From Armatimonadota bacterium (GTDB taxonomy: Bacteria > Armatimonadota > Fimbriimonadia > Fimbriimonadales > Fimbriimonadaceae), in assembly GCA_020161505.1 (NCBI GenBank), contig JAIUNY010000028.1, forward strand, positions 1 through 34,343: a stretch of 34,343 bases of DNA, written 5' to 3'. A program made the position numbers and the translations under genes. Shown here piece by piece: positions 1 through 34,343 of this stretch (the first letter of the stretch is position 1; every line of letters begins with the position of its first letter). The notes under the pieces are model-generated. The model searched no databases. It had not been told where the DNA came from and worked only from the letters and a program-made list of their open reading frames with translations.

Positions 1-707
1 AGATCGGCTACATGCCGGATTTCTTTGGACTTTACGAAGACATTCGGGTCTGGGAGTATTTAGATATGTTTGCCTCGCTCTACGGGGTTCCCCACTCAGA
101 GCGTCAGACCGTGATCGGGGAGGTGCTGGAACTGACGGACTTGACCTTCAAGCGCGATGCAATGGCGCAATCGCTCTCCCGGGGGATGCAGCAGCGCTTG
201 TGCCTCGCTCGGTGCCTTGTGCATGATCCAAAGCTGCTTCTCCTCGACGAACCGGCCAGCGGCTTGGATCCTCGGGCGAGGGCAGAATTGAAGAAGCTCA
301 TCACGCAGCTCGGCGAGATGGGCAAGATTGTGATCGTCAGTTCACACATTCTGCCCGAGCTCGCGGACTTCAGCACGGTGGTCGGGATCATCGAAAAAGG
401 GCAAATGCTGGCGTTTGGCAAGGTCGAGGATGTTGTTCGTGGCCTGGAAGTTCAAAAGATGATTTCGGTTCATGTCCTGGATCGCGCGAACGAAGCCAGC
501 ATGTTTCTCCACGGCAAAGAGCATGTGACAGAAACCAACCTGGTTGGCTCTGAGCAGCTTCGATTTGGGTTCACCGGGACGCCGCAAGATCAGGCCGAGC
601 TCTTGAGGGCGATGGTCTCGGCGGGATTCCAGGTGATGGAGTACCGCGAGGAAACCGCGAACCTTGAAGATGTGTTCATGAAGGTGACCAAGGGGGCTCT
701 GAATTAA
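1..707 (+). CDS. ABC transporter ATP-binding protein, 5' end missing
   Basis: This is the ATPase subunit of an ABC-2 type exporter, hydrolysing ATP on the cytoplasmic face to drive the membrane partner encoded next. The reading frame is open from the first full codon at base 3, and the Walker A motif must lie upstream of the window, so the gene is truncated by the window edge. Visible are a Q-loop-side segment (IGYMPDFFGLYEDIRVWEYL), the signature LSRGMQQR, Walker B LLLLDEPASGLDP, and the H-loop IVIVSSH. A C-terminal extension of about 80 residues ending LEDVFMKVTKG is typical of exporters of the CcmA/NatA type (DUF4162-like tail). The stop is 10 bases before the permease gene, so the two are almost certainly one operon. 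Substrate unknown. The family call is firm. Confidence 0.93.
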   Translation, partial: IGYMPDFFGLYEDIRVWEYLDMFASLYGVPHSERQTVIGEVLELTDLTFKRDAMAQSLSRGMQQRLCLARCLVHDPKLLLLDEPASGLDPRARAELKKLITQLGEMGKIVIVSSHILPELADFSTVVGIIEKGQMLAFGKVEDVVRGLEVQKMISVHVLDRANEASMFLHGKEHVTETNLVGSEQLRFGFTGTPQDQAELLRAMVSAGFQVMEYREETANLEDVFMKVTKGALN

Positions 708-717
708 AGCAGTCGGC

Positions 718-2295
718 TTGAGCTCGTGGTGGGGTAGGCAGAAGGCTACTTACTTCGGTAACGCCACCGCGATCAAGGAGTACCGGGTTCAGCTCCGGAG
801 CACCAAATCGGCGTGGATGCTCTTCCTGTACGTCGGCATCTTGGTTCTGGTGGCGCTGACCAGCTACGCGGCAATTGCCGGTCGGTCGGGAGACGGGTCT
901 GTTTCCATGGCGGGCTTCCAACAGAGCCTGAGCGGTTTCTATTTCGCCGTGCTGGGGATCATCACGACCGCGATCTTGGCTCTGGCCCCGGTGCTTGCGG
1001 CTTCGCCGATTGTCGCAGAATATGATCGCCGCTCCATGGAAATCGTGCTCGCGACACCGATCACGCCGAAGTATTTCCTCCTGGGCAAGTATCTTGGGGC
1101 GTGTCGTCAGCTGATCCTCTTGCTGTTTCTCAGCTTGCCGATCACGGCAGTGGGAGTCGCCTTCGGGGGATCGACCTGGCAGGAGTTCTTGGAGCAGTAT
1201 CTCTCGTTCTTCCTGCAGGGAGCACTCGCGATGGCGATCGCGACCATCGTCGCGGTGAGCACGAAAAAGGTGGCGACCACGGTTTTTGTCACCTATGCCA
1301 ACCTCTTCGCGATTTCGATGATCGGGAGTATCACAGGGATCACCGCCTTCTTTGGTCCATCGACTCCGACACCCTCGGGGGCGCAAATTGGGCCGTTCTA
1401 TGGCCTGCTATTGCCCTACTCTGGCGCCCTCACGGTTGGATCGGTGACGTTGGTCAACTCGATTGAGGTGCCGAACTGGATCTTCGCGATCATCCTGGCG
1501 GCCTTGGGCGTGAAACTTTGCCTTTTGGGGGCGGGGTCTGTGCTTTCCAAAGATGGAGCGGTGGAAATCAAGAGTCTCCGCCTTCATGGGGTGGTGAGCC
1601 TCGCTGTGCTATCGAGTCTTTTCGGATTTCTGCTGGCCCCCACGATCCTTGGTCCGATGACCGCCGGGATCGGTGGCTCCGGCGGACCTCCCATCGCGCC
1701 GAGCGGGATCTTTTTCACGCTCGCCTTCCCGATGGCGGCGGCGGTTTTCTTCTGCGTGAGCACAACCTCGTGCTTTGGGCTGATCGATGAGCGCAAAACT
1801 CGAGAAGATGGTTTGTTCAATCTCAGGCGCACGTTCACGGGGCGACCGAGCAGCGGGCTGCCCTATCTCCTAGTGCTCGCCCTTGCGGGGTCGATTCCCC
1901 TTTGGGTGGTTTGGGGTCTGTACGCTCGGGGCGACTGGGTGGTCGCGGTGATTCACTCGGTCTGGTTTTTTGTCGCCGTGGCGTTCTACTGGTCTTGCGC
2001 TCGACTTTTGAGCTGCGGTTTTTTGACGGCAGAGGCAGCAAAGAAGAGCTTCACAGGAATCCTTGCGTTGCTCGCGTTTCTCGTTCCGGCTGGACTCGGT
2101 GTTTTGGACGCGGCGATGATCAGTTGGATTGGGTCAAATTGGGTTCCTTGGAGCATCCGGTACCCGATGATTCCGGGTGTCGAACTTGATCTGGAAACGA
2201 TGAAGATCATTGTTCTCGCGATCCTCACCGTGGGTCTAACGTATCTTGGAGAACGCATCAAACGTAGCAAGAGGGAACGCTTAGGCGTGATTTAG
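718..2295 (+). CDS. ABC-2 type transporter permease
   Basis: Integral membrane subunit of about 525 residues with roughly ten to twelve hydrophobic segments, paired with the preceding ATPase. The segment IVAEYDRRSMEIVLATPIT followed by a GKYLG motif is the hallmark of ABC-2 permeases (the loop before the second membrane helix). The chosen start is TTG at 718. The N-terminus it adds (AIKEYRVQLRSTKSAW) matches the amphipathic cytoplasmic helix that precedes the first transmembrane helix in this family, whereas the next in-frame ATG, at 814, would begin inside that helix. No good Shine-Dalgarno is visible, consistent with translational coupling to the ATPase gene. A second hydrophobic bundle after about residue 265 makes the protein longer than a minimal six-helix permease. 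Substrate cannot be told. Confidence 0.88.
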   Translation: MSSWWGRQKATYFGNATAIKEYRVQLRSTKSAWMLFLYVGILVLVALTSYAAIAGRSGDGSVSMAGFQQSLSGFYFAVLGIITTAILALAPVLAASPIVAEYDRRSMEIVLATPITPKYFLLGKYLGACRQLILLLFLSLPITAVGVAFGGSTWQEFLEQYLSFFLQGALAMAIATIVAVSTKKVATTVFVTYANLFAISMIGSITGITAFFGPSTPTPSGAQIGPFYGLLLPYSGALTVGSVTLVNSIEVPNWIFAIILAALGVKLCLLGAGSVLSKDGAVEIKSLRLHGVVSLAVLSSLFGFLLAPTILGPMTAGIGGSGGPPIAPSGIFFTLAFPMAAAVFFCVSTTSCFGLIDERKTREDGLFNLRRTFTGRPSSGLPYLLVLALAGSIPLWVVWGLYARGDWVVAVIHSVWFFVAVAFYWSCARLLSCGFLTAEAAKKSFTGILALLAFLVPAGLGVLDAAMISWIGSNWVPWSIRYPMIPGVELDLETMKIIVLAILTVGLTYLGERIKRSKRERLGVI

Positions 2296-2297
2296 GT

Positions 2298-4013
2298 ATG
2301 TCACTCGATCAATCGCTTACACCTTACGTCAAACGGGTTCGGCTGCTCCGGCTGGGCAAGTTTGTCGCGTTTGGGCTCCTAGGAGCTTCGGCGATTCTGG
2401 TCGTTTGGGGAGTTTCGGCAGCGTTTGGGCGAGCGACGATCTCCTGGCCCGTGGCGGCCGGAGTGTTGGGCGGCTTTGGCTTTGTCGGTGCGCTGATTGG
2501 GTGGCTTCTTCCGCTTCCCCGTGAGGCGGTGGCCAAGAGCGTGGATCGTCGGGCTGACTTGAAAGATCGCCTGACCAGTGGGCTTGAGATTCACGATACG
2601 CCTCTCTCCGGAGAGATTCAGTCGGATGCAGAATCTGCACTAGGCGATCTCACGCCTACGAAGGTCTATCCCTTCCGTTGGACGGGAATTCAATCGGCGG
2701 CGAGTTGCGCGTTTTTGCTCGCTTTGGGAGCGGTCCCGTTTGGGCAGTCGATGCCTTTTGTCACCAAAGAACGGCGGGCTGAGCAGTCGGAATTGCGCGC
2801 GGCAAGTCCAGAAGTGGAGCGCATTGCCAAGGAACTGGAGGTCGGAAAGGCCAAGGATCAGGCGGCAGAGAAGAAGCTCGCTGCGGAACTGCGTAAGTTC
2901 GCTCAGGAGCTGAATCGCGCTGATCTGAACAAAGAACAAGCCTTGCAAAAGGCGCAGTCCATGGCGGAGCAAGCGAAGCAACTCACCGAGACCCGACTGG
3001 AGAAGGCGGAGGAGAAAATGGAGTCGCTCAAGACGGAGTCCGTTCGGGAGCAATTCCAAGAAGCGGGGGGCGACATGGGCAAGCTCGCCGATCTCAAGCT
3101 GGACTCGATGCAAATGCAGATGCTCGAGGATGCGATGAAGCAATCCGGAGCCGATCAGATGCTGGGCGAAAACATCGATGAAGAGACGATGAAGGCTCTC
3201 GGCGCGGACAATACCGCCTCTGAAATGGCGAGGATGAGCCAGCAACAGCGCGAATCCGTGGCTCAGGAGATTGCCAAACAGCAGCAGCAGATGCAGCAAA
3301 AAATGTCTGACCCGAACCTCTCGCAGGAAGAGCGCCAGGAGCTTCAGAAGCAAATGGAAGCCATGCAAGATCTGGCCCAGAAGCTGCAAATGTCAGAGGA
3401 AGTTCAGAAGGCACTTCAGGAGCTTCAGAACTCCGAAGAGTTTCAGAAAATGCAAGAAATGATGCAGCAGATGCAACAAAACATGGAGCAGATGCAGCAG
3501 GGAGAGCCGATGACCCCGGAGCAGATGGAGCAACTTCAGAAGGCGATGGAGGAGTTCGCCGAAGCCATCAAGGATCCCGAGCGTCGCGAACAGATGCGGC
3601 AGCAGATGCAAGAAATGTTGGATCAGATGCAGCAGGGGAATCTCTCGGCAGAGACGATGCAGCAAATGATGTCGCTGCTTGGCCAAATGAACGATCCTTC
3701 CGCGAAAGGCGGCCGAAATGATGGCGGGCAGTTTATGGGCGAAGGTGAGAACGAGAAAGGTGACCCCATGGAGCTCGCCGGTAAGACGAGTCCGACGGCG
3801 GTTCGTGGACGACGGGACGAGAAGCGGGGCGACGAGGTCTACACGGAAATCAAGGCACCGACGACCACGGGGAATCGCACCTCTGTGCCGTACAACAAGG
3901 TTCTGCCAAGGTATCAGAAGACAGCAGAATCGGCGATTGGCAACAACAAGATTCCCCCCAAGCACCGTCAGAGAGTGAGGGAATACTTCGACTCACTTGG
4001 GCAAGGGAAGTAG
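2298..4013 (+). CDS. DUF4175-like membrane-anchored coiled-coil protein
   Basis: A 571-residue protein whose stop-to-start spacing from the permease is two bases. Two transmembrane helices occupy about residues 20-75 (LGKFVAFGLLGASAILVVWG, then VAAGVLGGFGFVGALIGWLL), and a third hydrophobic stretch lies near 130-150 (AASCAFLLALGAVPFG). Residues about 165-470 are charged, strongly helical and dominated by Met and Gln, with many QQMQ-type repeats that predict a long coiled coil. The tail (about 490-571) is polar and looks disordered until a short basic end (KHRQRVREYFDSLGQGK). The N-terminal membrane helices plus Q/M-rich coil resemble DUF4175 proteins, which are found beside MoxR/DUF58/vWA genes; the family name is my inference from architecture. 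It may be a membrane scaffold for the complex encoded downstream. Confidence 0.72.
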   Translation: MSLDQSLTPYVKRVRLLRLGKFVAFGLLGASAILVVWGVSAAFGRATISWPVAAGVLGGFGFVGALIGWLLPLPREAVAKSVDRRADLKDRLTSGLEIHDTPLSGEIQSDAESALGDLTPTKVYPFRWTGIQSAASCAFLLALGAVPFGQSMPFVTKERRAEQSELRAASPEVERIAKELEVGKAKDQAAEKKLAAELRKFAQELNRADLNKEQALQKAQSMAEQAKQLTETRLEKAEEKMESLKTESVREQFQEAGGDMGKLADLKLDSMQMQMLEDAMKQSGADQMLGENIDEETMKALGADNTASEMARMSQQQRESVAQEIAKQQQQMQQKMSDPNLSQEERQELQKQMEAMQDLAQKLQMSEEVQKALQELQNSEEFQKMQEMMQQMQQNMEQMQQGEPMTPEQMEQLQKAMEEFAEAIKDPERREQMRQQMQEMLDQMQQGNLSAETMQQMMSLLGQMNDPSAKGGRNDGGQFMGEGENEKGDPMELAGKTSPTAVRGRRDEKRGDEVYTEIKAPTTTGNRTSVPYNKVLPRYQKTAESAIGNNKIPPKHRQRVREYFDSLGQGK

Positions 4014-4070
4014 ATTCGGGAAAGTTTGGCCGTGAATTCTTGAATTCATCGGCGGTTGAGACAAGGCATC

Positions 4071-5078
4071 ATGAGTAGCGAAGGGCAACAATCGGCAGAG
4101 TGGTTTCGGGCGACGTGGGGCGCCGTTCGCTCAGAAATCCAGAAGGTCGTGGTCGGGCAAGATGAAGTCGTCGAGGGAGTTCTCGTCTGCTTGGTTGCCA
4201 ATGGGCACGCGCTCTTGGAAGGGATGCCGGGTCTTGGCAAGACGCTTCTTGTGCGCACGCTGGGTGATGTCCTCGATCTCGGGTTCAGCCGGATTCAGTT
4301 CACACCAGACATGATGCCGGCGGATGTCACGGGAACCTCGATTCTGTCGGGATCTGAAGGTGCCCGCACTTTTGAATTCCGCCCTGGCCCGATCTTCGCG
4401 AATCTCATTCTTGCCGACGAAATCAACCGGGCCACGCCGAAAACTCAATCGGCGATGCTCGAAGCGATGCAAGAGCGACAGGTCACGGCGGCAGGAGAGC
4501 GGAGGCCCCTGCCCGAGCCATTCCTCGTGATGGCGACCCAGAACCCGATTGAGCAAGAAGGCACGTACCCGCTGCCGGAAGCCCAGCTCGACCGGTTCTT
4601 TTACAAAATCCTCGTGCCGTATCCCAAGCGTCACGAACTCGCGCAAATCGTCCAGTCGACCACAGGCACGACCCATGCGGTGGCTACCTCGGTGGCGACG
4701 GGAGCGGATGTTCTGAAGGCTCGGGAGATCGTTCGTGGCATTGAGATTGCGCAAGACGTCCTCAACTATGCGCTCTCAATCATCGTGGCGACTCATGCAG
4801 GTGAACCCACGACGGCACCGATCACCAAGCGGTATGTTCGGTATGGTTCGTCGCCCCGGGGAGCGCAAACGTTGGTGACGGCGGCCAAGGTTTATGCCCT
4901 GTTGGATGGAAGGTTCCACGTGAGTCGTGATGACCTGAAGAAGGCAGCGAAACCGACGCTTCGGCACAGGCTCCTGCTGAACTTCGAGGCAGAGGCGGAT
5001 GCGATCTCCACCGATCACGTGATCGACGAGGTCATTGCCCACGTGGATGCGGCAGATCGCGATCCGGTCAAGGTTTAA
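4071..5078 (+). CDS. moxR: MoxR-family AAA+ ATPase
   Basis: A cytoplasmic AAA+ ATPase of 335 residues, of the MoxR class that acts as a chaperone-like remodeller of vWA-domain partners. Walker A is GMPGLGKT (residues 51-58), Walker B is LILADE (D116, E117), followed by INRATPKTQSAMLEAMQE. Sensor 1 is MATQNPIEQEGTYPLPEAQL, and a C-terminal lid domain contains the sensor-2 Arg region RYVRYGSSPRGAQ. I start at ATG 4071, preceded five bases upstream by AAGG. An in-frame TTG at 4056 would add only five residues and has no better ribosome site. The gene follows the DUF4175-like gene by 57 bases and precedes the DUF58 gene by 13 bases. The order MoxR, DUF58, vWA, vWA is the classical arrangement. 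Family assignment is secure; the physiological target is unknown. Confidence 0.95.
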   Translation: MSSEGQQSAEWFRATWGAVRSEIQKVVVGQDEVVEGVLVCLVANGHALLEGMPGLGKTLLVRTLGDVLDLGFSRIQFTPDMMPADVTGTSILSGSEGARTFEFRPGPIFANLILADEINRATPKTQSAMLEAMQERQVTAAGERRPLPEPFLVMATQNPIEQEGTYPLPEAQLDRFFYKILVPYPKRHELAQIVQSTTGTTHAVATSVATGADVLKAREIVRGIEIAQDVLNYALSIIVATHAGEPTTAPITKRYVRYGSSPRGAQTLVTAAKVYALLDGRFHVSRDDLKKAAKPTLRHRLLLNFEAEADAISTDHVIDEVIAHVDAADRDPVKV

Positions 5079-5091
5079 GAGCATCTGAGCT

Positions 5092-5967
5092 ATGCCTGAG
5101 ATGCTTCTTGAACCGCGGGCGCTCCGGGTTCTCGAATCCCTGCGCTGGAATCCTCGGCAAGTTCATGCCGGGAGGATTCGCGGTGAGCGTCTCACCCGCC
5201 GAAGTGGCCTCTCGATTGATTTTCGTGATTACCGGGACTATGTCGAAGGAGACGACCTCCGGCACCTCGACTGGAATGTCTTTGCGCGGCTCGATCATCC
5301 CATTGTCAAAACCTATCAGGATGAGGAAGACCTTGCCGTGCATATCCTGGTGGATTGCAGCCCAAGCATGGATTTCGGATCGCCGAACAAGCACGCCTTG
5401 GCGAAGCAAATTGCCTTTGCAGCAGGGATGATCGGGATGCTCGGCGGGGATGCGGTGATCGGGCATGTGCTCGGTCGGCGCCTTCCTCCGCCTCCCCCAA
5501 TGCGTGGGCGAGCAGGGGTTCTGTCATGGGATCGCTGGTGTCAGGCGATTGCGCCGAATGGTCACGAGATTTTGGGGCAGTCGCTTGCTCGATTTGTCTC
5601 GGGCACGCACCGGGTTGGCTTGGTCATCCTCATCACCGATGGCCTGGATCCCGGCTTTGCCGAGCTTCTTCGCAAGATCTCCGCGCGGGGGCATGAACTG
5701 TTCGTCCTCCACGTGCTGGCTCCTCAAGAGGTGGAGCCCGATCTGGAAGGGGATTTGAGGCTGGTTGATTCCGAGTCGGAGGCGACGGTGGAGATCACAG
5801 CGAGCCAAAGTGCGATCAACGAGTACAAGGCGAATCTGAAAGCGCATTGTGAACTCGCGGCATACACCGTTCAGCATTACGGCGGGCGGTATGCACGGGT
5901 GACTTCGGAACAAAGTGTCGAGGAAATCGTGCGCGAGATTTGGCAGAGGGAGGCGTGGGTTCGATGA
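5092..5967 (+). CDS. DUF58 domain-containing protein (vWA-like)
   Basis: A soluble 291-residue protein of the DUF58 family, the usual partner of MoxR ATPases. The family signature is present near residues 43-72 (DFRDYRDYVEGDDLRHLDWN). A degenerate von Willebrand A fold follows, with the MIDAS-type string D88-C-S-P-S92 in LVDCSPSM and a second acidic position in LITDGLDPG. The gene lies 13 bases after moxR, and its TGA stop overlaps the next start as ATGA (5964-5967), indicating coupled translation. Family knowledge suggests that MoxR acts on DUF58/vWA proteins to assemble or regulate a periplasmic or membrane activity. Nothing here identifies the substrate. Confidence 0.92.
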   Translation: MPEMLLEPRALRVLESLRWNPRQVHAGRIRGERLTRRSGLSIDFRDYRDYVEGDDLRHLDWNVFARLDHPIVKTYQDEEDLAVHILVDCSPSMDFGSPNKHALAKQIAFAAGMIGMLGGDAVIGHVLGRRLPPPPPMRGRAGVLSWDRWCQAIAPNGHEILGQSLARFVSGTHRVGLVILITDGLDPGFAELLRKISARGHELFVLHVLAPQEVEPDLEGDLRLVDSESEATVEITASQSAINEYKANLKAHCELAAYTVQHYGGRYARVTSEQSVEEIVREIWQREAWVR

Positions 5968-7790
5968 CTTTCCAGGATCCTCGGATGTTCCTGTGGGCAT
6001 TGCCGATTGGTGGCCTCATCGTGCTGATGTATCTCATGCGGATGCGTCGGCGCGACCTCAAGGTGTCGGCGACGTTTCTGTGGCCCGAACGTCAGGACGA
6101 GATTCGCGCGAACCACTTCTTCCAAAAGCTGAAGTTCAACTGGTTGCTCGTGCTGCAACTTCTCGCTTTGGCCCTGCTTTTGGGAGGACTCGCGCGGTGG
6201 CAAGTGCGCCAAACCGGGCTCACCGGCGGCACGACGGTCGTCGTGATTGATGCCAGCGCGAGTATGGGGGCCACCGATGTTCAGCCTTCACGATTTGAAG
6301 AAGCGCGAAAGCGCTTGGGTTCGCTCGTCGATGGGATGCAGGGGGGGGATCGGTTGGCGGTCATCGAAGCCGGGCCGATCCCACGAGTCATTGCGCCGTT
6401 GAGCAATGATTCCGCGAAGGTCAAATCGGCTCTCAGCGGGCTTGGTCAAACCGACGCGGAGGCGGATGTCGGCGAGGCTTTGCGGCTCGCCACCGCTCTC
6501 GTGGGACAGGCTGAAGGGGCGAAGATCATTCTCCTCAGCGATGGGGTTTTTGATCCGATCGAAAACTTCAGTCCGGGTAAGTCGGAGCTGCTGTACGAGC
6601 AAATCGGGAAGGAGGGCAAGAACCTCGCAGTTACCGCGATGGGCACGACCGATGATCCGAAGGGGCGCCAGCTCTTTGTTGGGGTGAAGAACACGGGAGG
6701 GACCGAGCTTCCCGCGACGATCACGATTTCGGCGGACAAGAAAGCGATTTTCTCCGTTCAGACCTCTCTGAAGCCGGGGGCCAGCTGGGGCCGAACGGTT
6801 CGAGTTCCCGCCGGGGCAGAATGGCTGACCGGTGAGATTAAGTCTCGGGATCAGCTTGCGGCGGATAACTCCATGACCATCCCGGCGAACCCGGGCAAAT
6901 CAATGCGGGTGCTGCTGATCAGCCGAGGAAACATCTTTTTGGAGAGGGCACTGGCGCTCGATTCCCGCGTGACTTTGGATCGTGCAGCGGTGGTTCCAGA
7001 GGGTGAAAAGCGCGGATCCAACGGAGCGAGCAAGTACGATTTGGTCGTCTTTGATGGCCTGACCGAAGTGCCGGTGAAGGCGCGGAGCATCCTCACCTTC
7101 GGAGCGGCTGGGACGCCCAGTCCGGTGACGAAAGAGGGCAGGCTGAGCAAGCCGACTTTCTTGGACGCGAATGCCCATCCTCTGCTTGCCGGAGTCGACT
7201 TTGGATCAGTTTATGTGGAATCCGGCGAGAAAGTCGCTCCGCGTGGCTCGGGTCAAGTGATCGCGGAGGCGAAGGAGGGCCCGCTGGTCGTGGTCTCGGA
7301 GGGCGCGCAGCGGCAAGTCTATGTCGCGTTCAATCCGGTGGATTCTGATTTTCCCCTGAGCATCGGGTTCCCGATCTTCGTGGCGAACGTGCTGGAGTTT
7401 CTCGGTGGTACTGATGCCGCTTCGACTCTCGCGGTGCGTACCGGGCAGGTCCTTTCGATCCCCGCGCCGAGCGAGACTCCTCTCCCAGTGACTTTGCCCG
7501 ACGGAAAGGTTCAGGAAGTCCCCGCGACGGCGGGTCGATATGTGATCCGGGCCTTTACGGTGCCCGGGCAATACAAATGGGGGAGCGGAGATTCGCAGAA
7601 GTTTGTTCAAGCAAACTTGCGCAGTGAACGAGAATCGGCGATCACGCCGGTCTCCACGGTTGAGGTCTCCGGGAATCAGGTGGCGGCGAACCAGAAGCTG
7701 GATCGCTTTGCCGATTTGTGGAAGCCGCTGGCATTGTTCGTCCTTGCGATCCTTGCTCTGGAGTGGTGGGTGTATGCCAGGAGGTCGTAA
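5964..7790 (+). CDS. BatA-like vWA domain membrane protein
   Basis: A 608-residue inner-membrane protein. The N-terminus carries the BatA-type (aerotolerance regulator N-terminal) region, with a helix at about 8-25 (MFLWALPIGGLIVLMYLM), a short basic loop ending FLWPERQDE, and a second helix at about 57-75 (NWLLVLQLLALALLLGGLA). Next comes a vWA domain with MIDAS motif DASAS in VVVIDASASMG and a later acidic loop, LLSDGVFD. The remaining C-terminal half is a beta-rich region, ending in a final transmembrane helix LALFVLAILALEWWVYA with the short tail RRS. I choose ATG 5964, which overlaps the upstream stop as ATGA and has AGGGAGG about 11 bases upstream; the in-frame TTG at 5940 would add eight residues inside the DUF58 gene. 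A three-base gap separates it from the next gene. Confidence 0.9.
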   Translation: MTFQDPRMFLWALPIGGLIVLMYLMRMRRRDLKVSATFLWPERQDEIRANHFFQKLKFNWLLVLQLLALALLLGGLARWQVRQTGLTGGTTVVVIDASASMGATDVQPSRFEEARKRLGSLVDGMQGGDRLAVIEAGPIPRVIAPLSNDSAKVKSALSGLGQTDAEADVGEALRLATALVGQAEGAKIILLSDGVFDPIENFSPGKSELLYEQIGKEGKNLAVTAMGTTDDPKGRQLFVGVKNTGGTELPATITISADKKAIFSVQTSLKPGASWGRTVRVPAGAEWLTGEIKSRDQLAADNSMTIPANPGKSMRVLLISRGNIFLERALALDSRVTLDRAAVVPEGEKRGSNGASKYDLVVFDGLTEVPVKARSILTFGAAGTPSPVTKEGRLSKPTFLDANAHPLLAGVDFGSVYVESGEKVAPRGSGQVIAEAKEGPLVVVSEGAQRQVYVAFNPVDSDFPLSIGFPIFVANVLEFLGGTDAASTLAVRTGQVLSIPAPSETPLPVTLPDGKVQEVPATAGRYVIRAFTVPGQYKWGSGDSQKFVQANLRSERESAITPVSTVEVSGNQVAANQKLDRFADLWKPLALFVLAILALEWWVYARRS

Positions 7791-7793
7791 GGC

Positions 7794-10613
7794 ATGATCC
7801 GCTTCTTGGAGCCAGCCTACGGGCTCCTGTTTCTCCCTCTGATTGCCGGGCTTCTCTTTTCGTGGCGGCATGTGCATGGCATCACAAAGGGGCGCAAGAG
7901 GATTGCTTTCTTCTTGCGTGGATTGCTCGCGAGCATGGTGATTCTTGCTCTCATGTCGCCTCAGGCGCTTCAGCCGAATCAAGGGACGGCGACTCTCTTT
8001 CTGGTGGATGGATCGGACAGTGTGCCTGAGTCGGAGAGGAAGCGAGCCATTCAATTTGTGAATGATGCCATGGCCAATCTTGGAAAAGATGACCAGGCGG
8101 GGGTGGTCGTTTTTGGTTCTCAAGCGGCAGTGGAGACGGCAGCCGGGGGCAAGCGACGATTCACGAGGATCGAGGCCAAAGTGGATCCGAGTGCCACCAA
8201 TTTGGCTTCTGCGATTCGGGTAGCTTCGGCGAGCTTCCCTGACGGAAAGGGGCGCCGGATTGTCATTCTCAGCGACGGGAACGAAACCACCGGGGATGCC
8301 TTGCAGGCGGCGGAAGTTGCAGCCTCCGATGGGATTGTTGTCGATACCGTCTCGCTGGGACAGAAGAGGAGCCGGGCGGAAGCTTCGGTGGTCGAGCTCC
8401 AGGCTCCAAATGAGCAGAACGCGGATGAACCGTTCGACTTGAGGCTCGTTTTCGAATCAAGTGTCGCTCAGAAAGGAGTGCTTGCGATTGATCGCGATGG
8501 TCAGGTCGTGGACCGGATTCCGGTTGATCTTCCTGCCGGGAGGTCGTCGCTTGTGGTTTCGCAGAAGCTCGACAAGCCAGGTTTCTTTCGATACCGAGCC
8601 TACTTGCAAGTGCCAGAGGATTCGGACAACCGGAACAACCTTGGGGCGGCTTTTGTCGCGGTTCGTGGGAAACCGCGGGTCTTGGTGCTGCAGGGCAATA
8701 CGAGCAAGCGCGAACTGGTCGCCGCGTTGCAGAGTCAGGGGATTGATGTCACGCTGGGAGGGGCATCGAGTTTTCCTTCCCGCCCAGAGGATATTCAGGC
8801 TTACGACTCGATTGTCCTGAATGACTTCGACGCTTCTCTGACCACGCCTCGGCAGATGGAGATTGTCCGGTCGGCGGTGCGCGATAGCGGCGTTGGGCTC
8901 GTGATGATCGGAGGGGAAGGCAGCTTTCTCCCGGGCGGCTGGTACGGAACTCCCGTCGCTGAAGCTTTGCCGGTTGACCTGAACATCCGTCAGCGCAAGA
9001 CGTTCCCAAGCACGAGCGTGGCGATCATCATCGATACGAGCGGCAGCATGAGCATGGTCGAGGATGGGGCGACGAAGCTCCAGCTCGCTGCGAATGCGGC
9101 GGTGATGACCGCCAAACTGCTCTCGCCGCGAGACCGTTTGGCTGTCGCGGGCAGCGGGAGTTCGATTGAGCTGGTGAGGCCATTCGGCGAGCTGGAGGAT
9201 GTTGATTCAGCCGTGATGCAGATCCGGCGGCTCGCGCCCGGCGGAGGCGGAATCTTCGCCCAACCAAGCGTGGCCTACGCCAAGAATCTGCTCGACAAAG
9301 AGCAGACGAAGGTTCGGCACTTTATCTTGCTCGCCGATGGATCGGACTGCGATCAGCACGGGATCAGTTTGGCCCTGGCTAACCAGATGCTGAGTAGCAA
9401 GATCACGGTTTCGGCGGTGGCGATCGGCGATGGCAAGGATGTGCCGTTCTTGAGGTCGCTGGCGGCGGCAGGAGGCGGACGTTTCTACCTCGCCGATCGC
9501 GCGAGCAAGTTGCCGCAGATCTTCACCCAAGACGTCGCGATCATGTCGCGATCGGCGATTGAAGAGGGGGCGTTTTTGCCGAAGCTCTTCGGTGGCGAAC
9601 CGGCGTTGCGCGGAATCACCGGCACACCTGCCTTGACCGCCTACTGCATCTCAGAAGCTCGGCCATTGGCCCGAGTTGGGATGAAAACGCACAAGGATGA
9701 GCCGCTTCTGGCAAGCTGGCAGTATGGATTGGGTCGAAGCATTGCCTTCACGTCGGATGCTCAGAATCGTTGGGCTAAGGAGTGGATTTCGTGGGATGGA
9801 TTTGCTCGGTTTTGGGCTCAGACAATTCGATCGAGCCTTCGGCAAGCGGCGCAGAACGACTACGACATTTCCGTGACTCCCGAAGGTGGACGGGGGAGAA
9901 TCGAACTGTCCGCGAAGGATCGGGCCGGGAATCCTCTCGCATCACCCGAAGTCGAAGTCCGGGTTTCCTCGCCGGATGGAAAGGCGCAGAACTTGGTTCT
10001 GGCTCAAGAAGCTCCGGGGGTGTTCTCTGGAAGTTTTGATGCCACGGAATTGGGCAGCTACATCGTGGGAGTGGTGGAGCCGGGGAAGAGCGGCGAGACC
10101 AGGGTCGCGACGTCCGGATTCACCGTGCCTTACCCGCCGGAGTATCGCTTTGCTCGCACGAACTCGAGTCTGCTCAATGGGATCACTTCGTTGACCGGTG
10201 GCAAGGAACTCGCAGGTCCACAGGATGCGCTTCGATCGGTCAGGGAGCCCGGAAAGACCATCTCCGATCTCTGGCCCTGGCTGCTGGGGATCGCTCTCGC
10301 CTTGCTTCCGCTCGATATTGCGCTTCGTCGATTGATGATTCCTCTGCCGGCATTCCTCAGCCGATTCTCGCGGGCCGAGGAGAGTCTCCGACGTGAGACG
10401 AAGGCGTCCCCGAGCGAGCCAAGGCCCGTCGTCTCGCTTCGACCGAAGGCTCCGGCGAAGGAGAGTGCGCCCGTGTCCGAAAGCAAGCCAGAGAAGGGTT
10501 CAGCGGCGCCAGCCGTCGCGCCGAAGGTCGAGGGTTCGGTTGGTTCCCGGCTCTTGGCGGCGAAGAAGCAACGAGAGGATTCGGAGGGTGGCGACCCTCC
10601 CGCGAAAAGCTGA
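7794..10613 (+). CDS. Membrane protein with two vWA domains and an intervening GATase-1-like domain
   Basis: A 939-residue protein and the last gene of the MoxR operon. Two N-terminal helices (about residues 7-22 and 40-58) are followed by a first vWA domain with MIDAS string D72-G-S-D-S and IVILSDGNET. A linker of beta-sandwich type follows. A Rossmann-like region at about 285-400 (RVLVLQGNTSKRELVAAL ... GVGLVMIGGEGSFLPGGW) resembles the class I glutamine amidotransferase-like fold seen in large vWA membrane proteins. A second, canonical vWA domain begins with D414-T-S-G-S and includes FILLADGSD. An Ig-like stretch precedes the C-terminal helix (about 824-842, LWPWLLGIALALLPLDIALR). The last 80 residues are a polar Ala/Pro/Lys/Glu-rich cytoplasmic tail. 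Such proteins are often annotated only as VWA domain-containing; the function is unproven. Confidence 0.9.
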   Translation: MIRFLEPAYGLLFLPLIAGLLFSWRHVHGITKGRKRIAFFLRGLLASMVILALMSPQALQPNQGTATLFLVDGSDSVPESERKRAIQFVNDAMANLGKDDQAGVVVFGSQAAVETAAGGKRRFTRIEAKVDPSATNLASAIRVASASFPDGKGRRIVILSDGNETTGDALQAAEVAASDGIVVDTVSLGQKRSRAEASVVELQAPNEQNADEPFDLRLVFESSVAQKGVLAIDRDGQVVDRIPVDLPAGRSSLVVSQKLDKPGFFRYRAYLQVPEDSDNRNNLGAAFVAVRGKPRVLVLQGNTSKRELVAALQSQGIDVTLGGASSFPSRPEDIQAYDSIVLNDFDASLTTPRQMEIVRSAVRDSGVGLVMIGGEGSFLPGGWYGTPVAEALPVDLNIRQRKTFPSTSVAIIIDTSGSMSMVEDGATKLQLAANAAVMTAKLLSPRDRLAVAGSGSSIELVRPFGELEDVDSAVMQIRRLAPGGGGIFAQPSVAYAKNLLDKEQTKVRHFILLADGSDCDQHGISLALANQMLSSKITVSAVAIGDGKDVPFLRSLAAAGGGRFYLADRASKLPQIFTQDVAIMSRSAIEEGAFLPKLFGGEPALRGITGTPALTAYCISEARPLARVGMKTHKDEPLLASWQYGLGRSIAFTSDAQNRWAKEWISWDGFARFWAQTIRSSLRQAAQNDYDISVTPEGGRGRIELSAKDRAGNPLASPEVEVRVSSPDGKAQNLVLAQEAPGVFSGSFDATELGSYIVGVVEPGKSGETRVATSGFTVPYPPEYRFARTNSSLLNGITSLTGGKELAGPQDALRSVREPGKTISDLWPWLLGIALALLPLDIALRRLMIPLPAFLSRFSRAEESLRRETKASPSEPRPVVSLRPKAPAKESAPVSESKPEKGSAAPAVAPKVEGSVGSRLLAAKKQREDSEGGDPPAKS

Positions 10614-10703
10614 GACGCTACTCCAGCTTTTTCGGGGCGGAGACCTGCGAAAATTGCGGGAAATGCCGACGATTGAGAAGGACGCATTTGCGCTTGTCCT
10701 GTC

Positions 10704-12872
10704 ATGCCTCGATCTAAGCCCGACCCCGAAGCGACGCCTCCCGCGAAGAAGGCCTCGACTTCCGCCAAGAAGAAACCGGTTGGTGAGCCTGCTCCATCGG
10801 CTCCGGCGGCGGCCCCGGCTGCGTCGGCCGACATGCTCACTGCACTCATGGCGCAGATGCAGCTTCTGGTGTCCGAGGTCTCGACGCTGAAGGCACAAGT
10901 CGCTCAGGTTCCGGCGGAGCCTCAAACGATTCAGGTTCAGAGTCCCGAAGTGGACGATGGGCCAGGTCCTCTGAAGTTTGCCGTCGAGCAGCCCTTGGTT
11001 CCAGCGAGCTTTGATCCGATCCAGATTCTGGACGCGCCGGATCATGCCGCAGACGATTGGAGCGAAGAGGCTCTCTCAGCTGCGGTGGCCCATGCTTTGG
11101 CCAATCCTGATGAACTTCCCGATGATTGGCACGAGGAAGATCCGGCCGACTACGGCGAGCATCACGACGATGAGATGCCGGAGGGCGTGGATCTGGCGGA
11201 AAAGTACCCCGATCTCTTGAGCGAGATCGAGTCGTTCAACCTGGGAGAGGTGGAGCAGTCTGACGACGTTTTAGAGGCGGTGACGCCCGAAGAAGAGCGA
11301 GATTTGCTCGCAGGGGTAGCGGAAGCTTTTGAACTGGCGGAAGCCGATGAGTTGGCTCAGGCAGCGGAAGCCCCTGTCGAGGTTCCCGCGAGCGAGACCT
11401 CGGCAACGGCGGAGGCGATCCATGCGAAGCCGGACAACACGCCGTTGACGGCAGAAGAAATTGCCGCGCTTGTGGCTCAAGCCAGTGGTGGAGAGTCCGC
11501 GCCTCTTCCTCTGGCAGAAGTCAGTAGCCCGATCGATGTGATCCAGTCGATGCCCGACGATGCTCCCCTGAGGGCGGATGACATTGCCGCACTGGTTGCG
11601 CAGTCTCAAGCTCTTGAAGCAGATGCCTCGGCGCCAATGAACGCGATCCAAGCGATCGAAGACTTGCCGGACGATGCTCCTTTGAGCGCGGACGACATTG
11701 CCGCATTGGTTGCGCAGTCTCAAGCTCTCGAAGCAGACGCTTCGGCACCAGTGAGCGCGATGCAAGCGATCGACAACCTGCCGGATGATGCTCCTTTGAG
11801 CGCGGACGACATCGCAGCTCTGATGGCACAGGCTCAGACGCTGGCGACGCCCTCAGACGAACCTCTTGCCCAGCCGGTCGCCGAGCCGACCGCTTCTCCT
11901 TCCTCTCCGACTTTCTCGGCCGACCCGAACGTAGTGGAGGCAGAGATCGAAGTGGAGAGTTACCAGGAAGACAATTTCGACGATTTGATGCTCGACGAGG
12001 ACGCTTTGGCGGCCTTGGTTCGGCAGAGCATTGCCGCTCAGGGGGAAGAACTGGACGCCCAGGCCGCCGCAGAAGCAGAAGCCTTGGCGGCAGCAGAATC
12101 GAAGTCGGATACCGATTCGATGAACGATGACGAGATCGCCGCGCTTCTCGCGCAAGCGCAGGGATCTGCGCCGGCCCCGGCGACATCGGAATCGGATGAT
12201 CTGAACGACGATGATATTGCCGCGCTGTTTGCTCAAGCGCAGCAGTTGGAGTCCGCCGCGCAGCCGGCGGCGGCGGAGCCCTTGATCTCGGCGGATCAGC
12301 TCAGCGCCTTGCTTGAGGTGCCTGACCCCGAAGATAGTTCCGAGCCGGTGCCGTCGTCCTCGATGGCGATGGATGCTGACGAGCTTGCCAAGTTGCTGGC
12401 CGAGGCCACCGCTTTGGGCTCGGATTTGGGCGCGTCGCCGACGCCAGAGCCCACGGCTGCTCCCGTGGAGGTGGAACCGGTGGTGAGCCAAACTGTGGCA
12501 ACACCCCAGGCCGCTGCAACACCGGTTGCGAAGAAGGTTGTCAGTTCCGGCGAGCAGGAACTGGGGGCCGTGAAATCGGTGCCCGCGCACCTCGCCGTTC
12601 GAGCACTGGCCCTGCCGATGCGGTTTGCCGAAGGGAAACTTGTCTGCAAGGTCGCTGAGCCGGTGGATCGGGCGGCGGTGGATCGGATATCGAAAGCGAC
12701 GGGATTTGGCATCGTTATCGAACCTGCGCCGATTGCCGAGGTGATCCAGGGGTTGCGTCAGGCTTATGCCGAAGTTCAGGACGCCCATGCACGATTTGCG
12801 GTGATGACCGGCGCGGTTGCCAAGCCGAGCGTGATGGACGTGGTGAAGTCGATTTGCAACAAGGTCGCATGA
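10704..12872 (+). CDS. Acidic EIDAL-like-repeat protein with C-terminal GspE/MshE N-terminal-like domain
   Basis: A 722-residue protein I do not recognise as a named family. Residues 1-40 are Lys/Ala/Pro-rich and probably disordered; a short helix follows (MLTALMAQMQLLVSEVSTLK). The rest of the first 600 residues is very acidic and carries about nine copies of a short helix motif of the form (S/T/N)-x-(D/E)-(D/E)-(I/L)-A-A-L-x-A-Q. They centre near residues 253, 294, 332, 370, 430, 478, 505, 533 and 561. The motif resembles the EIDAL motif at the N-terminus of FliM and FliY. Residues about 616-705 (VPAHLAVRALALPMRF, then LVCKVAEPVDRAAVD and ATGF) match the second half of the GspE/MshE N-terminal fold. 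There is no membrane helix and no signal peptide. The stop is 19 bases before a FlhG-like ATPase gene. No Shine-Dalgarno is clear at ATG 10704. Confidence 0.85.
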   Translation: MPRSKPDPEATPPAKKASTSAKKKPVGEPAPSAPAAAPAASADMLTALMAQMQLLVSEVSTLKAQVAQVPAEPQTIQVQSPEVDDGPGPLKFAVEQPLVPASFDPIQILDAPDHAADDWSEEALSAAVAHALANPDELPDDWHEEDPADYGEHHDDEMPEGVDLAEKYPDLLSEIESFNLGEVEQSDDVLEAVTPEEERDLLAGVAEAFELAEADELAQAAEAPVEVPASETSATAEAIHAKPDNTPLTAEEIAALVAQASGGESAPLPLAEVSSPIDVIQSMPDDAPLRADDIAALVAQSQALEADASAPMNAIQAIEDLPDDAPLSADDIAALVAQSQALEADASAPVSAMQAIDNLPDDAPLSADDIAALMAQAQTLATPSDEPLAQPVAEPTASPSSPTFSADPNVVEAEIEVESYQEDNFDDLMLDEDALAALVRQSIAAQGEELDAQAAAEAEALAAAESKSDTDSMNDDEIAALLAQAQGSAPAPATSESDDLNDDDIAALFAQAQQLESAAQPAAAEPLISADQLSALLEVPDPEDSSEPVPSSSMAMDADELAKLLAEATALGSDLGASPTPEPTAAPVEVEPVVSQTVATPQAAATPVAKKVVSSGEQELGAVKSVPAHLAVRALALPMRFAEGKLVCKVAEPVDRAAVDRISKATGFGIVIEPAPIAEVIQGLRQAYAEVQDAHARFAVMTGAVAKPSVMDVVKSICNKVA
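11523..11843 (+). repeat. In-frame tandem repeat, 114-base (38-residue) period
   Basis: Within the acidic repeat gene, the codons for DDAPLxADDIAALxAQ recur at 11556, 11670 and 11784, exactly 114 bases apart, and the linker SAPxxAxQAIxxLP repeats with them. A diverged earlier unit (NTPLTAEEIAALVAQA, from 11436) is 120-123 bases upstream. Later copies of the core motif are spaced irregularly. This is a coding repeat that preserves frame, not a mobile element. Confidence 0.88.
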
Positions 12873-12891
12873 GCTGGCCTGGAGACATGAA

Positions 12892-13716
12892 ATGAATTGG
12901 ATCAGTGTGACGAGCGGGAAAGGCGGAACGGGGAAGACCGTTTTGGCAGCCTCATTGGCCTGCGTTTTGGCCGAGCATCAGAAAAAGGTTTTGCTCTTTG
13001 ATGGTGATCTGGGCTTGGCGAACGCTGACGTCGTGATGGGGGTCGAGATCGGCTGTACTTTGGGGCACGTGATTCGGGATGGACGCGAGCTTCGGGATGC
13101 CGTGACTCCTTCGCGCCATGGCGTGGATGTGATCTCGGGAGGATCCGGTTGGCTGGAGCTTGAGAATCTAGATCTTGGTGCCATGACTCACTTGGTGACG
13201 CAGCTCCAGACCCTTGCCAAGAATTACGACTTTGTGGTGGTGGATACCTCACCTGGTTGGGGCGGTCGGGTGATGCCGTTTTTGCTTCCCGCGACTCACA
13301 TGGTTTTGGTCACGACGCCAGATGCCACAAGCCTGATGGATGCCTATGCGTTGCTCAAAGCTGTTTGGGTTCAAAACGAATCGTTGGCGGCGGGACTGGT
13401 GGTCAATATGGCGGATTCGGAGTTGCACGGCGACCAGATCGCCAAGCAGGTGCAGGCGGTGGTGGCTCAGTTCTTGAGCCAGCCGTTGCCGCACATTGGC
13501 ACGGTTCGTCGTGATGGCAAGGTTGTCTCGGCGACTCGTCAACGCACTCCGTTCGTGAAAATGTTTGCGTCGAGCAAGGTCACCAGCGATCTCGAATCGG
13601 TGGCTGAGTTCTTCCTTGACCCCAGCGAAGTCGAGGCGGAACCGGAGTCGATGCTGGAGAAGCTGAAGCTGGTCTTCAGCAAGAAGTCGGACGAGGACGA
13701 AGCCGAGGCGGCATAA
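12892..13716 (+). CDS. FlhG/MinD-like P-loop ATPase
   Basis: A 274-residue ATPase of the MinD/ParA superfamily, closest in style to FlhG (FleN/YlxH). The deviant Walker A is SGKGGTGKT (residues 8-16, with the signature Lys at 10). The switch I/Walker A-prime region is FDGDLGLANADVVMG, a string characteristic of FlhG and MinD. The second switch reads VVVDTSPGWGG rather than the usual D-T-x-A-G. After the ATPase fold, residues 254-264 (MLEKLKLVFSKK) look like a MinD-type amphipathic membrane-targeting helix, followed by an acidic tail (SDEDEAEAA). GGAG at 12881 lies seven bases before ATG 12892. Family members position or count polar machines such as flagella or pili. Lying 19 bases after the EIDAL-like repeat protein, it probably has that protein as a partner. 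No flagellar gene is in the window, so I give no gene symbol. Confidence 0.88.
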   Translation: MNWISVTSGKGGTGKTVLAASLACVLAEHQKKVLLFDGDLGLANADVVMGVEIGCTLGHVIRDGRELRDAVTPSRHGVDVISGGSGWLELENLDLGAMTHLVTQLQTLAKNYDFVVVDTSPGWGGRVMPFLLPATHMVLVTTPDATSLMDAYALLKAVWVQNESLAAGLVVNMADSELHGDQIAKQVQAVVAQFLSQPLPHIGTVRRDGKVVSATRQRTPFVKMFASSKVTSDLESVAEFFLDPSEVEAEPESMLEKLKLVFSKKSDEDEAEAA

Positions 13717-13755
13717 GATTTCATCAGCCGTGTGATCTCGGGATTGCGTGCTCGG

Positions 13756-14736
13756 TCATTTGCTCAGCTCATACCCAGCAATTCTGGTCTGACCGGAGTC
13801 AAGCCGCTGACTCACGATCACGACTGAGTTGAATGTCAGGATATTTTCTGGAGCGACTTTGCCGAGAGGCTGGGTGTCCAATGGTCTCTCTCTGCCGGTT
13901 CTCGAATCAATGACTACCCAGTCGAATTTGCTCGTGTAGGCCATGACCCGATCTCCAAGTGATCCAGCCCACGATATGTGTGGCTTCTCCCAATGCACAT
14001 CACCGCTGCTTAGATTTCCGCATGACAAAACACGACCATAGTCAGTGCCCCAGTAGCCGTTTCCATACTCGTCTGTTTTGTCCAGTTGTGCCACACGCCA
14101 CCCTACAGCGCGCATAGAACTGTTTGCATCTAAGATGTGAAACATTTTGAGGGGGGACAGCTTCATCATTTCTGTAAGGATCACGGTTTCGTATGTGTAG
14201 GGCCTATCCTGGACGTCGCTGGTCAGGAGGAGGAATCCGTCCGAAAAGTTTCCGCGAATAGAACCGATCCTTTCGTAAAAAGCTCGGTAGGGAGAATTTG
14301 CTTTGAGATCGAGTATGCCTCCCGTGCCGGAGGAGCTACTCCGAAGGATAAGAGCATCGTATGTGTACCGTTTGCTCAAGGTTTCCACGATAACCTGGCC
14401 CTGAAGGTCGAGAGACAGATCGGAGCCGCTGAAGAGGCGGCTCGTCCACTTGCCGCCCGATACGGCTCGGGAAAGTTGGCGTTCGTCCATCACGATATTG
14501 ATGTCGAAACGAGTGGGTTTGGAAGGCTTCCCCGTACAAGCATCTATGGGGGACCCATTGAGGTACAGGGTTCCTCGCCTAACGTAGGCGTGGAGGGGAT
14601 TGCCCTCGATAGACCAGATCTTTTTGAAGGCGGGCAAACCTCGTTCGGCAGTGGATCCGGTCCCAGAAGCGCCCGGAGTGATCTCCGGGGATGAGTATCC
14701 GATCATTACGCTGACCAGCAGGCTGAGGAGTGCCAC
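13756..14736 (-). CDS. Hypothetical exported protein
   Basis: A 326-residue protein of unknown family. The only usable start in the frame is GTG 14736, preceded by a G-rich stretch (GATGGGGGT), because an in-frame TGA lies just upstream. The N-terminus (MALLSLLVSVMIGYSS) is a short hydrophobic signal-like segment without a clear basic n-region. The mature part is rich in Ser, Gly, Asp and aromatic residues, with strand-like stretches such as KFDWVVIDSRTGRERPL and YTYETVILTEMM that suggest an all-beta, possibly propeller-like fold, though I see no diagnostic motif. The gene converges on the FlhG-like gene with a 39-base gap that holds no obvious terminator. Base and codon use look less GC-rich than the neighbours, which may mark recent acquisition or relaxed selection. 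Confidence 0.68.
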   Translation of the reverse strand: MALLSLLVSVMIGYSSPEITPGASGTGSTAERGLPAFKKIWSIEGNPLHAYVRRGTLYLNGSPIDACTGKPSKPTRFDINIVMDERQLSRAVSGGKWTSRLFSGSDLSLDLQGQVIVETLSKRYTYDALILRSSSSGTGGILDLKANSPYRAFYERIGSIRGNFSDGFLLLTSDVQDRPYTYETVILTEMMKLSPLKMFHILDANSSMRAVGWRVAQLDKTDEYGNGYWGTDYGRVLSCGNLSSGDVHWEKPHISWAGSLGDRVMAYTSKFDWVVIDSRTGRERPLDTQPLGKVAPENILTFNSVVIVSQRLDSGQTRIAGYELSK

Positions 14737-14821
14737 ACCCCCATCATATCATCGGAAGGGTCCACCAGGGTACTTGTTTCAACATCCCTCTTGCTTGAGT
14801 GGTCGCTTCACAGCACGCTTT

Positions 14822-15583
14822 TCACGCGGCATGCGAAGGTTGATCTTCCGCAGAAGTGACCGCCCGGGGAAGGATTCCGAGGGTATTGAGGGCTCCGACC
14901 ACTTGGCCCTGCCGATTTTTGACCGGAGAGATGTACCACTTGGCTTTGCGTGTGGAGCCATCGGGGAGAGTGAGCGTGAGGGTGCTCGGCTCGGGGTATT
15001 GGCCCATGAAGACGAGATAGATCGCGCCCTCGGCGTCGCCCCGGAAAATCTCTTTGCCGAGGACATCGGCGATTGGTTTGTCGGTGACTTGGTGCTCTTC
15101 CTGGCCGAAGAATGCGGCGGCGGCTTTGTTCCATTCCATCACATGACCGATTTCATTGATCGTGAAGCAAGGGAGCGGGAGTTCGTAGAACATGGCCTGG
15201 AATCGCCGGAGGCTGGCCTCCTGTACGTTTTTGCATTCGTGAAGATCGATCTGGAGAGCAGCGCGCTCGGCTTGCGCGGTGGCGAGGGCGGCTTTGAGCT
15301 CCTGGTAGCTTGGTTCGCTTTGCCGGAAGGGCTCCGGTTCGGGATCGCGCTTGCGAGCAAAAAAGGAAACGGCGATCACGCCGAGCATCAAGGCAAGGGG
15401 ATCGGAGGAGAGATAGGTCCAGTCCGCGGCTTGGTTGGTCGCCAAGGCGGGTAGGGCAAGAGCTCCGAGCGATGAGCACGCAAGGGCTCGCCAACGCGAC
15501 TGCGCTCTCCCATCTGCTTCCACCCTGCGGGTCGCCCTCATAACTTCTAGCCTTATGTGAGGTTTCGGCTTCGAGACCTGCAT
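14822..15583 (-). CDS. Membrane protein with C-terminal PAS domain
   Basis: A 253-residue sensor-like protein. Two hydrophobic segments lie at about residues 33-49 (LACSSLGALALPALA) and 62-76 (ALMLGVIAVSFFA). A charged heptad-like coil follows at about 88-125 (YQELKAALATAQAERAALQ). A PAS fold at about 127-240 begins FQAMFYELPLPCFTINE, includes MEWNKAAAAFFGQ, and ends with the PAC-like YISPVKNRQGQVVGAL. No kinase, GGDEF, EAL or HTH output domain follows; the protein stops shortly after PAS. It is divergent from the chemotaxis receptor gene, with a 124-base shared intergenic region. ATG 15583 is the longest start; ATG 15541 (MRATRRVEAD) has AAGG nine bases upstream and is a fair alternative. 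It may signal by protein contact, perhaps with the neighbouring receptor. Confidence 0.8.
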   Translation of the reverse strand: MQVSKPKPHIRLEVMRATRRVEADGRAQSRWRALACSSLGALALPALATNQAADWTYLSSDPLALMLGVIAVSFFARKRDPEPEPFRQSEPSYQELKAALATAQAERAALQIDLHECKNVQEASLRRFQAMFYELPLPCFTINEIGHVMEWNKAAAAFFGQEEHQVTDKPIADVLGKEIFRGDAEGAIYLVFMGQYPEPSTLTLTLPDGSTRKAKWYISPVKNRQGQVVGALNTLGILPRAVTSAEDQPSHAA

Positions 15584-15652
15584 TTTTCAGGGTTGCGCAA
15601 AAGACCGCAAAATCTAAGGATTTCGAAAGGTCGGCCCGACAATTTTTCCTGG

Positions 15653-15666
15653 TCTCGCGTGCGAGA
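15653..15666. promoter_or_regulatory. Short inverted repeat between divergent PAS and chemoreceptor genes
   Basis: TCTCGC, a two-base GT spacer, then GCGAGA form a perfect 6+6 inverted repeat about 40 bases before the chemoreceptor start. TAGAAC at 15669-15674 could be a -10 element. This is the only palindrome I see in the divergent intergenic region. It may be an operator, but so short a repeat can occur by chance. Confidence 0.25.
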
Positions 15667-15707
15667 AATAGAACGATATCGCGCTACGTGAAAGGGTTCC
15701 AAAAGAA

Positions 15708-18089
15708 ATGAAAATGTTTCGAAGAAGTGTCGGAGCACGGCTGATCGCCGCCATGTTGGGAATTGGTCTTGTGCCTCTTCTCGCCGTGAGTTGGATGTCG
15801 TCGCAGGCTCTCAGTCATACCGCCCAAGAGCGAACCGGTGTCCTTGAGGCATCGGCCCAGACGGTGATGAGCCGAATCGAACGTAATCTGTTCGAACGCT
15901 ATGGAGATGTCCAAGCGTTCGGGCTCAACCAGGGGATTTACAACAAAGAAGACTGGTACGTGAGGGGGTCGAAGAACAAGGTCACCCAGATCATGAACCA
16001 GTACATGTCGACCTACACTCCGATCTACGAGCTGATGGTGCTTGTGGATACCAAGGGCAAGGTCGCCGCTGTCTCGAGCAATACCTGGGAAGGGAAGCCG
16101 ATCAATACCACGCCGCTATACAAGCAGAACTTTGCGGATACGGATTGGTTCAAGAACTCCATGGCGGGCACGTTTACGGCCAGCGAAGCCCTCACGGGAA
16201 CGTGGGTCGATGACGCAGCTTTCGATCCCATGATCAGCGAAATCTTCGGTGGCAAGGGTGCCTACATTGGCTACAGTGCGCCGGTGAAGGATGCGAGCGG
16301 AAACATCATTGGCGTTTGGCGCAACTATGCCCGCGTCGATGCGGTGGACTCGATCCTGGAGGAAGCCTACAACGAATTGAAATCGGGTGGCCTGACTCAG
16401 GCAACCATGAAGCTGCTGTCCAACGATGGAACCTTCCTTGCTGGGTACGGTACCGAAACGGGGACTAACCCAGCAGAGATCGAAACGGGCGTTTTGGAAG
16501 AAAACTACGCCGAAGTCAAAGGATCGCTGGCGGCTACGGCTATCACGAAGGACTCTGGCTCCGGCGAGAGCACAGGCGCCAAGCCGATGGTGGGCGGTTA
16601 CTTCAAGAGTAAAGGCGCTCTTGGCTATCCCGGCTTAGGATGGGTGAGCCTCGTGAGCGTGGATCGCGGTGAGTTCTATGCCGACCGCGATGCCGTCCTT
16701 GGGAAGCAGACGGGAGTCGCCTTCTTCGCGACGATCATCATTGCGGGTCTTGCTCTGCTGATTAGCCGAGCGATCACGCGACCGATCACGACGATGGCGA
16801 ACAGCCTCCACGGCGTGTCCACGGGCAGCCTCGATGTGCAACTGGCTCATCAGTCTGAAGACGAACTCGGCAAGCTGGCCGACAGCATTCGGTATCTGAT
16901 TGGCAAGCTTCAATCGCACGCCGCTTGGACCAAGGTGATAGCGAGTGGCGATCTTCGCCATCAGGCCCATGCAGAAGCTCCGGACGACGAGATCGGTCGA
17001 TCGCTGGAAAGCATCGTGACGAACCTGTCGACGGCCCTCTCGAGCATCCGCGACAACAGCGTGGAAGTTCAAGATATGGCGGCGGCTCTGAATGATGCTG
17101 CAGGCAGCATCGCGGGCGCAAGCCAAAGCGTGGCGGAGCGGGCGACCGAGATCAACGCTTCGGCGGAGCATACTTCCTTGTCGATTCACGAGGTTGTCGA
17201 TGCGAACGAGCAGCAAGCTGAGTCCTTGAACCAGATCGTTCTGCATGTGCGCAATGTCGCCGAAGCGGTGGGCGAGGTCGCGCAGAAGATCAACCACGTC
17301 CAATCGGAAACGGTGGTGGCAAGCCAAAAGGCAACGCAAAGTGGCCAATCCGTGGATCAGACCCTGAAGGGTATCGCGCAGATCCAAGAAACCACCTCAG
17401 TGGTGGGGGCGAAGTTGGGCGATCTTCATCAGAAGTCTGAACAGATCGACTCGATTATCCAGACGATCAGTGAGATTGCCGAGCAGACCAACCTGTTGGC
17501 TCTGAACGCCGCCATCGAAGCCGCCCGAGCCGGAGAGCACGGAAAGGGCTTCGCCGTCGTTGCGGAGGAAGTTCGCAAGTTGGCCGAGCGCTGCGCAGTG
17601 GCGACCCAAGATATCGCGGGTCTCGTCGGGCAGATCCGAGGGCTGGTTGGCGAATCCACGAACGCGATGCAAGCTGCCGATAAGGCGGTGAACTTCGGGG
17701 TGGAATCGAGTCAAGCGACGAAGGTTTCTCTCGAAGAGATCGTTGAACTCGTTCTTGAACTGGAGAAGCCGGTGCAGGAAGTCGCCAAGACGGCGGACGA
17801 AGTGAGCAAGCTCGCTTCGCAAATGGAACTCGCCGTTGAGGATGCGGCTCGAACCACGGAAACGACCGTGGAAAGCTCGCGACAAATCCAAGTTGCTGTG
17901 AACCGAGTCACCGAGGACATCAGCGATGTGAGCGCGGCTGCCGAAGAGCAGATGGCCTCGACGGAAGAACTGAACGCTTCGGCTTCGGATCTCACCAATG
18001 TCGCGAATCGCCTCTATGAGCTCGTTGCTCAATTCCAGCTCGATGATAGTCCGGTCGAAAACCAGGGCGATCAGCGACGCGCAGCATGA
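15708..18089 (+). CDS. Methyl-accepting chemotaxis protein
   Basis: A 793-residue transmembrane chemoreceptor. Transmembrane helix 1 is at about 11-30 ([18 protein letters not shown]). The extracytoplasmic part (about 31-335) has the long helix plus paired PAS-like layout of a dCache sensor, including [19 protein letters not shown] and [20 protein letters not shown]. Transmembrane helix 2 is at about 337-356 ([19 protein letters not shown]). A HAMP domain follows, starting [20 protein letters not shown]. The signalling hairpin tip is highly conserved, with [20 protein letters not shown] at about 588-607 and [15 protein letters not shown] next. There is no C-terminal CheR-binding pentapeptide; the tail is polar. 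Ligand unknown. It may feed a chemotaxis-like array that controls pili instead of flagella, which is only inference. The coding end is separated from glpX by a strong hairpin. Confidence 0.95.
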
Positions 18090-18115
18090 AACGTCGGAAA
18101 ACCGATCATGCAGGA

Positions 18116-18147
18116 AGCCCGCCCCCCAAGCGAAATGGGGGCGGGCT
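18116..18147. terminator. GC-rich stem-loop between chemoreceptor gene and glpX
   Basis: Arms AGCCCGCCCCC (18116-18126) and GGGGGCGGGCT (18137-18147) pair perfectly over 11 bases, with a 10-base loop at 18127-18136. GG/CC outside a bulged A could extend the stem. No T-run follows on either strand, so it is either a U-less terminator or a leader element of the glpX transcript. TACAAT at 18152-18157 right after it could serve as a -10 box. Confidence 0.6.
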
Positions 18148-18178
18148 CCGCTACAATAAGACCGACTTGGAGATCAAC

Positions 18179-19138
18179 GTGGATCAATACAAGCATTTAG
18201 ACTTTTTACGCGTCACCGAAGCCGCTGCGCTTGCGAGTTCGAAATGGGTTGGCAAGGGCCAACGAGATGAAGCCGACCAGGCTGCATGCGAAGCCATGCG
18301 CCATGAGCTGAACTCGATGGAGATGGATGCCACCATCGTCATTGGAGAAGGGGAGCGCGATGAAGCCCCCATGCTCTACATTGGGGAGAAGCTTGGTCAG
18401 CCAGGCGGTCCTGAAATCCAGATCGCCGTGGATCCGCTTGAAGGCACAAATCTGTGCGCAAATGGCACTCCAAACGCTATTTCGGTGTTGGCCGCCGCCG
18501 TGGTGGGACAAGGCAATTTGATGCACGCCCCTGACTGCTATATGGAGAAGCTTGTCGTCGGGCCGGAGTGCGCGGGGATTGTGGATATCACGGTTCCGCC
18601 GCGGATCAACGTGCGCCTGATGGCCAAAGCTCTGGGCAAGGATGTGGATGAATGCATCATCGGCATCCTGGATCGACCCCGGCATGAGAGCTTGATTCGA
18701 GAGCTTCGCGAGGCAGGTTGCCGGGTTCACTTGGTTCCTGATGGAGACCTTTCGGTGGCAATCGCCGCCTTGGATCCTGATTCCGGTGTCGATGGCCTGA
18801 TGGGGATCGGTGGAGCGCCCGAGGGCGTGATCACGGCAGCTGCTGTGCTCTGCACCGGCGGCGAGATGCAGGCTCGGCTGAAGTTTACGAGCGATGAGCA
18901 GCGCGAGCGAGCAGAGAAGATGGTCTCCGGCGACGTGGATCGCGTGTTCCGAACCGAGGATTTGGCTTCCGGAAATGTCACTTTTGCCGCAACGGGCATT
19001 ACCCCAGGCGATTTGCTGAAAGGTGTGCGATTCCGGCATGGATCGGCGCATACTGAGTCTATAGTCATGCGATCATCGACGGGGATGATCCGGCGCATTG
19101 AGACGACTTTCAAGCTGGGGCGTCGCGAAAATGACTGA
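18179..19138 (+). CDS. glpX: Fructose-1,6-bisphosphatase, class II (GlpX)
   Basis: A 319-residue cytoplasmic enzyme that hydrolyses fructose 1,6-bisphosphate to fructose 6-phosphate in gluconeogenesis; in some lineages it also acts on sedoheptulose 1,7-bisphosphate. Family landmarks are FLRVTEAAALASSKWVGKG at the N-terminus, the metal-site acidic cluster IVIGEGERDEAPML, the phosphatase loop AVDPLEGTN, and IGGAPEGVITAAA. I place the start at GTG 18179, six bases after GGAG (18169-18172). This gives the family's usual N-terminus a few residues before LRVTEAA. An in-frame ATG at 18086 would overlap the chemoreceptor stop as ATGA, but it would add 31 low-complexity basic residues encoded across the hairpin at 18116-18147, which is implausible. 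The gene is therefore likely a separate unit or follows a terminator. Confidence in function is high, in the start moderate. Confidence 0.93.
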   Translation: MDQYKHLDFLRVTEAAALASSKWVGKGQRDEADQAACEAMRHELNSMEMDATIVIGEGERDEAPMLYIGEKLGQPGGPEIQIAVDPLEGTNLCANGTPNAISVLAAAVVGQGNLMHAPDCYMEKLVVGPECAGIVDITVPPRINVRLMAKALGKDVDECIIGILDRPRHESLIRELREAGCRVHLVPDGDLSVAIAALDPDSGVDGLMGIGGAPEGVITAAAVLCTGGEMQARLKFTSDEQRERAEKMVSGDVDRVFRTEDLASGNVTFAATGITPGDLLKGVRFRHGSAHTESIVMRSSTGMIRRIETTFKLGRREND

Positions 19139-19209
19139 TTTCCGTGAGAATTGCTCCTAAATGACTCATTCCTAGTGATTTTGCTGTATTGCAAGATTTG
19201 CTGGCCTGT

Positions 19210-19215
19210 TAGAAT
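19210..19215 (+). promoter_or_regulatory. -10-like element before PEP-CTERM gene
   Basis: TAGAAT lies 69 bases before the ATG of the PEP-CTERM gene at 19284. The only upstream TTG-type candidate, TTGCAA at 19189-19194, is at a short spacing of 15 bases. The same hexamer precedes the tRNA gene and the lipoprotein gene in this window, which is the main reason to record it. Confidence 0.3.
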
Positions 19216-19283
19216 CGTGGTCTGCTTTGCAGGAAATTTCTGACCAGTTTCTGGTTCAGGTCTGCATTGATTTGAGGTAAGGA

Positions 19284-20045
19284 ATGAAAAAAGTACTTTT
19301 GCTCGCACTCGTTGCGGCTGTAGCTCCGGCGGCTCTCGCCCAAAACTTTGTCAGCAACTTCGACGCGCTGAACGATGGTGCCTTGGATACCCAAGCCTCC
19401 GGTGGGCCGACAGCTTGGTTCGGTGGCGCGGGCACGAACGTTGTCAGCACGGGCCCGGTTCAAGGAGCCAAGGCCGTTGAATCCAGCTACTCGCTCGCCG
19501 CAGGTAGCAGCAACTCGCACGCCTGGGTTGATCTCTACACCAGCGGCACGGGCATCGCGATTCCTGGCGGGATCGTAGCTTCGGTCGACGTTTGGGCCGA
19601 CTCGGCTCGAGCCAACGATGCTGCTGGACTCGCTCTCTGGGCAAACGGCGGCGGAAACCTGCATGGCATCCTCTCCGTGTCGGGCGACGGTCGAGTGTTT
19701 GGTCGGAACGGTGATGGCACTCCGGGAATTACGCAGTTTGCTGGTGCGACGGCTAACGTCAACGCGTGGAACACGATCGCCCTGGAAGTGACCCAGGTCA
19801 ACGCAACGACTCTTCGCACGGGCTACCGTCTGAACGGGACCCTGCTCGCTGAGTTCCACACCCGCACGGTTGCTGGTAGCAACTTGGTTTCGGACTTCGA
19901 CCTCTTCAGCCTGAACCTCGGCACCGCGACCAGCACGGTCGTCAGCCGATACGACAACTACTCCGTTCAAGCTGTGCCGGAGCCGGCCACGATGACCCTG
20001 CTTGCCCTCGGTGCCCTGGCCGCTCGCCGACGCCGCCGCAAGTAA
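19284..20045 (+). CDS. PEP-CTERM sorting-domain secreted protein
   Basis: A 253-residue exported protein. The signal peptide is MKKVLLLALVAAVAPAALA followed by QNF, with a likely Ala-X-Ala-type cleavage. The mature part is Gly/Ala/Asn-rich and reads as a beta-sandwich of the concanavalin/laminin-like kind (WVDLYTSGTGIAIPGGIVAS, NAWNTIALEVTQVNATTLR). The C-terminus is a textbook PEP-CTERM: VPEPATMTLLALGALAARRR plus basic residues. This tail is recognised by an exosortase, which is not encoded here, and anchors or releases the protein at the cell surface, usually together with exopolysaccharide. The gene stands alone, closed by a strong intrinsic terminator 30 bases downstream. AAGG at 19279-19282 lies only one base before the ATG, so any Shine-Dalgarno is poorly spaced. 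The specific role is unknown. Confidence 0.9.
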   Translation: MKKVLLLALVAAVAPAALAQNFVSNFDALNDGALDTQASGGPTAWFGGAGTNVVSTGPVQGAKAVESSYSLAAGSSNSHAWVDLYTSGTGIAIPGGIVASVDVWADSARANDAAGLALWANGGGNLHGILSVSGDGRVFGRNGDGTPGITQFAGATANVNAWNTIALEVTQVNATTLRTGYRLNGTLLAEFHTRTVAGSNLVSDFDLFSLNLGTATSTVVSRYDNYSVQAVPEPATMTLLALGALAARRRRRK

Positions 20046-20075
20046 GTCGAATCTTTCGACTCATCTAGAAAACAC

Positions 20076-20110
20076 GAAGAGCCCACCTGAAAAGGTGGGC
20101 TCTTCTTTTT
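20076..20110. terminator. Intrinsic terminator after PEP-CTERM gene
   Basis: GAAGAGCCCACC (20076-20087) pairs perfectly with GGTGGGCTCTTC (20094-20105) around the loop TGAAAA, followed by TTTTT (20106-20110). On the reverse strand the same stem is followed by GTGTTTT, so it can also end the convergent carbonic anhydrase transcript. Confidence 0.92.
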
Positions 20111-20124
20111 CGGCGAGGCGAAGC

Positions 20125-20673
20125 TCACTCCACCGGGATCAGGCGCCCGGTTTTGACATCGTAGATGAATCCGTGCACCGGGATCGACTTGTTGACCAAG
20201 GGGTGCCCCTTGATCCGGGCGATATCGTCGCGGACGCTTTGGGCCAGGTCGGTAAAAGTCTGCCAATGAATGAACTTGCCCTCCGGTGATCCACCTTCTT
20301 GAGTCGGGTTCACCCAGGCAGATCCGTTGAACTGGGCCGTCGCGAGGCTTTCACTGAGGAGATCGCCCATGACTTGGCTGGTGAAGAGTTCCATGCCGCA
20401 ATCGGTGTGATGGATCACAAACCACTCTTTGGTTCCAAGAAGCTTGTGCGAAATCACCAGGGATCGGATGGCGTCATCGGTCGCGCGGCCTCCCGCATTG
20501 CGGATGACGTGGGCATCGCCTTCGGAGAGTCCGGCGTACTTGGCGGGGTCGAGGCGGGCATCCATACAGGTGAGCACGGCAAAGCCTCGGGCGGGCGGTA
20601 GGGCCAAGTCGCCTTTGGTGAAGGTTCCGGCGTAAAGATCATTGGCGGCGAGGATTTCGGGGCGGACGGTCAT
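20125..20673 (-). CDS. Beta-class carbonic anhydrase
   Basis: A 182-residue cytoplasmic zinc enzyme that interconverts carbon dioxide and bicarbonate. The beta-class signature is complete: C36-x-D38-x-R40 in [10 protein letters not shown], and H89-x-x-C92 in IHHTDCGM. C36, H89 and C92 are the expected zinc ligands and the D38/R40 pair the catalytic dyad. The segment [17 protein letters not shown] is also typical. The length fits the short bacterial beta-CA subgroup resembling the mycobacterial Rv1284 type, which is my recollection of family form. The gene faces the PEP-CTERM gene tail to tail across a shared terminator, and its promoter lies in the AT-rich region before the divergent oxygenase gene. 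Confidence 0.93.
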
Positions 20674-20779
20674 GGGTGTTTCCTTCTCGGTCAGTAGGCC
20701 GAGACTTCTATCTTGACGCCGAAACTAATAAAATTCGTGCATGTGCCCACTCTCAATAGCTTGAGGCGAATGATGCACT

Positions 20780-20785
20780 TATAAT
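20780..20785 (+). promoter_or_regulatory. -10-like TATAAT in AT-rich divergent spacer
   Basis: The 195-231-base spacer between the carbonic anhydrase and oxygenase genes is much more AT-rich than the surroundings and contains a consensus TATAAT. No convincing -35 lies 16-18 bases upstream; TTGAGG at 20761 is only 13 bases away. It may drive the oxygenase gene. Confidence 0.35.
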
Positions 20786-20904
20786 ATGGATTATGAGTTG
20801 ATGATAGTTTTGCATCGGGATGCGATCCCGGCAATTTACTGAATTTTTGAAGTGGGCTTCTTCCGAGAGTGGTGAGGCACGCATTTTGCCGGTATCTTGA
20901 TGAA

Positions 20905-21834
20905 ATGGCGACATCGCATCCCCTGCCCTCCTTGCTCAGTTGCGGTAAGCCGCTTGATGCCTCGGAAGGGGCATTTGGGTGGTTGCGGGAGAGCTTGCCA
21001 ACTGACGACGGCCTGACCGAGAGGTTGCAAGAGGATGGATATCTTTATCTGCGCGGGTTGATTCCGGTCGATTTGGTTCTGAGGGTTCGGGAGCAGGTGC
21101 TGGGCGAGCTCCGTGAACGGGGACTCCTGGCGGGCGAAGATTTCGTGAAGCTTGGCGCGACGATCAGCGCGTTTCAGCCGGAACTGGTGGAGCAGAACGT
21201 GGATGTGACTCGGGTGATGTTTGGCGAAGAGCTTCATGCAATGATGGAGCGCCTCCATGGGGAGCCGGTGATGCACTATCAGTATGTTTGGTTCCGGTCT
21301 CTCGGGCGGGGAATGGGCACGGCGCCGCATTGCGACGTGGTCTACATGGGGCGAGGCACACATCGAATCTTCACGTCGTGGGTGCCATTTGGTGCCGTCG
21401 ATCCGATGCTGGGCGGTTTGATGATCCTGGAAGGCTCGCACCAAAGGCGGGACCTCACGGGCGACTATTTGGCGGCGGACGTGGATTCTTACTGCGTCAA
21501 TGGCCCGGCGGCGGAGAAGATTGCCAAGGGTGAGATGCACTGGGAGCACTATCAGAAGCCGGGCGAATCGTGGGATGGCTCCTTCTCGCATGATCCTGCC
21601 GAGCTGCAGAAGATGTTTGGCGGCCGCTGGCTCACGGCACGGGAGTATCAGCCTGGTGACGTGCTGATCTTTACGATGGGCACGGTGCATGCGAGTCTCG
21701 ATAACCAGACCGATCGACTTCGCATCTCCTCCGATGTTCGGTATCAGCCGGTGAGCGAACCGGTGGATGAACGGTATGCCGGGGATTCTCCCATCGCGCA
21801 TGGCATTGAGGCCAAGCGCGGTCGTATTTGCTGA
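20905..21834 (+). CDS. Phytanoyl-CoA dioxygenase (PhyH) family protein
   Basis: A 309-residue predicted Fe(II)/2-oxoglutarate-dependent oxygenase. The double-stranded beta-helix metal triad is visible: H142-C-D144 in APHCDVVYMG and distal H262 in TMGTVHASLDNQ. R273, shortly after in RLRISSDVRY, is placed to bind 2-oxoglutarate. LGGLMILEGSHQ is the family's typical mid-core segment, and DGYLYLRGLIPVDLVLRVRE its N-terminal start. I prefer ATG 20905; a GTG at 20869 would add 12 residues. Neither has a strong ribosome site. The gene is monocistronic, divergent from carbonic anhydrase and followed by a tRNA. PhyH proteins act on widely different small molecules, so substrate cannot be assigned. 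Confidence 0.87.
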   Translation: MATSHPLPSLLSCGKPLDASEGAFGWLRESLPTDDGLTERLQEDGYLYLRGLIPVDLVLRVREQVLGELRERGLLAGEDFVKLGATISAFQPELVEQNVDVTRVMFGEELHAMMERLHGEPVMHYQYVWFRSLGRGMGTAPHCDVVYMGRGTHRIFTSWVPFGAVDPMLGGLMILEGSHQRRDLTGDYLAADVDSYCVNGPAAEKIAKGEMHWEHYQKPGESWDGSFSHDPAELQKMFGGRWLTAREYQPGDVLIFTMGTVHASLDNQTDRLRISSDVRYQPVSEPVDERYAGDSPIAHGIEAKRGRIC

Positions 21835-21882
21835 GGGGTGTCGGTAGCGCCTCTGGGGACCCGGGATTTCTGGTCGGGCGGG

Positions 21883-21888
21883 TAGAAT
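21883..21888 (+). promoter_or_regulatory. -10-like element before tRNA-Val
   Basis: TAGAAT ends 14 bases before the first base of the mature tRNA, the right place for a tRNA promoter -10 box. The region upstream is G-rich and shows no recognisable -35. Confidence 0.4.
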
Positions 21889-21902
21889 AGCAATCCGCTC
21901 GT

Positions 21903-21977
<75 letters not shown>

Positions 21978-22095
21978 GCGGTTTTTTGTGCCTCTGTGAC
22001 TGCCTCTCTTAAGCATTGTCCTGAAGACACTTCTTTACTTCACAACGCTGTCACGGGAATTCGTTTCACTGATTTTCGTTGCCGAAGTTTCTCCT

Positions 22096-22124
22096 TAGAA
22101 TTTTTGAGTTTTGAACTCAAAAAT
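22096..22124 (+). promoter_or_regulatory. Palindrome overlapping a -10-like box before lipoprotein gene
   Basis: ATTTTTGAGTT (22100-22110) and AACTCAAAAAT (22114-22124) are perfect 11-base inverted arms around TTG. TAGAAT (22096-22101) runs into the left arm, so the palindrome would cover the transcription start of the lipoprotein gene at 22167. It could be an operator, or a transcribed hairpin. The arms are AT-rich, so it is not a typical GC-rich terminator. Confidence 0.45.
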
Positions 22125-22166
22125 GCCTCTAATTTCACGGAATTTTTAGCGTATAACCGAGGAGCT

Positions 22167-23786
22167 ATGAAGAGGAAGATAATCCTTTCGAGCGGCGTTT
22201 TGGCGCTGTTGTCATTGGTCGGTTGCGGTGGGGGTGGCGGAAGTACCTTGGTGAATCCGAGCCTGATTGTGAACTGGGCGGAGCGGACACGGGCGATCAA
22301 TGCCCCCTCGTCGGCGCAGTCGGTGAAAATCACGCTGGACTCTCCGCAGCCAACGGTCGCGGATGTGGTCTGGGTCATCAACCGGGGGGCGAATCTCGCT
22401 GCATTTTCACAGAGTTACACCTCACCGGAGCAAGTGCCCAGCGGGTCATTCTCCTTGAGAGTCGAGTTGTTCGCCGATGCCAACGCAACAGGAACCGAAG
22501 TTGGAGAGGGTGTGCTGCCAGCAATCTTGACTAACACGGGTGGCTTTGAATCGCCGACTGGCGATCCGATTACGAACATTGCAATAGATCGAACCATCCG
22601 GTCGGTGAGCTTGGGGAACGCAACCCTTGCTGAGGGCGCGGCATTGGAGCTCGCGGCAGCTGCACTCGACGGACAGGGGGGAGTTGTTCCAGTCAGCGCA
22701 GGTTCCTTCCGCTACAGTGCTGTTACTGGCACTTCGAACATCCAGCTCACACCAGGAGGCCTCTTAAGTGGCTCGAGAGCGGGCAGGTCGACAATAGCGG
22801 CTTCAGTCGACGGAGTCACCAGCGCTCCTGCGGCTGTCAGTGTCACCCCCATCGCGGCGAACTATATCTCGTACGCAAATGTGGCCGTAAGCGACTTGGC
22901 TATGGCTCCTGCTTCCACGGTTCTTTACGGCGCACATGCGTCTGAGAATCGAATTGTTGAGATTGACTCTCGAACTGGAGAGGTCCAAACTTTCATGAAC
23001 TTGCCGTTTTCTCCGTCGGCAATCGCCGTCTCTGCGGACGGCAGCACCATGTACGTTGGCTCTCGCGTTACAGATCAGGTCTCTAAGATCTCCGTTTCGT
23101 CAAAAGCCGTGCTCTGGACCCTGAATCTCGGCGCGAGCTCTTTTCCAGGTTTTGCCCTCGTTACACTTGATCTTGAGGTTCACCCTACTGATCCGAATCG
23201 TTGGGCCGTATCCACTGGGGCTGTAGGGGTCAGTCCGCCGGAAGATCGGGTTGCCCTGTACAACGGTGAGACGGTCGTCGCACGGTCGGCATTTGGTCTG
23301 CAAGCTTCTCGAATATTCTTCCTGCCGGATGGAGAAGAACTTGTCTGCTTTGATGCCTCGACGAGCGCACACACGACTTTCCGATTCGGAGTCAGCGGTG
23401 CGAGTTTGGTGCCACTCAAAGAAGTCGACCAGCTCGTTCAATTTTTTACGATCGAGCCTGAGATCCTGGGCAACGAGCTCGTGTTCTCAGATGGACTCAT
23501 CGCGAATGCTACCGAGCTGTGGGGCCTGGGGAACGTGGCACTACCCGGAGCGGTCAATTCAGGTTGGCGAGCCACGGCGAATTCGAATTTCGACCGCGCC
23601 GTCGTCTTTAATCGTGGGCAGTTGGCACCGATTACTGTCTCGCGGCTCTCCGACGGGGAGGTCCTCTTGGAGCATCCGCAAGTTCAGTTTGGATTCCCGA
23701 CGAAGGTTCGGCCTTTTCTGAACGGAGTTGTTGTCATTTGGGATTCGACTAAGGTAGCCGTTCTACGCCCCGTCGCAGACTTTTGA
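22167..23786 (+). CDS. Lipoprotein with Ig-like and beta-propeller-like regions
   Basis: A 539-residue predicted lipoprotein. I start at ATG 22167, three bases after AGGAG-like GAGGAGCT, giving a clean type II signal: MKRKIILSSGVLALLSLVGC with lipobox LVGC and a Gly-rich spacer GGGGGS. An in-frame start at 21996 would put 57 unrelated residues before the signal and cross the palindrome. Residues about 60-235 read as beta-sandwich or bacterial Ig-like modules (GSFRYSAVTGTSNIQLTPGG, AGRSTIAASVDGVTSAPAAV). From about 240 onwards repeats of the YVTN/beta-propeller kind appear (SENRIVEIDSRTGEVQTFMN, SPSAIAVSADGSTMYVGSRV). It probably sits in the outer or cytoplasmic membrane as a structural or binding protein. 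Specific function unknown. Confidence 0.82.
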   Translation: MKRKIILSSGVLALLSLVGCGGGGGSTLVNPSLIVNWAERTRAINAPSSAQSVKITLDSPQPTVADVVWVINRGANLAAFSQSYTSPEQVPSGSFSLRVELFADANATGTEVGEGVLPAILTNTGGFESPTGDPITNIAIDRTIRSVSLGNATLAEGAALELAAAALDGQGGVVPVSAGSFRYSAVTGTSNIQLTPGGLLSGSRAGRSTIAASVDGVTSAPAAVSVTPIAANYISYANVAVSDLAMAPASTVLYGAHASENRIVEIDSRTGEVQTFMNLPFSPSAIAVSADGSTMYVGSRVTDQVSKISVSSKAVLWTLNLGASSFPGFALVTLDLEVHPTDPNRWAVSTGAVGVSPPEDRVALYNGETVVARSAFGLQASRIFFLPDGEELVCFDASTSAHTTFRFGVSGASLVPLKEVDQLVQFFTIEPEILGNELVFSDGLIANATELWGLGNVALPGAVNSGWRATANSNFDRAVVFNRGQLAPITVSRLSDGEVLLEHPQVQFGFPTKVRPFLNGVVVIWDSTKVAVLRPVADF

Positions 23787-23795
23787 TTTGTAAAA

Positions 23796-23832
23796 CCGCG
23801 CGCCCCCGAACACGAAGGATGGGGGCGCGCGG
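23796..23832. terminator. Strong hairpin between convergent genes
   Basis: CCGCGCGCCCCC (23796-23807) and GGGGGCGCGCGG (23821-23832) form a perfect 12-base stem with a 13-base loop. On the reverse strand the stem is followed by TTTT, so it is a good terminator for the beta-barrel gene. On the forward strand there is no T-run, but it lies 10 bases after the lipoprotein stop. Confidence 0.85.
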
Positions 23833-23841
23833 TCTGATGAC

Positions 23842-24465
23842 TTACTTGCCCAAATCCATCGCGTAGGTGATGCCGAAGCGATGGGTGCGGTCTCGGGCGG
23901 AGTCGTTGGGGAAGTAGATGCGGGCGTCCAGGAGCCAGTGATCGGTCAGAGCGTAGTCGAATCGTGCCGCCGTTCGGCCGCGCGAGCCTGTCGAGTGATC
24001 CACGGTGAACCGAAGCTCCGGAGTCAGACGGCGGCGATACCCGATGAACCCTTGACCGTCGTTTGACTCCAGATATCCTGCGTGGATCTCGTAGCCATCG
24101 AAGTCCTTGACCAACCCCAGATAGACATCGGGATCCTCGGTGATGTCGTTGGCACCGATGCCGAAGCGCAGTTTTTGCTTGGCATCGAGCAGCACCGAAT
24201 ACTTCGCGCCCAGGCGGTTGTTGCCGTCGAAATCCGTGTCTGCGGCGAGCTCGAAATCTTTGTAGATGCCGTAGACGATCTGGAAATTCTTCACATAACG
24301 ACCGTCAATCGCCTCGCTGCGTGAAGTCTGGCGGTAGTCGAACTGGATCCGATCCGTCTTTTGAACCTTGAACGAAGGCCCTCCCGCCATGGTGCTGGAT
24401 TGCGCACCAGCAAGCGCTGGGAGAAGGAGAGGAAGTGCCACGAGGACGGGAGCGAGCCGAGCCAT
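23842..24465 (-). CDS. Beta-barrel-like exported protein
   Basis: A 207-residue protein with a signal peptide, MARLAPVLVALPLLLPALAG followed by AQSS. The mature part alternates polar and hydrophobic residues in regular strands separated by short Asp/Gly/Asn turns: RIQFDYRQTS, NFQIVYGIYKDFELAADTDF, LGAKYSVLLDAKQKLRFGIG, YEIHAGYLES, GFIGYRRRLTPELRFTVDHS, ARFDYALTDHWLLDARIYFP, RFGITYAMDLG. This is the pattern of a small outer-membrane barrel of about ten to twelve strands. The last residue is Lys after YAMDLG, not the canonical terminal Phe or Tyr, so outer-membrane insertion by the Bam route is an inference. The gene is divergent from the GH26 gene. Confidence 0.78.
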   Translation of the reverse strand: MARLAPVLVALPLLLPALAGAQSSTMAGGPSFKVQKTDRIQFDYRQTSRSEAIDGRYVKNFQIVYGIYKDFELAADTDFDGNNRLGAKYSVLLDAKQKLRFGIGANDITEDPDVYLGLVKDFDGYEIHAGYLESNDGQGFIGYRRRLTPELRFTVDHSTGSRGRTAARFDYALTDHWLLDARIYFPNDSARDRTHRFGITYAMDLGK

Positions 24466-24580
24466 GCCCCAGTATGATTTGTTAAGCCTGTGTTAATGCT
24501 AGGGGCCCGCTCGCCCAATTTCGGACAAGAATCGGGCGTTTGATGAGCGAAATCTGGCCGGAGATCAGCTAACCTTCGAC

Positions 24581-25519
24581 ATGCTTGCCGTGGCCGCCGC
24601 GCTCTTTGCGCACTCGCTCGCTCCGATGAGAACCGAACTCAGCAATCCCAACGCCACCCCTGAGACGAAGCAGGTTTTTCGGCTTCTCAGGGAGGTGTAC
24701 GGCAAGGGCATGTTGTCCGGGCAATGTGATGACAAGTATTTGCCGTTCATCCGCGAGACTACGGGTGGGAAAGAGCCCGCGATCATGGGCTACGATTTTA
24801 ATGGTGTTATGCCCTCCCAGAGCGGCAATATTGATGCGCAAAAGGCGATTGCCTGGCACAAACGGGGAGGGCTCGTCACGTTTCAGTGGCACTGGATCTC
24901 GCCGAACGCGGATGGTGATTTCTACACGGACAAGTTCGATCTCGCAGCGGCGCTCAAGGATCGCGAGTCAGCCTCCTTCCGCAACCTGCTTCGGGACATC
25001 GACCTTGTGGCGGTCGAGATCAAGAAGATGCAGGATGCGGGAGTCCCTGTCCTTTGGCGGCCCTTGCACGAGGCGGAAGGCAAGTGGTTCTGGTGGGGAA
25101 AATCGGGTGGGGAGGCCTGCACAGAACTTTATCGGCTGATCTATCGACGCTACACCCACCATCACAAATTGAACAACCTCATCTGGCTCTGGACTAGCTA
25201 TGGCAAGGAGAGGGAGAACTGGTACCCCGGAGACGACGTGGTCGATCTGATCGTGCGCGACTACGAATCCCCGACCGCATGGTCGGAGTTCCAAGAGCTG
25301 TTTGGGGCCAAGGGAATCATGTTTGGCCTTGGGGAAGAGGGCAAGCTGCCGGACCCTGCTCACTTTGAAGCCCGACCGTGGCTTTATTTTCTCACTTGGG
25401 CTTACATGATCGAGGATCCTGCGAAAGGCAACACCAAAGAGTGGATCAGGCAGGTCTACAACGACGACAAAGTGATCACTTTGGATGAACTCCCGGCCTG
25501 GCGAGCGCGGATTCAGTAA
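24581..25519 (+). CDS. Glycoside hydrolase family 26 protein (beta-mannanase-like)
   Basis: A 312-residue exported glycosidase. A short signal-like N-terminus (MLAVAAALFAHSLA) leads into an alpha/beta barrel with family 26 landmarks: GKGMLSGQ near 42-49, PAIMGYDFNG, GGLVTFQWHWISP, and the acid/base region VLWRPLHEAEGKWFWWG with H163 and E164. A later LNNLIWLWTSYG and the strand GIMFGLGEEG follow, where E252 (alignment to the E-x-G nucleophile motif) is the likely nucleophile. Family 26 enzymes mostly cleave beta-1,4-mannans, some beta-1,3-xylan or beta-glucan. No carbohydrate-binding module is fused. The 3' end overlaps the reverse-strand ABM gene by seven bases. ATG 24581 has no clear Shine-Dalgarno. 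Confidence 0.9.
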   Translation: MLAVAAALFAHSLAPMRTELSNPNATPETKQVFRLLREVYGKGMLSGQCDDKYLPFIRETTGGKEPAIMGYDFNGVMPSQSGNIDAQKAIAWHKRGGLVTFQWHWISPNADGDFYTDKFDLAAALKDRESASFRNLLRDIDLVAVEIKKMQDAGVPVLWRPLHEAEGKWFWWGKSGGEACTELYRLIYRRYTHHHKLNNLIWLWTSYGKERENWYPGDDVVDLIVRDYESPTAWSEFQELFGAKGIMFGLGEEGKLPDPAHFEARPWLYFLTWAYMIEDPAKGNTKEWIRQVYNDDKVITLDELPAWRARIQ

Positions 25520-25827
25520 GTGATCGTTTGCTGGCGGACGATCACGACGTGGGGTGGCTCGGTGAGGATTGATCGCCACTCCGCGAGCAGAGCTTGGCTG
25601 CTGGGGTCGCTTTCGATGCGTTGCTGATCTTCCGCGTACTTTTCCTCGGTTTCGTAGTGGACGATCTCGAGGAAGGCATCGTCGGATCCCTCCACACGGA
25701 GCAGCTCCATACGAAGATCATTGTCCCCCTCGTAGATCGGGAAGGCGCGGCGGCAGAAGGCGAAGAACTCTTCGTGCCGACTGGGTTCCACCCGGATGTG
25801 AAGGTGGATTTGCACCGTGCCGCTCAT
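25513..25827 (-). CDS. ABM-domain small protein (putative quinol monooxygenase-like)
   Basis: A 104-residue protein with the ferredoxin-like layout of the antibiotic biosynthesis monooxygenase (ABM) or dimeric alpha-beta barrel family: strand VQIHLHIRVEPSRHEEFFAF, helix, strand LRMELLRVEGSDDAFLEIVH, helix YETEEKYAEDQQRIESD, then a final WRSILTEPPHVVIV. Such proteins form dimers and range from cofactor-free monooxygenases to heme-degrading or stress proteins; the activity here is unknown. Its ATG overlaps the stop of the upstream secreted-protein gene (ATGA, 25824-25827), so the two are translationally coupled. Its 3' end overlaps the convergent GH26 gene by seven bases. Confidence 0.8.
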   Translation of the reverse strand: MSGTVQIHLHIRVEPSRHEEFFAFCRRAFPIYEGDNDLRMELLRVEGSDDAFLEIVHYETEEKYAEDQQRIESDPSSQALLAEWRSILTEPPHVVIVRQQTITY

Positions 25828-27419
25828 TTCTTTTTGGTTGAGTACCAGTTGCTGGAATCCCCGGTGTAGGTCACGTTGATGGGACGTTCGAGGTTGTTCA
25901 GGAGGACGACAATCTTCACGCCGTCGGCGAACTGGGTGACGCCCCCGATGCGGTAACGGTGTTCTTTCACCTTGTGGCCATCGCCTTGATCGTATTCGGT
26001 GTAGGTGCAGATCAGTTGATCACCTTGGATGACCCACGTGCCCGATCCCTTCGCGCTTCGGAAAGTAGTTGCGCCCACGGCTCCGCTCGCGCTGCTGAAG
26101 GTGTAAGTGAACTTTCCATCGGCCTTGAGGTTGAGCGTTCCGCCGTAGCTGACAAAGGTCATCGAGCTGGCCCCGGTGTAGATGTTCACCCAGTCTTGAG
26201 TTGCGCCCGATCCGAATCCATAGTCCCCGACCAGGGCTTCCTTGTCGACCAATGGCCCTCCTGCGGCGGGCGGACACTTAAAGGTTGCGAGGAGGTTTTC
26301 TGCTTGAGCCATGCCGTCGGGATACTTGAACGTTGCGGAGAAGGCTAGGCCAGATTTGAACGTGGAGTCAAAGGTGAGGGCAATCACAACGGGCTGCCAA
26401 TGGGTTTTGCAATCGATCAGCATCAGCATGAAGGCGGTATCAGCGTCGCGCCCCGTTTCGCGGAATCGGCCGCAAATGAACTGGGAGAGGAGGCGATCAC
26501 CGACGTATCGACGAAAGACAATCGAGCCTTGCTTGCCTTGACCTTCTTTGGGGATGTGCTGCTTCCAGAGCTCGGTGAGGGCGGCCCCCATGTTTCCCTG
26601 AGCAGGGATCGCCTCGGGGAACCGAACCAGGGCGCGGGTGACATCGCCTTGATCGACAATTTCGGCGACGTGCCAGGCACCATCTTTCCTCCATCCTTGA
26701 GGCAGGGTGTAGGTGAAGCTCGGCGCAAGGCCGCCGATTCCGGCGTGTGCGTTGCCGGTCGGGGCGGACGGAGCAGAAACTCCCCGAGCTTTGAGGGTCA
26801 TCAAGCCGCTTTTGACGCTGAGCTGGCCTGCTTCGATGCCGGCGAGGCTGTTCAGAGTTTTCCCGGCAAATTCTCTCAGGAGCTCAGTAGCTTTTTCGTC
26901 TTCGCCCAGGCTCGAGATCATGAAAACCGTGATGCCGGAGGTGCCGATCGCGAGATCGTAGAGATCTTGCTTCTGAGCATTCGTCGCTGCCCGAATCTCG
27001 GCAGTATCGAGGGTCGCGCGGAGTTTGTTCGTGAGATCTCGCCAGCCTTTCTCCTCGTTCAGAGCCTCGCCGGTTTGGAGTTCGTGCAGGAGCGACATTA
27101 GGAAGGCCAGAGCGGCTGAGCCATCGTTTTCGAGCTTTTCCTCTTTTGCGAGCTCTTTGTATCCCTTCTCGATCTCGGTGATGAGCTCCCGGATGAGCTT
27201 TTGTTCGTCCGCACTCTCGCCCGCGCCTTTGATTAGATCTTCCAGAATCGGTCGCGAGGTCGTCGGGGTGAAGCTTGTTGGGCTGCTCGCAGGCGCGGAT
27301 TTGGTGGAGAATCCGGTCTCTCCGAGCTTGCTCACGGCCGTGAACAAGGGGTTGGCCAGGGCTGGTGTGATCACTGCGACCAAACCGAGCAATGAGAGGC
27401 ATCCGCGCATCCAACGCAT
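25824..27419 (-). CDS. Hypothetical secreted protein, helical N-half and beta-rich C-half
   Basis: A 531-residue protein I cannot place in a named family. The signal peptide is MRWMRGCLSLLGLVAVITPA, with cleavage near LANPLF. Residues about 45-200 are charged and helical (GAGESADEQKLIRELITEIE). Residues about 225-395 look like a PsbP/MOG1-type alpha-beta domain (FTYTLPQGWRKDGAWHVAEI, RALVRFPEAIPAQGNMGAAL). Residues about 400-531 form a lipocalin-like or META-like beta-domain (LVGDYGFGSGATQDWVNIYT, LKADGKFTYTF, GSGTWVIQGDQLICTYTEYD), ending NVTYTGDSSNWYSTKKK. The first of two coupled genes, it is followed with ATGA overlap by the ABM gene. The domain names are by eye and weak; export is well supported. 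Confidence 0.75.
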   Translation of the reverse strand: MRWMRGCLSLLGLVAVITPALANPLFTAVSKLGETGFSTKSAPASSPTSFTPTTSRPILEDLIKGAGESADEQKLIRELITEIEKGYKELAKEEKLENDGSAALAFLMSLLHELQTGEALNEEKGWRDLTNKLRATLDTAEIRAATNAQKQDLYDLAIGTSGITVFMISSLGEDEKATELLREFAGKTLNSLAGIEAGQLSVKSGLMTLKARGVSAPSAPTGNAHAGIGGLAPSFTYTLPQGWRKDGAWHVAEIVDQGDVTRALVRFPEAIPAQGNMGAALTELWKQHIPKEGQGKQGSIVFRRYVGDRLLSQFICGRFRETGRDADTAFMLMLIDCKTHWQPVVIALTFDSTFKSGLAFSATFKYPDGMAQAENLLATFKCPPAAGGPLVDKEALVGDYGFGSGATQDWVNIYTGASSMTFVSYGGTLNLKADGKFTYTFSSASGAVGATTFRSAKGSGTWVIQGDQLICTYTEYDQGDGHKVKEHRYRIGGVTQFADGVKIVVLLNNLERPINVTYTGDSSNWYSTKKK

Positions 27420-27493
27420 GAGTCAATTATGCGACAGAAGTTGCCGCTTGGAATTTTAAATCCCCGAGGAATCGAATTCGGTTTCCGGAAGAA

Positions 27494-27525
27494 ACTCCCC
27501 CGAAGCCCTGAGGTTTCGGGGGAGT
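27494..27525. terminator. Intrinsic terminator after prepilin gene
   Basis: ACTCCCCCGAA (27494-27504) pairs with TTCGGGGGAGT (27515-27525) around a 10-base loop. Read on the reverse strand, it lies 13 bases after the prepilin stop and is followed by TTTCTT, as expected for a terminator of that gene. Confidence 0.85.
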
Positions 27526-27538
27526 GAGTTGAGGCGGA

Positions 27539-28348
27539 CTAGGGGAGCTTCGCGGGATCAAAGCACTTGCCGGGTCCGACAAGTGCGGTCTCTTCGGAGA
27601 GAGGTCGGCACGTGCCGTTGCAGTCCGACCAGTCCATGCTCCACGGGGCAATGTTGTCGCCTTTGCGCTCCAAGGCTTGGCTCCAGTGAACCTGACTCAC
27701 ATGACCATCGACGAACATCGTGATCATCTTCTTTCGATAGCGGAAAGGGTTCTCCTTGGTGTAACGGGTTCCCCATTGGTTGCTTCCGCAGGTGAGATTG
27801 ATATCGAGCGATTCGAGCAAGTTGGTGAAGTTGTTCGTTCCTGGCACGACATCCGGGTCGCCACCGGTGAAGAAAGCACAGGTCGACGCTGGCTCTTCAA
27901 GAGCAGTGGCAACCTGCGCCGGGATGTTGGTCGCTTTGGTCAGGCCGTCGTAATTGTAGGTGTAGTTGCCGTCGTTGTTCCAGTTCGTGACGGTGAGATT
28001 TTCGAGTCCATCTGGGCTCAGAGGGCAATCGAAGATTTGCACGTTCTTTGCGTACGGGCCATAAAACCAGGGCCAGTTTGTCCAGGCTCGAAGGTTGTTG
28101 TTGGCTCCGAATCCGTAGGCCGCGGGCACGCTGATGTTGCCGCCGAGATTCTTGTGGAAGGTGTCATCGTGGTCGCCGAGATACAGCATCATCGCGACCG
28201 ACATGTTGCGCATGTTGCTCAGCGACTGCGTGCCCTTCGCGCTTTCCTTTGCGGCGGCGAAGACGGGGAAGAGGATCGCGGCGAGAATTGCGATGATGGC
28301 AATCACGACGAGCAACTCAATCAGGGTAAAGGCTGATTTCAGTTTCAT
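27539..28348 (-). CDS. DUF1559-type prepilin-like protein
   Basis: A 269-residue protein with a class III prepilin leader: MKLKSA then [20 protein letters not shown], cleaved by prepilin peptidase before Phe7 and leaving Glu at mature position 5. The residue before the cut is Ala, not the usual Gly. The hydrophobic helix continues into [20 protein letters not shown]. The C-terminus carries the H-X9-DG-type ending ([19 protein letters not shown]) characteristic of the expanded prepilin families of Planctomycetota and Armatimonadota. These are minor-pilin or pseudopilin-like surface proteins, often present in dozens of copies; individual roles are unknown. No strong Shine-Dalgarno is visible. 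The gene is monocistronic with its own terminator. Confidence 0.92.
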
Positions 28349-28366
28349 TTCAATTAAGGAGAGAAG

Positions 28367-28390
28367 AGCCGGAGGGGGTGACCTCCGGCT
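28367..28390. terminator. Intrinsic terminator after second PEP-CTERM gene
   Basis: AGCCGGAGG (28367-28375) pairs with CCTCCGGCT (28382-28390) around the loop GGGTGA. On the reverse strand it lies 17 bases after the stop codon and is followed by the pyrimidine-rich CTTCTCTCCTT. It separates the PEP-CTERM gene from the prepilin gene downstream. Confidence 0.82.
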
Positions 28391-28407
28391 GTAGACAATC
28401 GATCGGT

Positions 28408-29241
28408 TCAGCGAGCGAGTCGCTTGCGGAGAACGGCGGCGAGGCCGAGTCCGAGCACGGACATGCTCGCCGGTTCGGGCACCACGTTGTAGTTCTCGAC
28501 ATTGAACTGGTAACTGGTGACGTCTCCGTCGGTGAAGGTCCAGTTGGATCGGTTGGCGATTGAAGCCAGGAGTTCTTCCTTGGTGCCGGTCGTGAGCGCC
28601 CGGTTATAGACGGCGTTGTCAAACTCGGTCGAACCGCCAGGGAAGAGACCGAGCGCGGTGGAGCCCACGGTCAAAGTGCTCGGGAGAGCCGAATTGTTGG
28701 AACTGGTGGCATCGGCTTGCCAACCATCGGCATCAGCACCAGTGCTCTCCCCGTTCAAACCGAAGATCAATCCTCCGTTGGCGATGGTCGCGGCGATGGT
28801 TGTCGATGTGGAATCGGTGAAATCGCCTTGGAAGAGGAAGATTTGGTCACCCGCTGCGCTCGGGGCAAATTCCGGGGCGGTTGGTGTTCCGTCCCACTCG
28901 TAGGTGAAGGCCGCATTTTGATAGTTGTCGACAATCGGGAGTGGCGTCGCCCCACCCCGCCGGATGACGAACACTTCGCCCGCGCTATATGCCCTGGTTG
29001 CGGTGGCTTTGATCCAGCCCTCTCCGCCACCTCGGAAGCCGTCTTGGGCGGCCCGCCAGCCGTAATCGGTGATGTAGAAGCTGGTGCCAGCCTCGAAGTT
29101 GACCAGGCTCAGGATGGCAACGTCGTCCGGGTTTCCGGAGTTGTAGCCGACGATGGCGAGATCGCCCGCCGCGAAAACTGTGGCAGCCTGACTGACCACC
29201 GCAAGCGCGAGAGTCGCGCCGGTGAGAACGGATTTCATCAT
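28408..29241 (-). CDS. PEP-CTERM sorting-domain secreted protein
   Basis: A 277-residue exported protein. The signal peptide is [20 protein letters not shown] with likely cleavage near VFAAGD. The mature part begins [20 protein letters not shown] and carries FYITDYGW, a pattern seen in lamin-tail-like or surface PEP-CTERM proteins that often accompany nuclease or binding modules; no catalytic motif is obvious. The tail [20 protein letters not shown] with final RLAR is a standard PEP-CTERM for exosortase sorting. GAGG five bases before ATG 29241 is a good ribosome site. It has no sequence relation to the other PEP-CTERM protein in the window beyond the tail. Confidence 0.9.
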
Positions 29242-29476
29242 TTTTTCCTCAAAAGATCAATGTGGCAACGCTGCGGCGTGGTGCAGCAACCTGCCTCATC
29301 GTGGCGGGTCTAGGTTAGGAGAAGGTTAGAGGAACGTTATGGCGCGGTTAAGGCCTGGTGAGCGTACATTTGAGGGGGGTGTCTGTGCAGATCCTATTCG
29401 ATGAAAATAGTATGAATCTATCGTGAAATGTGAAATGTTAGTGAAATCAAAATGTATGTAATGTGTTAATTTTATC

Positions 29477-29507
29477 TTGACAACAAAGTATGGATTCTTG
29501 CTAGAGT
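29477..29507 (+). promoter_or_regulatory. Candidate sigma-70 promoter of the RHS gene
   Basis: A consensus -35 TTGACA (29477-29482) is followed after 19 bases by TAGAGT (29502-29507). The spacing is long but tolerable, and the region is markedly AT-rich. Transcription would start near 29514, upstream of ATG 29536 and downstream of the alternative GTG 29506, which supports the later start for the RHS protein. Confidence 0.5.
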
Positions 29508-29535
29508 GTTCCTCAATCGTTATTTCGGGGAACAC

Positions 29536-32500
29536 ATGGCGCTCAATGGCACTGCTCAAACACATTTTTTCAACTTGAAGTCGCTTCGGTTGATCACCAC
29601 GTTGCTCGCGTGCGGGCTCTTTTACTCTGCAACTGCCGTGACGTTGAATCCGATGGTTTCCTCGGCGACGTCGGCCACTCAGCAAAGGCTGGAAGGCCTC
29701 TCCCGCCAGATTCGTGCGCACTATACGGATCGGCCGACTCCGGTGGTGAAGGGGTCGAATCCGGGACGGGATCCTGTGGGGCGGGGAGGGATGTGGACTC
29801 CGAAACTCCTCGGGGATCTGGCCAGGGTGAGGCAGATCGAGGCTCGTCAGGCCCCAACCGCGGAAGCGGATCTGATGGTCTCGATGCTTCCTATCTATGG
29901 CCTGGTGGTTGCGCAGAGCGGCGGCGGATCAGGGGGAGGGGAGAGCGGAGGAGAAGGCTCTGGCCCCGGAGGCGGATCTGGTGGCGGAGCGGGCGCGCCG
30001 GGTGGCGGGAGCGGATTCGGAGGCGGATCGGCTCTGAACACGAACACCGGAAACCGCCATGCCAAGTACCCCATTGTCCAGTGGTCAGCTCGGGGCGACA
30101 CGGCGGTGAGCTTCACGCTCCACCACAACTCCATCGGCGCGTATTCCTTTGATCTTGGCAAAGGCTGGAGCCATTCTTACGATGTCAAAGTCACGCACAC
30201 GCCTGGATCGTCGGCGATTATTCGTTATGGTCATGGCCTGGAGCACCCCTACACCGAGTCGGGAGGCGTTTTCACTCCGCCCGCCGGAGTCTATGACAAC
30301 CTTGTCAAGAATTCGAATGGAACCTGGACTCTGACGAGCAAGTTCCGAAGCGTTCTCGAGTTCAACGCAAATGGTCGATTGACCCAGGTCAAGGATGCCC
30401 ACGGCAACCAGATCACGGTGAACCGCAACTCCAGCGACAAGATCACCACGGTCACGGATGGGACGCGCACCCTGACCTTTGCCTATAACGGAAACGGCCT
30501 CATCTCCAGCGTGACGGATCCGACCAACCGGGTTTGGACGTTCACCCACGATTCCAACAACGACCTCACCGCCATCGCCTACCCAGCGCTGGATGGGGTG
30601 GTTCATGACCGGAACTTCACGTACAGCGCTCAGAGCAACATCCTGACCGAAACCGACCTGCGAAACAAGGTCTGGACGATGGGCTATGACACCAGCGAGC
30701 GGCTGACCAGCTTCAGCAATCCGCTGGGTCACACCACGACGTGGACCTTCGGGACGGCGAGCGTCACGCTCACTCAGCCGAACGGCAAGACGATTGTTCA
30801 CAACTACTCCAATGGCCTGATTGCCTCCGAAGTTGACCAGGCGGGATTCAGCCGCAGTTACACCTACGATTCCGCCAAGAACGTACTCACCGTGACGGAT
30901 GAGCGGGGCAAGGTCTGGACTTCCACCTACGACACAAAGGGCAATCGCCTGACGAGCAAGAATCCGCTCAACCAGACCACAACCTACACCTACGATCCCG
31001 TCACCCACGACCTGCTCACGGTGACGAATCCTCTGGGTCAGGCTCAGACCCTCACGTATTCGACCACCGGGAATCTGCTCACCGCCAAAGATGCGTTGAA
31101 CCGCACCCAGGTGACCAACACCTACAACAGCTTTGGCGAACTTGCGACCTCGACCGATGCGATGGGCCGCCAGAGTACGGTGGGTTACAACAGTCAAGGC
31201 GATGTGACCTCGGCGACTCAGCCAGGAAACATCACCAGCTGGACGAGCTACGACACGCTGGGGCGCCCAACTTCGGTGACGGATCCGGCCTCGAATATCA
31301 CCTCGATTGGCTACGACAACTGGGGCCGGGTGACTTCGGTTACTGAGCCGGGAAGCGCGGTTTCCAGCATCTCCTACGACCTGGAGAGCAACATCACGGC
31401 GGCGACGGATCCGCTGGGGCGCACCGGCACCAGGGTTCTGGATGACATTGGCCGCCAGATCTCGGCGACCAACGCCAAGAGCGAAACCACCACGTTTGGC
31501 TACAACAACGTGAGCTATCTGACTTCGGTCACGAACGCTCGCGGGTTTACCAGAACCTACACCTACACCGACCGAGGCGAGGCGGCCAGCCTCACCATGC
31601 CGGATGGCGCGGTCGAGCAGTGGAGCTACGGCGGCACCGGGGAAACCACGGCTTATACCAATCCGCTGGGTCAGACAATTCAGTACGGCTTCAACGATGC
31701 AGGCCGGGCCACTCTGGTGGACTATCCGGTGGGGCAGACCGATACGAGCTTTACCTACGACAGCGCGGGTCGCCAGCTCACGATGGTGGATGGCACGGGC
31801 ACAAGCACGTGGGTTTACAACTCAGCGGGCGAAGTGACTAGCCTCACCACGCCTCAGGGTCAGCAGACTTACACCTACAACACGGCGGGTCAGCCGCTCA
31901 CGATGACAGAAGTGGGCCTTGGCACCACAACGAATCGCTACGATTCGGCCGGGCGCGTGGATCTGGTGACGGATTCCTTGGGGGATCTGACCGCATTCCA
32001 ATATGATTCGGCTGGGCGGTTGCTGAACAAGTTCCACGGGAACAACACTTACGACACCTACGCCTACGATTCGCGCAACCGAGTCTCCAGCATACTGACC
32101 CGCGTGGGTCAGACGGTGCTTGGCTCGCGCACCTATGGCTACGACGCCGCTTCTCAGGTGACCTCCCTGAACCAAGGCGGAGTGGTCACGAACTACGGCT
32201 ACGACCTGGCGGGTCAGCTGAATTCGGAAACCCGAGCTGGCTATACCGCGAGTTACACCTACGATGGCAATGGCAACCGCCTGACCCGGGTTGTGAACGG
32301 AGTCACCGAGAACTACTCCTATGATGGCGGCGACAAACTCACTGCGATCACGGGCGGCGCGGATCCGCGCACGTTCAGCTACGATGCTGCTGGTCGAACG
32401 ACCGCGATTACTCGCGCTTCGGGCGTGACGAACTTTGCCTACGACTTTGAGAGCCGCATCACGAGCATCGCTCGCGGCGGGATGACGACGAATTCCTACA

Positions 32501-33483
32501 CCTACGACGGGCTCGACACCCGGGTGGGCGTGGTGGATTCTCTGGGCTCACGCTCGATTCGTCGAAATGGGGTGGGCGTCACCGCGCCTGTCTTGGGCGA
32601 TGGTTTTGCTCGGTATGTGACCTCCGGCGAGGTTCGGGGCGGGGTCAAGACGACGTTCCACGCGGGGCTGAAGAATGCGGATTTGCAGACTTCCGTCTCC
32701 GCAACCTCCTCCGCCTCCCGCACCTACGACGCCTTCGGCAACGTGGCTTCGACCACGGGCACCTGGCGCAGCCCCTTCGGCCACGCGGGTCCGTTCGGGT
32801 ACCAGTCTGATACTGACACGGGATTCCAGCTCCTTGGGCACCGCTACTACGATCCTTCGACTGGTCGTTTCCTCACCCGGGATCCAGCAAAGGCAGGGGA
32901 CAATTGGTACATTTACTGCGATAATGATCCAGTCAGCCAAGTCGATCCCTTGGGATTGCAGGGTATGCCAGCTGGTTCGCCGCCATTTTCTCCTCCGGGT
33001 CAACCGAATGGGACATGGAAGTGGGTTCCGAATCCAACATATGACGACAGCAACCCCAGAAGCCGACCAGGCAAGTGGGTTCCTGATAAACCTCTACAGG
33101 GTGGATCGCAACCTAGTACAAGTTGGGATCCACGGAAAGACCACTACGATACGAACGATGGAAAAGGAAATAAAACGCGTCAAGACCGGTGGGGTCGCCC
33201 TCTGACTGCCGAGCAGGCTCATGACATGAATAGAGTAGATGTTCCACCAGGGGAGGAGGAGCATAGGGGCTCTCGAGGCGGGAGAGGAATGCCCCCGTGG
33301 ACCAGGCTTGGACTTCTCCTTACTCTCATTCTCATCCCAGCCAATGCAGACGCGAGCCCATGTGCAGATGTGCCACACTCTGACGACCGAGTTTGCCCCT
33401 GTTGCGGAAAACGAGGCGACGTCCACTGGAGGCTCTTTGAGGCAATGCACACTTACGACGCAATTGGTGCCAATTATGCATGA
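29536..33483 (+). CDS. Secreted RHS/YD-repeat protein with variable C-terminal tip
   Basis: A 1315-residue exported YD-repeat protein of the RHS class, which form hollow shells that enclose a C-terminal effector. I start at ATG 29536, five bases after GGGGAA; its signal is SLRLITTLLACGLFYSATAV. A Gly/Ser-rich linker lies at about 128-168. A DUF6531-like entry (NTGNRHAKYPIVQWSARGDT) precedes roughly 850 residues of YD repeats of the type YDSAGRxxxxTDxxG. The RHS core end at about 1085-1141 contains YQSDTDTGFQLLGHRYYDPS and DNDPVSQVDPLGL, after which the sequence changes character. The tip (about 1142-1315) has W1197-D plus H1203-Y-D in WDPRKDHYDTNDGKGNKTR, a hydrophobic helix at about 1255-1273, and a Cys cluster VCPCCGKRG. 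No PAAR, VgrG or TcC partner is present. Toxin activity is inferred from architecture only. Confidence 0.9.
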   Translation: MALNGTAQTHFFNLKSLRLITTLLACGLFYSATAVTLNPMVSSATSATQQRLEGLSRQIRAHYTDRPTPVVKGSNPGRDPVGRGGMWTPKLLGDLARVRQIEARQAPTAEADLMVSMLPIYGLVVAQSGGGSGGGESGGEGSGPGGGSGGGAGAPGGGSGFGGGSALNTNTGNRHAKYPIVQWSARGDTAVSFTLHHNSIGAYSFDLGKGWSHSYDVKVTHTPGSSAIIRYGHGLEHPYTESGGVFTPPAGVYDNLVKNSNGTWTLTSKFRSVLEFNANGRLTQVKDAHGNQITVNRNSSDKITTVTDGTRTLTFAYNGNGLISSVTDPTNRVWTFTHDSNNDLTAIAYPALDGVVHDRNFTYSAQSNILTETDLRNKVWTMGYDTSERLTSFSNPLGHTTTWTFGTASVTLTQPNGKTIVHNYSNGLIASEVDQAGFSRSYTYDSAKNVLTVTDERGKVWTSTYDTKGNRLTSKNPLNQTTTYTYDPVTHDLLTVTNPLGQAQTLTYSTTGNLLTAKDALNRTQVTNTYNSFGELATSTDAMGRQSTVGYNSQGDVTSATQPGNITSWTSYDTLGRPTSVTDPASNITSIGYDNWGRVTSVTEPGSAVSSISYDLESNITAATDPLGRTGTRVLDDIGRQISATNAKSETTTFGYNNVSYLTSVTNARGFTRTYTYTDRGEAASLTMPDGAVEQWSYGGTGETTAYTNPLGQTIQYGFNDAGRATLVDYPVGQTDTSFTYDSAGRQLTMVDGTGTSTWVYNSAGEVTSLTTPQGQQTYTYNTAGQPLTMTEVGLGTTTNRYDSAGRVDLVTDSLGDLTAFQYDSAGRLLNKFHGNNTYDTYAYDSRNRVSSILTRVGQTVLGSRTYGYDAASQVTSLNQGGVVTNYGYDLAGQLNSETRAGYTASYTYDGNGNRLTRVVNGVTENYSYDGGDKLTAITGGADPRTFSYDAAGRTTAITRASGVTNFAYDFESRITSIARGGMTTNSYTYDGLDTRVGVVDSLGSRSIRRNGVGVTAPVLGDGFARYVTSGEVRGGVKTTFHAGLKNADLQTSVSATSSASRTYDAFGNVASTTGTWRSPFGHAGPFGYQSDTDTGFQLLGHRYYDPSTGRFLTRDPAKAGDNWYIYCDNDPVSQVDPLGLQGMPAGSPPFSPPGQPNGTWKWVPNPTYDDSNPRSRPGKWVPDKPLQGGSQPSTSWDPRKDHYDTNDGKGNKTRQDRWGRPLTAEQAHDMNRVDVPPGEEEHRGSRGGRGMPPWTRLGLLLTLILIPANADASPCADVPHSDDRVCPCCGKRGDVHWRLFEAMHTYDAIGANYA

Positions 33484-33913
33484 AGATTCGATTCGCAATT
33501 GCCAGCCGGAGGAGAGATATCGACTCAACCAAGCGGTAGAGACCGCATATCTTCACAAGAGCCCGGTCGTGAGCGAGACTTTCAGTGATGGTATATCTCG
33601 AGGCATATGCAGAGTGATGGATGCGATTGAGCAACGTTCATCAGTGGAACAACTAGTCGTTGCGGTCGAAAATCCAGCATTCCTGGCAGCTGATGAAGAT
33701 GTTCGCTTCTTTAAGGAAATTTTTCGGGTGGAAGGCGCGTTCACGTGCTGGGATACGGACTGCTTCTTGGCTTTGAGTAAAGAATACGTAGGGCTCTTGT
33801 TCCCGACTTTCCTCTGTGCCTACGAACTCTGTGCCGAGGTTACTATTTATCAAGCATCAAGCGGCCTTCTGGTGATACAAAGTCACGACAAGGTTACAGA
33901 CATTTGGGATTAA
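33476..33913 (+). CDS. Small protein in immunity-gene position
   Basis: A 145-residue cytoplasmic protein beginning MHEDSIRNCQPEERYRL. Its ATG at 33476 overlaps the RHS stop by eight bases (ATG 33476 and TGA 33481-33483), so translation is probably coupled. The frame is open farther upstream, but that stretch lies within the RHS gene and has no good start. Helical acidic segments (VMDAIEQRSSVEQLVVAVEN, ADEDVRFFKEIF) and several Cys residues are seen, with no signal peptide and no known motif. The location directly after an RHS tip is where immunity proteins to polymorphic toxins are encoded. Base use is clearly less GC-rich than the RHS core, as usual for tip/immunity cassettes. Function is inferred from position alone. 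Confidence 0.65.
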   Translation: MHEDSIRNCQPEERYRLNQAVETAYLHKSPVVSETFSDGISRGICRVMDAIEQRSSVEQLVVAVENPAFLAADEDVRFFKEIFRVEGAFTCWDTDCFLALSKEYVGLLFPTFLCAYELCAEVTIYQASSGLLVIQSHDKVTDIWD

Positions 33914-34126
33914 CCTACTTAGACCTGAGATCAGTAAATAATAGACTTTAGCTAGCGGATCTGTACGATAGATTGTGCGACAAGTTGGCGGCGCCAAGTC
34001 GGCGGTTAGCCTGTTCTTGGACATAGCTTCTATCTGTTTCTAAGGGGAAGCAGGTCCACTGAACCTTTCCCGCGCACCAGGCCTAACTGCTTTGATTCCT
34101 CCGCATCCGGTTTGGTCGTCACATCG

Positions 34127-34343
34127 TTTGCCTACGACTTTGAGAGCCGCATCACGAGCATCACTCGCGGGGGGGATGACGACGAATTCCTACACCTACA
34201 ACGGGCTCGATACCCGGGTCGGCGTGGTGGATTCGCTGGGCTCGCGCTCGATTCGTCGAAATGGGGTGGGCGTCACCGCGCCTGTCTTGGGCGATGGTTT
34301 TGCTCGGTATGTGACCTCCGGCGAGGTTCGGGGCGGGGTCAAG
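34127..34343 (+). pseudogene. Partial duplicate of RHS 3' core (orphan tip cassette), frameshifted, cut by window end
   Basis: Bases 34127-34343 align to 32434-32649 inside the RHS gene with seven substitutions and one inserted G in the run near 34170 (GCGGGGGGGATG against GCGGCGGGATG). The last 99 bases (34245-34343) are identical. The copy has no start codon or promoter of its own, and the insertion shifts the frame relative to the parent. It probably continues past the window into a second RHS core end and a different tip. The 213 bases between the candidate immunity gene and this copy (33914-34126) contain no open frame I can support. This is the classical arrangement of an rhs orphan that can donate a new C-terminus by recombination. 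Confidence 0.85.

Follow-up and report, generated by a model that had tools for sequence, protein, structure and literature searches.

The window, a stretch of 34,343 nt from an Armatimonadota genome, encodes an acidic protein with repeated EIDAL-like motifs, here called the adaptor or hub, followed by an FlhG/FleN-like ATPase. This pair is one version of a class-wide module made of an MshEN adaptor and an FlhG-like ATPase. The two-gene module is widespread and apparently undescribed. A variant of the FlhG system, present in the window in a version with FliM-like repeats, describes it better than the polar pilus hub proposed in the first-pass annotation. Both open reading frames were found again in the sequence at the positions first given for them, with the same 19 nt gap between them (Table 1).

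Table 1. Features of the adaptor/ATPase pair in the window, with the FliM gene of the same genome
Feature	Position	Strand	Description
Adaptor ("hub") gene	10704..12872	+	ORF, 722 aa, acidic (D+E 137, K+R 31)
One repeat of the adaptor			PLSADDIAALVAQSQAL
EIDAL-like motif 1	11442..11489	+	PLTAEEIAALVAQASG
Tandem array, 114-bp repeat	11551..11812	+	Motif 2 (11565-11612), motif 3 (11679-11726) and most of motif 4 (11793-11840)
EIDAL-like motif 5	12117..12164	+	SMNDDEIAALLAQAQG
EIDAL-like motif 6	12198..12245	+	DLNDDDIAALFAQAQQ
Motif 7, weaker	12282..12329	+	LISADQLSALLEVPDP
Motif 8, weaker	12366..12413	+	AMDADELAKLLAEATA
MshEN / GspE-N domain, C-terminal half	12570..12773	+	c-di-GMP-binding N-terminal half absent
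FlhG/FleN-family ATPase	12892..13716	+	274 aa; P-loop SGKGGTGKT; C-terminal helix SMLEKLKLVFSKKS; ends -AA
FliM gene of the window genome	C23:6728-7294		N-terminus EILSQAEIESLLSSL

Distribution and types of the module

A search for the hub in 113 genomes of the class gave matches in 36 genomes, and 30 loci were fetched. Three of the 30 are PilB or other MshEN proteins, while in the remaining 27/27 the hub gene is directly followed by a gene for a MinD-type ATPase. Approached from the ATPase side, in 33 of a sample of 40 loci from the profile search the ATPase gene is immediately preceded, on its own strand, by an MshEN gene, mostly within 40 nt. The pairing therefore extends well beyond the window genome. 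Among the 27 hub-side loci, one is frameshifted and a few are very divergent.

The adaptors fall into four types: (a) the long EIDAL-bearing hub with half an MshEN domain at its C-terminus, (b) a full MshEN domain with a protein-kinase-like domain, (c) a short MshEN protein of about 200 aa and (d) MshEN fused to the ATPase in a single protein. The window genome itself carries types (a), (c) and (d), located in the window, at C1:47103-48504 and on contig C14, respectively. The ATPase on contig C1 had been considered adaptor-less, which was ruled out when the profile search placed a 225-aa MshEN gene directly upstream. Fusions were found in at least 12 relatives in addition to the one on C14. 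Their linkers keep a short D/E-L-x-x-A-V motif, so the notion that the fusions are devoid of any docking motif was dropped. Type (b) and most type (c) adaptors end in a sequence resembling [DE]R-x-x-LL-x-[AS]-[LI], for example DRDQLLSSL or DRRDLLAAI. In a tree, the ATPases cluster by the type of adaptor they accompany, with 11 label changes versus 55 when shuffled. When the short adaptor was searched across the phylum, the strong matches were all within the class, and the other matches listed were weaker and mostly PilB-sized frames.

Homologues of the adaptor had been expected to keep both the repeats and the neighbouring FlhG-like gene. The ATPase does adjoin, and relatives of the hub keep the motifs, but the kinase-type and short adaptors are without them. 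The repeats are one variant within a wider adaptor family, not its defining feature. Upstream VWA genes were considered as further parts of the module and rejected, with synteny kept within the genus and lost in genome G037 (locus L080 versus L081).

The FlhG/FleN-like ATPase

In a PDB profile search the ATPase matched FleN (5j1j) with 226 bits and Geobacillus FlhG with 213, far above the best MinD, an archaeal one, with 140; the first-pass identification as FlhG-like is borne out. The structural model (pLDDT 88) superimposes on FleN and FlhG with TM 0.83-0.87, and the score against the MinD equivalog TIGR01968 is 90 bits, below the cut-off of 212.9. Fold, family, P-loop and two of three FliY-binding residues are shared with FlhG/FleN/YlxH, and the C-terminal helix appears to resemble a membrane-targeting sequence. 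This tail helix is conserved as S[MFI]L.[RK][LIM]KS.F.K and has a modest hydrophobic moment.

Unlike FlhG/FleN/YlxH, the window ATPase is encoded behind an MshEN adaptor, not downstream of flhF, and it ends in -AA. Its M1 lies eight residues before the P-loop GKGG, so that the N-terminal DQAxxLR helix, the FlhF activator in FlhG, is absent, whereas a canonical FlhG of Armatimonadia (L097) has an N-terminal MNDQAAGLR. In a tree that included 29 canonical FlhGs, the window ATPase fell outside the FlhG group (group support 96/82); the canonical FlhGs and the MinD outgroups were taken from among the matches listed in a contig scan with a generic P-loop pattern.

The MshEN half and the flagellar link

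Residues 623-690 of the adaptor match PF05157 (MshEN) with 25.6 bits (cut-off 23.1; E 1.2e-5), covering profile positions 18-86 only. The likeness to the N-terminal part of GspE/MshE noted on first reading is thus upheld, for the second half of the domain only. An AlphaFold model of the last 127 residues, made from the single sequence, is of moderate quality (core pLDDT about 75). The structures that match it best include the second half of PilB-N, GspE-N, XpsE-N, PilF-GSPII and MshE (VIA Z 2.9-4.8; 3.6-4.8 for PilB-N and GspE-N), with alignments covering PilB 94-157 and MshE 89-145. Foldseek with the same model returned nothing under E 0.001, with GspE/PilB N-domains at the top of the list. 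Because the Z scores are weak alone and Foldseek gave no match under that threshold, it is the sequence match that carries the MshEN assignment.

MshEN domains that are c-di-GMP receptors carry two 24-residue motifs of the form RLGxx(L/V/I)2xxG... (PMC5013675). Neither was found in the window adaptor, which differs in this from the MshEN/GspE-N domains of T2SS and T4P ATPases; the motifs would lie in the missing first half. Several sister adaptors of the short and kinase types, e.g. L018 and L026, have them intact.

The likeness of this domain to half a GspE/PilB N-domain raises the possibility that the module serves a pilus or secretion machine. The half-MshEN would dock on a T4P or T2SS ATPase complex and the FlhG-like ATPase would position that machine, with no flagellar role. 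GspE-N has been solved with GspL/EpsL (PDB 2bh1 and 4pht, by their titles), and at least six ATPases of the PilB/GspE type in the window genome match T2SSE over nearly its full length. We nonetheless regard this explanation as unlikely, given the distribution of the ATPase. FliM was found in 93/113 genomes of the class. With the FlhG-like ATPase counted as present at >100 bits in the 88 good genomes, it occurs in 47/79 FliM-positive genomes and in 0/9 FliM-negative ones, all nine of which have MshEN proteins (Fisher 6e-4, kinship ignored). This pattern favours a flagellar over a pilus role. One genus accounts for most of the FliM-negative genomes, and the co-occurrence, resting mainly on genus g6, reflects few events; many FliM-positive genomes are also without the ATPase. 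The first-pass annotation had proposed asking whether the gene pair follows pilus or flagellar genes. The flagellar side gave an answer, while the pilus side is uninformative since MshEN proteins occur in 113/113 genomes.

Fimbriimonas ginsengisoli is piliated and non-motile (PMC4072686). Genome G015, which we infer to be this species, has neither FliM nor the FlhG-like ATPase; a piliated, non-motile relative thus appears to do without the ATPase, which also speaks against a pilus role. FlhF was not found above the TIGR03499 cut-off in the window genome (G000) or in any genome of families f1 and f2; the 18 FlhF-positive genomes are all in f3 or f5. The module is found where the usual partner FlhF is missing. 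The adaptor/ATPase operon of the window does not lie near flagellar genes.

EIDAL-like motifs of the adaptor

In the first 612 residues of the adaptor the strict motif [DE][DE]I[AD][AS]L[LVMF] occurs 6 times, with a mean of 0.0014 in shuffled sequences. A relaxed motif occurs 7 times (shuffled mean 0.012 and maximum 2 in 20,000 shuffles); relaxing the pattern once more brings the number to 8. The repeated motif is genuine, although the "about nine" copies of the first reading is a little too high for a count of 7-8, and part of this count is recent DNA duplication because the 114-bp tandem array accounts for three copies (residues 292, 330 and 368). The remaining motifs are dispersed. The acidic middle region (116 acidic and 9 basic residues in positions 101-612) is probably unstructured, and no transmembrane-like segment was found in the 722 aa (maximum KD19 1.2). 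A Pfam scan of the adaptor gave MshEN as the sole match, with none to the FliM core domain (PF02154), SpoA, LysM or a FimV domain, and one repeat used as query against PDB had no match.

The core LSx[DE][DE]IxAL[LVMF] is common to the adaptor and the N-terminal EIDAL motif of FliM/FliY; in contrast to FliM/FliY, the adaptor has it in multiple copies within a disordered linker. All of 20 further FliMs that were read carry versions of [ED]xL[ST][QP]xEI[ED]xLL. On a scoring matrix built from FliM motifs true FliMs score 31-38. The hub motifs of relatives come close to this range (MSEDEIQALL 30.5, LSEDEIEALF 31.4, LSEDEITALL 29.8), which sustains the likeness to the FliM N-terminus noted at first, while those of the window adaptor score 20-23. 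As about 8% of hub shuffles reach a score of 20 at least once, no window motif is significant by itself on this matrix, but their number is. In the 135,566 ORF residues of the genome that were read, FliM and the hub are conspicuous, and the rest gives four single matches.

The motifs could instead be by-products of an acidic, alanine-rich disordered linker growing by tandem duplication, so that conserved function would be confined to the ATPase and the MshEN half. The tandem array with motifs 2-4, the varying copy number and the kinase- and short-type adaptors without motifs would all fit such an origin. However, motif counts lie far above those of composition-matched shuffles in most adaptor homologues. 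The motif is kept across hub homologues, with independent re-expansion in L007 and L012, and non-tandem copies and independent arrays converge on LSxDEIxALL with scores that are almost FliM-grade. A by-product origin therefore seems improbable to us.

No more probable is that the repeats bind CheY-type response regulators and not the ATPase, making the hub a multivalent CheY~P buffer or a chemosensory scaffold. CheY, too, binds FliM through the N-terminal EIDAL motif (PMC6946799), which serves as the site for CheY~P, and a chemoreceptor gene is located close by at 15708-18089. Yet this gene is outside the conserved neighbourhood in the related genome G089 (L080), and the constant neighbour of the adaptor is the ATPase, not a response regulator.

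Predicted partner-binding pocket of the ATPase

Geobacillus FlhG requires K177, R207 and F215 to bind the first 36 residues of FliY, and R207E abolished FliY binding (PMC12327844). The publication prints the middle residue as both R277 and R207; the number 207 agrees with the residue spacing in 4rz2. Aligned through 4rz2, the window ATPase has K156, Q186 and F194 at the three positions. K177 is kept in 11/14 hub-type ATPases and F215, as F or Y, in 12/14; both are kept throughout the short-type (23/23 each) and kinase-type ATPases (13/13 each) and in all canonical FlhGs sampled. The fused ATPases have K at 177 in 3/15 and an aromatic residue at 215 in 1/15, and MinDs have neither residue (8/8). 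Judged from these alignments, the pattern at K177 and F215 fits a pocket for docking a separate partner. The fusions form one clade, so that their loss of the pocket residues may be a single event. The pocket is also mostly intact in six orphan ATPases, which have no adaptor (5/6 for either residue); it may thus serve FliM itself, and the partner could be either the adaptor or FliM. In place of R207 the window ATPase has Q and four close relatives have E, a residue that no true FlhG sampled has there; this counts against identical binding. K177 appears to be missing from the divergent ATPase that accompanies L012, a motif-rich hub.

FlhG has a single site for FlrA and FliM (PMC11236974), and FleN is the closest solved structure to the ATPase, so a FleN-FleQ-style control of transcription, with a FleQ/FlrA-type activator driven off this common ATPase site by the adaptor, can be imagined, but we consider it very unlikely.

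Proposed mechanism and comparison with known systems

Our best explanation of the whole builds on direct observations, namely the gene pair, the motifs, the protein families, the missing FlhF, the co-occurrence and the two conserved pocket residues. It is tentative, and we hold it with somewhat less confidence than doubt: the adaptor may mimic FliM in multivalent form and hold FlhG-like ATPases, as part of a flagellar control system independent of FlhF. Its acidic middle would present about eight copies of the FliM N-terminal helix, and these would occupy the region near K156 and F194 where the neighbouring ATPase has its FliM/FliY site, thereby gathering or titrating the ATPase. Members of the FlhG/MinD family show ATP-dependent dimerisation and membrane attachment, and the window ATPase would likewise cycle between a monomer and an ATP-bound, membrane-attached dimer. 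By governing the amount of ATPase available to FliM, the pair could set the number or place of flagella without FlhF. A different docking partner is envisaged for the MshEN half; it may be GspL/PilM-like or some other protein of the cytoplasm.

A broader reading is possible, though rather doubtful. Much of the class would use MshEN-derived adaptors, ancestrally c-di-GMP receptors, to control FlhG-family ATPases instead of FlhF, and one lineage would have swapped the c-di-GMP half for an array of FliM mimics. If true, this would amount to an FlhF-independent system for flagellar placement or number, with other forms wired to second-messenger signalling. A recent review (PMC12826062) names flagellar placement and counting outside the well-studied FlhF/FlhG/HubP systems as an unsolved question. 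The module offers a concrete candidate: its genes are linked, and it occurs naturally in three architectures, one of them a covalent fusion. With it one can test whether the FliM-binding site of FlhG is a general adaptor dock, as GpsB already suggests, and whether c-di-GMP-type domains are wired to the same site.

GpsB of Bacillus subtilis binds FlhG at a site overlapping that of FliY (PMC12327844), to which the proposed docking of the adaptor would be alike. GpsB is, however, a different protein, a cell-cycle regulator that is bound through its C-terminal domain and has no repeat motifs. The polar hubs HubP and FimV are, like the adaptor, large acidic proteins proposed to gather positioning ATPases; unlike them, the adaptor has no LysM or FimV domain match and no transmembrane-like segment, in agreement with the first-pass view that it is unrelated to them in sequence.

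The -AA C-terminus is found in 13/14 hub-type ATPases, in 0/29 canonical FlhGs and in 6/98 ORFs of the genome. An AA at the C-terminus can act as a degron for ClpX, which makes regulated turnover a testable guess. The last residue of type (a) and (b) adaptors is nearly always A or S, commonly within [KR]-x-A. The tails of the -AA ATPases and of the adaptors ending in A or S are otherwise variable.

Sequence features of the ATPases and their adaptors

Features of the window and of the fetched loci
Feature	Location	Strand	Remark
Two VWA-domain genes (BatA-like; glutamine-amidotransferase-like)	window 5940-10613		upstream of the adaptor-ATPase pair
ATPase C-terminal -AA	window 13711-13716	+	compared over loci L001-L030, L177-L216
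Protein with PEP-CTERM sorting signal	window 19284-20045
MshEN-ATPase fusion proteins	L084 (own genome, contig C14); L217-L232
Full c-di-GMP-type MshEN, then protein-kinase-like domain	L018, L026, L183-L192		FlhG-like ATPase downstream

The -AA terminus was found in 13 of 14 hub-type ATPases (the compared loci plus the window), in none of 29 canonical FlhGs and in 6 of 98 proteins of the genome background. Nearly all hub and kinase-type adaptors of the same loci end in A or S, and these termini are possibly a ClpX-type C-terminal degron.

The MshEN plus protein-kinase-like architecture would correspond to an unusual second-messenger receptor layout. A further protein, L017 (G056:C153, 948 aa), apparently contains several degenerate MshEN halves with acidic linkers between them.

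Because the P-loop lysine is missing from the fusions of 6 of the 7 genus relatives read, with variants GAKGGVGTT, GASGGVGAT, GTAGGVGAT and GAAGGLGAT among these six, the sequences suggest that the lysine-less fusions are pseudo-ATPases. The own-genome fusion retains the P-loop SGKGGVGKT.

Gene neighborhood and family distribution

The order of VWA genes followed by the pair is the same in genus member G089, but not in G037, from another genus. The PEP-CTERM signal suggests an exosortase system in the window's own genome.

Most genomes of family f3 carry FlhF and lack a strong FlhG-like ATPase match, whereas families f1 and f2 present the opposite pattern; in f5 (G112) both are present.
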